This document shows, one piece after another, positions 1-64,000 of a stretch of DNA of 64,000 nucleotides (position 1 is its first letter; every line of letters starts with the position of its first letter). The notes beneath the pieces were generated by a model. That model worked only from the letters and a program-made list of their open reading frames with translations, made no database searches and had not been told where the DNA came from. This stretch comes from Natronomonas salinimetallica (GTDB lineage Archaea; Halobacteriota; Halobacteria; Halobacteriales; Haloarculaceae). Both the position numbers and the translations under genes were made by a program. The stretch spans positions 155,947 through 219,946 of the forward strand of contig NZ_JACDNQ010000003.1 of NCBI RefSeq assembly GCF_013839515.1, given 5' to 3'.

Positions 1-60
1 TCCCCACCCCCCACCCCGTTTTCACGCCCGGCAGCGGCGTCTCCGTGCGGTCCCGACACG

Positions 61-97
61 CGGCCGGGCGGGATCCGAACCGGCCGGGCGGATTCCG
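61..97. repeat. 20-bp direct repeat, about 1.9 copies
   Basis: Two imperfect copies of a unit beginning CGGCCGGGCGG lie end to end, downstream of the histidine kinase gene that ends at 145. The rest of 1-144 is C-rich with no supported gene. Confidence 0.6.
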
Positions 98-144
98 GCT
101 GCGATGGACCCGACGACGAGCTCGTGACCCGTGCCCACGACCGC

Positions 145-1257
145 TCAAACGGCGTCCAGTTGGTGAAACCCCTCCCCAGTGATCTCGAATCGTGTGCCGC
201 CGCCTTCGCCCTCTGTCACCGCGACGTCCCAGCCGTGGGCTTTCGCAATCTGGGAGACGATAGCCAGTCCGAACCCCGTCCCCTCCGTCGTCGTGGTGAA
301 ACCCCACTCGAGTACGTCCTCCCGTTCGTCTTCGGGAATGCCGGGACCGTCGTCCGCGACATAAAACCCCTTGACCGTACTCCCCGTCGCCCGCGTCGTC
401 ACCGGTACCAACTCGATCGAGCCGACCGTAACGGTGGCGTCCGAGCCGGCGTGCTCGATGCTGTTCTCGAAGAGGTTCTCGAAGAGCTGTCGCAGCCGCT
501 CCGGGTCCGCCTCCAACTCACAGTTGCGGTTGACCACCAACTCCAGCCCCGACGTCTCGACGTTCTTCCAGGCGTCGCGGGCGACCGAGTCGAGGTCAGC
601 CCGTCTCGTCTCGGTGACGCTCTGTCCGGTGCGGGCGAGCGTCAACAGCTTCTCGAGGAGCACCGATATGCGATCGAGCGCGTGCGAAGCGTCCTCGATG
701 TGGGGGCTGTCACACGCGTCGTCCATCAGCTCCAGCCGACCCTTGGCCACGGTGAGCGGGGTTCGGATGTCGTGACTGACGAGACTGGCGAACCGTTTGA
801 GCTGTTCGTTCTGTCGTTCGAGCTCCCGCTCGCGCTCGTTCGCCCGGCGCTCGGCGACGTACCGACTGGCGGCGTTGTCGATGCGATTCGCCAACACCGC
901 GTACTGGGCGGTACCGCCTTCCTCCGTGAAGTAGTCCGTGACCCCGGCTGAGATCGCCTCGCTCGCGACCCCCTCGCTTTCGCTGTCGGCGTACAAAAAG
1001 AACGGGAGATCGACGTACTCCTCACGGACGGCTTCGAGGAACGCGACCCCGTCCATCCCCGCCACGTCGTAGCCACTGACGATACAGTCGATGTCGTCCG
1101 CCAGGCGGTCCATCCCGGCGTCCGCGCTGGTGACCGTCTCGATTGTCAATCGCCCGTGTTCGTCCGCGAGATACGCCATCACCTGTTTCAGAAACCCCGG
1201 ATCGCCATCGACGTAGAGCACTCGAACCGGCTCTCGGTGGCTCGATGTCTCCCTCAT
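145..1257 (-). CDS. Histidine kinase with degenerate N-terminal receiver domain
   Basis: Soluble sensor kinase of 370 aa. Residues about 10-125 have a receiver fold, but the acceptor site reads IVSGYDVAGMDG with Gly where families carry Asp, and the usual C-terminal Lys is Glu (DYFTEEGG), so phospho-transfer to this domain is unlikely. A coiled linker leads to an H-box (SLVSHDIRTPLTVAKG), an N-box (LFENLFENSIEHAG) and ATP-lid motifs DDGPGIP and GTGFGLAIV. No membrane segment is visible, so the signal probably reaches it through the pseudo-receiver or a partner. The ATG at 1257 was preferred over an upstream frame because family members begin just before the receiver. No partner response regulator is adjacent. 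Confidence 0.9.
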   Translation of the reverse strand: MRETSSHREPVRVLYVDGDPGFLKQVMAYLADEHGRLTIETVTSADAGMDRLADDIDCIVSGYDVAGMDGVAFLEAVREEYVDLPFFLYADSESEGVASEAISAGVTDYFTEEGGTAQYAVLANRIDNAASRYVAERRANERERELERQNEQLKRFASLVSHDIRTPLTVAKGRLELMDDACDSPHIEDASHALDRISVLLEKLLTLARTGQSVTETRRADLDSVARDAWKNVETSGLELVVNRNCELEADPERLRQLFENLFENSIEHAGSDATVTVGSIELVPVTTRATGSTVKGFYVADDGPGIPEDEREDVLEWGFTTTTEGTGFGLAIVSQIAKAHGWDVAVTEGEGGGTRFEITGEGFHQLDAV

Positions 1258-1390
1258 TGATCCCTGTATCCACAACGCGAAGATAACGGTTTGGGACGAT
1301 ACCACGAGTGACACCGCCGGCCGTCATACGGGTCCTCTGCCGACGCGTCGGCGAGCGTCGCCCCGGGTTCCGACGACATCAGCCCGTCCC

Positions 1391-1499
1391 ATACTGCCGG
1401 ACGTACGTTCGTGAACATCCGACTCGGTCCATGTCCAAACCGCCGGTCGAACGTGCGTGTCGAGTGGCTCGCGATTCAAGTCGGTACGTCCGGCAGTAT
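1391..1499. repeat. 16-bp perfect inverted repeat with 77-bp spacer
   Basis: The arm ATACTGCCGGACGTAC at 1391-1406 has its exact reverse complement at 1484-1499, where it touches the nitroreductase stop codon. The 241-bp gap 1258-1498 holds no gene I can support. It could form a long hairpin in the 3' end of the nitroreductase transcript or be a paired protein-binding site. Confidence 0.75.
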
Positions 1500-2176
1500 C
1501 AGTCGTCGCCGGGCGAGGGAATCGAAAGCGTCGTCGACCCGTCGGCCTCGACGCTTCCGTAGTGGACGACCTCCTCGACCGGCCGCCGTCCTTTGCGCTC
1601 GTTTTCGATGTCGCTCGCGCCCTCGGCGGGGTAGCCGAGCGTGACGAGCATGACCGGCTCGTACGCCTCCGGAAGCTCGAACGTCTCGGCGAGCGCCTCG
1701 GGGTCGAACCCTTCCATCGGACAGCTTCCGATTCCGTGATCCCAGGCGGCGTACATGAGCGTCATCGCCGCGAGTGAGGTCGAACGGGTCGTCCAGATGC
1801 GCCGTTCGGACTCGGGCATTTCGCCCATCCCCGCCACGTTCTCGAGGAGGCCGTCGCGGACGTCCTCGTTCGGGAGATACTCCTTGGCGAGCCAGTCGTC
1901 GAAGACCTCCTCGGCGTGGGCCATCGGATCCGTATGTCCCAGGACGACGACCGCCGTATCGGCCTCGGTGACGTGTGCCTGATCGTAGGCGACCTCCCGG
2001 AGGGCCGCCTTCCCGTCGCCTTCCCGGAGGACGAGGAACTCCCACGGCTGGAGGTTGTAGCCGGAGGGCGCAAGCGTCGCCGCCTCGAAGATCGATTCGA
2101 GCGTCTCCGAGTCGATCGTCTCGTCGCTGTACTGGTGGACCGACCGCCGTGTCTGTAGCAGTTCGCCGAATTCCAT
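1499..2176 (-). CDS. Nitroreductase family protein
   Basis: FMN-dependent NAD(P)H oxidoreductase of the nitroreductase superfamily, 225 aa, expected to be a cytoplasmic homodimer. The N-terminal RRSVHQYSD motif (phosphate-binding Arg and Ser), the APSGYNLQPWEFLVL segment and the late MEGFDPEALAETFELPE and GYPAE segments are the family's FMN-contacting regions in the usual order. The natural substrate cannot be read from the sequence. The ATG at 2176 (MEFGELLQTR) is preferred over one seven codons upstream because homologues start there. It is a single gene with no visible operon partner. Confidence 0.88.
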   Translation of the reverse strand: MEFGELLQTRRSVHQYSDETIDSETLESIFEAATLAPSGYNLQPWEFLVLREGDGKAALREVAYDQAHVTEADTAVVVLGHTDPMAHAEEVFDDWLAKEYLPNEDVRDGLLENVAGMGEMPESERRIWTTRSTSLAAMTLMYAAWDHGIGSCPMEGFDPEALAETFELPEAYEPVMLVTLGYPAEGASDIENERKGRRPVEEVVHYGSVEADGSTTLSIPSPGDD

Positions 2177-2310
2177 CGATGTGGTGTACGAATGCAACTA
2201 CCATTCCCGGTTCGGTTCCGGCGGTCCCTTCCCGTTGTCGTGTGATGTACCATACCGACACCACCCGAGGGCATCGGTGACGCGGACCGCTCGGATCGAA
2301 CCCTTCCATT

Positions 2311-2372
2311 CGGACCGGATGCGGATCACCCGGACCGGATGCGGATCACCCGGACCGGATGCGGATCACCCG
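2311..2372. repeat. 20-bp tandem repeat, 3 copies
   Basis: Three identical copies of CGGACCGGATGCGGATCACC (2311-2330, 2331-2350, 2351-2370) end at the stop codon of the nitrilase remnant. A partial fourth copy starts at 2371. Confidence 0.85.
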
Positions 2373-2845
2373 GATCGGTCCGAGACGGCCTCGGCGACGT
2401 CCTCGACGGTCTCGATCGGGATGCCGTGTTCGTCGGCGAGCTCCTGTGCCACGGCCGCCGAGAGCCGGCCGTCCGACCGACCGTCGCCGCCGCGTCGTCC
2501 CCGGCCTGCGACCGGATCCAGCGTCTCGTCGCTGATGTCGAGCGAAACGGCGTCCCACCGGGTATAGTGGCCCATCGCGTCGAAATACGCCTTCGTCGCC
2601 CGGCGCTCGTCGCGCTCGAAATCGGCGGTCAACAGCCCCTCCTCGCCGACCAGCGGCCCGGCTTTGACGATCCCGGCGGGATTTATAAGCATACTGCCGC
2701 CCGCGGCGACGTTGAAGCCGAGTTCCTCCTCGGAGAAGTCCTCGGGGACGTCGCTGCTCATGTACGCGGAACAGGCGGCGACGAACGACTGGGTCTCGAA
2801 GGCGTACTCGCGCATTGCCGGGTGAACCGCCTCGGGGTCAAGTGG
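2366..2845 (-). pseudogene. Nitrilase, 5'-truncated remnant
   Basis: About 150 C-terminal residues of a carbon-nitrogen hydrolase of the nitrilase branch remain. REYAFETQSFVAACSAYMS and GGSMLINPAGIVKAGPL match the region after the catalytic Cys, followed by the typical LLTADFERDERRATKAYFDAMGHYTR. The N-terminal half with the catalytic Glu, Lys and Cys is missing. In-frame similarity seems to run to about 2845 (AVHPAMREYAF), then meets hairpins and a TnpA remnant. The gene was evidently cut by an insertion or deletion and cannot be active. An ATG at 2815 keeps the frame open but is unlikely to be a real start. Confidence 0.8.
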
Positions 2846-2847
2846 TT

Positions 2848-2891
2848 CGAGACGCGGAGCGTCTCGTCATCACGAGAATCAAAGATTCTCG
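2848..2891. repeat. Two adjacent perfect 8-3-8 hairpins
   Basis: CGAGACGC-GGA-GCGTCTCG at 2848-2866 and CGAGAATC-AAA-GATTCTCG at 2873-2891 are perfect palindromes with 3-nt loops, six bases apart. They lie at the junction between the nitrilase remnant and the transposase remnant, where IS200/IS605-type subterminal hairpins or another palindromic mobile element could be expected. Confidence 0.75.
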
Positions 2892-2902
2892 AACGACACG
2901 CA

Positions 2903-3066
2903 CCGAGCGAGATTGTGCGAACGGTCAAGAGCATCACGGCGCGGGAGATGTGGGAACAGCACGAACCGTTCTTGGAGGAGTATCTGTGGGGTGGCGGATT
3001 TTGGGAGGAATCGTACTACGTTGGGACGGCGGGTGATGTTTCGACCGACACGATTGAGCAATACAC
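2903..3066 (+). pseudogene. tnpA: IS200/IS605-family TnpA transposase remnant
   Basis: The frame from about 2903 encodes EIVRTVKSITAREMWEQ, then EEYLWGGGFWEESYY and VGTAGDVSTDTIEQY. This is the C-terminal third of a Y1 transposase (TnpA) of the IS200/IS605 family. The N-terminal part with the HUH motif is missing, and the reading after EQY does not resemble the family. No tnpB is present. It is a dead fragment that marks an old insertion into the neighbouring nitrilase gene. Confidence 0.82.
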
Positions 3067-3104
3067 ACTCGACCGCACGGCGGCAGTGCAGTCGATGTGT
3101 AACT

Positions 3105-3233
3105 AGTTACGATGTCTACTATAGTTACGATGTCTACTATAGTTGCGATGGCTACTATAGTTGCGATGGCTACTATAGTTGCGATGGCTACTATAGTTGC
3201 GATGGCTACTATAGTTGCGACGTCTACTATAGT
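3105..3233. repeat. 18-bp tandem array, 7 copies
   Basis: Seven 18-bp units run from 3105 to 3230. Units 1-2 read AGTTACGATGTCTACTAT, units 3-6 AGTTGCGATGGCTACTAT and unit 7 AGTTGCGACGTCTACTAT. A unit length divisible by three keeps all frames open, so long meaningless reading frames appear here. The 13-mer ATGGCTACTATAG within the array is also the right end of the palindromic element at 51640-51725. Confidence 0.95.
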
Positions 3234-3268
3234 ACGCCGCGAACCGAGACTCCCAGTGACGCCGCGAG

Positions 3269-4078
3269 CTAGAACCGCTGTCGCACGTACGCCCGGATTC
3301 GCTTGACACGCTCGACGTCGTACGTCCAGACGCTGCGCCAGACGTTCCGACCGACCTCGACGGCCACGAGCGCCACGTAGCCGACGTCGTCCTCGCCGAC
3401 GGGTGATATCGAGTCCATAGCCGCGTCCCCGTCCGGCGTGAACACGACGACCCACGAACGGCGGTACTCCTCCGTCGTGCCGTCGTGGACGACCAAACCG
3501 AGGTCCGAGACGACGTCGGGATCGTCGTCGACGCCGTATACGTGTGTTTCGACGCCGCTATCGCCGAGCCACTCGTACATTCGCTCGGTCCCGTACTCGT
3601 CGTCGAGTCGCGAAAGTCGCTGGAAGGTGCTGTGAAGCTCCCCGCTTTCGGCCGTGAGCGCGCGGTATTCGATAAACCGCGAGACCACGATCAACAGGAG
3701 CTTCTCCCGCGTGGACGCCGGAAACCCGGAGACGACGAACTCGACGTCGTCCAATCCGGTCAGTACGTCGGGGAACGTGCCGCGCTCCGACTGGCGCGTC
3801 CCGGTCCGGTAGCGATCGACGTTGACCAACAAGAACGCCTCCTTGAGGGTCGAAAACGGCGTCGTCTCGACGACCGCCCCGTCCTCGATGAGACACACCA
3901 GGTCGTCGGTCCCGTCGGGGATCTGTCGCTCCTCGACCGAGACGGACTGGTTTTCGAACGCCTCCGAGAGCAGTTCGACGAGCGGCTCCGGACCCGTTCG
4001 GTTCAACAACAACAGCGTCTTGTCCACCGTTTCGACTTCTTCGATGAATCCGGATAACGAGGACGGCAACTCCTTCAT
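3269..4078 (-). CDS. DICT sensory domain-containing protein
   Basis: Protein of 269 aa. Residues about 1-190 resemble the DICT domain (found next to diguanylate cyclases and two-component proteins, a presumed sensory module), starting with SLSGFIEEVETVDKTLLLLN and including the LREKLLLIVVSRFIEYRAL-like helix (here TREKLLLIVVSRFIEYRAL). The C-terminal 80 residues (WVVVFTPDG, VGYVALVAVEVGRNVWRS) finish the haloarchaeal version. No catalytic or DNA-binding domain is attached, so the output is unknown. The ATG at 4078 is used; an in-frame TTG precedes it. The 18-bp array lies just past its stop. Confidence 0.72.
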   Translation of the reverse strand: MKELPSSLSGFIEEVETVDKTLLLLNRTGPEPLVELLSEAFENQSVSVEERQIPDGTDDLVCLIEDGAVVETTPFSTLKEAFLLVNVDRYRTGTRQSERGTFPDVLTGLDDVEFVVSGFPASTREKLLLIVVSRFIEYRALTAESGELHSTFQRLSRLDDEYGTERMYEWLGDSGVETHVYGVDDDPDVVSDLGLVVHDGTTEEYRRSWVVVFTPDGDAAMDSISPVGEDDVGYVALVAVEVGRNVWRSVWTYDVERVKRIRAYVRQRF

Positions 4079-4143
4079 CAATAGTCGATCCTCTCGCAGA
4101 TACTTAATTATGACTCACCGGGTGCGGACGTACACGCCCCACC

Positions 4144-4197
4144 CGACACGGCGAGCGTCGGTGGGCGGGTTCTCCCGTTCGACACGGCGAGCGTCGG
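4144..4197. repeat. 18-bp direct repeat, 2 copies spaced 36 bp
   Basis: CGACACGGCGAGCGTCGG occurs at 4144-4161 and 4180-4197, just past the true stop (4202) of the frameshifted pilin-like gene. Confidence 0.85.
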
Positions 4198-4201
4198 AGC
4201 G

Positions 4202-4593
4202 CTACTCGAAATCGGTCTCCCGGACGACAGCCTGTCCCGACTCGCCGAACCACCGGAGGACGACGCGCTGGCCGGGTTCGAACCGTCGGTCCTCGAGTTC
4301 GATCCGGTCGCCCGGTTGGACGACGCCCGTCTCGGTCTCCCAGACCGTCCCTGGACGGTCCGGTCCGGTACGGCCGGGCGATCCTCGTAGACCAGTATCC
4401 GGAGCGACCCCGACGTGATCGTCTCCCCGCCGGCATGCTCGACTGTGAGCTCATTAGCCTCGGCGTCGGCCGTGACCTCGAAGTCCGCTTCCGGGACCGC
4501 ATCGGTCGAAAGCGTAGCGACGAAAAACCAGCCCCCGCCAGCCGCGGCGGCGAGACCGATCAAAAGCGCCGCGACCGCGGTCCGATCCCGCAT
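4202..4593 (-). pseudogene. Membrane-anchored pilin-like protein, frameshifted
   Basis: The start encodes an N-terminal membrane helix (AVAALLIGLAAAAGGGWFFVA) and a beta-rich domain like haloarchaeal type IV pilin-type proteins (DFEVTADAEANELTVEHAGG, then SLRILVYEDRP). Near 4346-4351 the frame breaks. Continuing in the frame that ends at 4202 gives VWETETGVVQPGDRIELED, then RVVLRWFGESGQAVV, the expected C-terminal half. One base missing in GTCCAGGGACGG would explain it. The start frame instead runs to 4108 as low-complexity residues. This is either a recent mutation or a sequencing error. The gene lies 3 bp downstream of ftsY on the same strand. Confidence 0.8.
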
Positions 4594-4596
4594 CGC

Positions 4597-5751
4597 CTAC
4601 TCCTCGCGGAGCAGTCGGTCGACGATCTCGTCGGGATCGAACCGTTCGATGTCCTCGTAGCCCTGGCCGGTGCCGAGAAAGAGGATCGGCTTACCGGTGA
4701 CGTGGGCGATCGAGATCGCCGCCCCGCCCTGGGAGTCGGCGTCGGCTTTCGTCAATACCGCGCCGTCGATCTCCGCGGCGTCGTTGAACTCCTTGGCGCG
4801 GTTGGTCGCGTCCTGGCCGGCGACCGCCTCGTCGACGAACAGCGTCATGTCGGGGTCGACGACGCGGTCGATCTTTTCCAGTTGGGCCATCAGGTCGTTG
4901 GAGGTGTGGAGCCGACCCGCGGTATCGCCCAACACGACGTCGACGTCGTTGGCTTCGGCGTACTCGACGGCGTCGTAAATGACCGCCGCCGGATCGCCGC
5001 CCTGCTGGTGGGTGATGACCTTCCTGTCGAGCGCCTCGGCGTGCTCTTCGATCTGCTCGTTCGCGCCGGCACGATAGGTATCGCCGTTGGCCATCACGGA
5101 AGAGTAGCCACGCTCTTCGAGCCACCGCGAGAGCTTCGCGATCGAGGTGGTCTTGCCGACGCCGTTGACGCCGGTGAATACGATGACGATCGGCTTGTCG
5201 GCCGCCTCGATGCGGCTCTCGAAGTCGAACTGCCCGACGCTTATGACCTCCCGGAGCGCGTCGCCGATCGCCCGCTCTATGACCTGTTCTCCGGATTCGA
5301 CCTGCTTTCGCGTGCTACCGACCAGCTGCTCGCGTATCCGCTCGGTAATCTCGCGGGCGACGCCCATCTCGACGTCGCCCTGGAGGAGTTCGAGTTCCAG
5401 CGATTCCAGGGGCGCTTCGAGTTCCTCCTCGGTGACGATCGTCCGGCCGGTGGCGGCGAGCGCGGCCTTCTTCGCCAGTCCGGGGCCGTCGCTGCCGTCG
5501 TCGGTCCCTGCGGAGCCGGCGGTCGCCCCGGATTCAGTCGCGTCCTCCGCCTCGGTGGTCGCCCCGGATTCGGTCGCGTCCTCCGCCTCGGTGGTCGCCC
5601 CGGATTCAGTCGCGTCCTCCGCCTCGGCGGCCGACCCCGTGTCGGCCTCGCCGTCGGGACCCGCGGGTTCCGCGCCGTCGGACTCGGACTCCGTTTCGGC
5701 CTCGACGTCGCTTTTGAACTTGCCGAGTTTCTCCTTCAGTCCGTCGAACAT
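4597..5751 (-). CDS. ftsY: Signal recognition particle receptor FtsY
   Basis: SRP-family GTPase of 384 aa that docks SRP-ribosome complexes at the membrane. An acidic, variable N-terminal region (residues about 15-90) contains three 12-residue repeats (TEAEDATESGAT) encoded by a 36-bp tandem array. The helical N domain follows, then the G domain with GVNGVGKTTS (about 193-202), DTYRAGA, DTAGRLH, TKAD and GTGQGYEDI. It starts at ATG 5751, five bases after the prefoldin stop. The order rpl18a-pfdA-ftsY on one strand is a conserved archaeal operon linking translation, folding and targeting. Confidence 0.97.
   Translation of the reverse strand: MFDGLKEKLGKFKSDVEAETESESDGAEPAGPDGEADTGSAAEAEDATESGATTEAEDATESGATTEAEDATESGATAGSAGTDDGSDGPGLAKKAALAATGRTIVTEEELEAPLESLELELLQGDVEMGVAREITERIREQLVGSTRKQVESGEQVIERAIGDALREVISVGQFDFESRIEAADKPIVIVFTGVNGVGKTTSIAKLSRWLEERGYSSVMANGDTYRAGANEQIEEHAEALDRKVITHQQGGDPAAVIYDAVEYAEANDVDVVLGDTAGRLHTSNDLMAQLEKIDRVVDPDMTLFVDEAVAGQDATNRAKEFNDAAEIDGAVLTKADADSQGGAAISIAHVTGKPILFLGTGQGYEDIERFDPDEIVDRLLREE
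5521..5628. repeat. 36-bp tandem repeat, 3 copies, inside ftsY
   Basis: Units at 5521-5556, 5557-5592 and 5593-5628 begin GGTCGCCCCGGATTC and are nearly identical. They encode repeated TEAEDATESGAT in the acidic linker of FtsY. Confidence 0.95.
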
Positions 5752-5756
5752 CGCCC

Positions 5757-6215
5757 CTACTCGTCGTCCTGCTGCATCTGCTGTTGCATCTGTTGCATCT
5801 GCTGTTGTTGGGCCTGCTGGGCCTTGGCTTCGAGATCCTCGGTCTCCTCTTCGACCGCCTCGATCTCCGATTCGAGCTCGGCGATCCGGTCGTCGAGCGC
5901 CTCCTTTTTGCGTTCGAGGGAGTCGACCGCCCCGTCGCTGTCGCGTTCGGCGGCGTAGCCGCCACCGAGCGTGACGATGACCTCGTCGATGTCCTGAATC
6001 TCCGCCCGAACGTACGCGTCCCCGCCGAGCGGGACCTGTACCGTCGAGCCGGTCTCGATGGTCTCGATAGCTTCGATGGCCTCGTCGATCTCGCCTTGCT
6101 CCTCGCGGACGTTCTGGATCTCCGTCTGGATCGCCTGCTTTTCCTGCTCTAGGGCCTGCATCTGCTCTTGGATCTGTTGCATCGCGCCGCCGCCGCCGCC
6201 ACCACCGAGGCTCAT
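5757..6215 (-). CDS. pfdA: Prefoldin subunit alpha
   Basis: Alpha subunit (152 aa) of the hexameric archaeal prefoldin, which holds unfolded proteins for the thermosome. Two long coiled-coil helices (about 12-50 and 95-145) flank the beta-hairpin core with the family segment TVQVPLGGDAYVRAEI. The ends are low-complexity: a Gly run after the start and a Gln/Met-rich tail. Its ATG overlaps the rpl18a stop (ATGA at 6212-6215), and ftsY follows directly. Confidence 0.96.
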   Translation of the reverse strand: MSLGGGGGGGAMQQIQEQMQALEQEKQAIQTEIQNVREEQGEIDEAIEAIETIETGSTVQVPLGGDAYVRAEIQDIDEVIVTLGGGYAAERDSDGAVDSLERKKEALDDRIAELESEIEAVEEETEDLEAKAQQAQQQQMQQMQQQMQQDDE

Positions 6216-6385
6216 GCGTCCACCCCGTCGATGGTGATCTGGGTGCGCTTGAGGCTGTGCTGGGAGCCGAAGTTCGTGTAGACGCGCTCCTCGGCCACGT
6301 CGGCGTTCGGGGCCTCCACCGTCGTCTCGAACTCCTGTTCGCCGAAGCGGGCGGGATACCGCCCCCGTACCGTAAACTCACTCAT
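6212..6385 (-). CDS. rpl18a: Large ribosomal subunit protein eL20 (L18Ae / LX)
   Basis: A 57-aa protein, MSEFTVRGRYPARFGEQEFE at the start and SQHSLKRTQITIDGVDA at the end, matches the short archaeal L18Ae (LX) ribosomal protein in length and core motifs. It binds the large subunit. It is the first gene of the rpl18a-pfdA-ftsY operon, and its TGA overlaps the pfdA start by four bases. The start is fixed by the family N-terminus. Confidence 0.95.
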   Translation of the reverse strand: MSEFTVRGRYPARFGEQEFETTVEAPNADVAEERVYTNFGSQHSLKRTQITIDGVDA

Positions 6386-6420
6386 ACCCCTAATACGTCA
6401 CGCGAGCCGGAAGTATCTTC

Positions 6421-7323
6421 CTAAGTGTGAGACGATACCCGCCGCGCGAGCGCCTCGCCTCCGAGCGGCGCAGCGAGGACTCCCCCGACGACGACCGCCA
6501 TCCCCAAAAACGAGACGTAGGGGGCGACGTCGAGGCCGTAGACGGCGGCGAAAAGCACGCTAAAGGCTAGCCCGATCGCGGTGGCCGCGATCCCGCCCCC
6601 GAGCGTTTCCGGCCCACGAACGACCTCGCCGCCGACGATCCCCCACGTCAGCCGGGAGCCGAGCGCTCCGCCCAGCGCGAGCATCGTGTCCGTCGTATAG
6701 CCGACTCCGGCGGCGACGAGTGCGGCCCCGAGCGCCAACAGCATCGCTCGCCCCGGCTTCGATCCCCAGCCACAGAGCCGGTAGACGCCGAGGAGATACG
6801 CCGTGCCGACCGCCAATCCGGCGGCGACGTCGACGAGATAGTGGACGCCGAGTGCGATCCGCGATACCGGGAGCAGGACACACAGCGCCGTCGCGGCGGC
6901 GTATCCCCGCCGACTCCCGACCAGGAGCCCGAGCCCGCCGTAGACGACGACGGCCGAGACCGCATGCCCGCTCGGGAATCCGAACCCCGAGGCTGCACCG
7001 ATCTCGGCGTACAGCGGGGTGAGCGCCGCCGGAACCGCCTCGGCCCCCGCGGGTTCCGTGGCGCCGGGCGGCCGGGGGAGCCGAAACAGCTCCTTGAGCG
7101 CCGTCGTCACGGCGAGCGCGCCGAGCGCGAGCGCCACCGCGAAGGCCGCCCGGGCCCGCGACAGCGACAGCGGCCCCGGGAGTGCGGTCCCGAACCAGTA
7201 TAGGGCGCCAAGGAGGCCAAAGACGAACCAGACGTCGCCAAACGCGGTGACGAGCGCCGCCAGGACCACGATCGGCTCGGGGAGGCCGGCGGCGGCCTCG
7301 ACGACGCCGATCCCGCGACTCAT
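6421..7323 (-). CDS. PAP2-family membrane phosphatase
   Basis: Integral membrane phosphatidic-acid-phosphatase type 2 protein, 300 aa. The three signature motifs are present: KELFRLPRP (about 98-106), FPSGHAVSA with the catalytic-site His, and SRIALGVHYLVD with the nucleophilic His and its Asp. At least seven hydrophobic segments surround them. Likely substrates are lipid or isoprenoid phosphates; the exact one cannot be read. The ATG at 7323 overlaps the stop of the upstream YihY-like gene (ATGA), so the two are co-transcribed. Confidence 0.9.
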   Translation of the reverse strand: MSRGIGVVEAAAGLPEPIVVLAALVTAFGDVWFVFGLLGALYWFGTALPGPLSLSRARAAFAVALALGALAVTTALKELFRLPRPPGATEPAGAEAVPAALTPLYAEIGAASGFGFPSGHAVSAVVVYGGLGLLVGSRRGYAAATALCVLLPVSRIALGVHYLVDVAAGLAVGTAYLLGVYRLCGWGSKPGRAMLLALGAALVAAGVGYTTDTMLALGGALGSRLTWGIVGGEVVRGPETLGGGIAATAIGLAFSVLFAAVYGLDVAPYVSFLGMAVVVGGVLAAPLGGEALARRVSSHT

Positions 7324-8582
7324 CGGCTCTCGAATCGGTCCTTCAGCCGCCCCGGTAGCCCCACGACCGTCAGCGTCGTCCCGACGACGAGCATCAACGC
7401 GTACAGCCCGAGCGTCGAGAGCCAGACGACAACCATCGCGAGCACGGCCCACCCGCCGGACAGGAGATAGAAGGCCCCGAGCGTCATCGCGGTGCCGTAA
7501 AGCAAGACGAGATACGGTCCCCAACCACGGGCCTTTCCGCGCCGGCTACGCGCCCGTACGTACCGTTTGAGGTCGCGTTCGATCTCCTCGCGGTGGACCG
7601 TTCGCTCGTCGATCCGATCCTCGAAGCGGTCCAACTCGTCGTAGAGCGTTTCGAGGTCCTCCCGGAGGTCCTCGGCCGATGCGTCGTCGTCTGGTCGATC
7701 ACGTGTCATGGTTCCCTCGAGTTGTGTGGTCGGCTGTCGTGTCGCCGCGCCCGCCCGTGGCGCGACGCCCGTGCGCTCGTCGGCCCGCCCGGCCAATACG
7801 GCGTTGAGAACGGCCCCCACCAGGAGGATGAGTCCCCCGAAATACAGAAACGTCACGAGCAACAGCACGCCGCCGATGACCCCGTAGGCCTCGTAGCTGC
7901 CGGCAACGGTCGCGTAGACCCGGAACCCGGTCTGTAACGCCGTCCAGCCGACGGCGGCGAAGACCGCTCCCGGGAGCGCCTCTCGGACGGGCAAATCGAC
8001 GCCGGGCAGGAGGTAATACAGCGGCAAGAAGGTCGCACTCAGCCCCGCGAGAAGGACGACTGTTCCGACGATTCCGATCACGCGCGCCCCGCCGGGGAGC
8101 GTCCCGGGTTCGAGTCCGACGGTCGCCGCCCCGACGAGGACCGTCGCCGCGACGCCGATCCCGACCGCTCCGAGCACGACCGTCGCGTTCCGGAGCTGCC
8201 CGAGCAGCGACCCCGGCCCCGGATCGCCGTAGACCTCCGAGAACGCGATATCGAGGCCGCGAAAGAGCTTCAGCCCCGACCAGAGGAAGACGGCCAGTCC
8301 CAGGACGGTCGCCCCGCCGCGTCCGGCCGCCCCCGCCAGCGCGTCGGTGAGCGCCCCGCCGGCCCCCTCGCCGAGCGTCCCGGAAACCTCGACGACCAGC
8401 GCCACGACGAGCTCGCTGTCGCCGAACACCGACGTGACGACGAGCGCGAGCAACAACAGCGGAATGAGCGAGATGAACGCGTAGTAGGCCAGCCCGGCGG
8501 CGATGAACGTCACCCGGTCGGACTGTGCGCCCGCAGCGACGCCGCGTACAACCGTCACCGTCCGGTCGACGTACCCATTCAC
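7320..8582 (-). CDS. YihY/BrkB-family membrane protein with C-terminal extension
   Basis: A 420-aa protein whose first 280 residues are the YihY (BrkB, formerly called RNase BN) membrane domain with about six helices (TFIAAGLAYYAFISLIPLLL and onward). This family is thought to be an envelope transporter or flippase-like protein; its role is unproven. Residues about 290-360 are a charged coiled coil (LREDLETLYDELDRFEDRID) followed by two more membrane helices, an extension also seen in haloarchaeal members. It starts at GTG 8582, with a TATA-like GATTATATG near 8606-8615 on this strand. The PAP2 gene overlaps its stop. Confidence 0.85.
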   Translation of the reverse strand: MNGYVDRTVTVVRGVAAGAQSDRVTFIAAGLAYYAFISLIPLLLLALVVTSVFGDSELVVALVVEVSGTLGEGAGGALTDALAGAAGRGGATVLGLAVFLWSGLKLFRGLDIAFSEVYGDPGPGSLLGQLRNATVVLGAVGIGVAATVLVGAATVGLEPGTLPGGARVIGIVGTVVLLAGLSATFLPLYYLLPGVDLPVREALPGAVFAAVGWTALQTGFRVYATVAGSYEAYGVIGGVLLLVTFLYFGGLILLVGAVLNAVLAGRADERTGVAPRAGAATRQPTTQLEGTMTRDRPDDDASAEDLREDLETLYDELDRFEDRIDERTVHREEIERDLKRYVRARSRRGKARGWGPYLVLLYGTAMTLGAFYLLSGGWAVLAMVVVWLSTLGLYALMLVVGTTLTVVGLPGRLKDRFESR

Positions 8583-8630
8583 GGATCCCGATACGACTGA
8601 TGGTTACATATAATCGGCGGGAACGGGTGG

Positions 8631-8731
8631 CGAGCGTTCCGGCGGTCGGGCGTGCGGCGGCGAGCGTTCCGGCGGTCGGGCGTGCGGCGGCGAGCGTTCC
8701 GGCGGTCGGGCGTGCGGCGGCGAGCGTTCCG
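8631..8731. repeat. 30-bp tandem repeat, 3.4 copies
   Basis: Three identical 30-bp units starting CGAGCGTTCCGGCGGTCGGG (8631-8660, 8661-8690, 8691-8720) plus a partial fourth. They fill the gap between the divergent-side end of trm1 (stop at 8748) and the YihY promoter. Confidence 0.95.
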
Positions 8732-8747
8732 ACACCCGGCGACGGAC

Positions 8748-9845
8748 TCACCGTACCGCCTCGCGGATCGCGGTGACGTCGGCGTCGGTCTTGAACGTCG
8801 TCCCACCGTAGTGGGTCCTGGAAGCCTCGTATCCCGCCGCCTCGAGCAGTTCGAGGAAGTCGTCCATCGCGATGTTCGGCTCGCCCCACCGTTTATACAG
8901 TCGGTGCTGGTCGTAGTGGGTCGGGTGGTGGAGTTCGTCGGCGACCGTCCCGAGGAGGTCGCGGGCTGTCGAGGCGGTTCCGAACGGTTTCGGGACCGCC
9001 GCCGCGACGCGTTCGACGAAGTCGGCGTCGTGGGCAGGGCCGAGCCAGACGGGGCCGGCCGTCCACGTCGATTGGCCGCACTCCGGACACTCCGCGGTCG
9101 GGTCGGCGACGAGCGTCCGCTCGTGTTCGCGCCATAGACACCGCTGGCAGTGATCGATATATCCCAACTCCTCGATCCGGCCGTCGGCGGCCCGCGCCCC
9201 GCCGTCGAGGCGGAGATACGTCCGGACGTAGTGACTCGAGACGTGGCTCAACACGGGCGTCGCGGCGATATCGTAACGCGCCGCGGTTCGGACGAGCGCC
9301 GACAGCAACACCCGAAGCCCCATCTCGGCGTGGAACTCGGTGTTCCGCGGCACCGCGCCGTAGCTCCGGACCCCGCTTTCGAAGTGGGCACCACACAGCG
9401 GCGCGGTGTCGGTCGCCGTCACGCAGACGTACTCGCGGGCGCTGCGGAACGCCGCATCGGCGAAGGGGATCGGCGTCCCAAAGGGGTCGAGGTCGACGAC
9501 GTCGTGGGTGTGTTCGTGCATATGGGCGTTGACGTTCCGGTGGTGGATCTCGCCCGCCAGGCCGTTCCGAGCGAGGTTCGATCGGGCGAGCTCGACTGCG
9601 TCGGTATCGACGTCACAGCCGGTCACCGCATAGCCCGTCTCGGCGGCCCGGACTGCCCTGATCCCGCTCGCGGTCATCGCGTCGAGATAGGAGCTACAGT
9701 CGTCGACGGTTCGGAGGACGGCAACCGTGATGTCGCGGTTCAACTCCTGAACGGGGTTATAAAAAACGCCGCTCCCGGCCCCCTCGCTCGCGCCGTGTCG
9801 CTCCTCGGGCACCTCGACCGTGACGGCTCCCTCCGTGACCTCCAT
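8748..9845 (-). CDS. trm1: tRNA (guanine(26)-N(2))-dimethyltransferase Trm1
   Basis: SAM-dependent enzyme that dimethylates G26 of tRNA; 365 aa, normal for archaeal Trm1. The N-terminal substrate-entry segment [16 protein letters not shown], the SAM-binding [13 protein letters not shown] and the catalytic DLDPFGTP motif (about 116-123) are all present. A zinc-binding insert follows with CQRC and CPEC pairs. The start at 9845 ([15 protein letters not shown]) fits the family N-terminus. It stands alone. Confidence 0.96.
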
Positions 9846-9972
9846 ACGGTCCCCTTCAAAAGCGGGGGCGAAAAGACATACGCTTGCGGGACGGCCCCCG
9901 AGGGATCCGTCGCACCAACGCCGCCGCCCGACGGCATGACCGTCGCCGGCCCTCCGGGCGACGGCCCCCGGA

Positions 9973-10404
9973 TTAGGCGATGTTCTCGGCGATGCCGGCC
10001 GCGACGGGGATCCGGGGGTCCCCGCCCTGGTAGGTTCGGACCAACAGGTAGACCCAGAGAACGAACCCACCGATCCCGATGACCGCGCTGACGAGTCCCA
10101 GAACCATCGACAGCAACCCGAGTGCCACGTTACCACCCGTTCCAAGCGGGGACAGCGCGAGCGAGAGCGCGCCCTGGACGAAACTGAGCGCCACCGACAC
10201 CACGAACAGGCCGCCGAACACGACGACGCTCTGGGCGGCGTGAAACCGGACGGTCCTGTTGTCCGATTCGACGACATACATCACGATGCCCGTGATCCAC
10301 CCCAACACGTACGCGAGGGCCGCTGCGACGTTCTCGTCGAGGCCAGTCTGGGTCCCCTGGCTCGACCGCTGGCCGGAATCGGACTGGCTGGTAGTGGTCG
10401 CCAT
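9973..10404 (-). CDS. DUF4870 domain-containing membrane protein
   Basis: A 143-aa protein with a short polar N-terminus and three or four hydrophobic helices. The pattern [19 protein letters not shown] followed by [16 protein letters not shown] is typical of DUF4870 (Tic20-like) small membrane proteins, whose function is unknown. The ATG at 10404 was preferred to an upstream TTG/GTG frame. The AT-rich stretch 10438-10495 can serve as promoter for this gene and for the lipoprotein remnant facing the other way. Confidence 0.82.
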
Positions 10405-10512
10405 TGAAGCTCTACCGTAGCCTTCCCCCGCACGGCGTATAAAACCCATATAAATTTATTACATACTGGGAAATATATTCCGACTTATATCGTTCCGGAG
10501 GAAATGTACCCC

Positions 10513-10832
10513 ATGAAACGAAGGACCGTCCTCACGACGGGTGCCGTCTCGGGGGTGGGGTTCCTCGCTGGATGCTCCGATGGCGACGAGAAAGCGTCCG
10601 ATGGGACCCGGACCCGGTGCCGGACGACGAAACTCGCCACGAGGAGGGGGCCCGGTTGGAAATGAATGATGACGGCGAACCTGGGCAGGAAGGCTTCTGG
10701 CTTCCACAGGACGATCTCATCCCAGGCGCAGTCGAAGAGGGGTGGGTGCTGTTCGAGACGGCTACGGACATGACAGCCGAGCACGTCGAGATCAGACTAC
10801 AACGGAACGACCTCCGCGCGACGTGGGAGTGA
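10513..10832 (+). pseudogene. Lipoprotein gene, disrupted (signal peptide and C-terminus only)
   Basis: The ATG at 10513 begins a twin-arginine lipoprotein signal (MKRRTVLTTGAVSGVG, lipobox FLAGC), but this frame stops at 10665. A second frame overlapping it from about 10620 to 10832 reads EGFWLPQDDLIPGAVEEGW then VLFETATDMTAEHVEIRL, which resembles the end of a secreted DUF4352-like beta-sandwich. The middle of the protein is missing and the two parts are out of frame, so an internal deletion has probably destroyed the gene. Confidence 0.65.
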
Positions 10833-10882
10833 TTGGCGCTCGCCGACGAGGGCGTCCTTGGCGCTCGCCGACGGGGGCGTCC
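10833..10882. repeat. 25-bp tandem repeat, 2 copies
   Basis: TTGGCGCTCGCCGACGAGGG at the head of unit 1 (10833-10857) is repeated in 10858-10882 with one change. The array begins at the first base after the broken lipoprotein's stop codon. Confidence 0.9.
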
Positions 10883-10938
10883 TGCGACCCGTGGCCGGTC
10901 TCGTCCCGACGGGACCCCCGAGACGTACACAGACACAA

Positions 10939-11517
10939 ATGACAGCAAACACATACGACATCACCGGCGTGGAGCTATCGGACGACAGGTACACAGTCGA
11001 GCAGAGCCTGGTCAGAAACAAGTACGCAGCGTACGATGCCGACGGCGAGACCGTTCTCAACGGCAAACAGAAACTGTTCAAGGCGAAAGAGGAGTTTCCG
11101 TTCACCGACGCCGACGGCAACGACGTGTTCACGGTGAAGGCGAGCAGCATCATCGATATCGCCGGCGACTACGTGCTCACCGATAGCCGGACGGGGGCGG
11201 ACCTCGTCGTTTTGGACAACGACTTCTCGGTGTTTCAGGACACCTGGACAATCAGGGACGCCGACGACCGTACCGTGCTGGCCGAGATCACCTCCCGTGG
11301 AGCCCTCGTAACGATGGCTCGCAACTACCTTCCCTTCGGCGAGTGGATCCCACACGAATACGAGATCACGGACCGGGCGGGCAACCACGTCGGCTCGATC
11401 GAGGGGCAACTGTCCCTGCGAGACCGCTACGAGATCACGATCGACGACGCCACCAACGTACCCAAAGGGGCGACACTGGCCGCCGCGATGGTCATCGACG
11501 CGATTCAGGGGCACTGA
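10939..11517 (+). CDS. LURP-one-related (LOR) family protein
   Basis: A 192-aa protein with the tubby-like fold of the LURP-one-related family. Repeated strands (VRNKYAAYDADGETVL, EFPFTDADGNDVFTVKAS, WTIRDADDRTVLAEIT) alternate a modified residue pattern typical of the family, and a C-terminal amphipathic segment (KGATLAAAMVIDAIQ) ends it. Family members may bind membranes or lipids; the function in archaea is unknown. The ATG at 10939 is chosen because the upstream frame is repeat DNA. Confidence 0.85.
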   Translation: MTANTYDITGVELSDDRYTVEQSLVRNKYAAYDADGETVLNGKQKLFKAKEEFPFTDADGNDVFTVKASSIIDIAGDYVLTDSRTGADLVVLDNDFSVFQDTWTIRDADDRTVLAEITSRGALVTMARNYLPFGEWIPHEYEITDRAGNHVGSIEGQLSLRDRYEITIDDATNVPKGATLAAAMVIDAIQGH

Positions 11518-11651
11518 CGGAGGCTGTCCAGTAGCCGGCGGTGGCGTCCGTCGGGCGACCCGAGAGCGGGGCGACGTCCGACACGCAAAAAACGCCGGGG
11601 AGCGTCACGGGGTTCGAAACGACGTATGCGTCGACCCAGGTCGGTCACCCC

Positions 11652-11677
11652 TCGATGTGCCGTCTCGATGTGCCGTC
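11652..11677. repeat. 13-bp tandem repeat, 2 copies
   Basis: TCGATGTGCCGTC occurs twice end to end and abuts the stop codon of the M32 carboxypeptidase gene (11678). The remaining 130 bp of the gap 11518-11651 contain nothing recognisable. Confidence 0.85.
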
Positions 11678-13219
11678 TCAATGTTCGCCGTATCGATCCA
11701 GATCGTACAGTTCGCCGAACTTCCTCTCGGCGTACTCGAGGAAGTACTCCGCGGTGAGCGGTTCGCCCGTCGCGCGCTCGATCAGCTCATCGGTTCTGTA
11801 GCGACAGCCGTGTTCGTGGACGTTCTCGGCGAGCCACTCGTGGAGCGCGCCGAACTCCCCGGTCGCGATCCGCTCGTCCAGCCCGTCGATCTCGGCTTCG
11901 GCGGCCGCATACAGCTGGGCGGCGAGGACGCTCCCGAGTGAGTACGTCGCGAAGTAGCCGAAGGAGCCGTGGCTCCAGTGGATGTCCTGCAGACAGCCTT
12001 CCGCGTCGGTATCGGGCCGGACCCCGAGGTACTCCTCCATCCGATCGTTCCAGACCGCCGGGACCTCCGCGACGTCGAGATCGCCGGCGACGAGGTCGCG
12101 TTCGATCTCGAAGCGCAACACGATGTGGAGGTGATAGGTCAACTCGTCCGCCTCGACTCTGATGAGGTTGTCGTCGTACACCCGGTTTGCGGCCTCGTAG
12201 GCCTGCCGGGGGGTGAGGTCGGTGCCGTGGTGATCGTCGAAGCGGTCGACGAACAGCTTCCAGAACGGCTCCGAGCGGCCGACGTGGTTCTCGAAGAGCC
12301 GCGATTGGGACTCATGGACTGTCAGTCCGCGGTGTTCGCCGAGGGGGGAGCCGTACTCGCCCCGCGGCAGCCCGAGGGTATAGTTCGCGTGGCCGAACTC
12401 GTGGATCGTCGAGGCCAGCGAATCGAACGGCTCGGCCTCGTCGAACCGCGTGGTGACGCGGGCGTCGAACTGCGTCCCCGTCGAAAAGGGGTGTGGGGCG
12501 GTATCGAGGCGGCCGCGTTCGAAGTCGTAGCCGAGCGTCTCGAGGGCCTCTCGGGTCAGTTCGAGCTGGTCGGCCTCGGGGAACGTCCCCGCCAGCGCGT
12601 ACGGCTCCGCGGCGCTGTCGCCGATCGCCTCGATCAGCGGGACCAGCCCCGCCCGGAGTTCTTCGAGCACGTCTTCGGCGGTCGAGAGGTCCAGATGGGG
12701 CTCGTAGTCCGCAAAGAGCGTCGCGTAGGGGTCCGCATCGGGATCGACGTGGTCGGCGTAGCGTCGTTTGAGGTCGAGAAGCCGATCGAGCGTCGGCGCG
12801 AAGGCCTCGAAGTCGTCCGATTCCTTGGCCTCTTGCCAGATCGGATGCGCCTCCGAGGTCGCCGTCGATATCTCCTCGACGAGGTCGGTCGGTACCCGCA
12901 CGTTCCGTTCGTGTTCGCGACGTATCTCACGGACGACGGCCGCCTCCTCGTCGGCGAGGTCGGCCCCTTCGAGCGCGTCGAGTGCCTCCGCGGTCTCCTC
13001 GCCGACGAGGACGTCGTGTGCGACCGCCGAGACCGCCCCGCGTTGCTTCGAGCGGGCCGGCGTGCCCCCCTCCGGCATCATCACCTCTTGGTCCCAACTC
13101 AACACCGCGTTCGCGTCGCCCAGGTACGTCGCCCGGCCATACCGTTCTACGAGGTCGTCGTAGGCCTCCGAGCCGGAACCGTCGGCCGCCTCCGGATCGG
13201 AGCCGTCTGTACTCGCCAT
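11678..13219 (-). CDS. Carboxypeptidase M32
   Basis: Zinc metallocarboxypeptidase of the thermostable carboxypeptidase 1 (Taq) family, 513 aa, normal length. The family zinc motif is HEFGH (in STIHEFGHANYTLGLPRGE, about 271-275), followed by HESQSRLFENHVGRS with the third ligand Glu and by RVEADELTYHLHIVLRFEIE. It removes C-terminal residues from peptides in the cytoplasm. The ATG at 13219 gives a 20-residue acidic leader before the conserved YDDLVERYGRATYL. It is a single gene. Confidence 0.96.
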   Translation of the reverse strand: MASTDGSDPEAADGSGSEAYDDLVERYGRATYLGDANAVLSWDQEVMMPEGGTPARSKQRGAVSAVAHDVLVGEETAEALDALEGADLADEEAAVVREIRREHERNVRVPTDLVEEISTATSEAHPIWQEAKESDDFEAFAPTLDRLLDLKRRYADHVDPDADPYATLFADYEPHLDLSTAEDVLEELRAGLVPLIEAIGDSAAEPYALAGTFPEADQLELTREALETLGYDFERGRLDTAPHPFSTGTQFDARVTTRFDEAEPFDSLASTIHEFGHANYTLGLPRGEYGSPLGEHRGLTVHESQSRLFENHVGRSEPFWKLFVDRFDDHHGTDLTPRQAYEAANRVYDDNLIRVEADELTYHLHIVLRFEIERDLVAGDLDVAEVPAVWNDRMEEYLGVRPDTDAEGCLQDIHWSHGSFGYFATYSLGSVLAAQLYAAAEAEIDGLDERIATGEFGALHEWLAENVHEHGCRYRTDELIERATGEPLTAEYFLEYAERKFGELYDLDRYGEH

Positions 13220-13327
13220 AGGCCGTCTCAGGGGCGCGCCGGACAAGAAGCCACGGATCGGGGTGGTCGGACGCCGTCGCGAACGGTGGGCTGCCGCCTT
13301 TCGAGCGTCGTCGCGAATCGCTCGTAC

Positions 13328-13373
13328 TGGGTACGGTCAGCATATGCGTGTGGGTACGGTCAGCATATGCGTG
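13328..13373. repeat. 23-bp tandem repeat, 2 copies
   Basis: Units 13328-13350 and 13351-13373, starting TGGGTACGGTCAGCATATGC, are identical. They lie in the 278-bp gap between two divergent genes, upstream of the TATA box of the PIN-ATPase gene. Confidence 0.93.
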
Positions 13374-13465
13374 TGATGCGTCCCCGCATCCGGACGCCCC
13401 CGACGTCCGCTCGGCCTTTCGGTACTACCGGAGCCGACAGTATCACGCGACGCGGTCCATCAGGG

Positions 13466-13474
13466 TATTTATAC
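13466..13474 (+). promoter_or_regulatory. TATA box for the PIN-ATPase gene
   Basis: TATTTATAC is centred 28 bp upstream of the ATG at 13498, the spacing of a leaderless haloarchaeal transcript. It supports 13498 as the start rather than the longer upstream frame. Confidence 0.8.
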
Positions 13475-13497
13475 GCGTTCGGGCCCGAATCGCCGAT

Positions 13498-15369
13498 ATG
13501 GATATTCTGCCGGACACGAGCGCGGTCATCGACGGCCGTGTGTCGGCGCGCGTCGAGGCCGACGAACTCGACACGGTCTACGTCCCCGAGGCGGTCGTCG
13601 GCGAGTTGGAGGCCCAGGCCAACGACGGCCGCGACAGCGGGTGGGCCGGGCTGGAGGAACTCCAGCGGCTCGCCGAACTGGCCGAGGACGGGCGTCTCGA
13701 ACTCGAGTACGTCGGCCGTCGCCCCGACGCCATCGAGAAGCGTGACGCCGGGGAGGGCGAGATCGACGCGCTGATCCGTGATCTCGCCGAGCGCCACGAC
13801 GCGACGCTTTTCACGAGCGATATCGTCCAAAGCGAGGTGGCGAAGGCAAAGGGGGTCGCCGTCGAGTACATCGAACCGGAGGTCGAAGAGGAGCCCGACC
13901 TCGCCGTCGAGGAGTACCTCGACGAGGGGACGATGTCGGTCCACCTCAAGACCGGCGTCCGGCCGATGGCCAAACGCGGCACGATCGGCGAGATGGCTTA
14001 CGAGCCGATCGACGAGGGCGTCCTGACCGAGGAGGAGATGCGTGCGATCGCCGACAACGTCATCAACACCGCCCGTGCCGTCAGCGACGGGTTCGTCGAA
14101 CTCTCCGGAACGGGGATGACGATCGTCCAGATCCGCGATATGCGGATCGCCGTCGCCGAGCCGCCCTTCGCCGACGGGATCGAGGTGACCGCCGTCCGAC
14201 CGATCGTCAAGACCGAACTCGACGACTACGAGAAGGCCGACGAACTCCGCGATCGGTTCACCGAGAGACAGCGCGGTGTCCTCATTTCGGGGGCCCCGGG
14301 CGCGGGAAAATCGACGTTTGCCCAGGCCGTCGCGGAGTTCATCGACGACGCCGGCTACTCCGTCAAGACGATGGAGAAACCCCGGGACCTCCAGGTCGGC
14401 CCCGAGATCACCCAGTACACCGAACTGGACGGTTCGATGGCCAACACCGCCGACTCGCTTCTCATGGTCCGACCCGATTACACCATCTACGACGAGGTCA
14501 GAAAGACCTCGGACTTCGAGACGTTCGCCGACATGCGGATGGCCGGCGTCGGCATGATCGGCGTCGTCCACGCGACGCGGGCCATCGACGCCCTCCAGCG
14601 GCTCGTCGGCCGCGTCGAGTTGGGAATGATCCCCCAGGTCGCCGATACCGTCGTCTACATCGAGGCCGGCGAGGTCCACACCGTCTACGACGTGACGACC
14701 GAGGTGAAGGTACCCCACGGCCTCGTCGAGGAGGACCTCGCCCGCCCGGTCATCGTCATCGAGGACTTCGAGACGGGCACACCGGCCTACGAGATCTATA
14801 CGTTCAACCGCCAGGTCGTCACCGTCCCCCTCGACGGTGCGGAGGCGGCCGCCGAGACCGGCGTCGAACGGGTCGCAAAACAGGAGATCGAACGCGAGAT
14901 CCGCTCCGTCGCTCACGGCCACGTCGACGTGGAACTGAAGGGATCGAACACCGCGATCGTCTGGGTCGAGGAGGACGACATCTCCTACGTCATCGGCAAG
15001 GGTGGCGGCCGGATCAGCGGGATCGAGGACCGACTCGGCATCGACATCGACGTGCGGAGCCTCTCGGAGCGACCCGACGCCAACGCGGGCGGCTCCGGTG
15101 GCGCATCGGGCGGCTCCGGTGGCGCATCGGGCGGGTCCACGGTGACGGCGGGTGAGATCGTCACTCCCGAAATAACGAACCGCCACGTCGTCATCCCGCT
15201 CGGGGATCACCACGGCGAGACCGTCGAAATCCGCGCCGACGACGAGTATCTTTTCACCGCGACGGTCTCCCGCGGCGGCGAGATCCAGGTCTCGCGCGGC
15301 TCGGCCATCGCCGAGGAACTCGAGGACGCGATCGACCACGGGCGGACGATCTCGGTCGTCCCCCAGTAG
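13498..15369 (+). CDS. PIN domain-AAA ATPase-KH domain protein (PINA family)
   Basis: A 623-aa archaeal protein. Residues 1-130 are a PIN nuclease domain (MDILPDTSAVIDGRVSARVE with the first acidic residues, then DALIRDLAERHDATLFTSDI). Residues about 225-480 are a PilT/VirB11-like ATPase with GAPGAGKST (about 265-273) and an RPDYTIYDEVRKTSDFETF segment. A KH-type segment (SYVIGKGGGRISGI, about 495) and a Gly-rich linker made by a 21-bp duplication lead to a C-terminal beta domain. The Sulfolobus PINA homologue is a ring ATPase acting on Holliday junctions; a nucleic-acid role is likely here too. It is preceded by its own TATA box. Confidence 0.92.
   Translation: MDILPDTSAVIDGRVSARVEADELDTVYVPEAVVGELEAQANDGRDSGWAGLEELQRLAELAEDGRLELEYVGRRPDAIEKRDAGEGEIDALIRDLAERHDATLFTSDIVQSEVAKAKGVAVEYIEPEVEEEPDLAVEEYLDEGTMSVHLKTGVRPMAKRGTIGEMAYEPIDEGVLTEEEMRAIADNVINTARAVSDGFVELSGTGMTIVQIRDMRIAVAEPPFADGIEVTAVRPIVKTELDDYEKADELRDRFTERQRGVLISGAPGAGKSTFAQAVAEFIDDAGYSVKTMEKPRDLQVGPEITQYTELDGSMANTADSLLMVRPDYTIYDEVRKTSDFETFADMRMAGVGMIGVVHATRAIDALQRLVGRVELGMIPQVADTVVYIEAGEVHTVYDVTTEVKVPHGLVEEDLARPVIVIEDFETGTPAYEIYTFNRQVVTVPLDGAEAAAETGVERVAKQEIEREIRSVAHGHVDVELKGSNTAIVWVEEDDISYVIGKGGGRISGIEDRLGIDIDVRSLSERPDANAGGSGGASGGSGGASGGSTVTAGEIVTPEITNRHVVIPLGDHHGETVEIRADDEYLFTATVSRGGEIQVSRGSAIAEELEDAIDHGRTISVVPQ
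15087..15128. repeat. 21-bp tandem repeat, 2 copies, inside the PIN-ATPase gene
   Basis: GGGCGGCTCCGGTGGCGCATC is present at 15087-15107 and 15108-15128, encoding a GGSGGAS-type flexible linker. Confidence 0.9.
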
Positions 15370-15479
15370 GCAACCGTCGGTCCCCGCCCTCACGGGGGAC
15401 GGACCGTCGCCGTCGGTCCCACCGAGCGCCGGATCGGATCGGCTTGGTGCTCGCCGAACACCCGTCACACCAATCCGTG

Positions 15480-18400
15480 TCAATACTGCAGCGCCGCCTC
15501 GAGCTTCTCGATCGGGTGCGGTGGCTTGCCGTCGGTCCGATCGGTGCCCGCGAGCTGTGAACGACAGGACGTGCCGGGCGCTGTGACCTCCGTACCGGGG
15601 GACTCCTCGACCGCATCGAACAGCATTCGACCGATCGCCTGGCTCATCGAGTAGTGTTCGGCCTCGTAGCCGAAGGAGCCGGCCATCCCACAGCAGGTGG
15701 TGTCGAGGACGTCCACGTCGTAGCCCGCCCGCCGGAGCACGCCGACCGCGTGGTGATCCCGGCTCGACGCCGTCTGGTGGCAGTGGCCGTGATAGGAGAT
15801 CGTCTCGTCGGTTTCGGTCGAGAGCCGTTCGTCCAGCCGGAACGTGTCGATGTACTGCATCACGCTGTAGGCGTTTTCTGCGACCACCTCGACGTCGGGG
15901 CCGGAGAGCAGATCGAGGTAGTCGTTTTGGTACATCACCGAATCGGAGGGCTCGACGCTGACGACGTCCCAGCCGGCCTCGACGCGTGGGGCCAAGGCGT
16001 CGACGTTCGCCCGCGCCGTCGCTCGCGATTTGTCCAGGAGGCTCTTCGAGTGTGCCGGGCGGCCGCTGTCGGTCACGTCGTCCGGAACCTCGACGTGGAC
16101 GCCGGCGGCCTCGAGCGCCCGGACCGCGGCCTTGCCGACCTCGGGTTGGGTGTAGTTCGTGTAGGGGTCGGCGATGACGAGCGCCTTCCGGTCGGCTTCG
16201 CTCTCGGAGACCGCCGGGGTACGGGAGCGGTCCCACTTTGTAAGCGTCTTTCGCGTGAACGTCGGCAGGTCGCGCTCGCGGGCGATCCCGAGTACTTTCT
16301 CCATTAGGAGCCCCGTTCCCGGCAGCTTCGCAGCGGCGTTCGAGACCGGTGCGAACGCGCTGCCGAGTCCATACAGCGTCTCGACGTTCGCAAAGAGCTT
16401 ATCGCGGAAGGGGATCCCCTCGCGCTGGTGGTACTCGTGTTTGACCTCGGTCTTCAGCTTCGCCATATCGACGCCGCTCGGGCAGTCGCGCTTGCAGCCC
16501 TTACAGCCGATACAGAGGTCCATCACTTCGTGGATGAACTCCTCGGAGAAAACGTCCTCCGGGAGGTCGCCGCTCATCGCCCGGCGGAGCATGTTCGCCC
16601 GGCCGCGGGTCGATGTTATCTCCTCGTTCTGTGTCGCCCGGTAGGTCGGACACATGATCGACCCGGTCGTGTCTTGGTGGCCCGTACAGCCCGCACAGCC
16701 GTGACAGAGCTCTGCCATCCCCTGGAATCCGTTCTCGTTGTCCCAGTTCATCTCGGGCGAAAAGCCGGCGTCGAACTCGTAGTCGGCGTCGTATCGGAGG
16801 TTCTCGGTGGGATCGAAATCGCCGCTCACGTTGCCGGGGTTCAAAAGCCCCTGCGGATCGAAGGCGGCCTTTAGCTCTCCGAAAGAGGCCCAGATATCCT
16901 CGCCGTAGAGCTTCTTGTTCCAGGTCGTTCGCGCCCGCCCGTCGCCGTGTTCGCCCGAGACGGAGCCGCCGTACTCGATGACTAGGTCGGTGATCGCATC
17001 GGAGATCTCGAGCATCCGGTCGACGCCGTCGTCGGCCTTGAGGTTCAACAGCGGTCGGATGTGCAGGACGCCCGGCCCCGCGTGGGCGTAGTAGGAGGCG
17101 AAGGTGTCGTACTCGTCGAACAGCTCCTGGATGTCGGCGACGTACTCGGGGAGGTTCTCCGCCGGGACGGCGGTGTCCTCGACGAACGGCCAGTGTTTCT
17201 CGTCGCCGGTTCGCGACAGCAGGATCGGGAGACCGGCCTTGCGCATCTTCCAGAACTTCGCCTGCCGGTCGTCGTCGTATGCCTCGAGGGCGTCGACGGC
17301 CTGGATCTCGCCGTCGGTGCGCGTCCCGTCAGCGGCGGGCTCTCCAGTCGCCTCGTATCCCGGAAGCCGATCGGCCAGCAGGTCCGCGACCTTCCGTTTG
17401 CCCTCCTCGATCGAGTCGGCGTAGAACTCGACTAAAAGCGTCGAGTCGGTCCCCTCGGGAAGCGTTCCGACCAGCTTCGAGAACTCCGGGGTATCGCGGG
17501 CGAGGTCGAGGAGGACATCGTCCATCACCTCGACGGCCGCCGGGTCGTGTTCGAGGATGGGGGCGACGTCGCGCATCGCGGAGATGACGTCGTCGTAGGT
17601 GAGCAACACCACGGACGTCTCCTCGGGGACCGGCTCGAGCGAGACGGTCGCCTCGGTGACGATCCCGAGCGTCCCCTCGCTGCCGGCCAGGAGGCGGCCG
17701 ACGTTGACTTCCCCGCGGGCCTCGACGTCCTCGAGCAGCTTGTCGAAGTTGTAGCCGGAGACGTTACGCGTCAGGTCGGGGTAGCGCTCTTCGATCCCCT
17801 CGGTTCGATTCCGGAGGACGTCCGAAACGACGGCGTAGACGCGTTCTACGATTCCCGCGTCCCCGTCAACCGCCGCGGCGCGTTCGTGGAGCTCTTCGAC
17901 GTCCATCCAGCCGAACGTCGTCACCGTCCCGTCCGCGAGGACGACCTCGACCTCCTCGAGGTAGCCGTCGGCCTTCTCGTATTTCAACGAGTGTGCGCCG
18001 GTCGTGTTGTTGCCGATACAGCCACCGAGTACGCTTTTATCGCCCCAGGCGGGATCGGGAGCGTACTTGAGACCGTGCTCTTCGAGGTGGTTGTTGAGCC
18101 GTGCGAGCGTGATCCCCGGCTGGGCGGTGACCGTCCCAGTCTCGGGGTCGACGTCGACCACGGCGTCGAGTTCCTTCTTGAAATCGAGGACGACCGCCTC
18201 GTTGACGGTTTGGCCGGCGAGGCTCGTCCCGCCGCCGCGGGGGAGTACCGGGATCGAGTGCTCCGCGCAGTACCCCATGACGGCCTGGACGTCGGCCACG
18301 GAGACGGGGACGACGACACCGATCGGCAACTGGTGGTAGGCGCTCGCGTCCGTCGCATAGAGGTTCCGGCTGTAGCTGTCGAACCGAACTTCGCCCTCGA

Positions 18401-18527
18401 CGAGCGCCTCCAAGTCGGCGACGAGCTCCGGCTCTTCGACGTCGGAGCTCCTGTGATCGTAGTTGCTCCGTGAGTCCGCCGCTGGATCCGCCGGCGGTTC
18501 CGAATCCGATTGTGTGGTCTTGCTCAT
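15480..18527 (-). CDS. FAD-binding and (Fe-S)-binding oxidoreductase (D-lactate dehydrogenase-like)
   Basis: A 1015-aa fusion. Residues about 40-560 form a FAD-linked oxidase of the GlcD/Dld type (VLPRGGGTSLAGQ for FAD pyrophosphate; VSGEHGDGRARTTW near its end). Residues about 605-700 carry ferredoxin-like clusters (CHGCAGC, CIGCKGCKRDCP). The C-terminal 300 residues are a GlpC/HdrD-type CCG domain (HGHCHQTASS and TTCCGMAGSFGYE). Such fusions oxidise D-2-hydroxyacids such as lactate or glycolate and pass electrons to the quinone pool. The start at 18527 gives a short acidic leader. No lactate permease is adjacent. Confidence 0.93.
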   Translation of the reverse strand: MSKTTQSDSEPPADPAADSRSNYDHRSSDVEEPELVADLEALVEGEVRFDSYSRNLYATDASAYHQLPIGVVVPVSVADVQAVMGYCAEHSIPVLPRGGGTSLAGQTVNEAVVLDFKKELDAVVDVDPETGTVTAQPGITLARLNNHLEEHGLKYAPDPAWGDKSVLGGCIGNNTTGAHSLKYEKADGYLEEVEVVLADGTVTTFGWMDVEELHERAAAVDGDAGIVERVYAVVSDVLRNRTEGIEERYPDLTRNVSGYNFDKLLEDVEARGEVNVGRLLAGSEGTLGIVTEATVSLEPVPEETSVVLLTYDDVISAMRDVAPILEHDPAAVEVMDDVLLDLARDTPEFSKLVGTLPEGTDSTLLVEFYADSIEEGKRKVADLLADRLPGYEATGEPAADGTRTDGEIQAVDALEAYDDDRQAKFWKMRKAGLPILLSRTGDEKHWPFVEDTAVPAENLPEYVADIQELFDEYDTFASYYAHAGPGVLHIRPLLNLKADDGVDRMLEISDAITDLVIEYGGSVSGEHGDGRARTTWNKKLYGEDIWASFGELKAAFDPQGLLNPGNVSGDFDPTENLRYDADYEFDAGFSPEMNWDNENGFQGMAELCHGCAGCTGHQDTTGSIMCPTYRATQNEEITSTRGRANMLRRAMSGDLPEDVFSEEFIHEVMDLCIGCKGCKRDCPSGVDMAKLKTEVKHEYHQREGIPFRDKLFANVETLYGLGSAFAPVSNAAAKLPGTGLLMEKVLGIARERDLPTFTRKTLTKWDRSRTPAVSESEADRKALVIADPYTNYTQPEVGKAAVRALEAAGVHVEVPDDVTDSGRPAHSKSLLDKSRATARANVDALAPRVEAGWDVVSVEPSDSVMYQNDYLDLLSGPDVEVVAENAYSVMQYIDTFRLDERLSTETDETISYHGHCHQTASSRDHHAVGVLRRAGYDVDVLDTTCCGMAGSFGYEAEHYSMSQAIGRMLFDAVEESPGTEVTAPGTSCRSQLAGTDRTDGKPPHPIEKLEAALQY

Positions 18528-18663
18528 GAATATCCGGCTACGGGTAGTATGAACTACCGTTAGTTAATACTGCTGCCGCAATTCGGGCTATACAGGCGCA
18601 AAGACCGTGATAAACCGCGGTCCCGCGGCCGCTCCCGGTCCGCCTCGACCCCCCCGAGGTCGC

Positions 18664-18927
18664 CTACCCCCGCTTTCGATACCAGACTCGCTCCCCGATC
18701 GGCGATCCCCCGTCTGTCTCCACACGGCCGAGAAATAGCTCGTAGACGGCGAACGTCACGACGAGGTCGACCGTCTCCCCGTCTTCTTTCCGATCATGTT
18801 CGCCTCCGGCGGTCCGGACCGTGACGACGCGGTGGCCATCGCGTTCGCCAACGGACTCGACGACGCCGCTCGACCACCGGCCGATATCGTGTGTCGGCTT
18901 CCGGGCGTGGAGTCGGTCGTGGTTCAT
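18664..18927 (-). CDS. Small haloarchaeal protein of unknown function
   Basis: An 87-aa predicted cytoplasmic beta-rich protein (WSSGVVESVGERDGHRVVTV, DLVVTFAVYELFLGRVE) ending in RVWYRKRG. I do not recognise a named family. Codon use fits the neighbours. It lies 9 bp downstream of the SWIM-type gene on the same strand and is probably co-transcribed with it. Confidence 0.7.
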   Translation of the reverse strand: MNHDRLHARKPTHDIGRWSSGVVESVGERDGHRVVTVRTAGGEHDRKEDGETVDLVVTFAVYELFLGRVETDGGSPIGERVWYRKRG

Positions 18928-18936
18928 ACGGATCGC

Positions 18937-19284
18937 TCACAGGAACTCCTTGACTTCGGAGTACCACATGTCGTGGTGATCCACGGCGTCGATCCGACGG
19001 GCGACCTTCGCCGCGACGACGTGCCAACAGAGCTGCGTGGGATCGTCTGGATCGAGGTTGTAACGGCTGTCCTCACAGCTGCAGGTATCGTTCTCGACGA
19101 CGTACTCCTCGGAGTGGCCGACGACGACGGTGAAATCCCGATACCCCTTCACCCGCCGCTCGCCGACGGCTTCGATGGCGGTCACGCCGCGGTCGCCGTG
19201 CGTGTCGATGATTCCGTCGGCGGCCTCGCTCGTCAGTTCGTCCGCCGCCTCGAGCAGCCGCTCCCACTCCTCGACTGCGTTCAC
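18937..19284 (-). CDS. SWIM zinc-finger domain protein
   Basis: A 115-aa protein with the SWIM pattern CSC-x(n)-C-x-H (TCSCEDSRYN, then QLCWHVVAAKVA), a zinc-binding fold that in other proteins contacts DNA or proteins. An N-terminal helical part (EWERLLEAADELTSEAADG) precedes it. The GTG at 19284 (NAVEEWERLLEA) is preferred, because the longer frame to 19368 reads through the tbp promoter region. It is divergent from tbp, with which it may share regulatory DNA. Confidence 0.75.
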   Translation of the reverse strand: MNAVEEWERLLEAADELTSEAADGIIDTHGDRGVTAIEAVGERRVKGYRDFTVVVGHSEEYVVENDTCSCEDSRYNLDPDDPTQLCWHVVAAKVARRIDAVDHHDMWYSEVKEFL

Positions 19285-19369
19285 GTGGTGATCTTCCGGA
19301 GCCGAGGGCAAAACAGGTTCGGTCGACCGGCCCCCGCTATCGGTGGCGCTCCACAAACGACCACCCACA

Positions 19370-19377
19370 TTTATAAA
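19370..19377 (+). promoter_or_regulatory. TATA box of tbp
   Basis: TTTATAAA is centred 31 bp upstream of the tbp ATG at 19405, giving a leader of only a few bases. Its symmetry would allow use by the divergent SWIM gene as well. Confidence 0.75.
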
Positions 19378-19404
19378 CCTTAAATACGTGTTTTAAGTCG
19401 AGTC

Positions 19405-19968
19405 ATGCAGGACCCAAAGGAGACTATCAATATCGAGAACGTCGTCGCCTCGACGGGTATCGGTCAGGAGCTCGATCTACAGAGCGTCGCGATGGACCTC
19501 GAAGGCGCGGACTACGACCCCGAGCAGTTCCCCGGCCTCGTCTATCGGACCCAAGACCCGAAATCGGCCGCACTCATCTTCCGCTCCGGCAAGATCGTCT
19601 GTACCGGCGCGAAATCCACCGACGACGTTCACGAGTCGCTGCGTATCGTCTTCGATAAGCTTCGCGACCTGGAGATTCAGGTCGACGAGGACCCCGAAAT
19701 TGTCGTCCAGAACATCGTCACGAGCGCCGATTTGGGTCGCAATCTCAACCTCAACGCCATCGCGATCGGTCTCGGGCTTGAGAACATCGAGTACGAACCC
19801 GAGCAGTTCCCCGGCCTCGTCTACCGGCTCGACGATCCCGACGTCGTCGCGCTGTTGTTCGGCTCCGGAAAGCTCGTCATCACCGGGGGCAAAGAGCCGG
19901 ACGACGCCAGAAAGGCCGTCGACAAAATCGTCTCACGGCTCGAGGAACTCGGTCTGCTCGAGGGCTGA
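19405..19968 (+). CDS. tbp: TATA-box-binding protein
   Basis: General transcription factor of 187 aa made of two direct repeats of the saddle fold. Each repeat contains the block DPEQFPGLVYR / EPEQFPGLVYR, followed by AALIFRSGKIVCTGAKS in repeat 1 and VALLFGSGKLVITGGKE in repeat 2. It nucleates preinitiation complexes with TFB, one of which is encoded at 62642. Haloarchaea often have several TBPs; the canonical sequence here suggests a housekeeping copy. Confidence 0.98.
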   Translation: MQDPKETINIENVVASTGIGQELDLQSVAMDLEGADYDPEQFPGLVYRTQDPKSAALIFRSGKIVCTGAKSTDDVHESLRIVFDKLRDLEIQVDEDPEIVVQNIVTSADLGRNLNLNAIAIGLGLENIEYEPEQFPGLVYRLDDPDVVALLFGSGKLVITGGKEPDDARKAVDKIVSRLEELGLLEG

Positions 19969-19982
19969 TCGGGACGGGTATC

Positions 19983-20042
19983 GGTCGCAGTCGAACCGGT
20001 CGCAGTCGAACCGGTCGCAGTCGAACCGGTCGCAGTCGAACC
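19983..20042. repeat. 15-bp tandem repeat, 4 copies
   Basis: GGTCGCAGTCGAACC is repeated exactly four times, 15 bp after the tbp stop codon. Confidence 0.95.
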
Positions 20043-20086
20043 AACCGGGTACTATTCCCCCGACCAACCGATGCGCGACACCTCTC

Positions 20087-20095
20087 TATATAAAA
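20087..20095 (+). promoter_or_regulatory. Orphan TATA box in the tbp-hisG gap
   Basis: TATATAAAA is a strong TATA match, but no supported gene begins within 200 bp on the plus strand; hisG ends on the other strand at 20268. The 299-bp gap 19969-20267 otherwise contains only the 15-bp array. It could drive an RNA antisense to the 3' end of hisG, or be fortuitous. Confidence 0.4.
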
Positions 20096-20267
20096 GCCGT
20101 CGGTCCCCTGTCGTATCCTTCCCGGACGCGTCCCTCGGTTGTCCGGAGAATGGGCCGAACCGCCCACCGTCCGCTTTCGTTCCCCCCAGCGAGTCGGGCG
20201 GGTACGGCGGGACGGGAGACAGCGTCGGGGGACCACTCGTCCGATTCCCAGGCCCCGTCGTTCGAGC

Positions 20268-21113
20268 TCAGGGCACTAGCCGCTCGATCTCGGTCACCAG
20301 GATATCGCTCGCCCCCGCCGACTGTAACTCGGGGATCACCTCGAAGACCTCCCGTTCGTCGACGACGACGTGGACGGCGAGACCGTTTTCGCCGGCGACG
20401 TCCATCACCGTCGGCCCGCCCATCCCCGGAATCCGCTCTTTGACCTCGTCGAGGGCGTCCTCGGGGACGTTCATCATCACGTAGCGCTTGCCCTCGGCGT
20501 CGAGCACCGACCGGAAGGCGGTCCGAATCTGTGTGATCTTCGGATCGTCGGCGACCGCCGGATCGGCGAACAGCCGGACCGAGGACTCGAGCACCTCGTC
20601 GACGATCGAGAGGCGATTCATCCGCAGTGTCGTCCCCGTTGACGTGATGTCGACGATCGCGTCGGCGATGTCGACGTGCGGCGTCAGTTCGGTCGCCCCG
20701 GAGACCTCGACGATGTCGGGGTTGACGCCGATCCCCTCGAAGTAGTCCCGGGTGATCGTCGGAAACTCGGTGGCGACGGTGCCGCCCGAGAGCTCCTCCG
20801 GCGAGGCGACGCCGCCGTCCTCCGGCGAGGCGAGGACGAGCCGGCAGGAGCCGAATCCGAGATCGAGCAGATCCACGAGGTCGGCCCCGGACTCGCGGGC
20901 CTGATCGAGGCCGGTGATCCCGAGCGTCGCCGCCCCGTCGGAGACGTACTCGGGGATGTCGGCCGCGCGGGCGAAGAGCACCGAGACGTCGGGGTCGACG
21001 GTGTCCGCGTAGAGCTTCCGGTCGGCACCGTCCTGTACGTGGAGGCCGGCGCGTTCGAGCAGTTCGAGCGCCGGCTCGTGGAGACGCCCCTTGTTGGGTA
21101 CGGCGATGCGCAT
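20268..21113 (-). CDS. hisG: ATP phosphoribosyltransferase (long form)
   Basis: First enzyme of histidine synthesis, joining ATP and PRPP. The 281-aa length and the C-terminal ACT-like regulatory domain ([18 protein letters not shown], then [20 protein letters not shown]) identify the long, histidine-inhibited form that needs no HisZ. The catalytic part shows [20 protein letters not shown], the PRPP loop [12 protein letters not shown] and [12 protein letters not shown]. It is isolated from other his genes, as in other haloarchaea. Confidence 0.97.
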
Positions 21114-21197
21114 ACCCCACGGTTGTGGGGGGCGGGTCTTTTCGTTATCGGAGCCGCCGTCCCGGCCGTGGATGCGTTCGCCGCCGGGGCTCTCCGG

Positions 21198-21497
21198 CTA
21201 CCAGTCCTTGCAGTCCGGACAGACGAACCGCCCGTCGTCCCGCCAGCGCCGTTCGACGGTGGCCCCACAGTCGGCACAGTCGACACCGTCGGGTGTCCAC
21301 CCGTACGCCGAGGGAGTCGGCTCCGGTTCGGATTCGTTCGCGTCGGGTTCGGATTCGTTCGCGTCGGGGTCGTTCGCGTCGGGTTCGGATTCGTTCGCGT
21401 CGGGGTCGTTCGCGTCGGGTTCGGATTCGTTCGCGTCGGGGTCGTTCGCGTCGGGTTCGGGGTCGGCGACGAAATCGTCCAGCGAGGCGTTGCCCAT
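21198..21497 (-). CDS. Zinc-ribbon protein with acidic repeat region
   Basis: A 99-aa protein. The C-terminal 30 residues hold a single zinc ribbon (CADCGATVERRW, then FVCPDCKDW). The middle is an acidic disordered stretch of repeated DANDPDANESEP encoded by three 36-bp units. The start MGNASLDDFV at 21497 fits haloarchaeal homologues with a conserved SLDDF N-terminus. Function is unknown; such small ribbons usually mediate protein contacts. Confidence 0.78.
   Translation of the reverse strand: MGNASLDDFVADPEPDANDPDANESEPDANDPDANESEPDANDPDANESEPDANESEPEPTPSAYGWTPDGVDCADCGATVERRWRDDGRFVCPDCKDW
21351..21458. repeat. 36-bp tandem repeat, 3 copies, inside the zinc-ribbon gene
   Basis: Units start at 21351, 21387 and 21423 with GGATTCGTTCGCGTCGGGGT, and a shorter partial unit precedes them. 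They encode an acidic 12-residue repeat. Confidence 0.95.
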
Positions 21498-21546
21498 ACT
21501 GGATTCAGGCGATCCGTCCACTTGAACGGTGAGGCTCCGGCTGCTG

Positions 21547-21585
21547 CGGCGGGACCGAGAGCGGCTACGGCGGGACCGAGAGCGG
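21547..21585. repeat. 18-bp direct repeat, 2 copies spaced 21 bp
   Basis: CGGCGGGACCGAGAGCGG occurs at 21547-21564 and 21568-21585 between the zinc-ribbon gene and the divergent small membrane protein gene. Confidence 0.85.
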
Positions 21586-21658
21586 TCTCTGATCTGCCGT
21601 CCGTGACCGTTCGACACGAGACGGACACACACAAGTAGGTGCGCTTCGACGGTCCAGT

Positions 21659-21880
21659 ATGGTCGAGATTCAGACCGGATTCGAGCAGAATACGATCGGA
21701 GCGATCGAGCAGTTCGCCGAGATCGCGAGCGTCGACCCGCTCGTCGGCGCGATGTTGCTCAGTGGGGCCATTCTCACTGGCTTTGCGGTCGCCGTCTTCG
21801 GCGTCGCGACGCTCGGGGCCGTCGCCGCGTCGATCAAACGCGGTCTGTCCGGGGCCGAAGAACCGAACCAGCCAGCCTGA
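21659..21880 (+). CDS. Small single-pass membrane protein
   Basis: A 73-aa protein with an amphipathic N-terminus (EIQTGFEQNTIGAIEQF), one long hydrophobic helix (about 28-56, GAMLLSGAILTGFAVAVFGV) and a short charged tail. I recognise no family. Its 3' 47 bp overlap the 3' end of mer on the opposite strand. Codon-position G+C is consistent with coding. Confidence 0.65.
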   Translation: MVEIQTGFEQNTIGAIEQFAEIASVDPLVGAMLLSGAILTGFAVAVFGVATLGAVAASIKRGLSGAEEPNQPA

Positions 21881-22823
21881 CCGCCTCGTCGAGGTCCGGC
21901 CCCAACGGCGACCCGGCGACGAAGCTGTCGGCGTGTTCCAAGACGCCGTCGATACGCCCTTCGACGTCCTCCGGCGTCCCGGCGATACAGAATGCGTCGA
22001 TCATTTTTCCGGTTACGGCGTCGAACGCCGCCTCGAACCCGCCCGCCGAGATGTGTTCGCCGATCGTCTCCGCCGTTTCTCGGTCGATGTCGTGTCGATC
22101 CAATACCGGCGGGGCCGCCCCGGCGGCGATGAACGCGACCGGCGGGCGAGCGGCCTCGCGGGCAGCCTCGGCGTCGCTCGACACCGAGACCGACGCGTAG
22201 GCGGCGAAGTCGAACCCGCCGCGTTCCTCGGGACGCTCTCCGAGCCCTTTTTCGACCTGCTCGGCCGCCCACGCCATGTCCTTCGGGTGGGAACCGTTGA
22301 ACAGCAGCCCGTCGGCGTGTTTCGCCGACATCCGGATCATGTGTGGTCCCTGCCCGCCGACGTAGACCGGGATCGTCTCGCTCGGAACCCCGAAGTTGAG
22401 CCCGGCGTCCGCCGCCTCGAACGTGCCGTCGTGGTCGACGCGCTCGCCGGCGAAGAGGTCCTGTGCGACCTTGAACGTCTCGAGAACGCGCCGCAACGCC
22501 CGGTCGTGCTCGAAGCCGAGGTTTTCGATCGTGGAGCGGTCACCGGGGCCGATCCCGAAGATCGCACGGCCGTCGGAGGCCTCATCGAGGGAGGCGACCC
22601 GCGAGGCGAGCGTGACGGGGTGGGTCTCGTAGGGGTTCGCGATGCCCGGCCCGAGCCGGACGTCGTCGGTACGGGTCGCGATCCGATCCAGAGCGACGAA
22701 GGGATCGCGGTTGTTGTAGTGACAGGAGCTGAACACGGCGTCGAATCCGTTCGATTCGGCGTGTTCGCCCAACTCGGCGATGCGACTGACGGGCCGTTCG
22801 GGGGTGAGTTCGATACCTATCAT
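21834..22823 (-). CDS. mer: F420-dependent methylenetetrahydromethanopterin reductase-like enzyme
   Basis: A 329-aa bacterial-luciferase-like TIM barrel of the Mer group. FSSCHYNNRDPFVALDRIA, GPGIANPYETHPVTLASRVA and IFGIGPGDRSTIENLG match Mer. In methanogens Mer reduces methylene-H4MPT with F420H2; haloarchaea use tetrahydrofolate-type carriers, so here it probably works on methylene-tetrahydrofolate. The F420 maturation gene cofE lies directly upstream on the same strand, which supports an F420-linked function. Confidence 0.9.
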   Translation of the reverse strand: MIGIELTPERPVSRIAELGEHAESNGFDAVFSSCHYNNRDPFVALDRIATRTDDVRLGPGIANPYETHPVTLASRVASLDEASDGRAIFGIGPGDRSTIENLGFEHDRALRRVLETFKVAQDLFAGERVDHDGTFEAADAGLNFGVPSETIPVYVGGQGPHMIRMSAKHADGLLFNGSHPKDMAWAAEQVEKGLGERPEERGGFDFAAYASVSVSSDAEAAREAARPPVAFIAAGAAPPVLDRHDIDRETAETIGEHISAGGFEAAFDAVTGKMIDAFCIAGTPEDVEGRIDGVLEHADSFVAGSPLGPDLDEAVRLAGSVLRPRTDRV

Positions 22824-22862
22824 TGGTGCAGTCGGCCGCTCGTCGGTTCGTCCGCGCTGTGG

Positions 22863-22905
22863 CGTCGTCGGGAGTCGTCGTCGGGAGCCGTCGTCGTCGG
22901 GAGCC
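22863..22905. repeat. Short direct repeat, about 3 copies
   Basis: CGTCGTCGGGAG is repeated three times with 13- and 16-bp periods in the 93-bp gap between cofE and mer. Confidence 0.7.
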
Positions 22906-22916
22906 GTCGGCGTACC

Positions 22917-23669
22917 TCATCCGTCGAAGGCCCACTCCTCGAGCGCCTCGCGGACGACGTCGTCCTCCTCGCGGCGGAAGAGGTCGTCGCTGCCGGCGTG
23001 GTCGCCGAACGCCCAGCCCCGGACGACGACGGCGGGCGTTCCGCCACCGCCCTCCCCGGCGACGAGATTCGCCGTCGCGGCGAGTTCGTCGACGACCGCC
23101 TGGACGGTGACGCCCAGCTCTCGGCCGTCGCGGTCCGACTCCCCGCGCCAATCACGGGCGGCGGGCAGGCTGGCCCAGCCGATGGCGACGCCGCGTTGGC
23201 CGTACCGGAAGGGTCGGCCGGACGTGTCGGTGACGACGACGGGTACGTCGAGCGTCTCCGAGAGGTGCTCGGCCGAGGCGCTCGGATCCTCGGGCAACAG
23301 GAGGAGGTCCGCGCCGGGAACGTTCGAGCGGTCGATGCCCGCGTTGACCGTGATGTGGCCGAAGCGGGTGGCCGCGAGCAAGAACGGGGCCTCGGTGAGA
23401 AGCGCCTTGCTCTCTTCTATGACCGCCTGGGCAAAGCGGGGGTCCTTCGGGTCGCCGGTCACCGATTCGAGTCGGGCGGCGATCGCTTCGGCCCGTCCGC
23501 TGGGGGGAAACGCCGAGAGGTCCGCTTTCCGTCCTTCCGCCTTCGAGACGACGGTGCTCGCGACACAGAGTACGTCGCCCTCCTCGAAGTCGACTCGCTC
23601 GCCGACGAGCGCGGCGAGGTCGTCGCCCGCCCTGATCTCCGGCAGCCCCGCAACCGCGAACGTCTCCAT
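22917..23669 (-). CDS. cofE: Coenzyme F420-0:L-glutamate ligase
   Basis: GTP-dependent ligase of 250 aa that adds glutamate residues to F420-0. Family blocks are present: VDFEEGDVLCVASTVVSKAEGR, GHITVNAGIDRSNVPG, VVVTDTSGRPFRYGQRGVAIG and a C-terminal LVAGEGGGGTPAVVVRG. The ATG at 23669 (METFAVAGLPEI) is the family start. The pair with mer suggests co-expression of an F420 enzyme and its cofactor gene. Confidence 0.96.
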   Translation of the reverse strand: METFAVAGLPEIRAGDDLAALVGERVDFEEGDVLCVASTVVSKAEGRKADLSAFPPSGRAEAIAARLESVTGDPKDPRFAQAVIEESKALLTEAPFLLAATRFGHITVNAGIDRSNVPGADLLLLPEDPSASAEHLSETLDVPVVVTDTSGRPFRYGQRGVAIGWASLPAARDWRGESDRDGRELGVTVQAVVDELAATANLVAGEGGGGTPAVVVRGWAFGDHAGSDDLFRREEDDVVREALEEWAFDG

Positions 23670-23791
23670 ACACGCCGGGAGGGTCGGGACGAACAAAAAG
23701 GGGCGCGATACCGGAGATACACCGCCTCCGGGGCCCTGGCTCGGGGACGGCCGCCCTCGGGATTTATGTCTCGGAGGGGACATCCCCCGAT

Positions 23792-25225
23792 ATGTCCGGC
23801 CCTCTCGAGGATTCCGCCGCCGAAATCGCCGCCGCCGTCCGGGACGGCCGCCGGTCGCCGTCCGATCCCGTCGAGGTATCGCTCGGACGCATCGACGCGA
23901 CGGACGAACTGAACAGCTTCGTTACGGTCGTCGACGAGGCGGCCCGCGACCGCGCCGAGGACATCGCCCGCGGTGGGAATCCCGGTCCGCTCGCCGGGGT
24001 GCCGGTGGCGATCAAGGACCTCCGGACCCGGAAGGCGGGCGTCCCGAACACGCTCGGCATCGCGGCGCTCGCCGACAACGTCGCCCGGACGGATTCGATC
24101 GGCGTCGAACGCCTGGAGGCCGCCGGCGCGGTCGTCGTCGGGACGACCAACACGCCGGCGATGGCACACACGATCAAGACGGAGAACCGCCTCGTCGGCG
24201 CGACGCCGACGCCGTTCGATACCGAACGGTCCGCGGGCGGCTCCTCGGGCGGTTCGGCCGCGGCGTTGGCCGCCGGATCGGTCAGACTCGCCACCGGCTC
24301 CGACATCGGTGGCTCGCTTCGGGTGCCAGCCTCCTGTTGTAGCGTGATCGGCCTCAAGCCGACGCTCGGGGTCGTCCCCGAACGCACCGCGATGGACGGC
24401 TTCTGTGCGCAGACACCGACGTTCGTCGGCGGTCCGATGGCCCGTAGCGCGACGGAGACGGCGCTGTTGCTCGATGTCCTCGCCGGCTACGACGGCCGCG
24501 ACCCGCTGTCGGTTCCGCTCTCCGATCCCGAGTACGTCGCGGCAACCGAGCGATCGACCGAGACGCTCTCGGTCGCCTACAGCCCGGATCTCGACCTCCA
24601 GCCGGTCGCCCCGGCCGTCCGGAGGGTCGTCGGGGAGGCGGTCGAAGACCTCGCGTCGGCCGGCGTGGCCGTCGAGTCGGCCGACGTCGACCTGCCTCCC
24701 TACGAGGAACTCTCGACGGCCTACGTCACCCAGGTCGGGGCCTTCTTCGGCGCGTTCGCCGAGCAGATCGAGGCCGAGTACGGGATCGACTTCGGGACCG
24801 CCGACGTCGCGGACACCGTCCGATCGACGATCGCGCTCGCCGACGGCGTCGAGACGGTCGACGAACGGCTGCGGAACGTTCCCCGAACCGCCGCCTACCG
24901 GGCAATCGAGTCGGCGCTCTCGGGCCACGATGCCCTCGTGACGCCGACGCTTTCGGTCCCGCCATACGGCAAACACCTCGCCGACGGCTACCCGACCGAG
25001 ATCGACGGCGAGTCCGTACTGGGCGTGCCGACCGACGCGATGTTGACGTGGGTGTTCAACGTGACCGGCCACCCTGCGGCGTCGGTCCCCGCCGGCTTCA
25101 CCGACACCGGTCTCCCCGTCGGCCTGCAGGTCGTCGGCCGCCGCTACGCCGAGACCGACGTGTTGGCGGTCGCGGCCGCGCTCGAACGGGTACGGCCGTG
25201 GGCGGACGCGTACCCGGAACTGTAA
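23792..25225 (+). CDS. Amidase (amidase-signature family)
   Basis: A 477-aa amidase-signature hydrolase. The catalytic triad is visible: Lys in PVAIKDL (about 74), the cis-Ser in SAGGSSGGSAAAL (about 152) and the nucleophile Ser in GSDIGGSLRVPAS (about 176). The C-terminal block VFNVTGHPAASVPAGFTDTG is also typical. It could be a general amidase; the neighbours give no sign of the GatB partner needed for a GatA role. It starts 122 bp from the divergent cofE. Confidence 0.93.
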   Translation: MSGPLEDSAAEIAAAVRDGRRSPSDPVEVSLGRIDATDELNSFVTVVDEAARDRAEDIARGGNPGPLAGVPVAIKDLRTRKAGVPNTLGIAALADNVARTDSIGVERLEAAGAVVVGTTNTPAMAHTIKTENRLVGATPTPFDTERSAGGSSGGSAAALAAGSVRLATGSDIGGSLRVPASCCSVIGLKPTLGVVPERTAMDGFCAQTPTFVGGPMARSATETALLLDVLAGYDGRDPLSVPLSDPEYVAATERSTETLSVAYSPDLDLQPVAPAVRRVVGEAVEDLASAGVAVESADVDLPPYEELSTAYVTQVGAFFGAFAEQIEAEYGIDFGTADVADTVRSTIALADGVETVDERLRNVPRTAAYRAIESALSGHDALVTPTLSVPPYGKHLADGYPTEIDGESVLGVPTDAMLTWVFNVTGHPAASVPAGFTDTGLPVGLQVVGRRYAETDVLAVAAALERVRPWADAYPEL

Positions 25226-25227
25226 CT

Positions 25228-25272
25228 CGGAACTCACCTACGTATCTTACGTCCCGGAACTCACCCACGCAT
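25228..25272. repeat. 18-bp imperfect direct repeat spaced 27 bp
   Basis: CGGAACTCACCTACGTAT at 25228 and CGGAACTCACCCACGCAT at 25255 follow the amidase stop codon. Confidence 0.7.
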
Positions 25273-25364
25273 ACAGCCCGATACCCCGCGCGCTCGGACT
25301 CCGGGGCGGAGCGCCCTCCCGAGCACGGCAAGAGATATCACCGTCGAATAGACAACTGTCGGCC

Positions 25365-26513
25365 ATGGGCGTGAACAACGATACGCGGACGGATCCCACC
25401 GCCGACGGGCCGATACTGTATCTGGAGTCGGGAGAACTCGATCCCACGGAAGCGTTCTGTACTGACGTTTTTGACGAGGCAAAGCAGGGCGAATACCGGG
25501 TGATACAGCTAACGGCGTCCCAGTCGCTCGAATCGATCAGCGACGAACTGAACGCCCGACTCGACCACATCGACGATCCCTCGGAGGCGGCCGTCATCAT
25601 AACGACGCCGCAGGACGGCGAGGCGACGACCACACGGGTCGGTGAGGACACGCCGCTGTACGGATTTCGGGTGGATCCGCGTGACCTAACGGGGATCTCC
25701 ATCGCGTTCTCCCGGGTCATCGAAAAGTGGGAGCACGCCGAGGGCTCCGTCAAGATCTGCCTTCGGGATATCGAATCGCTGTTGCCGTACCACGACAGGG
25801 ACCTGCTATACCGCTTTCTGAACACCGTGTTGGCGACCCTCCAGGGGGCGGGGGCCGACGTCCACATGCATTTACGCCCCGCCGCGACGGACGAACGGAC
25901 GTTACGGATGTTTTCGTCCCTGTTCGATCGGGTCATCGACGCGGAGGAGTCCCCGCTCGAACCCACGTCCGAGGTGGGTGCGCTGTCCGCGGGAGAAACG
26001 TCTCCGGGTTCGGGGACCGAGGCGGAACCCGGTGACGGTGAGGAAGCCGTCGGGGACGAGTCGGACGAGGTCGTTCCCGTCACGATGGACGACGACGAGA
26101 TCGCGGCGTTCCTGACGGCGGAGGGACACGGGATACTGGCATTCGGTGGCGAATCGCCGTACGCGATCCCGATGTCCTACGGGTATGACTCCGACGAGCG
26201 CGAGATGTACATGCACATGTCGACGTTCGAGGGGAGCGACAAACAGGCCCGGTTGGACGGACCGACGGCCGTCTCGCTGGTCGTATCGCGGTACGAGCAA
26301 CCCGACCGGTGGCGAAGCGTCGTCGTCGACGGTAGCCTCTCGGAGCTACCGAAAAACGAACTCGAGCGTCGGGGGGTTCTCGAGAGCTTCAGAAACGGGA
26401 GTCTCGCCTCGGTCGACGTGTTCAACCGCGCTCTCTCGGACGTCTCGTTCCGCTGGTACGTTCTCGAGCCGTCCTCGATTAGCGGCCGGCAGGGCACCCG
26501 ATCGAGGAGGTGA
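25365..26513 (+). CDS. DUF7504-like domain fused to a pyridoxamine 5'-phosphate oxidase-like barrel
   Basis: A 382-aa two-domain protein. Residues 1-190 resemble a haloarchaeal DUF7504-type module related to RecA/KaiC-like folds but without a clear Walker A (PILYLESGELDPTEAFCTDV, EGSVKICLRDIESLLPYHD). An acidic linker (about 200-230) joins it to an FMN-binding split barrel (MDDDEIAAFLTAEGHGILAF, YAIPMSYGYDSDEREMYMH, RWRSVVVDGSLSEL), which elsewhere binds FMN, F420 or heme. The function is unknown; a redox-responsive sensor is possible. The GTG/ATG choice is unambiguous at ATG 25365. Confidence 0.75.
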   Translation: MGVNNDTRTDPTADGPILYLESGELDPTEAFCTDVFDEAKQGEYRVIQLTASQSLESISDELNARLDHIDDPSEAAVIITTPQDGEATTTRVGEDTPLYGFRVDPRDLTGISIAFSRVIEKWEHAEGSVKICLRDIESLLPYHDRDLLYRFLNTVLATLQGAGADVHMHLRPAATDERTLRMFSSLFDRVIDAEESPLEPTSEVGALSAGETSPGSGTEAEPGDGEEAVGDESDEVVPVTMDDDEIAAFLTAEGHGILAFGGESPYAIPMSYGYDSDEREMYMHMSTFEGSDKQARLDGPTAVSLVVSRYEQPDRWRSVVVDGSLSELPKNELERRGVLESFRNGSLASVDVFNRALSDVSFRWYVLEPSSISGRQGTRSRR

Positions 26514-26516
26514 GAA

Positions 26517-28775
26517 TCATTCTGAGGCCCCGTCGTCGTCGAACTCCTCCGGATCGACCCGTCCCAGTCGGAAGGCGTTCGTCGTCACGCCGAGGCTCAT
26601 CCCCATGTCGCCGACGAGGACGGCGACGATGACGGAGACGTATCCGAGCGGCGCGCCGGCCGCGAGTACCGCCTTCACCGCGAGACTCGCGCCGATGTTC
26701 TGTTTGATGATGCCGTTGGCGTCACGGGCCAGCCGCAGACTGTAGGGGACGCCGCCGAGGTCGTCGGCCATGAGCGCGATGTCGGCGGTCTCGAGCGCCG
26801 TGTCGGTGCCGGCCGCACCCATCGCGACCCCGACGTCGGCGCGGGCCAAAGCGGGGGCGTCGTTGACCCCGTCGCCGACCATCGCGACGGTACCGTCTTC
26901 GAGCAGCCCCTCGATCGCGTCGAGTTTCGCCTCGGGGAGGAGGTCCGCTCGAACCGTCCCGATGCCGACCGCCTCCCCGACCGCGTTTGCGGTCCGCTCG
27001 TTGTCGCCGGTGAGCATCACCGTCCGGACGCCGGCATCGCCGAGCGCGTCGACGACCGCCCTCGCCTCGGGCCGGACGGTGTCGGCGACGGCGACGACGC
27101 CGTACAGTTCCGTTTCGGTCCCGACGAGGACGACCGTCTTGCCGGCCGATTGCAACTCGGTGATCGTGCCCGCCCGGAGGTCGACACATCCGGGGCGTTC
27201 ACACGCCGGATCGCCGACGGCGCTGTCGGCCCCGACGGCGGTCGCCGCCCCGCCGTCGGTCCGCAGATGCGTGTGTCCGAGATCGTGGCCCAAATCGGCG
27301 AACAGCCCGGGCTTGCCGACGTAGTGTGTCTCCCCGAGGTCCGCTCTGACGCCCCGTCCGGTGAGGCTCTCGAAGCCGCCCGCCTCGGGGGGCTCGACGC
27401 CGGCCTCCTCGGCGTGCCCGACGATGGCGGCCCCGATCGGGTGTTCGCTGTGGCGTTCGACCCCCGCGGCGGCCGCGAGGACGCCGCTCACGTCGTGGCC
27501 GGCCGCCGGCACCACGTCCGTCACGGCGAGTTCGCCCGTCGTCAGCGTCCCCGTCTTGTCGAAGGCGATGGTGTCGACTGTTCCCATCCGTTCGAGGTGA
27601 TCGCCGCCCTTGATCAAGACGCCGTTTCGGGCCGCGCTCGTCAGCCCCGATACGACCGTGACGGGCGTCGAGATGACGAACGCACACGGGCAGGCGACGA
27701 CGAGGAGCGTCAGTCCACGGACGAACCAGGTTCCCCAGACCCCGCCGAGGAACAGCGGCGGGACGAGGACGGTCGCGATCGCCCCAGCGACGACGATCGG
27801 GGTGTAGTAGCCGGCGAAACGGTCGACCAGCCGTTCGGCGTCCGTCTGTCGTGACTCGGCGCTCTCGACGAGTTCGACGACCCGCGAGAGCGTCGTCTCG
27901 TCGCCGGCCGCCGTCGCCTCGATCTCGAGGTAGCCGCCTTCGACGACGCTGCCGGCGTACACCTCGTCGCCGACCGTCTTGTCGACAGGAACCGACTCGC
28001 CGGTGATCGGCGACTCGTCGACCGCGGACCCGCCTTCGGTGACGTCGCCGTCGACGGGAATCCGCTCGCCCGGCCGGACGACGACCGTCTCGCCGGCCCC
28101 CACGCCCGCCGCCGGCACCGAGACCTCCTCGCCATCGCGTTTGACCGTCGCGGTGTCGGGCGAGAGCGCGAGCAACTCGCGGATCGACTCGCGGGTCCGA
28201 TCCATCGCGTGGGCCTCCAGGAGTTCAGCGAGACTGAAAAGCACCGCGAGCGTCGCCGCCTCGACGTAGTAGCCGACGGCCGTGGCGGCGATGATCGCCG
28301 TCCCCATCAGGAGGTCGATGTCGAGCTCCCGGAGGCGTACGGACCGGAGCCCCGCGCGGGCGACCGGGGTACCGGCGACGACCGCGCCGAGGACGAACAA
28401 CGCGTCGCTGAGCGTCGCCTCACGTCCGACGTCGAGGAGGGTCGGGTCGGCTAGCGGACCCCAGAGGACGACGAATCCCACGAGCATCGCGACCGCGCCG
28501 GCGTACGTCGCGTAGGCTCGACGGCTCCTCCAGACGGCCGTCCCGGAGGCCATCCCGTCGGTCCCGGCCACCCCGTAGCCCGCGGCCTCGACGTGGCCGA
28601 TGATCCTGTCGGGGTCGATCCTGCCGGAATCGTACTCGACGACGGCGACTCCGGCTGTGGGTCTGGTTTCGACGCTGTCGACCCCCTCGACGTCCGCCAG
28701 GGCGGCGTCGACCTTCCCCGCACAGGACGAACAGTCCATGTCGGGCACCGACAGCTCGAGGCGTTCCGTACTCAT
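26517..28775 (-). CDS. P1B-type heavy-metal-translocating ATPase (Zn/Cd/Pb class)
   Basis: A 752-aa metal exporter. An N-terminal HMA domain carries the metal site MDCSSC (residues 13-18). Eight membrane helices surround the CPC motif ([11 protein letters not shown], about 362), the phosphorylation motif [10 protein letters not shown] (about 403), the HP motif ([10 protein letters not shown]) and the hinge [21 protein letters not shown]. The last helix pair has [16 protein letters not shown], whose Asp marks the zinc/cadmium/lead group. The nucleotide domain has a His/Cys-containing insert ([20 protein letters not shown]) that might sense metal. It is divergent from the acetoacetyl-CoA reductase operon. 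Confidence 0.93.
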
Positions 28776-28843
28776 ACGAGGGTGTAAACGGTCGTCGACT
28801 ATACCGTCTTCGCTGGCGTGCGGTGCCACCGGTCCGTACCCCG

Positions 28844-28904
28844 TCGGATGTCTCGTACGGTGCCGAGCAGCCCCCAATCGGATGTCTCGTACGGTGCCGA
28901 ACAG
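28844..28904. repeat. 27-bp direct repeat, 2 copies spaced 34 bp
   Basis: TCGGATGTCTCGTACGGTGC starts both copies (28844-28870, 28878-28904), which differ at one base. They lie 70-130 bp upstream of the P1B ATPase start, so they may be regulatory sites rather than neutral duplication. Confidence 0.85.
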
Positions 28905-29027
28905 TCTCCGCCCGATGTACGGTAAGGCCCGGACCGAACTCATCCGGTGTACTGCAATGGTTCTAGATGGTAACGTACGGAAAAACGCCGGATGCGGGCG
29001 GGCAGCCGGCCCGTAATCCGCGGTTGG

Positions 29028-29050
29028 ATTTATTACCGATGATGGTAAAT
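29028..29050 (+). promoter_or_regulatory. TATA-like box overlapping a palindrome, upstream of the acetoacetyl-CoA reductase operon
   Basis: ATTTATTA (29028-29035) is 33 bp before the ATG at 29068. The following ATTACCGATGATGGTAAAT contains inverted arms TTACC and GGTAA, placed where a repressor would block initiation. The rest of the 292-bp gap from 28776 holds only the 27-bp repeat. Confidence 0.5.
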
Positions 29051-29067
29051 GCAGGGGTGTACAACAC

Positions 29068-29811
29068 ATGTCGGTCGAAGACAGGACCTGTCTCGTGACG
29101 GGTGCATCGAGGGGTATCGGACGTGGGATCGCCGAGGAGTTGGGCGAACAGGGTGCGGAGGTGGTCGTAAACTACCGGTCCTCGGAGGCCGAAGCCCACG
29201 AGGTCAAAGAGCGAATCAACGACGGTCCTGGAGAGGCGGTACTCGCCCAGGCCGACGTCTCGAACTACGACGACGTCGAGGCGATGTACGACGTCGCCAC
29301 CGAGGCGTTCGGCAGCGTCGACGTGTTGGTCAACAACGCGGGCATCACCGTCGACAAGAAGTTCGAGAACATGACGCGGGAGGACTGGGACCGCGTCATG
29401 CAGGTGAACTTGGGCGGCGTGTTCAACTGCACGAAGATGTGCTACGACGACATCCAGTCCGCCGACGAGGGGCGGCTGATCAACATCTCCAGCGTCGTGG
29501 GCCAACAGGGTAACTACGGGCAGGCCAACTACGCGACGACGAAGTCCGGCCTGTTCGGGTTCACCCGGACGATCGCCCTCGAGATCGCCTCGGAGGGGTC
29601 GACCGCGAACTGCGTCGCCCCCGGATTCGTCGAGACGGACATGCTCGCGGACGTCCCCGAGCGGGTTCAAGAGAACATCCTCAAGCGGATCCCGCTCGAT
29701 CGGTTCGCACAGGTCGAAGACATCGCGGGGATCGTCAGTTTCCTCGCCAGCGAAGATTCAAGTTACATGACAGGACAGGTCCTCGGCGTCAACGGAGGGA
29801 TGGAGTGGTGA
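29068..29811 (+). CDS. phaB: Acetoacetyl-CoA reductase-like short-chain dehydrogenase
   Basis: A 247-aa SDR enzyme, NADPH type. It has [12 protein letters not shown] (about 10-21), NNAGI, catalytic Ser in [10 protein letters not shown] and Tyr/Lys in YATTKSG (about 155-159). The sequence is close to FabG/PhaB enzymes, which reduce 3-oxoacyl-CoA or acyl carrier substrates. Archaea lack the usual fatty acid synthase, and the downstream overlapping thiolase points to acetoacetyl-CoA reduction, as in polyhydroxyalkanoate synthesis; no phaC or phaE is in the window, so that role is inferred. Confidence 0.85.
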
Positions 29812-30974
29812 ACGACGTTCACGTCGCCGGAGTCGGGATGACCGCCTTCGGCGCGTCACCGGAACGGACCGCCCGTGACCTGTTCGCCCAGGCCGCCGGC
29901 GAGGCGTTCGACGACGCCGCGCTCGAACCGGACGCCGTCGAGGAACTGTTTTACGGCAACTTCATGGGCGAGTTCGCCGAGGTCCAGGGCCACCAGGGAC
30001 CGCTGATGGCCGAGGCCGCCGGCGTCTCGGGGCCCTCGACGCGGATCGAGAGCGCCTGCGCCTCCAGCGGGGTCGCCGTCAGACACGGCGTCAACCAGGT
30101 CCGAAGCGGACAGGCCGACGTGGTACTCGTCGGCGGCGCCGAGCGCATGAAGAACATCTCGACGGCCGAGGGAACGAAGGCGCTCTCGGCCGCCGCGGAC
30201 GCGCTCTGGGAGATCAAAGCCGGCGTCACCTTCCCGGGTGCGTACTCGCTCATGGCCAACAGCTACTTCGACGAGTTCGGCGGCACGCGGGAGGACCTCG
30301 CCCACATCGCCGTCAAGAACCACAGCAACGCCGTCGAAAACGACCTCGCGCAGTTCCAGATGGCGATCGACATCGACGACGTCCTCGAAGCGCCGACGGT
30401 GAGCTCGCCGTTCGGTCTCTATGACTGCTCGCCGATGAGCGACGGCGCAAGCGCGGCCGTGTTGGTGAGCGAGGAGTTCGCCGAGGCCAACGGCCTCGAT
30501 ACGTCGGTGGCGATCACGGGCGTCGGACAGGGAAGCGACAGCCTCGCCCTGCAGGACCGGGTCTCGATCCCCGAGACGCCCGCCGCGGTCGAGGCGGGCG
30601 AGACCGCCTACGAGGACGCGGGCATCACGCCCGAGGACGTCGACGTCGCCGAGGTTCACGACTGCTTTACCATCGCCGAGGTACTCGCCTTGGAGTCGCT
30701 CGGATTCTACGAACCCGGCGAGGCGATCACGGCCGCAAGGGAGGGGGAGACAACGATCGACGGCGAGTTGCCGGTGAACCTCTCGGGCGGCCTGAAAGCG
30801 AAGGGCCACCCCGTCGGCGCGACCGGCGGCGCACAGATCTCCGAGATGACGAAACTGCTCCGCGGCGATCACGTCAACAGCGACGCCGTCAGCGATGCGA
30901 CGGTCGGGCTGACCCACAACGCGGGTGGGACGGTCGCGAGTTGTGTCGTCCACGTCCTGGAGGTGGTCGAATGA
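29808..30974 (+). CDS. Thiolase family protein (acetyl-CoA C-acyltransferase type)
   Basis: A 388-aa thiolase of the SCP2/archaeal type. The nucleophilic Cys is in IESACASSGVAVR (about 85), the His of VAEVHDCFTIAEV and the C-terminal GGLKAKGHPVGATGGAQ glycine block are intact. It condenses or cleaves acyl-CoAs. The GTG at 29808 overlaps the TGA of the preceding SDR gene, and its own stop overlaps the next gene, so the three form a tight operon. Archaeal thiolases of this type work with a DUF35 OB-fold partner, which is the next gene. Confidence 0.9.
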   Translation: MNDVHVAGVGMTAFGASPERTARDLFAQAAGEAFDDAALEPDAVEELFYGNFMGEFAEVQGHQGPLMAEAAGVSGPSTRIESACASSGVAVRHGVNQVRSGQADVVLVGGAERMKNISTAEGTKALSAAADALWEIKAGVTFPGAYSLMANSYFDEFGGTREDLAHIAVKNHSNAVENDLAQFQMAIDIDDVLEAPTVSSPFGLYDCSPMSDGASAAVLVSEEFAEANGLDTSVAITGVGQGSDSLALQDRVSIPETPAAVEAGETAYEDAGITPEDVDVAEVHDCFTIAEVLALESLGFYEPGEAITAAREGETTIDGELPVNLSGGLKAKGHPVGATGGAQISEMTKLLRGDHVNSDAVSDATVGLTHNAGGTVASCVVHVLEVVE

Positions 30975-31357
30975 GCGACACGCGCAACGAGGGCTTCGAC
31001 GACTTCCTCGACGCCGTCGAGGACGGCGACCCCTACTACCTCGAAGGGCCGGCGGGCGACGGCTCGCTGCCGCCCCGCCGGATCGATCCCGCGACGGGCA
31101 GCCGAGAGCTGACCGAGAAGCCGCTCCCGGAAACCGGTGAGATCGTCACTCACACCCAGACACACGTCGCCTCCCCCGGCTTCGCCGACGACGCACCGTT
31201 CGTCGTGGCGGTCGCCGAGTTCGGCCCGGTGAAGATCACCGGACAGATGCGTGAGATCGACGCCGAGGACGTCGAGATCGGCCAAACGGTCGATATCGGG
31301 ATCGACCGCTCCGAGACGATGGAGGAGCGACTCGTCGTCTTCCGTCCGTCCGAATAG
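30971..31357 (+). CDS. OB-fold (DUF35-type) thiolase partner lacking zinc-ribbon cysteines
   Basis: A 128-aa protein with the OB-fold block of the DUF35 family (GEIVTHTQTHVASPGFADDA, FVVAVAEFGPVKITGQM). In archaea this family binds thiolase and HMG-CoA synthase. The N-terminal part where most members have a rubredoxin-like CxxC...CxxC hook has no cysteine (DPYYLEGPAGDGSLPPRRID). The start codon overlaps the thiolase stop (ATGA). Confidence 0.85.
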   Translation: MSDTRNEGFDDFLDAVEDGDPYYLEGPAGDGSLPPRRIDPATGSRELTEKPLPETGEIVTHTQTHVASPGFADDAPFVVAVAEFGPVKITGQMREIDAEDVEIGQTVDIGIDRSETMEERLVVFRPSE

Positions 31358-31393
31358 ATCGGGTCGTCCCGCGAGGGGTCCTCCCAGTCGCGG

Positions 31394-33202
31394 TCACTCC
31401 CGAACCACGCGTTCGCTCTCGACGTCGCGGGACTCCTCGACTGCGGTCGTCAACGAGACGTTGAACCGGAGCATCGATCCGACGCCCCCCACGACGGTGA
31501 TGGCGTTTTTGAGCGCGTGATCGACGACCGCCGCCGCCAGCGCCGTCGGCCACGCGATCGGCGTCAACGCCACGACGATGAGCGTGAACGCGCCCTCGTA
31601 GAGGCCGATCCCGCCCGGCGAGAGCGGTAACACCTTCGCGAGGTTGCCGACGGCGACGGCGAAAAAGCCGACGGCGACGAGCAGCCAGACGGGCAATGCG
31701 ACCCCGAACGCCGCGAAGACGACGATCGCCGTCAGGATGTCGATCCCCCAAATGAGGAGACTCGAGAGGCCGACGACGGCGAACGCCCGTCGATCCTCGG
31801 CGACCGTCTGTACGTCGCCGACGAACCGCTCGAGGACGCCGACGACGTACTCGACGTAGGCGTCGTCGCTCAGGCGGGGCAGCGCCGCCCGGACGAGGTT
31901 TCGATCCGAGCGGGCGGTGGCGACGATGACCACGGTGGCGAAAAGCGCGGCGCTGCCGACCCCGCCCGCGACGAGAACGCCGGTCCGGCCGCTCTGACCG
32001 ATCCCGCCGCCCGCCTCGGCGGTCCGAAGCGCCATCACGTCGACGCCGGAGAGCGTCAACCCGAGCAGCGTCGCGCCGGCGAGCACGGCGATTGTCAACA
32101 GATCGAACACCCGTTCGATGGCGAGCGAGGCGACCCCGGAGGGGTACGGGATGCCGCGGCGGGCTTTCACGATATAGGCCCGGATGGCGTCGCCGCCCCG
32201 GGCCGGCACCACGAGGTTGCCGGTCTGGCTCACGAAGATCGCCCCCATCAGAAACCCGACGCGCTCGCGGTAGCCCAACTCGACGAGGATGTCGCGATAC
32301 CGGAGTCCCCGGAGCGGCCACGAGACGACGTAGATCACGCCGGCGGCGGCGACGAGGACCGGATCGGCCTCGCCGATCGCCGCCAACACGTCGCTCGGAT
32401 CGAGATACAGCGTCATCAACGCGACCGCGAGGACGATCAGTACCGTCCCGGCGGCGGTCGTCGTCCGTTGGGTTATCCGCGGCCGAACCGATAGCTGCCA
32501 CCACAGCCGGCCGATCTGGCTACCCATGCCGAGTACGTCCCTGACCAGATCGACCGTGGTGTCGCCTTTCGGCTCCCAGTCGACGGAGAACTCCTTGAGG
32601 GCGTACCCGGCCCGCTGTGCGCGGACCAGGACCTCCGTGTCCCAAAACCAGTGGTCGTCCTCGACCTCGTCGAGCAGCCTGAAGAGCGCCTCGCGGTCGA
32701 ACGCTTTGAACCCGCACTGGTGATCGTACAGCGACGACCGCAGAACGGTCCGCACGAGGGCGTTGTATCCCTTCGAGGCGATCCCGCGCTCCGGTTCGCG
32801 CCGCTGTCTATCGCCCGGGATCCGCCGGGATCCAGTCGCGATGTCGTACCCCTCCGAACGGACCGACTCGACGAGCTCCTCGAGATACGATATGTCGGTC
32901 GCCAGGTCCGTATCGAAGTAGACGAGAACGTCCCCGTCGCTCGTTTTGAAGGCCCGCTCTAGGGCTCCACCGCGGCCGAGGCGCTCGTCGCTGTGGACGT
33001 GTCTGATCCGGTCGTCCGCCTCGGCCATCCGGGTCGCGATCTCGGGGGTCCGATCCGAACAGCCGTCCTCGGCGATCAGTACCTCGAAGCCGTCCTCCGG
33101 GAGGAACGACGAGAGCGCCTCGACGGTCACGCTGACCGTCTCCTCGATCGTTCCCGCCTCGTTGTAGGCGGGCAACACGACGCTCACCTCCCGGTCGGTC
33201 AT
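31394..33202 (-). CDS. aglD: AglD-like glycosyltransferase with flippase-like membrane domain
   Basis: A 602-aa protein. Residues 1-240 are a GT2 transferase (VSVVLPAYNEAGTIEETV, AEDGCSDRTPEIA, DTDLATDISYLEELVESV, then TGSRRIPGDRQ) of the dolichyl-phosphate hexose synthase type. Residues about 265-590 are a polytopic lysyl-phosphatidylglycerol-synthase-like domain (UPF0104) with about eight helices. This architecture is that of Haloferax AglD, which makes mannosyl-dolichol phosphate for S-layer N-glycosylation. The ATG at 33202 is the family start. No other agl gene is nearby. Confidence 0.85.
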   Translation of the reverse strand: MTDREVSVVLPAYNEAGTIEETVSVTVEALSSFLPEDGFEVLIAEDGCSDRTPEIATRMAEADDRIRHVHSDERLGRGGALERAFKTSDGDVLVYFDTDLATDISYLEELVESVRSEGYDIATGSRRIPGDRQRREPERGIASKGYNALVRTVLRSSLYDHQCGFKAFDREALFRLLDEVEDDHWFWDTEVLVRAQRAGYALKEFSVDWEPKGDTTVDLVRDVLGMGSQIGRLWWQLSVRPRITQRTTTAAGTVLIVLAVALMTLYLDPSDVLAAIGEADPVLVAAAGVIYVVSWPLRGLRYRDILVELGYRERVGFLMGAIFVSQTGNLVVPARGGDAIRAYIVKARRGIPYPSGVASLAIERVFDLLTIAVLAGATLLGLTLSGVDVMALRTAEAGGGIGQSGRTGVLVAGGVGSAALFATVVIVATARSDRNLVRAALPRLSDDAYVEYVVGVLERFVGDVQTVAEDRRAFAVVGLSSLLIWGIDILTAIVVFAAFGVALPVWLLVAVGFFAVAVGNLAKVLPLSPGGIGLYEGAFTLIVVALTPIAWPTALAAAVVDHALKNAITVVGGVGSMLRFNVSLTTAVEESRDVESERVVRE

Positions 33203-33280
33203 TGCTCGTGTGTAGGTGAACCGCTCGGTATCAACCTTCTGATCCTCGGTACCGCCCGCCCGTTCGTGGGCACAACGGAT

Positions 33281-33778
33281 ATGTCTGACCGCCGCAAAAC
33301 GCGGCCAATGCTCGAACCGCCGGTCCCCCTCGGCGTCGGCCGTCCGGACAGTGTACGCGACCTCGTGGATCTCCTCGTCGGTATCGCCGACGCCGTCATC
33401 GGTCCGGTTGGCCCCCTCGTCGGTGTCGGTATCCTCGTCGGCGTCGCCGTCGTCGTTCTCGCTGTCCGCCGCGTCGGTGGCCCGGACACCGCCGCCCAGA
33501 GAGAACGCGACCGCGCCCACCGCGAGGCCCAAACGCGCCCGCCAGAGGAGGCCGCACGGAAGGGCGAAACGTACGAACTCGTCGTCAAGGAGACCCAATA
33601 CGACCGCGTTCCGCCCGAGGTCCGAGGAACGATAAACGGTCTCCAGACGTTCGTCCGGGGGATCCCCGATCCCGGCGACACCGGGGCGCTCGACGTCGGT
33701 GAGACGGTTCGAGTCCGGGTGACGGACTACGGGACGAAGGGGACGACGGCGCAGGCGCGGTTTCTCGATCGGGCCTGA
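33281..33778 (+). CDS. Membrane-anchored TRAM domain protein
   Basis: A 165-aa protein. One hydrophobic helix (about 33-62, GPLVGVGILVGVAVVVLAV) is followed by a charged spacer and a TRAM domain (KGETYELVVKETQYDRVPPE, DVGETVRVRVTDYGTKGTTA). TRAM is a small OB-like RNA-binding fold common in archaea. A second in-frame ATG at 33308 would give 156 aa and cannot be excluded. It is divergent from the AglD-like gene. Confidence 0.78.
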   Translation: MSDRRKTRPMLEPPVPLGVGRPDSVRDLVDLLVGIADAVIGPVGPLVGVGILVGVAVVVLAVRRVGGPDTAAQRERDRAHREAQTRPPEEAARKGETYELVVKETQYDRVPPEVRGTINGLQTFVRGIPDPGDTGALDVGETVRVRVTDYGTKGTTAQARFLDRA

Positions 33779-33900
33779 TCGGGCCGCGGGCTCCCCGAGC
33801 GATGGGGACGTGGCTCCGCTCGGTACGTACCCGACCTCGGTGCCGACTCCGGCAACGACGGTCCGAACAGGCTTTTATCCCTCGCCGCCGGGGATCGGAC

Positions 33901-34602
33901 ATGTCGATTCCGTTCGATTCGTTCACGCTCGCGGCCTCGACGGCCGACCTCGGGGAGGAACCGGCCGCCCGCGGGACGGCCGACTGCGTCGAGTTCCGGA
34001 TGGACCTCGCCGAGGGGCCTCTCGACGCGCTCGAAGCCTACGATGGCGAGCTTCCGCTTCTCGTGACGAACCGCGCCGCCTGGGAGGGCGGCGAGGCGGC
34101 CGAGGAGGGCCGTCTCGACGCGCTCGCCGACACGCTCGATCACGACGCCGTCGGCGCGATCGACGTCGAACTCGCCGCGATCGAGGATGGTGCTCCCGGG
34201 GACGCAGACCGAGCCGAGGCGCTCATATGCAGAGCACGGGACGCGGACGCCGCCGTCGTCGTCTCGACGCACGACTTCGAGACGACGCCGTCCGAATCGG
34301 TGCTCTCGGATCGCCTGCGCCGGGCGAGCGAGTACGGCGACGTAGGGAAGATCGCGGTGACCGCACACGACAGACGCGACGCGCTCTCGGTGCTTTCTGT
34401 CACCCACGAACTGACGCACGCCGGCGTCCCCGTGGCGACGATGGCGATGGGAGCGTCCGGAAGCCACACCCGCGCCGTCGCGCCCGTCTACGGTTCGAAG
34501 ATCGGCTACGCGCCGATCGACCCGGACCGGGCGACCGCGCCGGGACAGTACGACCTCGGGACGCTCCGGAGGCTGGTCGATCGGCTCTCGGAACGGGCGT
34601 GA
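33901..34602 (+). CDS. aroD: Type I 3-dehydroquinate dehydratase
   Basis: Third step of the shikimate pathway; 233 aa. The Schiff-base Lys is in GDVGKIAVTAHD, the catalytic His in VVVSTHDFETTP, and the C-terminal SKIGYAPIDPDRATAPGQYD closes the site. FRMDLAEGP provides the N-terminal substrate Arg. The ATG at 33901 (MSIPFDSFTLAAS) is preferred. It is convergent with the gene for the preceding step, whose stop is 19 bp away. Confidence 0.95.
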   Translation: MSIPFDSFTLAASTADLGEEPAARGTADCVEFRMDLAEGPLDALEAYDGELPLLVTNRAAWEGGEAAEEGRLDALADTLDHDAVGAIDVELAAIEDGAPGDADRAEALICRARDADAAVVVSTHDFETTPSESVLSDRLRRASEYGDVGKIAVTAHDRRDALSVLSVTHELTHAGVPVATMAMGASGSHTRAVAPVYGSKIGYAPIDPDRATAPGQYDLGTLRRLVDRLSERA

Positions 34603-34620
34603 GCCGGGGGTCCGACCCGT

Positions 34621-35787
34621 TCACTTCTCGATGATCGATTCCTCGACGGCCTCGCCGAAGTGGCGGGCGACCGCCTCATAGCGGACGAGCATCTCGTCGC
34701 CGACCGACAGGTCCGTCACCGACTTGCGGCCCGCCTCCGTGGCGACTTTGATCGTCTCGGCGTTCTGCAACAGCGTCTCGATCCGGTCGCCGTTTTCGAG
34801 TTCGGCCTCGACCCGAAACATCGGGCGTTTCTCGATCTTCGCGCGGCCGACGATCGCCTCGCGGGTGTTGCCCGCCGTGTCGACGACCTGGACCTCGTCG
34901 CCGGATTTCAATTCGGCGAGATACTTCGTCTCGCCGCCCGGCGTCCGGACGTAGGCGTGGACGGCCCCCGCGTTGACCCGGAACGGCCGGGAGGCGACGT
35001 ACGGCGAGTCGGCGGTCTCGGCGTGAACGAAAAAGAGTCCGCGACTCATCGAACCGACCAACATCCCCTCGTCGTGTTCGAGCATCGACGCCGTATCGAC
35101 GCAGACCCGGTCCGCGGAGCCGGTCTCTTCGACGTCCGTCACCGTCGCATACTCGAGGTCGAGGTGCTCGCGCTCGCTCTCGTCGCGCACCTCGACGGTC
35201 GATCGGATCTCGTCGGGATCGTCGGTATCGAGCAACACCGCGTCGGACCCGATCTCGAGCGTCTCGAAGGCGGTCTTTGCCTCCTCGGCGCTTTGGACGC
35301 CGGCGACGAGATCCGTCTCCTCGCCGATCCGGGCGATGAGGTTCTCTAGGGGGATGATCTGCCAGTCCTCGCCGACGACGATGGTGTAGTCGGCCTCGTC
35401 GGCGGCGGCCTCGGCGAAGGACTCGTACTCCGAATCGAGGATGCGGACGTACGCCCCGCCGGCGCCGTCGGTCCGACGGAGCGTCGTCAGGTCGGCCGAC
35501 CCGGAGAGATCGGAGGGGAGGTCGACGGTCCCGTCGCCCTCGCCGCCCTTCCCGACGACGACGGCATCGGGGTCGGGCGTGTCGTCGGTTTCGGCATCCA
35601 TCACGTGGACGTCGTCGCCCGCAAAGGCGGCGACGTTGACGCGGCCGAGGTCTCTGACCCGGCCCACGTCACGTCGGTCGACGAGCACCCAGTCGACGCC
35701 GGCTTCCAGGCCGGCGGTGATACGGCGCTTTCGCGCCTCCCAGTCGCCGACCTCGTCGTCGGCTTTCAGCCACACGGAACGTGTCAT
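34621..35787 (-). CDS. aroB': 3-dehydroquinate synthase II
   Basis: Archaeal-type dehydroquinate synthase (388 aa), which makes 3-dehydroquinate from 2-amino-3,7-dideoxy-D-threo-hept-6-ulosonate, bypassing DAHP. MTRSVWLKADDEVGDWEARK, DADYTIVVGEDWQIIPLENLIA-like sequence (here EADYTIVVGEDWQIIPLEN) and VGSMSRGLFFVHAETADSPY are family hallmarks. Its substrate is produced by the aldolase at 40472-41260, so both enzymes of the archaeal branch are in this window. Confidence 0.97.
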   Translation of the reverse strand: MTRSVWLKADDEVGDWEARKRRITAGLEAGVDWVLVDRRDVGRVRDLGRVNVAAFAGDDVHVMDAETDDTPDPDAVVVGKGGEGDGTVDLPSDLSGSADLTTLRRTDGAGGAYVRILDSEYESFAEAAADEADYTIVVGEDWQIIPLENLIARIGEETDLVAGVQSAEEAKTAFETLEIGSDAVLLDTDDPDEIRSTVEVRDESEREHLDLEYATVTDVEETGSADRVCVDTASMLEHDEGMLVGSMSRGLFFVHAETADSPYVASRPFRVNAGAVHAYVRTPGGETKYLAELKSGDEVQVVDTAGNTREAIVGRAKIEKRPMFRVEAELENGDRIETLLQNAETIKVATEAGRKSVTDLSVGDEMLVRYEAVARHFGEAVEESIIEK

Positions 35788-35903
35788 ACGCTTGCGGTGG
35801 CGGGGACGGCTATTGAACGTGGCGGGACGTGGCGGCTCGGACTGCTCCGATCGATGCTCCCCGACGGCACGTCACCTCCTCCGCCCGCGGTGGGGCGAAG
35901 CGA

Positions 35904-36320
35904 TCAAGAGTAGCTCTGATAGAGCAAGACGACGGCGGCGACGCTCGCGAACACGTCGGGAATGAACACGAACGGGCCGAGCGTCGTTCCGTGACGGAAT
36001 CCTAACAGGAGCGGGAGCAGTGGGTTCGACGAGACGGCGTACAAAAGCAACGCGGCGGTGACCAAAAGAAGGCTCAACGTAAACCGGTTGGGCATATCCC
36101 GGTACACGGCGACGTAATTCCACAGCAGGGCGAGCAAAATCACGACGTTGAGCGTCGTCACGAAGAGCTTGATTCGAAGGACCGCCTCCATGCCGACCGG
36201 GGCCCTATGTAGGGGAAATCCCGGACTCGGTACGCCAGTACTCAGAGAAACCACGCCGCTGATCAACACTGCGATCCCAACGACAGCGCCCGTTTTGAGT
36301 AACCCTGTATTGTTAGGCAT
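35904..36320 (-). CDS. Four-helix membrane protein paired with an HTH regulator
   Basis: A 138-aa membrane protein with four hydrophobic segments (GAVVGIAVLISGVVSLS, LFVTTLNVVILLALLWNYVA, LSLLLVTAALLLYAV, DVFASVAAVVLLYQSY). It belongs to a haloarchaeal group of short membrane proteins that follow winged-helix genes. Its start overlaps the end of the upstream HTH gene by 8 bp. Its function is unknown; it may sense membrane state for the regulator. Confidence 0.75.
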   Translation of the reverse strand: MPNNTGLLKTGAVVGIAVLISGVVSLSTGVPSPGFPLHRAPVGMEAVLRIKLFVTTLNVVILLALLWNYVAVYRDMPNRFTLSLLLVTAALLLYAVSSNPLLPLLLGFRHGTTLGPFVFIPDVFASVAAVVLLYQSYS

Positions 36321-36612
36321 CGTTGCCCTCCTCGTCGAGGTCAGTCTGTGCCGCGATCTCGTCCAGGACGTCGAGATTCTGTTCCATCCGTTCGGTTAGA
36401 AAGTACGTCTTTCCGTACTCGTCACCCATCGACGTTACGACGTCGTTTTTTTCGAGCTTCGCGAGGTGGTGTCTAATGGTCTTGTAATCGAGATCGAGCG
36501 AGGTCGCAAGCTGATTTGCGTTCATCGGCTTCTCGTCCAGCGCGCGGATGATTCGGACACGATTACGCCCTCCGCGACTCCCGCCGATCAACCACCATAA
36601 CACCTTGCGCAT
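36313..36612 (-). CDS. Winged-helix transcriptional regulator
   Basis: A 99-aa ArsR-like winged helix. GGRNRVRIIRALDEKPMNAN leads into the recognition helix region QLATSLDLDYKTIRHHLAKLE and the wing SMGDEYGKTYFLTE. The N-terminal KVLWWLIGGSRGG is typical of the haloarchaeal group co-encoded with a small membrane protein. A TATA box (TATTTATAC, about 36641-36652 on this strand) precedes the start. The 197-bp gap 36613-36809 otherwise shows nothing. Confidence 0.88.
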   Translation of the reverse strand: MRKVLWWLIGGSRGGRNRVRIIRALDEKPMNANQLATSLDLDYKTIRHHLAKLEKNDVVTSMGDEYGKTYFLTERMEQNLDVLDEIAAQTDLDEEGNDA

Positions 36613-36809
36613 CGGTCACTGTGTGCAGCGTACACGACGTCCGTATAAATAGGTCGGTCATGTCGTGGTCCCCTCGCTTCATGCGGGCTGTCGTAGCAAA
36701 CGACCGGTGAGCGCCGATCCGGGCTGACGTTCACCGGTCTCTGACGACGACGGCCCGTATCAGATGTCTCCCGGTCGCTCGCCCCCGATCTGAAACGAAA
36801 TGAGAACGG

Positions 36810-37091
36810 TCACCGGACGAGTCGCTCCTTGCGCGTCTGGAACTCTTCGTCGTCGATCTCGCCGTTCGCGTACCGCCGGCGAAGCGTTTCGAGTGCCTGG
36901 TCGGGGGTCGTCCCCGCGGACCTGGTTCCGCTTCGGGCTGATTTAACCACGAAGTACCCGATCGTACCGATCAACAGGAGAACCAGGAGGAACCCGAAGG
37001 GGGGCATCATATGAAAGCCCCCAGTGGTTCCGGCCCCGTGTCCGCCCGCTGTTAACGCTCCTACCGACGCAAGTCCCGTGTTCAGTGCCAT
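36810..37091 (-). CDS. SHOCT domain-containing membrane protein
   Basis: A 93-aa protein with one membrane helix (PFGFLLVLLLIGTIGYFVV) and a C-terminal SHOCT motif (DQALETLRRRYANGEIDDEE, then FQTRKERL), an oligomerisation motif. A His/Gly-rich stretch (GGHGAGTTGGFHMMPP) precedes the helix. The ATG at 37091 is preferred; another at 37121 is in frame. No operon partner; the 245 bp upstream contain nothing recognisable. Confidence 0.8.
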   Translation of the reverse strand: MALNTGLASVGALTAGGHGAGTTGGFHMMPPFGFLLVLLLIGTIGYFVVKSARSGTRSAGTTPDQALETLRRRYANGEIDDEEFQTRKERLVR

Positions 37092-37336
37092 TACATCTAC
37101 CGATAGCACGCACCGTAACATGTACTTTCTCCGAACTATCACCCCAGTAGCACCGGGTCCGACCCAAATTCGGCCACAATGGGTCAACGGACTCGGACTG
37201 ACTCACGTCGCCGCCCGAAAACACCGACAACTGCGCCTGTCGTCCCCGATCACAATCCACCGTACTGGCGCTGTCCGGTGCGGATCGCGTAACGACTCGC
37301 GAGTGCCGATCCGGTCTGGCCCTCGCTGGTCCCCGA

Positions 37337-37876
37337 CTACGACGAGCCGTGTGGGGACTCGGTCGAGAGAAGCGCTTGCATGGCGAGACCCATCCCGACG
37401 GCGACCGCCGCGGTGAGCGCCAACCGGAGCGTCATGAACCGCCAGCCGAGAAACTGGAGTTCGATGAGCTCCTGGGGGAGTTTGAGACATGCCCACGCGG
37501 TCAGGAACACGACGACGTTGGTGACGCTTGCGTCTTTCTCGAGGAGATCGGCCGCAATGGGAAACGCGACGTAGAGGGGGCCGGTCGGGGTCGATCCCAG
37601 TAGGACTGCGATCCCGACACCGGTTGCTCCTGTCTGTTCACCGAGATACTGGACGACCATCTCCGTGGGAACCCACTCGTTGAACAGGCCGAGAAGGACC
37701 ATGACTGCCGGCAGGATCGACGCCAACTCGACGAGATACGACCACATCGTCGTGGCGACGGCGTCCTGTCGGTCCGGAAACAAAAACACCACGACCACCG
37801 CGAACACGGCGACGAGGGCGAAATAGCCCCAGCTCCGGAGGATTTTCTCGCGCTTTGACGCCCCGTCGTCGGTCAC
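37337..37876 (-). CDS. Half-size permease of the UPF0718/ArsP type, second half
   Basis: A 179-aa protein with about five membrane helices. TEMVVQYLGEQTGATGVGIA followed by LLGSTPTGPLYVAFPIAADL is the repeat block of DUF318/UPF0718 permeases, which include the arsenical exporter ArsP and are usually about 300-350 aa with two such halves. The GTG at 37876 overlaps the stop of the preceding half-permease gene, so both are made together and probably form a heterodimer. The transported substrate is unknown. Confidence 0.8.
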   Translation of the reverse strand: MTDDGASKREKILRSWGYFALVAVFAVVVVFLFPDRQDAVATTMWSYLVELASILPAVMVLLGLFNEWVPTEMVVQYLGEQTGATGVGIAVLLGSTPTGPLYVAFPIAADLLEKDASVTNVVVFLTAWACLKLPQELIELQFLGWRFMTLRLALTAAVAVGMGLAMQALLSTESPHGSS

Positions 37877-38355
37877 AGGATCGCCCCCATGAGTACCGCG
37901 ATGAGGAGCGCCCCGAGGAAACTCACGCCGTTTCGCAACAGCGCAAAACGCCACCCGAGTTCACGGACCTCCAGTGGCAGCGTGACGACACCGATCATGG
38001 TGAGCGTCGTAACAAAGACGGCGGCGACGGTGATCGGTGCTCCCAGCTCCAAAAAGGAGGCCGCGAGGGGGAACGCGACGATCGAAGGAATGTGTAACAC
38101 CGAGCCCACCACCGCGGTCAGGAGGACGCCGACGGGTCCCGATCGATCGCCGACGAACTGCCGAATCGTTTCGGGCGGAACGAATCCGAGGAGAAGGCCG
38201 ATAATCACGACGATCGTGAGGACGGTTGGCAGGATACGGACGAACGAAACCAGCCCCCGTTTTATCGAATCGATCCCCCGTTCTCTGTCCGTGTACATCG
38301 CAGCGAGGAGCCCGATCACCGCCAGCCCGTTGACGAGAAGCACAGTCACATTCAT
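37873..38355 (-). CDS. Half-size permease of the UPF0718/ArsP type, first half
   Basis: A 160-aa protein with four or five membrane helices. PPETIRQFVGDRSGPVGVLL followed by VGSVLHIPSIVAFPLAASFL is the same repeat block as in its downstream partner. The ATG at 38355 fits; a 7-5-7 inverted repeat (38377-38395) sits 22 bp upstream and may be a regulator site. Confidence 0.8.
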   Translation of the reverse strand: MNVTVLLVNGLAVIGLLAAMYTDRERGIDSIKRGLVSFVRILPTVLTIVVIIGLLLGFVPPETIRQFVGDRSGPVGVLLTAVVGSVLHIPSIVAFPLAASFLELGAPITVAAVFVTTLTMIGVVTLPLEVRELGWRFALLRNGVSFLGALLIAVLMGAIL

Positions 38356-38376
38356 GATCGAACGAGGACGTCTGGG

Positions 38377-38395
38377 ATCCTCGTACGCCGAGGAT
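38377..38395. promoter_or_regulatory. 7-5-7 inverted repeat upstream of the permease pair
   Basis: ATCCTCG-TACGC-CGAGGAT is perfect and lies between the two divergent starts, close to the permease gene. The rest of the 303-bp gap 38356-38658 shows no gene or repeat that I can support. Confidence 0.45.
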
Positions 38396-38658
38396 ATAGT
38401 CGGTTCGCTCGTCCGTACACCTTGTCGGTGAGGGGCCGGTACGACGGGCTTCTTTGAGGACGTCCCGACCGAGGGGTCGCAAGATTCGGCGGCGAGGCCG
38501 GATGGCTCCGAGGCACGGCGTGAGCTTTGGGCCGCCTCGACGTGGCTCCGCGGGTGTCCACTCCTACCGGCCGAGCGCGCCGGACGACCACGGTACGTCC
38601 CCCGAAACGGCCCGTATCCGACCGAAGAACTATACCCCGGCCGCCACGTCCTGGGCGT

Positions 38659-39960
38659 GTGTCCCTCCGCTCGCTCTCCGCGACCAGGCGTGCCCTCCTC
38701 GGTGGCTGTGCGGCCGGCATCGCCGGGATGGCCGGGTGTAGCGGCCTCGCCTCCGATTCCGCCCTGTCCGTCCCATCCCCTCCCGTCGTCCCGACCGAGT
38801 GGCCCCACCGGTTTCGCGACCTCGGCAACACCAACGCGGCACCCGACGGCCCCGCCCCGCTCGAGGAACGGTGGCGAGTGCGCGTCGAGGGACGGCTCGC
38901 CCGACCGCTCGTCGCCGACGGCACGATCCTCGTGGCGGCGACCGACGATTCGGGGCCGTTTCGGTCCCGCGTCCTCGCGTACGACGCCGATACCGGCGAC
39001 CGACGCTGGGCGTTCGAGCCGCCGGGCGTGCGCCGGTGTCGCCTCGCGTCGGCCGTCGGCGACCGGACGTACGTGGTCGCCGAACGGGTCGAAGACTGCG
39101 ACGGACAGCGGCTCTACGCTGCCGATCGTGACGCCGTCGCGTGGACGTTCGAGGCGGATCGGATCACGGCCGTCGTTGCCGCGGGATCGACGGTGCTCGT
39201 CTCTGTCCGCCATGGCTCCGTCGTCGCGCTCGACGCCGACGACGGTGGGACGCTCGCCCGCCTCCATCCGGCCGGGTGGCCGGGCGGGCGTCGGCTCTCT
39301 CAGTCGACGCCGACCGCCCGTCCGGCCGTCCACGACGGAACGGCCTTCGTGTCCTTCGCGCGCGACGACGCCGACGCCGAGGGGAGCTACACCGACGACC
39401 GGGTCGTCGCCTTCGACGACGGCGGCGTCGCCTGGCGGACGCGGATCGAGGGCGTGCGTTTTCTCGACTCGGTGACGGCCGTCGACGGGACGGTGTACGT
39501 CCCGACGACCGATCGACGCGACGCCGGCACCGACCGACCGACCGGGAGCCTCGTCGCACTCGATGCGTCGACCGGGGAGCGTCGCTGGGCGTACTCGGCG
39601 GAACGCGGACTGACCTCGCCCGTCGCCGCGCGGGCCGATACAGTCGTCGTCGCGGGGGGACGCGTCGCCGCCCTCGACCCCGACTCGGGCGACCCGCACT
39701 GGGAGCGAAGCGGCCTCTTCGGCCCGCCGGTCGTCGCCGGCGACCGGGCCTACGGCCGCCGGACCGACGGCGAGTTCGTCGACACGGTCGTCGCGGTCGA
39801 CCTCGAAACCGGCGACACCGTCGGTACTCACAGCTTCGAGTACCAACTCAATCGGGCACCGGTGTTCGCCGGCGGGCGGGCCATCGTCCGGACGCTCGAG
39901 TACGAGGACACGGACAGCGGCTCCGGGCACGTCGCCGACCGGCTCCACGCGCTCCGGTGA
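38659..39960 (+). CDS. PQQ-binding-like beta-propeller lipoprotein
   Basis: A 433-aa secreted lipoprotein. The signal has a twin-arginine-type start (SATRRALLGGCAAGIAGMAGC) with lipobox Cys about residue 21, so it is exported folded and lipid-anchored. The mature part has repeated beta-propeller blades of the PQQ-dehydrogenase type (VLAYDADTGDRRWAFE, LVALDASTGERRWAY, VAALDPDSGDPHWER). No PQQ ligands or catalytic residues can be assigned; related haloarchaeal proteins are probably assembly or binding proteins. The GTG at 38659 places the signal directly at the N-terminus. Confidence 0.87.
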   Translation: MSLRSLSATRRALLGGCAAGIAGMAGCSGLASDSALSVPSPPVVPTEWPHRFRDLGNTNAAPDGPAPLEERWRVRVEGRLARPLVADGTILVAATDDSGPFRSRVLAYDADTGDRRWAFEPPGVRRCRLASAVGDRTYVVAERVEDCDGQRLYAADRDAVAWTFEADRITAVVAAGSTVLVSVRHGSVVALDADDGGTLARLHPAGWPGGRRLSQSTPTARPAVHDGTAFVSFARDDADAEGSYTDDRVVAFDDGGVAWRTRIEGVRFLDSVTAVDGTVYVPTTDRRDAGTDRPTGSLVALDASTGERRWAYSAERGLTSPVAARADTVVVAGGRVAALDPDSGDPHWERSGLFGPPVVAGDRAYGRRTDGEFVDTVVAVDLETGDTVGTHSFEYQLNRAPVFAGGRAIVRTLEYEDTDSGSGHVADRLHALR

Positions 39961-40120
39961 TCGGGGAGCCGGTGATCGACGGCCGGCGAGCCGACGGCTA
40001 CGGAATCGTGAGTGCGAAAACGAAAATCACCGCCCAGATCACGACCGCCGTGATATCGGGGCGTCGATCGCGTTATGTTATTGTGTCAGTTCGGAGTTTC
40101 CGATCAGTCGCGAAGACCGA

Positions 40121-40315
40121 TCAGTTACGAACGACGTTCGACGCACGGGGGCCCTTGGGGGCGTCCTCGATGTCGAAATCGATGTCCTGTCCTTCCTCGA
40201 GATCCGGGCCGTCGACGTCCTCCATGTGGAAAAACACGTCCTCGTCCGAGTCGTCAGTCGAGATGAAACCGTAGCCGCCAGTGTCGTTGAAGAAATCAAC
40301 CTTACCGTTTGCCAT
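40121..40315 (-). CDS. cspA: Cold-shock domain protein
   Basis: A 64-aa cold-shock domain, a single OB fold that binds single-stranded RNA or DNA. RNP1 (GGYGFIST) and RNP2 (DVFFHMEDV) are both intact, and the end APKGPRASNVV is normal. The ATG at 40315 begins MANGKVDFFN, the haloarchaeal form. It has its own transcript; the 160 bp downstream hold no supported gene. Confidence 0.97.
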   Translation of the reverse strand: MANGKVDFFNDTGGYGFISTDDSDEDVFFHMEDVDGPDLEEGQDIDFDIEDAPKGPRASNVVRN

Positions 40316-40471
40316 TACAAACAAACGTACAGTCGTGGCGGGCATAAGCGTTCCGAGAGCCGAGATAGCACGACCCGTCGACCCGTGTTGGACGCGTCGC
40401 CGCCGCGGCGAGGTGCCCACGTCGGGCGTATTCGGCGGCAATCGCTCCCTGACTCCCTTATCGTGTCCCGT

Positions 40472-41260
40472 CTACGCGTCCAGTTCGGCGCGTTCGAGCG
40501 CGTCGGCCGCACCGAGGTCCTCGTGGACGACCAAGGCGACGGCGCGGGCTATCCGTTCGGGATCGTCGTGTTGGAAGATCGTCCGTCCCATCGAGACGCC
40601 GGCCCCGCCGGCGTCCATCGCTCCCCGGACGTCCCGCAGCGATTCGAGGTCGCCGTCGGGCGACCCACCGGCGATGAGCACCGGACAGCGCGTCGACTCA
40701 CAGACGTGCTCGAAACTCCCCGCGTCGCCGCTGTAGCCCGTCTTGATGAGGTCCGCACCGAGCTCCTCCCCGAGTCGAACCGCGTGGCCGAGCGCCTCGG
40801 GGTCGTCGCCCTCGGTGTCCGGGCCGCGGGCGTAGGTCATCGCGAGCACGGGGAGGCCGTACTCGGCGGCCTCGTCCGTGAGCCGACCGAGCCCTTCGAT
40901 CTGTTCGCGTTCGTACGTCGAGCCGACGTTGATGTGAAAGGAGACGGCGTCCGCGCCGGCCCGCAGCGCGGCCTCGACCGAGCCGGTTTTCCGCTTGTCG
41001 TTCTCGTCGGGGCCGATCGCGGTCGAGCCGTTGAGGTGGGCGATATAGCCCGCGCCGTTTTTGTTGTCGTGGACGCGGCTCGCGATGCCCTTCTGGGTGA
41101 GCACCGAATCCGCGCCGCCGCGCGTGACGGCGTCGATCGTCGATTCGATGTCCTTGAGCCCGTTGACCGCCCCGAGTGTGAGTCCGTGATCCATCGGTAC
41201 GACGACGTAGCGCCCGTCGGTGCCGATCCGCTGTAGGCGGGCAGTGATCCCTGGTGTCAT
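40472..41260 (-). CDS. aroA': 2-amino-3,7-dideoxy-D-threo-hept-6-ulosonate synthase
   Basis: A 262-aa class I aldolase that starts the archaeal aromatic pathway. PMDHGLTLG carries the catalytic Asp/His, the Schiff-base Lys is in ADLIKTGYSGD, and the phosphate site is VLIAGGSPDGD and GVSMGRTIFQHDDP. It lies 26 bp downstream of trpA on the same strand, so it is probably the last gene of trpC-trpB-trpA-aroA', tying chorismate supply to tryptophan synthesis. Its product feeds the dehydroquinate synthase at 34621-35787. Confidence 0.95.
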   Translation of the reverse strand: MTPGITARLQRIGTDGRYVVVPMDHGLTLGAVNGLKDIESTIDAVTRGGADSVLTQKGIASRVHDNKNGAGYIAHLNGSTAIGPDENDKRKTGSVEAALRAGADAVSFHINVGSTYEREQIEGLGRLTDEAAEYGLPVLAMTYARGPDTEGDDPEALGHAVRLGEELGADLIKTGYSGDAGSFEHVCESTRCPVLIAGGSPDGDLESLRDVRGAMDAGGAGVSMGRTIFQHDDPERIARAVALVVHEDLGAADALERAELDA

Positions 41261-41286
41261 GGTGTCTGTGAGTGTGTGAGGTTACT

Positions 41287-42363
41287 TCAAGTTCGTTCCG
41301 GTCGCGGACGGCGTTGCCCGCCTTCGATCGCCCCGGCTTTCAGTTCGCGCGCGAGCGACTCGATTCTCTCCGCGACCGCCGCCGTCGAGTCGTCGGTTTC
41401 GTGGCCCTCGGCGATGATCTCGATCAGGGCGGAACCGACGATGACGCCGTCAGCACCGGCCTCGACGACCGATGCGGCGTGTTCGCCCGTCGAAATACCG
41501 AAGCCGACCGCCTTCGGGACGTCGTACTCCTCGAGTCGGGCGAGCGTCTCCTCGGTGTGGTCCGACAACGACTCGCGCGCGCCGGTGACGCCGAGGCGCG
41601 CCTGGACGTACACGTAGCCCGACACCCGCTCCATGATTCGGTCGAGGCGATCGCCGGCCGTCGTCGGCGCGACGATGAAGATCAGATCGAGCCCGAACTC
41701 GTCGCAGGCCTCCCGGAGTAAGTCCGCCTCCTCGGCGGGCAGGTCGGGCACGACGACCCCCTCGATACCGACCTCGGCGGCCCGTTCGACGAACGAGCGG
41801 ACCGGTTCGTCGCCGTACTGGTAGATGAGGTTGTAGTACGTCATACACACGAGCGGCACGTCGACGTCGAGGGCGGCGACGAACTCGAAGAACCGCTCAG
41901 GCGTCATTCCCCCCTCGAGCGAGCGGACGACCGCCTGCTGGATTGTCGGCCCCTCCGCGATCGGTTCCGAGAACGGCAGCCCCAACTCGATCACGTCCGC
42001 CCCGCCCGCCGCGAGCGCTTCGACGTACTCGAGTGAGGACTCGAAATCCGGGTCCCCGGCGGCGAGATACGGCACGAACGCCGGTTCCTCGAAGGCGTCT
42101 CCGAGGGACGAAGGCTCCGTTCGGCCATTCCGAGGATCTCGCTTCGCTCGATCCTCGCCCGCCTCACGGTCCGCTTTGCTCCCCGTTCGGCCATTCCGAG
42201 GGTCTCGCTTCGCTCGATCCTCGCCCGCCTCACGGTCCGCTGTGCTCCCCGTTCGGCCATTCCGAGGGTCTCGCTTCGCTCGATCCTCGCCCGCCTCACG
42301 GTCCGCTTTGCTCCCCGTTCGGCCATTCCGAGGGTCTCGCTTCGCTCGATCCTCGCCCGTCAT
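41287..42363 (-). CDS. trpA: Tryptophan synthase alpha subunit with repeat-encoded N-terminal extension
   Basis: Cleaves indole-glycerol phosphate to indole for TrpB. The core begins about residue 85 ([20 protein letters not shown]) and has the catalytic Glu in [19 protein letters not shown], the Asp in [14 protein letters not shown], and [13 protein letters not shown] and VGSALIEII. The protein is 358 aa instead of about 275, because residues 3-82 are 3.6 copies of a 22-residue repeat ([20 protein letters not shown] then EA) encoded by a 66-bp array. The ATG at 42363 overlaps the trpB stop (ATGA), and no alternative start precedes the core, so the extension is probably translated. Confidence 0.93.
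42119..42359. repeat. 66-bp tandem repeat, 3.65 copies, in frame within trpA
   Basis: Full units at 42119-42184, 42185-42250 and 42251-42316 start GTTCGGCCATTCCGAGG; the partial fourth unit (42317-42359) ends at the trpA start. Units differ at one or two bases. The length is divisible by three and the array is open in frame, which preserves trpA. Confidence 0.97.
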
Positions 42364-43613
42364 TCGAACACCTCCATATCCGGAGCGTTCTCCAGTTCGC
42401 GCGCTTCGGTCTCCTCGATTGCGGCTTCGAGGTCCTTGTCGCCGCGCCCGGAGACGTTGACGACGACCGGCTCCTCGAACTCGACGGAGCCGTCGCCGTC
42501 CGGCCCGAGGGTCGTCTCGAGGAAGCCGAACGCGTGGGCCGTCTCCAGGGCGGGAATGATCCCCTCGTCCTGCGAGAGGCGGTGGAACGCCTCCAGGGCG
42601 TCGTCGTCGCCGACGTCGACAGGCGTGACACGTTCCTCGTCGACGAGGTGAGACAGCTGGGGGCCGACGCCGGAGTAATCGAGCCCCGAGGAGACGCTGT
42701 GGGACTCCATGATCTGGCCGTGGCGGTCCTGCAGGAGTTTCGTCCGCGCGCCGTGTAACACTCCCTCCTCGCCGGTCGAGAGCGACGCCGAGTGGGGGGC
42801 AACGCCCGCCTCCTCGTCGACGGTCAACGAGGAGCCGCCGGCCTCGACGGCGTACAGGTCCACGTCGTCCTCGCCGAGGAACTCGGCGAACGCGCCCATC
42901 GTGTTGGAGCCGCCGCCCGCACACGCGACGACCGACCCCGGCAGACAGCCGAGTTTCGCCGCCGTCTGGGATCTGATCTCCTCGGAGATTACGGCGTGGA
43001 AATCCCGGACCATCGCCGGGAACGGCGCGGGGCCGACGACCGAGCCGATGACGTAATGCGTGGTCTCGACGGTCGTCGCCCAATCGCGCATCGTCTCGCT
43101 GATCGCCTCTTTGAGCGTCCCACGGCCGATATCGACCGGATTGACCTCCGCGCCGTTGAGCCGCATTCGGAATACATTGGGGCGCTGACGGTTGATGTCG
43201 CGGCGGCCCATGTATATCTCACAGGGCATATCGAGGTGAGCGGCGGCCATCGCCGTCGCGGTACCGTGTTGGCCCGCGCCGGTCTCGGCGATGATCCGCT
43301 CTTTGCCCATGTACTTCGCCAACAGGACCTGCCCGAGGGCGTTGTTGAGTTTGTGTGCGCCGCCGTGGAGCAGATCCTCGCGTTTGAGGTACACATCGAC
43401 GCCGTAGCGCGACGAGAGCTGTTCGGCGCGTTGTAACGGCGTCGGGCGGCCGCCGAAGTCCTCGATCCGTTCGCTGAACTCGTCCATAAAGCCCGCCTCG
43501 TTGTTCAGGACGTACCGTCGGTACGCGTCCGTCAGTTCCTCGATGGCGGGCATCAACGCCTCGGGGACGTACTGGCCGCCGTATTCGCCGAATTTGGTGT
43601 CGGGTTGGGACAT
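42360..43613 (-). CDS. trpB: Tryptophan synthase beta subunit
   Basis: PLP enzyme (417 aa) joining indole and serine. The PLP Lys is in [15 protein letters not shown] (about 91), the catalytic Glu in [16 protein letters not shown], and the phosphate loop in [14 protein letters not shown]. It is the standard TrpB1 type that partners TrpA. Seven bases downstream of trpC and overlapping trpA by four, it is the middle of the trpCBA operon. Confidence 0.98.
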
Positions 43614-43619
43614 CGTGAG

Positions 43620-44396
43620 TCACTCCGTTGAGCCGCTCGTGAGCCGCTCGGTGTTCGCCCGCACGTCGCCGTCCATGATCGCGGAGCCGACGAGCACGGC
43701 GTCGGCCCCGGCCGCCCGCATCCGGGAGACGTCTTCGCGCGACCGTACGCCGCTTTCGGCTATCAGGGTGACGTTCTCGCGGGCCGTTGCCGGGACCGCC
43801 TCGACGACGCGCTCGAACGTCCCGACGTCGACGTCCAGTTTCGCCAGATCGCGGTTGTTCACGCCGATGATCTCCGCGCCCGCCTCGAGTGCCGCCTCGA
43901 ACTCCGAGACGGTGTGGGTCTCGACGAGGACCTGAAAGCCGCGCTCGCGGGCGGCGGCGAGCAATCCCTCGAGATCGTCGACGAACCGGGCGATGAGCAA
44001 CACGAGGTCGGCCTCGACGACGTCGAGGTGGGCCTCCCGCAGCAGGAAGTCCTTCCGGAGGACGGGGACGTCGACGGCCGCCCGGACCGCCTCGAGCGTT
44101 TCCGCCGAGCCACCGAAGTGCTCCGGTTCGGTCAGCACGGACAGCGCCGCAGCACCGCCCTCGACCATCGATTCGGCGAGTTCGACCGGGTCGTCGGTTC
44201 GTTCGCCTTCGGTAGTCGGACTGGTCGGCTTCACCTCGGCGATGATCGGTGCGCGTCCGTCGGCCTCGGCCGCCGAAATCGATGCTGATAACGGCCGCGG
44301 AGTCACGTCGAGGCGCTCCTCGCCGCCCGTCCGCTCCGCTGCGGCGTCGAGGATCGACCGGACCGCCGGGGCCAGCTCCGTTCTGGTGTCCATCAT
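43620..44396 (-). CDS. trpC: Indole-3-glycerol phosphate synthase
   Basis: TIM-barrel enzyme of 258 aa. Catalytic lysines lie in [12 protein letters not shown] and [14 protein letters not shown], with [24 protein letters not shown] and [10 protein letters not shown] completing the active site. It heads the trpCBA-aroA' operon. Two consecutive ATGs (44396, 44393) could start it. The 307 bp upstream contain two unrelated direct-repeat arrays. Confidence 0.97.
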
Positions 44397-44460
44397 TGTA
44401 CATTAACGGACGTATCTGCACAAAAGGGTTGCGTCTCGGTCCCACGGTAGGCCCACAGCG

Positions 44461-44510
44461 GTCGGGATTTGGTTGATGTTCGGCAGTCGGGATTTGGTTG
44501 ATGTTCGGCA
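44461..44510. repeat. 25-bp tandem repeat, 2 copies, upstream of trpC
   Basis: The unit starting GTCGGGATTTGGTTGATGTT is repeated exactly (44461-44485, 44486-44510), 65-114 bp upstream of the trpC start. Confidence 0.95.
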
Positions 44511-44588
44511 GTCGAGAGACGGTACCCGACCATCCGACCAGACCCGTACTGTCGGCGGTATCAGACGGGGGAGCCGTCGATCACCCTG

Positions 44589-44691
44589 GGTCGAAAACGA
44601 TCCGTTGACCGCCCAAAAATGGTCAGTTGACCGCCCAAAAATGGTCAGTTGACCGCCCGAAAACGATCCGTTGACTGCCCGAAAACAGCGA
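44589..44691. repeat. 22-bp tandem repeat, about 4.5 copies, between etfA and trpC
   Basis: GTTGACCGCCCAAAAATGGT starts units at 44604 and 44626. Units at 44648 and 44670 share the head but end as CGAAAACGATCC-type variants, and a partial unit precedes them. The array ends 13 bp from the etfA stop. It differs completely from the 25-bp array in the same gap. Confidence 0.93.
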
Positions 44692-44703
44692 CACCGATCC
44701 GTA

Positions 44704-45672
44704 TCAGACGTCGGGGGCCTCGCCGCCGAACTCCGCGATCAGTTCCGGTACGACCTCGAAGAGGTCGTCAGCGATCCCGTAGTCCGCGATATCGTAGATC
44801 GGCGCGTTCGGATCGGAGTTGATCGCGACGATGGTGTCCGCGCCCTTCATGCCGGCGACGTGCTGGACCGCTCCGGAGATCCCGACCGCGATATAGACGT
44901 CGGGCGTAACGACTTTGCCGGACTGGCCGACTTGGCGATTCTGCGGCAGCCAGCCGTTGTCGACGATCGGCCGCGACGACGACAGCGTCGCGCCCAGGAC
45001 GTCGGCGAGCTCCTCGACGAGCGGGATGTTCTCTTCCTCTTCGATCCCGCGGCCGACCGAAACCAGCACGTCCGCGTCGGTGATGTCGACGTCGCCGCCA
45101 CCGACCTCCTCGAAGCCGTTGACCGTCGAGCCGAGGGACGCCTCGTCGACGTCGACCTCGAACGCCTCGATCGTCGCATCGCCGGCCGCCCCGGCCGCCG
45201 GCCACTCGGCGGGTCGGATCGTCAGCGCGTAGCGGTCCGCGTCGATACTGTAGGTCGTCTCGACCTTTCCGCCGTACTGTTCGCGCGTGACCTCGATCGA
45301 ATCGCCGCCCCCGAGGGCGATGACGTCCGTCACAAGCGGGAGGTCCAACGACCCCGCGACCGCGGGCGCGTAGTCGAGTCCATTCACCGAATTCGGCAAC
45401 AAAAGCGCCGTCGGATCGACGTCGGCGTACAGCTGTTCGATCGACTGCGTGTAGACGCCGTGATTGAACTCCTCGCCCTCCGCGATCGTGTACACCGTGT
45501 CGACGCCCTCGCGGTTCAGTTCGTCGGCGAAGCCCTCGACGTCGCCGCCGATGACGGCGACCGCGAGGTCGGTTTCGAGTTCCCCGGCGAGTTCCCGGCC
45601 GGCGCTTACGAGTTCGAAGGAGACGTCCCGGAGATCACCGCGGCGGTGTTCGGCGACGGCGAGTACCGTCAT
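44704..45672 (-). CDS. etfA: Electron transfer flavoprotein alpha subunit
   Basis: FAD-carrying ETF subunit, 322 aa. The C-terminal FAD domain has [60 protein letters not shown] and [17 protein letters not shown]. With EtfB it passes electrons from acyl-CoA and other dehydrogenases to the quinone pool. Its start overlaps the etfB stop by four bases. Confidence 0.97.
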
Positions 45673-46463
45673 CCCTCGACGACCCCCTTATCGCGAAGGA
45701 GCGCGGCCAGCTCACCCGCGGCCTCGTCCGCGCTACCGTCCCAGACGACGGCGTCGCTCTCGGATTCGGGTTCGTACATCGACGTCCGCTCGACGGCCGA
45801 TTCGACGATCCCCTCGTCGAGGCCGACGTCCTCGAGGGAGTTGACGTCGAGGGGCTTTCGCTGGGCCTGCCGGATCCCCCGGAGGCTGGCGTAGCGGGGC
45901 TCGTTGATCCCCGTCTGGATGGTCAACACCGCGGGAAGGTCCACGTCGGTGAGCTCTTCGATGCCGCCCTCGAGTTCGCGGTGGACGGACGCGACCCCGG
46001 CCTCGGCGTCGAGGTCGAGGTCGTTGACGACGGCGGCCCACTCGAACCCGAGCCGTTCGGCGAGGGCGACGCCGGTCGCCCCGTTGGCGTCGTCGCCCGC
46101 CTGGACGCCGGAGAGGATCAGATCGGGCGACTCCTCCTCGGCGACGGCGGCGATGAGGTCGGCTTTGCTGTTGGGATCGAGGAACTGTACACCCTCGAGG
46201 GCGTCGTCCCACACCCGAACGGCCCGATCGGCCCCCTTCGCGAGGGCCATGCGAACGGTCTCCTCGGCGCGTTCGGGACCCACGGTGACCGTGACGACCT
46301 CCACGTCGTCGCCCGCCTCGCTGATCTGTACGGCCTCCTCGACCGCGTAGTCGTCCCACTCGTTGAGATCGTATTCGAGGGCGCTCTCGTCGACGTCGAG
46401 TCCGGAAATCCCGAACTCGTCGTCGACCTCTGCTACCTCTTTGACAGTGACGAGTACTTTCAT
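45669..46463 (-). CDS. etfB: Electron transfer flavoprotein beta subunit
   Basis: AMP-binding ETF subunit, 264 aa. MKVLVTVKEVAEVDDEF, NEWDDYAVEEAVQISE, AKGADRAVRVWDD, SGVQAGDDANGATGVALAE and the recognition loop region LPAVLTIQTGINEPRYASLR are typical. It starts the etfBA operon. Confidence 0.97.
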   Translation of the reverse strand: MKVLVTVKEVAEVDDEFGISGLDVDESALEYDLNEWDDYAVEEAVQISEAGDDVEVVTVTVGPERAEETVRMALAKGADRAVRVWDDALEGVQFLDPNSKADLIAAVAEEESPDLILSGVQAGDDANGATGVALAERLGFEWAAVVNDLDLDAEAGVASVHRELEGGIEELTDVDLPAVLTIQTGINEPRYASLRGIRQAQRKPLDVNSLEDVGLDEGIVESAVERTSMYEPESESDAVVWDGSADEAAGELAALLRDKGVVEG

Positions 46464-46612
46464 GACAGCTAGTCAGTAGCTATGACGACCGTTCGTAATT
46501 AAACGCTTCCGAATTGTACGCCGTTGGTCAAACCTTCGAATTCAATTAACGGTGTTCACCATCGGCGTAGCTGTTCGCGGTCCTCGCAGCCGACCGACCC
46601 CCGTGCGACCGG

Positions 46613-47755
46613 TCAGTTTTTGTCCCCGTCGAGCTCGCCGATCCCTTCCCCGGGAAGGCTGATGAGGTTCTCCCGGCCGATACGGAGCTTGTCGACCCGG
46701 TCGTCGTCGTCCATCGAAGAGAGCAACTGTGAGACCTTCGCGTTCGACCACCCGGTTTCCTTAACGATGTTCGCCTGCTTCATCCGCCCCCCGTTCCGCT
46801 CGAGGAGGTATTCGACCCGTTCCTCGTCGGAGAGCAACTCGGGATCCGGCTTTTCGCCCCCCTCGGAGCCATCCGGCGGCGTCTCGTCGTCCGCCGCCGC
46901 CCCGTCCGCTTCCGCCGACACCGGGGCCGCCGATCCGTCCGCCGGCCCCTCGGCCCCGCCGTTCCGGTCGGGCGTTTCGAGCGCGTCCGTCGACTCGCCC
47001 CGACGGCCGTCGCCGCGCCGCGTGAACAACAGGTACAGCCCGACGACGAGCGCCGCGCCGCTCAGAACCAACGCCCCGGTCACGAGCGTATTCGAGATCC
47101 CGTCAGTCGTCGGCCCGGTCGAGGACGGGTGGTAGACGATCGACATGTAGCCGGGGTCGAACGTCGCTGGGCCGTCCCATCGGAGGTCCCCGCCGTTGGC
47201 ACCGATTGGCGAGGTCGTCGGCCCGCCGTAGCCGGGCGGGGCGAGGATCGTCAGCGACTGGTCCGCCCCGAGTCCCGGCAGCCACGTTCCGTCGGTGGTG
47301 TTGAACGCGTCGTCGACGTACAGCGTGTCGTCCTCGTCGACCCGCGCGAACGACTCCCAGGTGAACGCGACCCGAAGTACGCCGTACTGCGTGGTCTCGC
47401 CGTCCACAGTCCCGTTTCGGATCTCGCTGTCCCGGCGGACCGAGTCGATACTCATCCGTCGACCGCTCGCGTCGGACGCCTCCTCGGCGGCCCGTCTGAA
47501 CGCGTCCGCCCCGAGATCGAAGCCGTCCTCGCCCGCCTCGAACCGGCGGGCGAACGCCTCGAACTCCTCGCGGTCGCGTTCGTCCTCCAAGGGTATCCGG
47601 AGCGTGACGTTCCACGCAGCGTCGCCGTCCGCCTGTAGTTGCGCCTCGAGGTGCGTTCCGTCGGCCTGGGGCTGTCCGGCGACGGGGGCCGCGCCGAGGG
47701 CCGGGGCACAGATGAGGAGGAGAGCACACAGCAGGGTGGGGACCCAACACCGCAT
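46613..47755 (-). CDS. Membrane-anchored helix-turn-helix protein with extracellular domain
   Basis: A 380-aa protein in haloarchaeal one-component style. A Sec signal peptide (residues 1-28) leads to an extracellular beta domain of about 190 residues (NVTLRIPLEDERDREEFEAF, GGDLRWDGPATFDPGYMSIV), one membrane helix (about 218-240), a long acidic linker and a cytoplasmic winged helix (LLSDEERVEYLLERNGGRMK, then ETGWSNAKVSQLLSSMD). It probably converts an outside signal into DNA binding. Divergent from the secreted protein gene at 47909. Confidence 0.85.
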   Translation of the reverse strand: MRCWVPTLLCALLLICAPALGAAPVAGQPQADGTHLEAQLQADGDAAWNVTLRIPLEDERDREEFEAFARRFEAGEDGFDLGADAFRRAAEEASDASGRRMSIDSVRRDSEIRNGTVDGETTQYGVLRVAFTWESFARVDEDDTLYVDDAFNTTDGTWLPGLGADQSLTILAPPGYGGPTTSPIGANGGDLRWDGPATFDPGYMSIVYHPSSTGPTTDGISNTLVTGALVLSGAALVVGLYLLFTRRGDGRRGESTDALETPDRNGGAEGPADGSAAPVSAEADGAAADDETPPDGSEGGEKPDPELLSDEERVEYLLERNGGRMKQANIVKETGWSNAKVSQLLSSMDDDDRVDKLRIGRENLISLPGEGIGELDGDKN

Positions 47756-47800
47756 GGATGAACGATCGACACCCCCGAGCCAAAACGCTTTCCATCCCGA

Positions 47801-47838
47801 GATAAAACGTCTACGCCTCGGATAAACCGTCTCGACGC
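47801..47838. repeat. 20-bp imperfect direct repeat
   Basis: GATAAAACGTCTACGCCTCG is followed directly by GATAAACCGTCTCGACGC, between the two divergent starts at 47755 and 47909. Confidence 0.55.
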
Positions 47839-47877
47839 TTCTCGGTCGAGCGCTCGATACCGGCCCGTGACGGGCGG

Positions 47878-47886
47878 ATTTTTATC
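47878..47886 (+). promoter_or_regulatory. TATA box for the secreted-protein gene
   Basis: ATTTTTATC is centred 27 bp before the ATG at 47909, matching a leaderless transcript and fixing that start. Confidence 0.7.
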
Positions 47887-47908
47887 TCCCGGGAGCGACA
47901 CCCCACGT

Positions 47909-49168
47909 ATGGACGGTACCCGCGCTCTCGTCGCCGCGCTCCTCCTCTGTGTGGCCCCCATCGGTGGGATCGCCGTCGCCGAGTCGCCCGGCGACTCCTC
48001 CGGGGTCGGCGTCGGCGGATCCCCCGGAGCCGTCGCCGAACCGCAGCGGACGACCGAGGACGCCGACGGATCGATGTCGATTCTCACGGTCGAGAACACC
48101 TCCGAATACCTCGCCCCACCCCCCGATGGGGTGGACCGAACGGGCAGCGGAACCACCGGGATCAACGTCGCCGCGGCTGTCGAGGCCGATGCCGGCGGGC
48201 TCGAAAGCGCGTACGTCGCCTCGACGCTCGAGCGGCGCTATGCGAACGCCGATACCACCGCCGAGCGCCGGGCGGTCGTCGAGGACAGCGCCGACCGGCT
48301 TACCCGTCGCGTCGACGAACTGCGGACGAGAGAACGGACCGCGATCCGACAGTACAACGAGGGGACGATCGAGACACACGAACTGGTACGGCGGCTCACC
48401 GTCGTGAGCCGGGCGGCCGAGGTAACCGCCGGGAGCCTCGAGTGGCTCGAGACGACGGCGAACGACCTCGGGATGGACGGACAAGCCGAACGCGCGGCGA
48501 CCGGCCGGGTTCGGCTCCTGCCGTTCGGCGGCCCGGTCAGATCGGAACTCGCCGGCGTCGTCGCCGGCGACGGCTCCCTCCACGTGTACGCCGAGACGGC
48601 CGGCGACGGGGTCGTCCTCGCCGCGGTCGATCCCGCCGACGACACATATCTCCGGGAGGCATACGATCCGAGTGCGAGGGATTCGGGGACGCCCGACCAG
48701 TATGGCGGCAGCCCGCTTTTCGCCCTCGAACAGATGGAACGACTCTACCCGTGGGTGACCGAGAACGACCTCGGCATCTCGGCCTCCCCGATCGGACCGG
48801 TGTTCGACCGCGTCTACCGGTTTTCGATCCCGCACCCCCACGGCGAACTCGAAACGTACCTCGACAGCGGCTCCGAGGCCGTGACGGTCGAATTCCAACG
48901 AAACGACGTCGACGCGCTCCCGACCGAAACGAGACGGAACACCGAGAACGACCTGCGGCTCGTCGCCAACGCGACCCGGGGGGGTGGCCCGGTCGAGATC
49001 GCTGTCCTCGACGCCACGACCGGTGAGCCAGTCGATGCCGACCTCCAACTGAACGGCGATCCGGTCGGTTCGACCGGCGGCGACCGGCTGTGGACCGTCG
49101 CACCGCGTGGCCCGGTATCGGTGAACGCGACCCACGCCGACGAGACGGTGTCGCTCGAGATGCCGTGA
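47909..49168 (+). CDS. Secreted haloarchaeal protein of unknown function (DUF7096-like)
   Basis: A 419-aa protein with a Sec signal peptide (MDGTRALVAALLLCVAPIGG then IAVAE). The region about 90-165 is helical and coiled (TLERRYANADTTAERRAVVE, LRTRERTAIRQYNEGTIETH), the remainder beta-rich (GDGSLHVYAETAGDGVVLAA). It resembles haloarchaeal proteins annotated DUF7096; no enzyme motif is visible and no membrane anchor follows. Divergent from the membrane HTH protein, which may regulate it or sense the same envelope state. Confidence 0.75.
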   Translation: MDGTRALVAALLLCVAPIGGIAVAESPGDSSGVGVGGSPGAVAEPQRTTEDADGSMSILTVENTSEYLAPPPDGVDRTGSGTTGINVAAAVEADAGGLESAYVASTLERRYANADTTAERRAVVEDSADRLTRRVDELRTRERTAIRQYNEGTIETHELVRRLTVVSRAAEVTAGSLEWLETTANDLGMDGQAERAATGRVRLLPFGGPVRSELAGVVAGDGSLHVYAETAGDGVVLAAVDPADDTYLREAYDPSARDSGTPDQYGGSPLFALEQMERLYPWVTENDLGISASPIGPVFDRVYRFSIPHPHGELETYLDSGSEAVTVEFQRNDVDALPTETRRNTENDLRLVANATRGGGPVEIAVLDATTGEPVDADLQLNGDPVGSTGGDRLWTVAPRGPVSVNATHADETVSLEMP

Positions 49169-49212
49169 CCGTGATCGGTGAGTGACACCGCCGGCTGTCC
49201 CCGTTGTCCGCT

Positions 49213-49253
49213 CTTCACGCGCGGTGACGCTCTACCTTCACGCGCGGTGACGC
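49213..49253. repeat. 18-bp direct repeat, 2 copies spaced 23 bp
   Basis: CTTCACGCGCGGTGACGC occurs at 49213-49230 and 49236-49253, after the secreted-protein gene. A further duplicated CCGGACGGTTT (49332 and 49349) leads into the pilin TATA box. Confidence 0.85.
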
Positions 49254-49355
49254 GATCGCGCCACGAACGTCTCGCCGGCAGTACGAGGCCGGGACGACAG
49301 CCCGGCAGAACCGGTGGAACCGTCTCCCCCTCCGGACGGTTTGTCCCCCGGACGG

Positions 49356-49363
49356 TTTATATA
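49356..49363 (+). promoter_or_regulatory. TATA box of the pilin gene
   Basis: TTTATATA is centred 27 bp before the ATG at 49386, as for a leaderless transcript. Confidence 0.8.
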
Positions 49364-49385
49364 CGATGGCGCGGCCACGAGCCCT

Positions 49386-49841
49386 ATGTCCCCTCGTGGC
49401 ATCTCCCCCGTCGTCGGCGTCGTCTGCCTCCTCGCGGTGACGGTCATCCTCGCGGCCACCGTCGTGGTCACGGTCCCCGTCGGCTCGGCTCTCGAACCCA
49501 CCGTTGCGTCCTTCGAGGCGACGGCCGATCCAACCGGCGAGATCCGGGTAACCCATACGGGCGGTGACGTGATCGATCCGGAGTCTGTCGACGTCCACGT
49601 ACGTGTCGACGGCGAACCGCTCGCCCAACAGCCGCCGGTCCCGTTCTTTTCGGCCCGGGGGTTCGAGAGCGCGCCAACGGGCGCGTTCAACAGCGCCACT
49701 GCCGGCGACTGGCGGGTGGGCGAGACCGCCTCGTTCAGGACCGCGGGGACGAACGAGCCGGGGATCGATTCGGGTGATACCGTGACGATACGGCTCTACG
49801 TGAACGAGTACAGCGTCACGGAACTCGACGTACGGGCTTAA
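49386..49841 (+). CDS. Archaeal type IV pilin-like protein
   Basis: A 151-aa prepilin. The class III signal RGISPVVG (PibD cleavage after Gly, residue 5) is followed by a hydrophobic helix (VVCLLAVTVILAATVVVTV) and a beta-rich body (FEATADPTGEIRVTHTGGD, DTVTIRLYVNEYSVTELDV). It is exported and assembled into a surface filament or stays as a minor pilin. No pil ATPase genes are adjacent. It resembles the frameshifted protein at 4202-4593, which lacks the cleavage motif. Confidence 0.9.
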   Translation: MSPRGISPVVGVVCLLAVTVILAATVVVTVPVGSALEPTVASFEATADPTGEIRVTHTGGDVIDPESVDVHVRVDGEPLAQQPPVPFFSARGFESAPTGAFNSATAGDWRVGETASFRTAGTNEPGIDSGDTVTIRLYVNEYSVTELDVRA

Positions 49842-50512
49842 TTCGGGCCGGTCCGGCTCGCGTCCGTCCGGCCTTCGGCGTCCGTCCCCCCCGCCTCGGG
49901 AACCCGAGCGATCGTTGTGATCGCCCGCGGCGTCCCGGGCGCGCGCTGTTGGATCCGGTGTTCGAACGCCTCGAAGCCGGCCTCGGCGAACATCCGGTCG
50001 GCCTCCTCGGCGTCGTAAAACAGCATGATCGCGTCGGCGAGCTTCGCGAACACAGTCGACGTCGGGTAGTCCGGACCGACGACCAACACGGACCCACCCG
50101 GCTTCGTGACCCGACGGGCCTCCCGGAGTGCGGCCACGGGGTCTGGCCAGTACTCGATCGAGCCCGACGACCAGTAGGCGTCGAAGCTGTCGTCCGCGAA
50201 CGGCAGCCGTTCGGCGTCGCCGCGGTGGAATTTCACCCGGTCGCGCTTGCCGAACTTCTCGAAGGCCTTCTCGAGTTGGTGGGCCGACTGGTCGAGCCCC
50301 CAGACCTCCTCCGTGTGCGCCAACAGTCCCTCGGTCGCGAAGCCGGTGCCACAGCCGACGTCGAGGACCCGGTCGCCCGCCTCGATGCCGAACCACTCGA
50401 GAGCCTCATCCCGCATCGCCTCGTTCCAGATGAACGGGTTGATCGTGTCGTACACCCGCGAGAGATACTTATAAAAGAGCCGCGCACGGGCCTTGTCTTC
50501 GAGCACTCCCAT
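49838..50512 (-). CDS. SAM-dependent methyltransferase (menaquinone/MPBQ type)
   Basis: A 224-aa class I methyltransferase. The N-terminal block KARARLFYKYLSRVYDTINP is typical of MPBQ/demethylmenaquinone methyltransferases, followed by SAM motif I DRVLDVGCGTGFATEG, DAERLPFADDSFDAYWSSGS and LREARRVTKPGGSVLVVGP. In haloarchaea such enzymes probably methylate the menaquinone ring. The stop overlaps the convergent pilin gene by four bases. The ATG at 50512 fits the family start. Confidence 0.85.
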   Translation of the reverse strand: MGVLEDKARARLFYKYLSRVYDTINPFIWNEAMRDEALEWFGIEAGDRVLDVGCGTGFATEGLLAHTEEVWGLDQSAHQLEKAFEKFGKRDRVKFHRGDAERLPFADDSFDAYWSSGSIEYWPDPVAALREARRVTKPGGSVLVVGPDYPTSTVFAKLADAIMLFYDAEEADRMFAEAGFEAFEHRIQQRAPGTPRAITTIARVPEAGGTDAEGRTDASRTGPN

Positions 50513-50685
50513 TGTCCTCCGTTGTGGCTCTCGAAGCATAACCCCCCTGATTTGTGCTCCGGGCTGCCGGAACCCGATGGACGGGAGGGCCCGACGGACG
50601 CCCGCTGTCGACCCGCACGGCCGACCTCCGGACCGGACCGCCCGAATCGTCAACACTCATTACGGGCGCGCTCTACAGGCCAAGC

Positions 50686-51615
50686 ATGTCTTTCGACGAG
50701 ATGGACGTCGACACGGTCTGGATGGACGGCGAATTCGTCGACTGGGACGACGCACAGACGCACGTGTTGACCCACTCGCTCCACTACGGTACCGGCGTCT
50801 TCGAGGGCGCTCGATGTTACGATACGGCCGACGGTCCCGCGCTGTTTCGGTGGGACGAACACGTCGATCGGCTCTTCGACTCCGCGAAAGTGCTCGATCA
50901 CGACATCGAGCACACGCGCGAGGAGCTCACCGACGCAACCCTGTCGCTCATCCGCGATCAGGGGCTGGAGTCCTGTTATATCCGCCCGCTCGTGTACTAC
51001 GGCTACGACTCCCTCGGCGTTTCGCCGACGGAGTGCCCCTCGGAGACGATCATCGCCTGTTGGCCGTGGGGAACGTACCTCGGCGAGGACGCGATCGAGA
51101 AAGGCGTCGACGTGATGGTCTCCTCGTGGCGCAAACACGCCTCCAGTCAGATCCCGACAAACGTCAAAGCGACCGGCCCCTACGTCAACTCCATGCTCGC
51201 CGGCGAGGAAGCCCGTCGGAACGGCTACGTCGAGGCCATCGTCCTCAACAAGGAGGGATCGGTCGCCGAAGGCCCCGGTGAGAACATCTTCATGATCAAC
51301 GACGGCGAACTGTTTACCACCGGCGTCTCCGAGTCCATCCTCGACGGTATCACGCGCGACACCGTCATCGAACTCGCCCGCGATCTCGGCTACACTGTCC
51401 ACGACGAGGCCTCGATCGGCCGCGGCCAACTCTACACCGCCGACGAACTCTTCTTTACCGGCACCGCCGCCGAGGTCACGCCGATCCGGAGCGTCGACGA
51501 CACGGCGGTCGGCAACGGCTCCCGCGGCCCGATCACCGAGGAGATCCAACAGCACTTTTTCGACCTCGTCGAGGGGAAACTCGACGGCTACGACGAGTGG
51601 TTCCTGCGGGTCTGA
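50686..51615 (+). CDS. ilvE: Branched-chain amino acid aminotransferase
   Basis: Fold-type IV PLP enzyme, 309 aa, that makes Val, Leu and Ile from their 2-oxoacids. VWMDGEFVDWDDAQTHVLTH, YGTGVFEGARCY, the PLP Lys in QIPTNVKATGPYVNSM (about 157), EGPGENIFMINDGEL and TGTAAEVTPIRSVDD are canonical. The ATG at 50686 matches homologues. An 86-bp palindromic element begins 24 bp after its stop. ilvA is 10 kb away. Confidence 0.97.
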   Translation: MSFDEMDVDTVWMDGEFVDWDDAQTHVLTHSLHYGTGVFEGARCYDTADGPALFRWDEHVDRLFDSAKVLDHDIEHTREELTDATLSLIRDQGLESCYIRPLVYYGYDSLGVSPTECPSETIIACWPWGTYLGEDAIEKGVDVMVSSWRKHASSQIPTNVKATGPYVNSMLAGEEARRNGYVEAIVLNKEGSVAEGPGENIFMINDGELFTTGVSESILDGITRDTVIELARDLGYTVHDEASIGRGQLYTADELFFTGTAAEVTPIRSVDDTAVGNGSRGPITEEIQQHFFDLVEGKLDGYDEWFLRV

Positions 51616-51639
51616 CCGGCAGTTTCCCGCGCCAAAGGC

Positions 51640-51725
51640 CTATAGTAACAATTGAAGCGATTTACACACCGATCACACTACTGTCGTGCGATCGGGTGTG
51701 CATTGATTTTCAATGGCTACTATAG
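51640..51725. mobile_element. 86-bp palindromic MITE-like element
   Basis: The stretch starts CTATAGTAACAATTGAAGCG and ends CAATGGCTACTATAG; its two 39-40-bp halves are imperfect inverted repeats around TACTGTC, with tips CTATAGTA / TACTATAG. It would fold into one long hairpin. It is AT-richer than its surroundings, encodes nothing, and supplies the stop codon of the gene at 51710. From memory, near-identical sequences recur in haloarchaeal genomes; this needs a search. A non-autonomous transposon remnant or a terminator-like hairpin are both possible. Confidence 0.75.
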
Positions 51726-52030
51726 CTCTCCGCCGTCTCCGCCGTCTCCGCCGTCTCCGTCGATCGCCCGTCGACCGAGAAGTCCTCGATCGACCGCCCA
51801 CGACGGGCGACCTCCTCGCTGATCAGCAGTTTCTCCTCGCGCTCGAGTTTCGACCACTCCAGCGACGCCGGCGGCGACTCCTCGAACGCCCGGAACTGCT
51901 CGAAGACGGCCTCGTTGACGAACCGCTCGAAGGAGCCACAGGACTGACACGTCACGGAGAGGTGCGAGGTATCGAACCCGCGCGAAACGGTGTGTTCGAG
52001 ACAGCCGAGACAGCGATATATTCTGGACAT
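51710..52030 (-). CDS. Small zinc-ribbon protein, 3' end modified by the palindromic element
   Basis: A 106-aa protein with an N-terminal ribbon (YRCLGCLEHTVSRGFD, VTCQSCGSFERF) and a helical C-terminus (SPPASLEWSKLEREEKLLIS). It belongs to a small haloarchaeal group of unknown function. The last 15 residues are unusual: a three-fold ETA repeat from a 9-bp array (CGCCGTCTC), then SYSSH and a stop contributed by the palindromic element at 51640-51725. The original C-terminus has probably been replaced. Confidence 0.75.
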   Translation of the reverse strand: MSRIYRCLGCLEHTVSRGFDTSHLSVTCQSCGSFERFVNEAVFEQFRAFEESPPASLEWSKLEREEKLLISEEVARRGRSIEDFSVDGRSTETAETAETAESYSSH

Positions 52031-52104
52031 ATCCCGTATACGTGCTACGACGGTGAGTATCTGTCCGTCTCGGTCGGACGCATACGAGACGAGCGTAATC
52101 AGTA

Positions 52105-53163
52105 TCAGGGACGAACGGCCTTCCGGATCCGTTCGGCGAGCACCTCGTATTGCTCGCGACCGACGTCCTTTTCGACGTAGTCGGTGGCGTCGTCCAAAAT
52201 CGCCTGTTTGGCCACCTCTTCGCTTCCCTGACCGGTATACAGAATAAACGGCAGTTCCGGATACCGCTTTCGAACCCCGTTGAGGAACTCGATACCGTCC
52301 ATGCCCGGCATCCTGTAGTCGCTGACGATACAGTCGATCCCGGCGGCCTTCGACTCGCGTTTGAGGACATCGAGTCCGTCCGCCGCGGTAGCGGCCGTGG
52401 TCATCGAGAACGTCTCGGATTGCTCCCGTAAGAATACCTCCGCCATCTCTCTGTCGTGCGGATCGTCGTCGACCAACAGGAGTTCGACCGTCTCTCTGCG
52501 CCTGGGTGCGGCCCCGATCGCATCCACCGACAGAAGATCGGCCCGCAGGTAGCGTCCGAACAGATTGAGGATCCGAAACGACGGTACGGTTGCGACCGTC
52601 TTGAGAACCCGACCGCCGGTATCGGCGTAGATGATTACTGCCGGTTCGTTGTCGCCGCCATCGGCCGCGGTAGAAGGCGTTTTGAACTTGATCACGTCGT
52701 CGCGGCGAATGACGATCGGGTCCGCCGTGCCGTCGGGCCGAAACCGGATCCGCGATGCACTGACGGCTAATGTTCCGTCGTACGGGCCTCTTTCACCCAT
52801 CCCGGAGTGGTCTCGACACTGCACGGCGAGGGCAGTGCCGTTTAGCAGTTGCGCGTAGAGTACCTGCTGGAACCTGACCATCGTCTCCACGCTGGCACTG
52901 ATCGAGACCGTCGATCGCCGGCCGTCCGCCCGGAACGCGAGCGTAACCGTTTCGGTCGCTCCGGCCTCCCGGAGCCGCGAAACCCCCTGGACAACGTCGA
53001 AGACGTCCGATAACTCGATGACTCGCTTTCGCTCATCGACTTCGATACCCAACTTCCGCTCGCTCACGACGACCCGCGTCCGATCCGATACCTCCTCGGA
53101 TTCGCCGTCCACCTCGACGTCGGCCCGGAAATCCGCTACGATAGTTCCCGACAACGTATGCAC
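52105..53163 (-). CDS. CheF-like domain fused to a receiver domain
   Basis: A 352-aa protein. Residues 1-220 match the archaeal CheF fold (GTIVADFRADVEV, RVVVSERKLGIEVDERKRVIELSD-like strand order, LYAQLLNGTALAVQCR, RILNLFGRYLRADLL). CheF connects CheY to the archaellum motor. Residues about 230-352 are a receiver with all key residues: acidic pair LLLVDDDPHD, acceptor Asp in IVSDYRMPGMDG (about 283), Thr in ILYTGQG and Lys in YVEKDV. The start is a GTG at 53163. It is divergent from a histidine kinase across a 175-bp region with a 28-bp array, suggesting a kinase-to-motor pair. No other che or arl genes are near. Confidence 0.85.
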   Translation of the reverse strand: MHTLSGTIVADFRADVEVDGESEEVSDRTRVVVSERKLGIEVDERKRVIELSDVFDVVQGVSRLREAGATETVTLAFRADGRRSTVSISASVETMVRFQQVLYAQLLNGTALAVQCRDHSGMGERGPYDGTLAVSASRIRFRPDGTADPIVIRRDDVIKFKTPSTAADGGDNEPAVIIYADTGGRVLKTVATVPSFRILNLFGRYLRADLLSVDAIGAAPRRRETVELLLVDDDPHDREMAEVFLREQSETFSMTTAATAADGLDVLKRESKAAGIDCIVSDYRMPGMDGIEFLNGVRKRYPELPFILYTGQGSEEVAKQAILDDATDYVEKDVGREQYEVLAERIRKAVRP

Positions 53164-53192
53164 GCTTCAGGTGCCTCGATTATGATTGTTTC

Positions 53193-53275
53193 TACGGTTT
53201 CACCGGTTGATTCTACCGGATACGGTTTCACCGGTTGATTCTACCGGATACGGTTTCACCGGTTGATTCTACCGA
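53193..53275. repeat. 28-bp tandem repeat, 3 copies, in the CheF/kinase intergenic region
   Basis: Units start at 53193, 53221 and 53249 with TACGGTTTCACCGGTTGATT. The unit contains the inverted arms ACCGGT / ACCGGA around TGATTCT. The array lies 30-112 bp upstream of the CheF fusion and 67-149 bp upstream of the kinase, so it could hold operator sites for both. Confidence 0.95.
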
Positions 53276-53341
53276 GGTGCCACCGACGAACGGGAGGCCG
53301 AACCGAAGCGTACTCCACATGATAGCACGTACCGGTGGGTG

Positions 53342-54445
53342 ATGGGATCGACACGCCGCGTCCTACTCGTCGGGATCGAGCCGGACGACCGCGCCGCGAT
53401 AACGGAACGGCTCTCACAGTTAGAGACGACCGTCTCGGTGCTCTCGGCTGCCGACGCTGAAGCGGCACTCTCGTCGCTCGAAGCCCCGCCGGAGCCGATC
53501 GATTGTCTCGTTAGCGCCCACCGCCTCGCCGGGATGGACGGAATCGCGTTCTCCCGGGAACGAACACGCCGGCTCGCGTCGCCAACCGTCCCGTTCGTGT
53601 TGTTCGTTACCGACGGCTCGGAAGCACTCGCGGCATCGGCACTCGAAGCCGGCGTCTCCGGGTACGTTCGGCGGGAGGGGCCTCATGCGACCGACCGACT
53701 GGTCGAGCGTATCCGACCTGAAATCGAGCCCCAGCGTCCCGAAAAAACCGCTCCCGGAGCCGTCTTCGATAACTGCCGGCGGGAGCTGCGGTGGGAACGA
53801 GAACGCATCGAGGACGTCAGGCACGCGCTCTCTCATGACCTTCGGAGTCCGTTGAACGTCGCAACCGGATACCTCCAGTACGTCTCGGGCGATTTCGATA
53901 CCTCCGGGGGACCCGACGAGGAAGCCGTCGGGAAGGTCTCGAGCGCCCTCGGCCGCATCGACTCGTTCCTCGACGACGTCAATGCACTGATACAGCAGGG
54001 CCATCCGGTCGATTCAGCCGACACCGTCGAGCTCGCGGCCGTAGCTCGTTCCGGATGGACGGATATCGACACCGGTTCGGCCCACCTTCGGGTTCTCGAC
54101 GATACCCGTCCCGCCCTGGGGTCCGCCGTTGCCGACCGCGAGCGACTCCTGGGGCTGTTTCGGGAGCTGTACCGAAACGCGATCGAACACGGCGACTCGG
54201 GCGTGACCGTCGAGGTCGGAGGACTTCCCGACGGGTTCTACGTCGAGGACGACGGTCCCGGCATCGAAAAAAACAAACTGGAAGACGTATTCCGCATCGG
54301 CGTGTCAGACCACAGGGATCGAACCGGGTTCGGACTGGCTCGGGTTCGACACGTCGCCGCCGCCCACTACTGGGACGTCTCTATCGGTGAGTCTCCCCTC
54401 GAAGGCACTCGCATCGAAATCACCGGGACCGAATCCGTCGAGTGA
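53342..54445 (+). CDS. Histidine kinase with receiver-like domain lacking the acceptor Asp
   Basis: A 367-aa soluble kinase. Residues 5-125 have a receiver-like fold in which the acceptor is Ala (LVSAHRLAGMDG) and the late Lys is Arg (GYVRREG). The kinase core has an H-box (ALSHDLRSPLNVATGYLQ), N-box (FRELYRNAIEHGDS), DDGPGIE and TGFGLARV. It could phosphorylate the intact receiver of the divergent CheF fusion. ATG 53342 follows an in-frame GTG at 53339. Confidence 0.9.
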   Translation: MGSTRRVLLVGIEPDDRAAITERLSQLETTVSVLSAADAEAALSSLEAPPEPIDCLVSAHRLAGMDGIAFSRERTRRLASPTVPFVLFVTDGSEALAASALEAGVSGYVRREGPHATDRLVERIRPEIEPQRPEKTAPGAVFDNCRRELRWERERIEDVRHALSHDLRSPLNVATGYLQYVSGDFDTSGGPDEEAVGKVSSALGRIDSFLDDVNALIQQGHPVDSADTVELAAVARSGWTDIDTGSAHLRVLDDTRPALGSAVADRERLLGLFRELYRNAIEHGDSGVTVEVGGLPDGFYVEDDGPGIEKNKLEDVFRIGVSDHRDRTGFGLARVRHVAAAHYWDVSIGESPLEGTRIEITGTESVE

Positions 54446-54466
54446 CCGTTCCGACGGCCAACGGCG

Positions 54467-55684
54467 TCAGTAGAACGCGATCGGGGTCCCCGGCGACTCG
54501 TCGTTTTCTATCTTTTCGAGGGCGGCCTGGAAGTCCTCGCGGGCGACCTCGGTTCGGCCCTCCCGGATCGCGAACATCCCCGCCTCGGTTGCGAGGCTCT
54601 CGAGTTCGGCCCCCGAAAAGCCCTCGGTGTCCTCGGCGATCCGCCCGAGGTCGACGTTCGGATCGAGTTGCATCCGATCGGTGTGGATCGAGAGGATCTG
54701 CTTTCGCCCGTCGACGTCGGGTTCGGGCACCTCGATGAGCCGGTCGAAGCGGCCGGGGCGGAGGATGGCGCGATCGAGCATATCGAAGCGGTTCGTCGCC
54801 GCGATGATCGAGATGTCGCCCCGCTGGTCGAAGCCGTCCATCTCCGAGAGCAACTGCATCATGGTCCGCTGGACCTCCGCGTCCCCGGAGGTCTTCGACT
54901 CGGTTCGCTTCGAGGCGATCGCGTCGATCTCGTCGATGAAGATGATGGCGGGTTCGCGCTCGGCCGCGAGCTCGAAGAGGTCACGGACGAGCCGTGCGCC
55001 CTCGCCGATGAACTTCTGGACGAGTTCCGATCCGGCCATCTTGATGAAGGTGGCGTCCGTCCGGTTCGCAACGGCTTTGGCCATCATCGTCTTGCCGGTG
55101 CCGGGCGGGCCGTGCAACAGCACGCCGGTCGGCGGTTCGATGCCCACCGCCTCGAACTGTTCGGGGTTCATGAGCGGGTCCTCGACTGCCTCCCTGACCT
55201 CGTTGATCTGGGTTTCGAGCCCGCCGATGTCCTCGTAGGCGACGTCCGGCTTCTCCGAGATCTCCATCGCTTGCGCGCGGGCATCGGTCTCGGCGTCGAG
55301 GACCGTCTGGATCGCGAACGAGTCGTTTATTGCGACCCGGTCGCCGGCTTCGAGTTGATCGTACAGGTGCGGTGAGACGTCGGTGAGCACTTCCTGATTG
55401 TTGCCGTGCTGTTTGAGGAGCACTTGCTCGTCCGTGAGCTCCTCGACGGTCGCGAGATACAGCGACGACGTCTTCAGCGCCTCGTTTTCCTCCTGTAGGT
55501 CCGTGACCTCCTCGCGGAGGTTCGATTGGCGGTCTCTGGCCAGTTCGAGTTGATCGGACAGCTCGTCGTGAACCCGCGAGACGTCGACGTAGTGCTCCCT
55601 GAGGGCTGCCAGCCGCTCGTCGACCGGCATATCCGGATCGAGGTTGAGCGTCGGCCGGTCAGGGAGCGAGGGGCTGTGCGACAT
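54467..55684 (-). CDS. pan: Proteasome-activating nucleotidase
   Basis: AAA+ unfoldase of the archaeal 20S proteasome, 405 aa. An N-terminal coiled coil (about 35-80) and OB domain precede the ATPase with GPPGTGKTMMAKAVA (about 188), FIDEIDAIASKR, the pore loop KFIGEGARL and arginine fingers in RAILRPGRFDR. The C-terminus reads TPIAFY: Tyr is the last residue, not the penultimate one expected for the HbYX gate-opening motif. It stands alone. Confidence 0.96.
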   Translation of the reverse strand: MSHSPSLPDRPTLNLDPDMPVDERLAALREHYVDVSRVHDELSDQLELARDRQSNLREEVTDLQEENEALKTSSLYLATVEELTDEQVLLKQHGNNQEVLTDVSPHLYDQLEAGDRVAINDSFAIQTVLDAETDARAQAMEISEKPDVAYEDIGGLETQINEVREAVEDPLMNPEQFEAVGIEPPTGVLLHGPPGTGKTMMAKAVANRTDATFIKMAGSELVQKFIGEGARLVRDLFELAAEREPAIIFIDEIDAIASKRTESKTSGDAEVQRTMMQLLSEMDGFDQRGDISIIAATNRFDMLDRAILRPGRFDRLIEVPEPDVDGRKQILSIHTDRMQLDPNVDLGRIAEDTEGFSGAELESLATEAGMFAIREGRTEVAREDFQAALEKIENDESPGTPIAFY

Positions 55685-55794
55685 TATTGTCCATAGCGGT
55701 CGGAGATTAAAAGGCCCTTTGGGTGGGGGAGACGCTTGCGGTATACGATACCATACCCGATCGGCGGTCCCGAGGGGCCGACGGGATCCGTCGG

Positions 55795-57585
55795 CTACCG
55801 AAGCGATGCGAACTCCGCGACCATCCCGTCGTAGGTATCGATCGCCGCCTCGACGGGTGCCGGCGACGACATATCGATGCCGGCGGTCTCGAGCAGTTCG
55901 AGGGGGTACCCCCGAGAGCCCGAGCGGAGGAACTCCCGATAGTCGGCGGCCGCCGGTTCGCCGTCCGTCGTGATACGGTCGACGATGGCGTTGGCCGCGC
56001 TGATTCCCGTCGCGTACTGGTAGACGTAGTACGCCCGATAGAAATGCGGGATCCGCATCCACTCGCGGGCGATCCGGTCGTCGACGACGGCCGGCTCGTA
56101 GTAGTCGTCCTTGAGCCCGCTGTAGACCTCGTCCAGCCGGTCCGGCGTCAGGGCCTCCCCCCGTGCGTCGAGTTCGTGTACGCGGTGTTCGAAGTCGGCG
56201 AACATCGTCTGTCGGAACAGCGTCGACCGGAAGCGTTCGAGGTACTCGTCGAGAACGTGCCGGCGGAACCGCTCGTCCTCGACGGTATCGAGCAGATGCC
56301 GGGTCAAAAGCGCCTCGTTGACCGTCGAGGCGACCTCGGCGACGAAGATCTCGTAGCCCGAGTAGACGTAGGGCTGCTCCTCGCTCGTGAGTTCGGAGTG
56401 CATCGAGTGGCCCAGCTCGTGGGCCAGGGTGTACATCGAGGCGATGTCGTCTTGATAGTTCAACAGGACGTAGGGCTGGCTGTCGTAGGTGCCGCCGCTG
56501 TATGCCCCCGACTGTTTGTTCGCCGTCTCGTATACGTCGACCCACCGCGAGTCGAGCCCCTCCGCCATCCGGTCGCGGTAGGCGTCCCCGAGCGGCTCGA
56601 CGGCCTCGATCACGTGCTCCGTGGCCCGGTCGTACCCGAGATCCGGGCTCTCGCCGTCGGCGATCGGAGCGTAAAGGTCCCACATCCGGAGTTCGTCGAC
56701 GCCGAGGGCCTCCCGTTTCAACTCGGCGTGGCGATGCAACACGTCGAGGTTGTCCTGGACGGTTTCGACGAGCATCTCGTAGACCTCGACGGGAACGTTG
56801 GGGCCGTCGAGGGCGGCTTCCCGCGCCGAGTCGTAGTTCCGCGCGGCCGCCAGCTTCCCGTCGGACTTGACGCTGTTTTTGTACGCGGTGCCGACGCTGT
56901 TGCGGTAGTCGGCCCACTCGTCGTAGAACGCCTCGTAGGTCCGCTTTCGAAACGCCCGATCGGGGTGCTTCTGGAGCTTCGTGAAGTTCGACAGCGTGAT
57001 GGCTCGCTCGTCGCCGTCGGGGGCGTCGACCGTCGGGAACGTCATGTCGGCGTTCGTCAGCATGTTGTAGACGTCCCCCGCCGCGCCGGTCACCTCGCTG
57101 AGGTCGGCGAGCAGCGCCTCGATCTCCGCCGACCGGGTGTGGGGCTTCATCCGCAGGGTGTCATCGATGTAGTGTTCGTAGGCCCCGAGCTCGGGGTTCT
57201 CCTCGACGAACGCCGACAGCGTCTCCTCGTCCGTGGCCTGTAGCTCGGGTTCGATGAAGCTGGCGGCGCTCGAGGCGTCGGCGGCCAGCGACTGCGAGCG
57301 CGCGGTGAGCGCCTGATACCGCTGGTTCGTCGTATCCTCGTCGCGTCGCATCCGCGCGTAGGCGGCGACGTTCGAGACCTCCCGCATGATCGACTCCCGG
57401 AGCGTTAAGACCTCCGCGAGCGTCGCCGCGCTCTCCGTGACCCGGCCCTCGTAGGCCGAGAGCTCCTCGACCCGATCCTCGAGAGCCCCGTAAGCGGCCT
57501 CCCACTCCTCGTCGTCGGCGAACAGGTCCGTCAGATCCCAGGTGTACTCCTCGGCGATTTCGCTCCGCTCGGGCACCGAACTCAT
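55795..57585 (-). CDS. pepF: Oligoendopeptidase F
   Basis: M3-family zinc metallopeptidase, 596 aa, cytoplasmic. The zinc motif is HELGHSMHSEL (about 391-395) with the downstream Glu in FVAEVASTVNEALLTRHLL. The N-terminal helical regulatory part (EYTWDLTDLFADDEEWEAAY) and YTYRKRA-like FRKRTYEAFYDEWADYRN segment are typical. It cuts peptides of about 7-17 residues left by proteolysis; placement beside pan is consistent with peptide turnover. Confidence 0.96.
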   Translation of the reverse strand: MSSVPERSEIAEEYTWDLTDLFADDEEWEAAYGALEDRVEELSAYEGRVTESAATLAEVLTLRESIMREVSNVAAYARMRRDEDTTNQRYQALTARSQSLAADASSAASFIEPELQATDEETLSAFVEENPELGAYEHYIDDTLRMKPHTRSAEIEALLADLSEVTGAAGDVYNMLTNADMTFPTVDAPDGDERAITLSNFTKLQKHPDRAFRKRTYEAFYDEWADYRNSVGTAYKNSVKSDGKLAAARNYDSAREAALDGPNVPVEVYEMLVETVQDNLDVLHRHAELKREALGVDELRMWDLYAPIADGESPDLGYDRATEHVIEAVEPLGDAYRDRMAEGLDSRWVDVYETANKQSGAYSGGTYDSQPYVLLNYQDDIASMYTLAHELGHSMHSELTSEEQPYVYSGYEIFVAEVASTVNEALLTRHLLDTVEDERFRRHVLDEYLERFRSTLFRQTMFADFEHRVHELDARGEALTPDRLDEVYSGLKDDYYEPAVVDDRIAREWMRIPHFYRAYYVYQYATGISAANAIVDRITTDGEPAAADYREFLRSGSRGYPLELLETAGIDMSSPAPVEAAIDTYDGMVAEFASLR

Positions 57586-57642
57586 GCCGAAGGCTACGGA
57601 CGGGGCCGTCCTAAACCCGTCGTCCCCGGCGGGCCGGCTCCC

Positions 57643-58446
57643 CTACGGCTTCCCGCCGGGAACCAGCGATCCGGCGACCCGGGCGGCAGCGAGCCGATCC
57701 CGACGCCGGGCACCGAAGACATCGCGGGCGCTCGAGAGCGCCTCCTCGTCGACGTCGAACCCCACGCCGGGGTAGGAGACGTCGAACAACACGAGCGGTT
57801 CCGGGGCGGCGGGGGCGATCCCCTCCGGTCCGGAGAGCGCTTCGGCACCGAGCGCCCGGGTAATAAACGAGGGCTCGCAGACCCCGTTTGCGACCGCTTC
57901 GACGACGGAGACGAGCCGGCGGACGAGCTGTCTCGCGAAGCCGCCAGCCCGACACTCGATCCTCAGAAACGGCCCCTCGCGCCGGAACGATACCGAGACC
58001 GTCCGCTCTGTCCCCTCGTCGTCGGGGGTGAAGTTGTGAAAATCGGCCTCGCCGGAAAGCCGCCGGCAGGCCTCACGCCCCCGCTCGTCGTCGGCCGTCG
58101 GCGCGTACAGGAAGTATCTGTATACCCGTTCGCCGGCGTCGTGGGTCGCGTGGAACCCGTCGCCCACGTCGGTGGCCGCCCACGCACGGATCGAGGCGGG
58201 CAACTCGCCGTTGAGCGCGCGCGGCGACAGCCACTCGGGGACGGTGAACGCGACCGTCTGTGCCCGCGCCGAGACGCCGGCGTCGGTCCGCCCCGCGGCG
58301 GCGTAGCCGATCGGCGAGCCGCGTTCGAACCCGACCCCGAGTGCCCCGAGCGCCCCGAACAATACGTCCTCGACCGTCTCGCCGTGTGGCTGGCGCTGGA
58401 AGCCGCGGTAGTCCGATCCGTCGTAGGCCAGCCGGAAGGCGCGCAT
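57643..58446 (-). CDS. truA: tRNA pseudouridine(38-40) synthase
   Basis: A 267-aa TruA enzyme that isomerises U38-U40 in the anticodon arm. LAYDGSDYRGFQRQPHGETV, the catalytic Asp in AAGRTDAGVSARAQTVAF, HNFTPDDEGTERTVS and GGFARQLVRRLVSVVEAVA are in order. A TATA-like stretch (TTTATGTG) lies about 25 bp upstream on this strand. Confidence 0.96.
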   Translation of the reverse strand: MRAFRLAYDGSDYRGFQRQPHGETVEDVLFGALGALGVGFERGSPIGYAAAGRTDAGVSARAQTVAFTVPEWLSPRALNGELPASIRAWAATDVGDGFHATHDAGERVYRYFLYAPTADDERGREACRRLSGEADFHNFTPDDEGTERTVSVSFRREGPFLRIECRAGGFARQLVRRLVSVVEAVANGVCEPSFITRALGAEALSGPEGIAPAAPEPLVLFDVSYPGVGFDVDEEALSSARDVFGARRRDRLAAARVAGSLVPGGKP

Positions 58447-58627
58447 ACGGACGACGTATCCGCGTCGAACACATAAACCACCGGCACGCCCCCTGTCGGG
58501 GGTCGGAACGCAGGACGCGACCGGCGGTTCGGACGAACGGACGGGCGATGGCCCGCGCGCGGCGGCGATACGACCCGACGAACCAGGGAGCGGCAGCTAC
58601 AAACACGACGCCGTTCCAAGGACAACC

Positions 58628-58891
58628 ATGTCCGACACCGAACGCCTGTGGCTCGTCAAGCGCGAATACGACGACGAGTCGCTCGTCGAACTCGTCTACG
58701 CCACGCCGGACGGCGCTCACTGCGTGGTGAAACACTTCAGCGCACAACTGCTCCGCTCGAAGGAGATCACCGCCGCGATCGACGTCGACGCCGATCGGGT
58801 CGACCCCGTCGGCGACGAGACGACCCGCGAACACTACGCCTCGGAGGTCGAGCGGGTCCGAGAGCAAAACGACCCGGACGAGATAATATAA
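58628..58891 (+). CDS. Small haloarchaeal protein of unknown function
   Basis: An 87-aa acidic protein ([39 protein letters not shown]) with mixed beta and helix, no cysteines beyond one and no membrane segment. I recognise no named family. Codon bias is normal. The 181-bp gap before it shows nothing. Confidence 0.7.
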
Positions 58892-59052
58892 TCCGCCGCG
58901 GACCCGACGGCCCGTCCGTGACGGTTCGACCCCGTGTGCAGTCGGCTGTTCTTTCGTGGTACGCGTCGGTCTCTGCGGGTATCCGTCCCTCGAAGCGGAT
59001 ACCGCCGACAGTATCAAGGCCTATATTCCGCCGGCCGAAACCAGGAGACGAT

Positions 59053-59961
59053 ATGGCCGCCATCGAACTCGACGGTGTCGAGAAATCCTTCGGGGACGTC
59101 CGGGCGCTCCGCGGCGTCGACCTCGAAGTCGAGGACGGCGAGATCTTCGGCTTTCTCGGCCCCAACGGCGCGGGAAAGTCGACGACGATCAACGTCCTGT
59201 TGGACTTCATCCGCCCCGACGCGGGGTCTGTTCGGGTGCTGGGCCGGGACGCCCGCGACGACAGCGTCGCGGTCAGAGAACGCACCGGCGTCCTTCCGGA
59301 GGGGTTCGACGTCTACGACCGGCTGACGGCGCGCGAGCACGTCCAGTTCGCAATCGACTCGAAGGGGGCCGACGACGACCCGTATCCCCTCCTCGAACAG
59401 GTGGGCCTCGAGGACGCCGCGGGACGGAAGGCCGGCGGCTTCTCGACCGGGATGCGCCAGCGACTCGCCCTGGCGATGGCGCTCGTCGGCGACCCCGAAC
59501 TGCTCGTACTCGATGAGCCCTCCTCGGGGCTGGATCCGAACGGCGCGCGCGAGCTCCGGGAGATCGTCGAGAGCGAGGCCGCAGACGGGACGACGGTGTT
59601 CTTCTCGAGTCACATCCTCGGGCAGGTCGAGGCCGTCTGTGACCGCGTCGGGATCATCCGCGGGGGCGAACTCGTCGCCGTCGACACCATCGAGGGGCTC
59701 CGCGAGAACGTCGGCGGCGGCTCGACGCTCGTCGTCGAGGTCGATTCGGTCCCCGAGGAGGCCACCCACCGTCTGAAGAGCCTCGACGGCGTCTCGGAGG
59801 CGACCGCCGACGGAACGACGCTTCGGATCACCTGCGAGGACGACGTGAAGATGGACGCCGTCTCCGAACTCGAGACGCTGGGCGCGGACGTCTCGGACTT
59901 CTCGACGGAGGAAGCGCCCCTAGAGGATCTCTTTGCCGCCTACACGGGGGTCGACGAATGA
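59053..59961 (+). CDS. ABC transporter ATP-binding protein
   Basis: A 302-aa ATPase. Walker [16 protein letters not shown] (about 38), Q-loop region, signature [19 protein letters not shown], Walker [14 protein letters not shown] and H-loop [14 protein letters not shown] are intact, followed by a 75-residue C-terminal domain of the NatA/CcmA type. The order with an ABC-2 permease that overlaps its stop indicates a two-subunit exporter of unknown substrate. The ATG at 59053 begins right after a TATA-like stretch near 59022. Confidence 0.95.
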
Positions 59962-60821
59962 GTTGGCAGGCCGTCGCCGAGAAGGACTTCCGCGATGCGA
60001 TCCGCTCGCGGCTGCTGATCGTGTTGACGCTGCTTTTCACGCTGTTTTCGGCCGGTGCGGCGTATCTCGTCACCGAGATCGACCCGCCACAGCAGGCCGC
60101 CCTCACGGGCGAGGTCACGACGGTGCTTTTGATCAGCGGCCTCGTCAGCGCGACCGCCGTCTTCATCCCGATCGTCTCCATCGCGGTCGCCTACCGCTCG
60201 CTGGCCGGCGAGCGCGACAGCGGGAGCCTGAAGCTCCTGCTTTCGCTGCCGAACAGCCGACTGGACGTCGTCCTCGGGAAGTTCGTCGGCCGGTCGGGCG
60301 TCGTCGCCGTCGCCCTGTTCGTCGGATTCGCCGTGGGTATCGTCGTCACGGCCTCGCTGGCGGACGCGTTCTCGCCGCTCGAGTACGTCGTCTTCGTCGG
60401 TATTTCGATGCTCTTCGCGTTCGTCTTCATCGCCATCACAGTCGGCGTCTCGGCGTTCACCTCCTCGACCTCACGGGCGGCCTACGGGGCGTTCGGACTG
60501 TTCGTCGTCTTTCAGTTCCTCTGGTCGAGTCTGGCTCAGGGGGTCGCCTACGCCGTCAACGGCTTCTCCTTCGAGGGAATCGAGGAGGGCGATGCGGTGT
60601 TCGAACTCTTTCAGCTCCTCACGATCCTCGATCCGACCGCCGCCTACCAGCAGGGGACGCTGTGGGTCGTCCGCAGCCTCGACGAGAGCGGCGAACTGGC
60701 CGCGAACAACTCGGAGTTGGCCTTCTACCTGCAGGATTGGTTCGGCTTCATCGTGATGGCGCTTTGGATCGTCATCCCCCTCGCCGTCGGCTACGCCCGG
60801 TTCGAGTCTTCCGACCTGTAG
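59958..60821 (+). CDS. ABC-2 type transporter permease
   Basis: A 287-aa membrane protein with six predicted helices (first [20 protein letters not shown], last about 262-280) and the family segment [20 protein letters not shown] after the second helix. It forms an exporter with the preceding ATPase; the ATGA overlap at 59958-59961 shows coupling. Confidence 0.92.
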
Positions 60822-61226
60822 CGGCGGCCGATCCACGAGCGCGGCCCGATCCCCCTCGATCACCCCACCCGAAACGGCCGTCCGTCGGGCGTCGAACGAC
60901 CGTCTGACAACAGTTTCACCACGCTTGTGTATGACGGTTACACTTTCACTCCGCATACACGGGTTTTATATTATCCCCGACCATGCTTTCGGTTGCACAC
61001 GCTCCTTCCCTTTTGGTGAGTATCGAACCCGAAGCGACTGCCACGCGCCGACACTGCCGGCCGGACGTCCCCAACGGCTTCCGTCCTCGACGGTATCGGT
61101 CCCAACGGCTCCCGTCCTCGACGGTATCTGTCCCAACGGCTCCCGTCCTCGACGGCCCCTGTTCCCGGACCGTGTCCCGTCTCGTTTCCCCGGAAGGCAT
61201 ACCACACACGCCCGGATAACTCGGGT
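60822..61226. other. 405-bp intergenic region upstream of ilvA
   Basis: It contains an inverted repeat GTGTATG / CATACAC (60927-60933, 60954-60960), a TATA-like TTTATATTA (60965-60973) and a 31-bp array (61070-61155). The TATA lies 260 bp before ilvA, so ilvA would have an unusually long leader, or the box drives another RNA. Plus-strand reading frames here are repeat-derived and I do not support them as genes. Confidence 0.5.
61070..61155. repeat. 31-bp tandem repeat, 2.8 copies, upstream of ilvA
   Basis: Units at 61070-61100 and 61101-61131 start CCCAACGGCT and continue CCCGTCCTCGACGGTATC; a partial third (61132-61155) ends 71 bp before ilvA. Confidence 0.93.
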
Positions 61227-62435
61227 ATGATCGAACTCGAAGACGTGATGGCGGCCCGAGAGTGCGTCGCCGAGACCGCACGGGAGACCCCGCTCGAACG
61301 CTCCCGGACGTTCTCCGAGCGGACGGGTGCCGACGTCCGGCTCAAGATGGAACACCTCCAGCGGACCGGTGCGTTCAAGATCCGCGGAGCGACGAACAAG
61401 ATCGCACGCTTGAGCGAGGCCGAACGCGAGTCCGGGGTCGTGGCCGCCAGCGCCGGCAACCACGCCCAGGGCGTCGCGCTGGCCGCCACGCGGGCGGGCG
61501 TCGACGCGACGATCGTGATGCCCGAGTACGCCCCGATCTCGAAGATCGACGCGACCCGATCCTACGGGGCCGAAGTCGAACTCCACGGGATCGACTACGA
61601 TGCGGCCGCCGAGCGCGCCCACGAGATCGAACGCGAGTCGGGTCGGACGTTCGTCCACGCCTTCGACGACCCGGCGGTGATGGCCGGCCAGGGGACGATC
61701 GGCCTCGAGATCGTCGAACAGTGCCCCGAGGTCGAGACGGTCGTCGTTCCGATCGGCGGCGGCGGGCTCATCGCCGGGATCTCGACCGCCGTCACGGGGC
61801 TGACGGACGCCCGCGTCATCGGCGTCCAGGCCGAGGGAGCCGCAAGCGCCGCCCGTTCGCTCGAGGCGGGTGAGGTCGTAGCGCGCGATTCGGTCGATAC
61901 GATCGCCGACGGCATCGCGACCAGAAAGATCGGCGAGTCGACGTTCGAGGTGATCCGCGAGCGCGTCGACGAGGTCGTCACCGTCTCGGACGCGGAGATC
62001 GCCAACGCCGTGACGTCGCTTCTGGAGCGCTCGAAGACGCTCGTCGAGGGGGCCGGTGCCGTCCCGCTCGCGGCCGTCATCGAACGGCGCTTCGGGTACG
62101 ACGACGGTGAGACGGTCGTTCCGACGCTCTGTGGCGGCAACATCGACCTCAACGTGCTCACGACGGTCATCACCCGCGGGCTCGTCGAACGGGGGCGGTT
62201 CCTGCGGATCAAGACCGTCCTGAAGGATCGTCCCGGTGCGCTCGAGGAACTCGTCGAGTTGCTCTCGGCACACCGGACCAACATCCACGCGATCGAACAC
62301 GACCGGGCTTCGAAGGACATCGCGATGAACGCCGCGGAGGTCGAACTCGACCTCGAAACCCGGGGGCACGACCACGTCACCGAACTACTGGGCGTACTCG
62401 AAGAACACGGATATCGGGTCGACGTACTGTCCTGA
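61227..62435 (+). CDS. ilvA: Threonine ammonia-lyase
   Basis: PLP enzyme (402 aa) turning threonine into 2-oxobutanoate for isoleucine. The PLP Lys is in RTGAFKIRGATNK (about 52), SAGNHAQGVALAA and the phosphate loop VVPIGGGGLIAGIST follow, and a C-terminal ACT-type domain (about 325-402, FLRIKTVLKDRPGALEEL) suggests feedback control. The 402-aa size is that of the short TdcB/IlvA form with one ACT domain. The upstream region has a 31-bp array. Confidence 0.96.
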   Translation: MIELEDVMAARECVAETARETPLERSRTFSERTGADVRLKMEHLQRTGAFKIRGATNKIARLSEAERESGVVAASAGNHAQGVALAATRAGVDATIVMPEYAPISKIDATRSYGAEVELHGIDYDAAAERAHEIERESGRTFVHAFDDPAVMAGQGTIGLEIVEQCPEVETVVVPIGGGGLIAGISTAVTGLTDARVIGVQAEGAASAARSLEAGEVVARDSVDTIADGIATRKIGESTFEVIRERVDEVVTVSDAEIANAVTSLLERSKTLVEGAGAVPLAAVIERRFGYDDGETVVPTLCGGNIDLNVLTTVITRGLVERGRFLRIKTVLKDRPGALEELVELLSAHRTNIHAIEHDRASKDIAMNAAEVELDLETRGHDHVTELLGVLEEHGYRVDVLS

Positions 62436-62641
62436 CCGGAACCGTTGTTCGTAAACAAAAAAGGTTTCATTGTACCCAAAGAGATAATATTAACCAATAC
62501 AAAAGATTACTCACTACGAGCGAAACGGTACCGACCGGACCCGATACATATGCTCTGGATGACATCCGATCTCTCACAACAGAACCGTGCCCCGTCCCTC
62601 GGCGAACCGTCCCGCGCCACGGCCAGCCGCGGTGACCGCCG

Positions 62642-63679
62642 ATGAGCAACGAAAGTACCGTCTCCGACCGTCCCCGGGACCCGGCCCGGTCGGCCGAGGA
62701 GTCCTCGCGGGCCGAGGGGTCTTCACGGGCCGAGGAGTCCTCGCGGGCCGAGGGGTCTTCGCGGGCCGAGGAGTCCGTCGACGAGGATTCATGTCCCGAG
62801 TGCGGCGGCTCCGTGACCGGCAGCGACACCGGCGAGCGCGTCTGTGCCGGCTGTGGGCTCGTGGTCGACGACCAGCGGATCGACGCCGGCCCCGAGTGGC
62901 GGGCGTTCGACGCCGCCGAGCGCGACGAGCGCTCCCGCGTCGGTGCGCCGATGACCGAGATGCTCCACGACAAGGGGCTTTCGACGACCATCGGTTTCGA
63001 CAAGACCGACGCCTACGGAAACACCCTCGGCGGCCGCAAACGCCGTCAACTCAAGCGGCTCCGCACCTGGAACCGACGCTCGAAGACCGAGGACGCCCAC
63101 GACCGAAACCTCAGACACGCCCTCGGCGAGATCGACCGGATGGCGTCGGCGCTCGGGCTCCCACAACCCATCCGGGAGACGGCCAGCGTCATCTACCGCC
63201 GTGCGCTCGACGAGGACCTCCTTCGCGGGCGCTCGATCGAGGGGATGGCGGCGGCTGCGCTGTACGCCGCCTCGCGGCTCGACGGTGTCGCCAGATCGAT
63301 CGACGAAATCGCGATCGTCAGCCGGGTCGGGGATCTGGAGATCAAGCGGGCCTACCGATATATCGACCGCGAACTCGGCCTCGAGACGCCGCCCGCACAT
63401 CCCAACGAGTATATCGGCCGGTTCGCCTCCGAACTCGGCTGCAGCGAGCGGACCGAACGGCTGGCACGGAACCTCGTCGAGACCGCCGTCGAGGAGGCCG
63501 TTCACAGCGGCAAAAGCCCCGTCGGCATCGCCGCGAGCGCGCTGTATGCCGCCTCCCGGCTCCAAAACGAGGGGCTGACACAGGCGGATATCTCGGAGAC
63601 GGCGAACGTCAGCGAGGTCACGATCCGGAACCGCTACCGCGAGGTGCTCGCAGTCGCCGACGTCGCCCCGAGCGGGTGA
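62642..63679 (+). CDS. tfb: Transcription initiation factor TFB
   Basis: A 345-aa TFIIB homologue. An acidic Ser/Ala/Glu repeat (about residues 17-45, SRAEES / SRAEGS) precedes the zinc ribbon CPECGG and CAGCG. The B-finger follows (SRVGAPMTEMLHDKGLSTTI, GRKRRQLKRLRTWNRRSKTE). Two cyclin folds contain GMAAAALYAASRLDGVARSI and GIAASALYAASRLQNEGLTQ. It recruits RNA polymerase with TBP (19405). Haloarchaea carry several TFBs, and this N-terminal repeat insert is an individual feature. The 206 bp upstream are AT-rich at 62450-62520 with no clear single TATA. Confidence 0.97.
   Translation: MSNESTVSDRPRDPARSAEESSRAEGSSRAEESSRAEGSSRAEESVDEDSCPECGGSVTGSDTGERVCAGCGLVVDDQRIDAGPEWRAFDAAERDERSRVGAPMTEMLHDKGLSTTIGFDKTDAYGNTLGGRKRRQLKRLRTWNRRSKTEDAHDRNLRHALGEIDRMASALGLPQPIRETASVIYRRALDEDLLRGRSIEGMAAAALYAASRLDGVARSIDEIAIVSRVGDLEIKRAYRYIDRELGLETPPAHPNEYIGRFASELGCSERTERLARNLVETAVEEAVHSGKSPVGIAASALYAASRLQNEGLTQADISETANVSEVTIRNRYREVLAVADVAPSG
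62693..62776. repeat. 18-bp tandem repeat, 4.7 copies, inside tfb
   Basis: GCCGAGGAGTCCTCGCGG and the variant GCCGAGGGGTCTTCACGG alternate from 62693 (36-bp higher period), encoding SRAEES / SRAEGS at the TFB N-terminus. Confidence 0.95.
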
Positions 63680-63685
63680 ACCACA

Positions 63686-63747
63686 GGCCCCGCCGTCATG
63701 CGGGATCGAGCGACGAGGCCCCGCCGTCATGCGGGATCGAGCGACGA
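63686..63747. repeat. 31-bp tandem repeat, 2 copies, each with a small hairpin
   Basis: The unit starting GGCCCCGCCGTCATGCGGGA is repeated exactly (63686-63716, 63717-63747) between the convergent ends of tfb and the following gene. Each copy has the hairpin CCCGC-CGTCAT-GCGGG, so it may also act as a terminator. Confidence 0.93.
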
Positions 63748-63752
63748 ACGGG

Positions 63753-64000
63753 TCACTCCAGCCACTCGAGAAACGTCCCGTCGACGAGCGTCTCGGCCTG
63801 GGCGTCGATGTAATCCGACTGCATTCCCCAGACGGCCTGTGCGAACGGCTCCCCGTCCGCCATGCGTGCTTCGACCCGATCGTGTTTCCATCTCGCCGGC
63901 GTCATCCGTCGATCGACCCGCTCTCTGAGCGGCTGGATGTATCGGTTCGCCTCCTCGGCGTCGAGCCCCTGTAACTGGAGGCCGTCCCTGGCGAGTTCGA
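63753..64000 (-). CDS. C-terminus of a probable glutamate-cysteine ligase (runs off the window)
   Basis: The last 82 residues of a minus-strand gene whose start lies beyond 64000. The readable part is LQLQGLDAEEANRYIQPLRE, MTPARWKHDRVEARMADGEP, FAQAVWGMQSDYIDAQAETL and the end GTFLEWLE. This resembles the C-terminal helix bundle of the haloarchaeal GshA-type carboxylate-amine ligase that makes gamma-glutamylcysteine, but the catalytic part is not in the window, so the call is tentative. Confidence 0.5.
   Translation of the reverse strand, partial: ELARDGLQLQGLDAEEANRYIQPLRERVDRRMTPARWKHDRVEARMADGEPFAQAVWGMQSDYIDAQAETLVDGTFLEWLE

Follow-up and report, generated by a model that had tools for sequence, protein, structure and literature searches.

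Switching of the archaellum is thought to depend on the CheA–CheY–CheF path. In CheF, two PH domains are followed by a C-terminal domain (CTD), which dimerises and binds phosphorylated CheY (CheY-P); the CTD by itself also binds CheY-P (PMC9126983). In Hfx. volcanii, CheF without its last 83 amino acids forms polar foci at the archaellum pole, the same as full-length CheF; for this reason, it is the PH domains that are believed to be turned toward ArlCDE (PMC9126983). Two types of CheF are relevant here, CheF1 (OE2402F type; structures 7ovp and 7od9) and CheF2 (OE2404R type), the latter being the characterised lineage nearest to the protein considered below; OE2404R binds FlaCE and FlaD in Halobacterium salinarum, and its loss has a weak phenotype, with smaller swarm rings and no switching defect (PMC2666748). 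Among archaeal two-component systems, the regulators with HalOD1, HalOD2, or HalX, as presented in the main text of a census, combine a receiver with an archaea-specific output domain, HisKA kinases being their presumed partners (PMC5847659).

In the window (the whole stretch of 64,000 nucleotides analysed, from a haloarchaeal genome of 2.78 Mb), a gene joining a CheF part to a receiver is transcribed divergently from a gene for a soluble histidine kinase (Table 1). Judged by its sequence, the fusion belongs to the two-component response regulators, its output domain being derived from CheF. It is thus similar in design to the HalOD1, HalOD2, and HalX regulators and differs from them in that the output domain is CheF; the main text of the census does not mention this architecture (PMC5847659). 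No published description of a natural CheF–receiver protein was found in the open library, the main CheF papers, or the main text of the census, while an engineered CheY:CheF-CTD construct (PMC9126983) is a different object. We lean slightly toward reading the divergent genes as a two-component system complete in itself, with a CheF-type motor adaptor as its output domain; such a system would provide a direct input from the kinase, through the PH domains of CheF, to ArlCDE.

Table 1. Features of the fusion–kinase locus, with positions counted in the window
Feature	Positions	Strand	Details and basis
CheF–receiver fusion gene	52105..53163	-	352 aa, GTG start; Pfam, 18 homologous loci, invariant receiver residues
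Receiver domain, residues 228–337	52153..52482	-	PF00072, 73.8 bits; D232, D233, D282, T310, K332 intact
Fusion-specific alpha4–beta5 surface, residues 319–334	52162..52209	-	holds seven of the ten receiver positions conserved specifically in fusions
Codon of predicted phosphoacceptor Asp282	52318..52320	-	invariant in 19 fusions
Short flexible linker, residues 208–225	52489..52542	-	CheF alignment ends at ~210/293; low pLDDT
CheF PH–PH part, residues 8–207	52543..53142	-	PF04283, 67.8 bits; fold match to 7ovp
Divergent intergenic region, 175 bp	53164..53338	.	28-bp repeat; CCGTAGAAACAATCATA-like element preceding the fusion gene
Soluble histidine kinase, 368 aa	53339..54445	+	Pfam; every full-length ortholog found adjoins a fusion
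Degenerate (pseudo-)receiver of the kinase	53363..53713	+	PF00072, 32.6 bits; alignment of 7 orthologs
HisKA dimerisation/phosphoacceptor helix	53825..53986	+	H-box HDLRSPLN, His166 at 53834–53836
HATPase_c domain	54134..54424	+	N, G1, and G2 boxes ELYRNAIEHG, EDDGPGI, GFGLARV

The Pfam scan assigns residues 8–207 of the fusion to CheF-arch (PF04283, 67.8 bits, E = 1.5e-18, curated cut-off 25) and residues 228–337 to Response_reg (PF00072, 73.8 bits, E = 1.6e-20). In the AlphaFold2 model (mean pLDDT 78), two PH-like beta domains and a (beta-alpha)5 receiver can be seen, with a low-confidence linker at residues 212–223; Foldseek with this model retrieves 7ovp, a crystal structure of CheF (E = 1e-8), as well as many receivers. 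A PDB sequence search with the fusion returns receivers only and does not recover the CheF crystal, and the best 60 matches of a profile search are likewise receivers only. The covalent joining of CheF to a receiver, proposed in an earlier note on this DNA, is borne out by the two Pfam matches, and the N-terminal part, about whose identity with CheF that note had kept a reservation, is CheF both by profile and by fold. Since 18 further loci encode the same architecture, a chance or mis-assembled fusion is ruled out.

The homology of full-length CheF to the fusions ends at CheF residue ~210 of 293. The C-terminal dimerisation/CheY-P-binding domain, looked for in the fusions by alignment to full-length CheF, is absent, and the receiver stands in its place. 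Addition of a receiver onto a complete CheF is therefore rejected; the alignment indicates that the receiver substitutes for the CTD in a domain exchange, with no extension of the protein. Without the CheY-P-binding domain, whose absence this alignment shows, the fusion is not CheF in the full sense, and, to judge from the domain loss, the fusions presumably have no docking of CheY-P. Hence, the receiver is joined to CheF, as was suggested earlier, and does not supplement it, the CheY-P-binding domain being replaced. The remaining CheF paralogs examined, including those that have diverged strongly, can be aligned through their C-terminal ends. The single exception, L229 (3370–4377), combines a diverged CheF PH part with a degenerate, receiver-like C-terminal stretch in which the acceptor Asp is missing, and is possibly a second, independent CheF–receiver fusion. 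CheF proteins of ~630–680 aa were also observed (L225, 3702–5663; L226, 3374–5299; L227, 4118–6007; L228, 3046–5049); they carry an extra N-terminal domain of ~300 aa, which has no Pfam match and is, by eye only, somewhat tyrosine recombinase-like.

The receiver itself has retained its active site: the acidic pair D232/D233, the acceptor D282, T310, and K332, noted earlier as intact in the window, are all present and invariant in 19 of 19 aligned fusions. CheY and CheB are substrates of CheA. The fusion receiver has the receiver fold and the active-site residues in common with CheY and CheB of its own genome, yet is only 27% identical to them, versus 45–50% to the closest receivers of the histidine kinase (HK) type in the same genome; therefore, its relatives are substrates of HisKA kinases, not of CheA, and an origin from CheY is rejected. 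Neither a CheA-type kinase nor a CheY/CheB-type receiver is found at the locus, where the kinase is of the HisKA/HATPase_c and the receiver of the HK type. Ten receiver positions are conserved in the fusions and not so in 48 other haloarchaeal receivers; seven of these (K319, L323, D324, D325, V330, E331, and V334) fall within 16 of the 125 positions, residues 319–334 (p ~1e-5). The alpha4–beta5 region, to which they belong, is the usual carrier of receiver output, and by analogy with receiver biology the cluster may form the output face of the fusion receiver.

In the kinase, Pfam recognises Response_reg (32.6 bits) and HATPase_c (45.5 bits). HisKA scores 21 bits, under the Pfam cut-off of 26.9; as the orthologous neighbours score 29.7–32.6 bits, the domain is real. 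In the receiver of the kinase, the acidic pair is gone (VG[IN] instead), the acceptor position is Ala60, and Lys is changed to Arg112; this degenerate receiver and the intact HDLRSPLN H-box are common to the seven aligned orthologs. The divergent gene thus has the receiver, HisKA, and HATPase_c domains expected of the soluble histidine kinase described in the earlier note, and the lack of an acceptor Asp, also described there, extends to the acidic pair and the Lys. A second receiver–HisKA kinase is encoded at 145–1314 (-) of the window; its receiver is degenerate as well (Gly for the acceptor Asp), and it shares 33% identity with the kinase adjoining the fusion.

From these features we infer the following route for a signal of the pair. 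The kinase would autophosphorylate on His166, the phosphate would move to Asp282 of the fusion, and the two PH domains of the latter would dock on the archaellum switch ring ArlCDE, as is thought for those of CheF. Because the receiver occupies the place of the dimerisation/CheY-P-binding tail, phosphorylation would act from within the fusion in place of CheY-P, via the alpha4–beta5 face, dimerisation, or movement of the PH domains. The motor would in this way receive an input that does not come from CheA and that biases or blocks its switching, beside the CheA–CheY–CheF path of the same cell. The window genome also holds two CheF genes complete with the CTD and a separate CheY. On contig C29, a CheF gene lies beside a HEAT-repeat gene in a CheB–CheA–CheR cluster (che gene names other than CheF were read from the sequences by eye), and on contig C8 a CheF2-like gene lies in the arl cluster; the fusion, on contig C23, is not in the che gene region of this genome. 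Since a conventional che/arl system is present as well, the fusion pathway would be a side input, not the main path. Of the self-contained pathway envisaged earlier, the pairing of the kinase with the fusion is supported, and phosphotransfer, ArlCDE binding, and an effect on reversals are predicted.

An unlikely alternative, although the one that fares best, is that the fusion is a competitor or brake on the CheF sites of ArlCDE, unable to take CheY-P, so that phosphorylation by the neighbouring kinase, or by another, only tunes its presence at the motor and chemotactic switching is damped. It agrees with the loss of the CheY-P-binding tail and the retention of the PH domains, with the co-existence of the fusion with che/arl sets, and with the behaviour of CheF-deltaCTD, which is still found at the motor, with ~0.55 reversals per second versus 0.82 (PMC9126983). 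However, a strictly conserved receiver would be needless for a mere competitor, and the remodelled alpha4–beta5 face, though compatible with competition, is not explained by it.

In the CheF tree, some internal branches of which are weakly supported, the 19 fusions form one clade (100/100) at the end of a long stem branch; it groups with CheF of the arl-cluster type, apart from the clade of HEAT-adjacent CheF. Sequence matches to the crystallised CheF C-terminal domains are given by the HEAT-adjacent type and not by the arl-cluster type; because of these matches, and of the gene order HEAT–CheF(+)/CheF(-), the former corresponds to OE2402F-like CheF1 and the latter to OE2404R-like CheF2. The PH part of the fusion is ~25% identical to the CheF2-like set and ~16% to the CheF1-like set, and has residues F12, R30, D56, F98, F160, R197, and R204 in common with CheF2-like proteins. 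By these comparisons, the CheF half of the fusion is nearer to CheF2 (OE2404R) than to the essential CheF1. With CheF1 it shares two PH-like domains on one chain and, as predicted, a link between phospho-signalling and the archaellum switch, but where the fusion has a covalent receiver, CheF1 carries a C-terminal domain for dimerisation and for the binding of separate CheY-P. CheF2, the nearest lineage in the tree, differs in keeping the C-terminal domain, which the fusion lacks, and interacts with CheY. Given the low identities and the long stem, motor binding by the fusion may be lost or changed.

Were that so, the PH–PH half would work off the archaellum, and the pair would be an ordinary two-component system acting on some other partner (type IV pili, the membrane, or a signalling protein), which we regard as improbable, more so than a competitor. 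The low identity to true CheF and the long stem would suit such a role, as would the varying kinase neighbours and the CheF paralogs with odd architectures in the same family; it is opposed by the residues in common with CheF2-like proteins, by the MCP neighbours in H. ezzemoulense, where, and only there, the fusion lies between a kinase on one side and two MCP genes on the other, and by the genomic distribution. In the samples tested, every fusion came from a genome with archaellum or canonical CheF genes. Arch_fla_DE genes are present in 12 of the 12 fusion genomes of the class sample (p = 0.05, marginal, kinship ignored), and canonical CheF in 9 of 9 in the family sample (p = 0.02, kinship ignored). 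Within the genus, the fusion occurs in 6 of 8 genomes with canonical CheF versus 0 of 12 without it (p = 0.0007, kinship ignored); in Natronomonas genomes without canonical CheF (L208–L210), CheF matches are weak, partial, and below the cut-off, and were set aside.

The reading of the fusion as a kinase-driven adaptor at the motor concerns a family restricted, in these samples, to genomes with archaellum or canonical CheF genes. The 19 fusions come from at least seven haloarchaeal genera, and the named carriers include Natronomonas, Halorubrum (H. kocurii, H. ezzemoulense, and Halorubrum sp. PV6), Haloglomus irregulare, Halorientalis sp., and Haloplanus sp. The family sample (146 genomes) has nine full-length fusions, below which the score drops from 263 to 129 bits; the class sample (391 genomes) has 13 fusion loci in 12 genomes, with a gap from 411 to 186 bits. 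A search of 393 genomes of the phylum gave no fusion beyond the order, and none was seen outside haloarchaea among the genome-contig matches listed, or in viruses in a search for close relatives. Halorubrum sp. PV6 carries, besides the chromosomal copy, a second one on plasmid pHrrPV6, beside a TnpB-family gene (L195/L200), and because of this plasmid copy the fusion gene appears to be mobile. Both plasmid records carrying the gene annotate its product as 'response regulator' only.

Full-length orthologs of the window kinase (50–67% identity) were found in seven genomes, including that of the window, out of about 400 (six from the 391-genome class sample and one more from the genus). In all seven the kinase lies beside the fusion (hypergeometric p ~2e-10 in the 391-genome class sample, kinship ignored); the two genes, therefore, co-occur in other genomes, which the earlier note had wanted to see, and its caveat that their link relies on a single gene order is superseded. 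A HisKA kinase of some kind, in divergent or convergent order, adjoins the fusion in 12 of 18 assessable loci (one locus at a contig edge was left out), compared with ~2% expected by chance from the 36 HATPase_c matches in the window genome. These neighbours include a short soluble kinase (L077), a REC-GAF-PAS kinase with a degenerate receiver (L194), a REC-PAS kinase (L199, H. ezzemoulense), and 7TM-PAS-GAF kinases in convergent orientation (L078 and L080); at six loci (Haloglomus type and most Halorubrum) no kinase adjoins the fusion. Hence, the pairing proposed earlier is conserved for the seven orthologs, and several fusions have a different adjoining kinase or none. A scheme in which CheA, or a range of kinases, phosphorylates the fusion for the integration of signals at the motor, with the neighbouring kinase mainly a phosphatase or one of several inputs, would agree with these six loci and with the presence of CheA in the window genome, but is very unlikely given a receiver of the HK and not the CheY/CheB type, and a dedicated kinase phyletically tied to the fusion.

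Kinase identities correlate with fusion identities over seven pairs (r = 0.91), and the pair in G306, a genome of another family, is close to the Natronomonas pairs, which suggests that kinase and fusion were transferred as a unit. At L193, the pair was probably acquired by horizontal transfer, and the evidence from gene order and co-occurrence is for this reason partly non-independent. More tentatively, and stopping short of favouring it, we consider that the pair may be a CheA- and CheY-independent route to the archaellum, a portable two-gene module that has moved between families and had its sensory kinase swapped several times. If the proposed input is real, PH domains alone would be the motor-facing output, and kinases other than CheA could address the motor directly. 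It would also make the communication between CheF and ArlCDE testable with an adaptor switched by one phosphorylation, without separate CheY, a simpler object for structural and binding work.

A small CxxC zinc-ribbon-like open reading frame lies at 51710–52030 (-) of the window, 74 bp downstream of the fusion and on the same strand; a family search with it gave no convincing family. The divergent promoter region contains a perfect 28-bp tandem repeat (TACGGTTTCACCGGTTGATTCTACCGGA, 2.9 copies, 53193–53274), the core of which does not occur elsewhere in the 2.78-Mb genome. A CCGTAGAAACAATCATA-like element, conserved in the window (~53175–53200) and at the orthologous loci L073, L074, L075, and L193, directly precedes the fusion gene and may be a core promoter or an operator.
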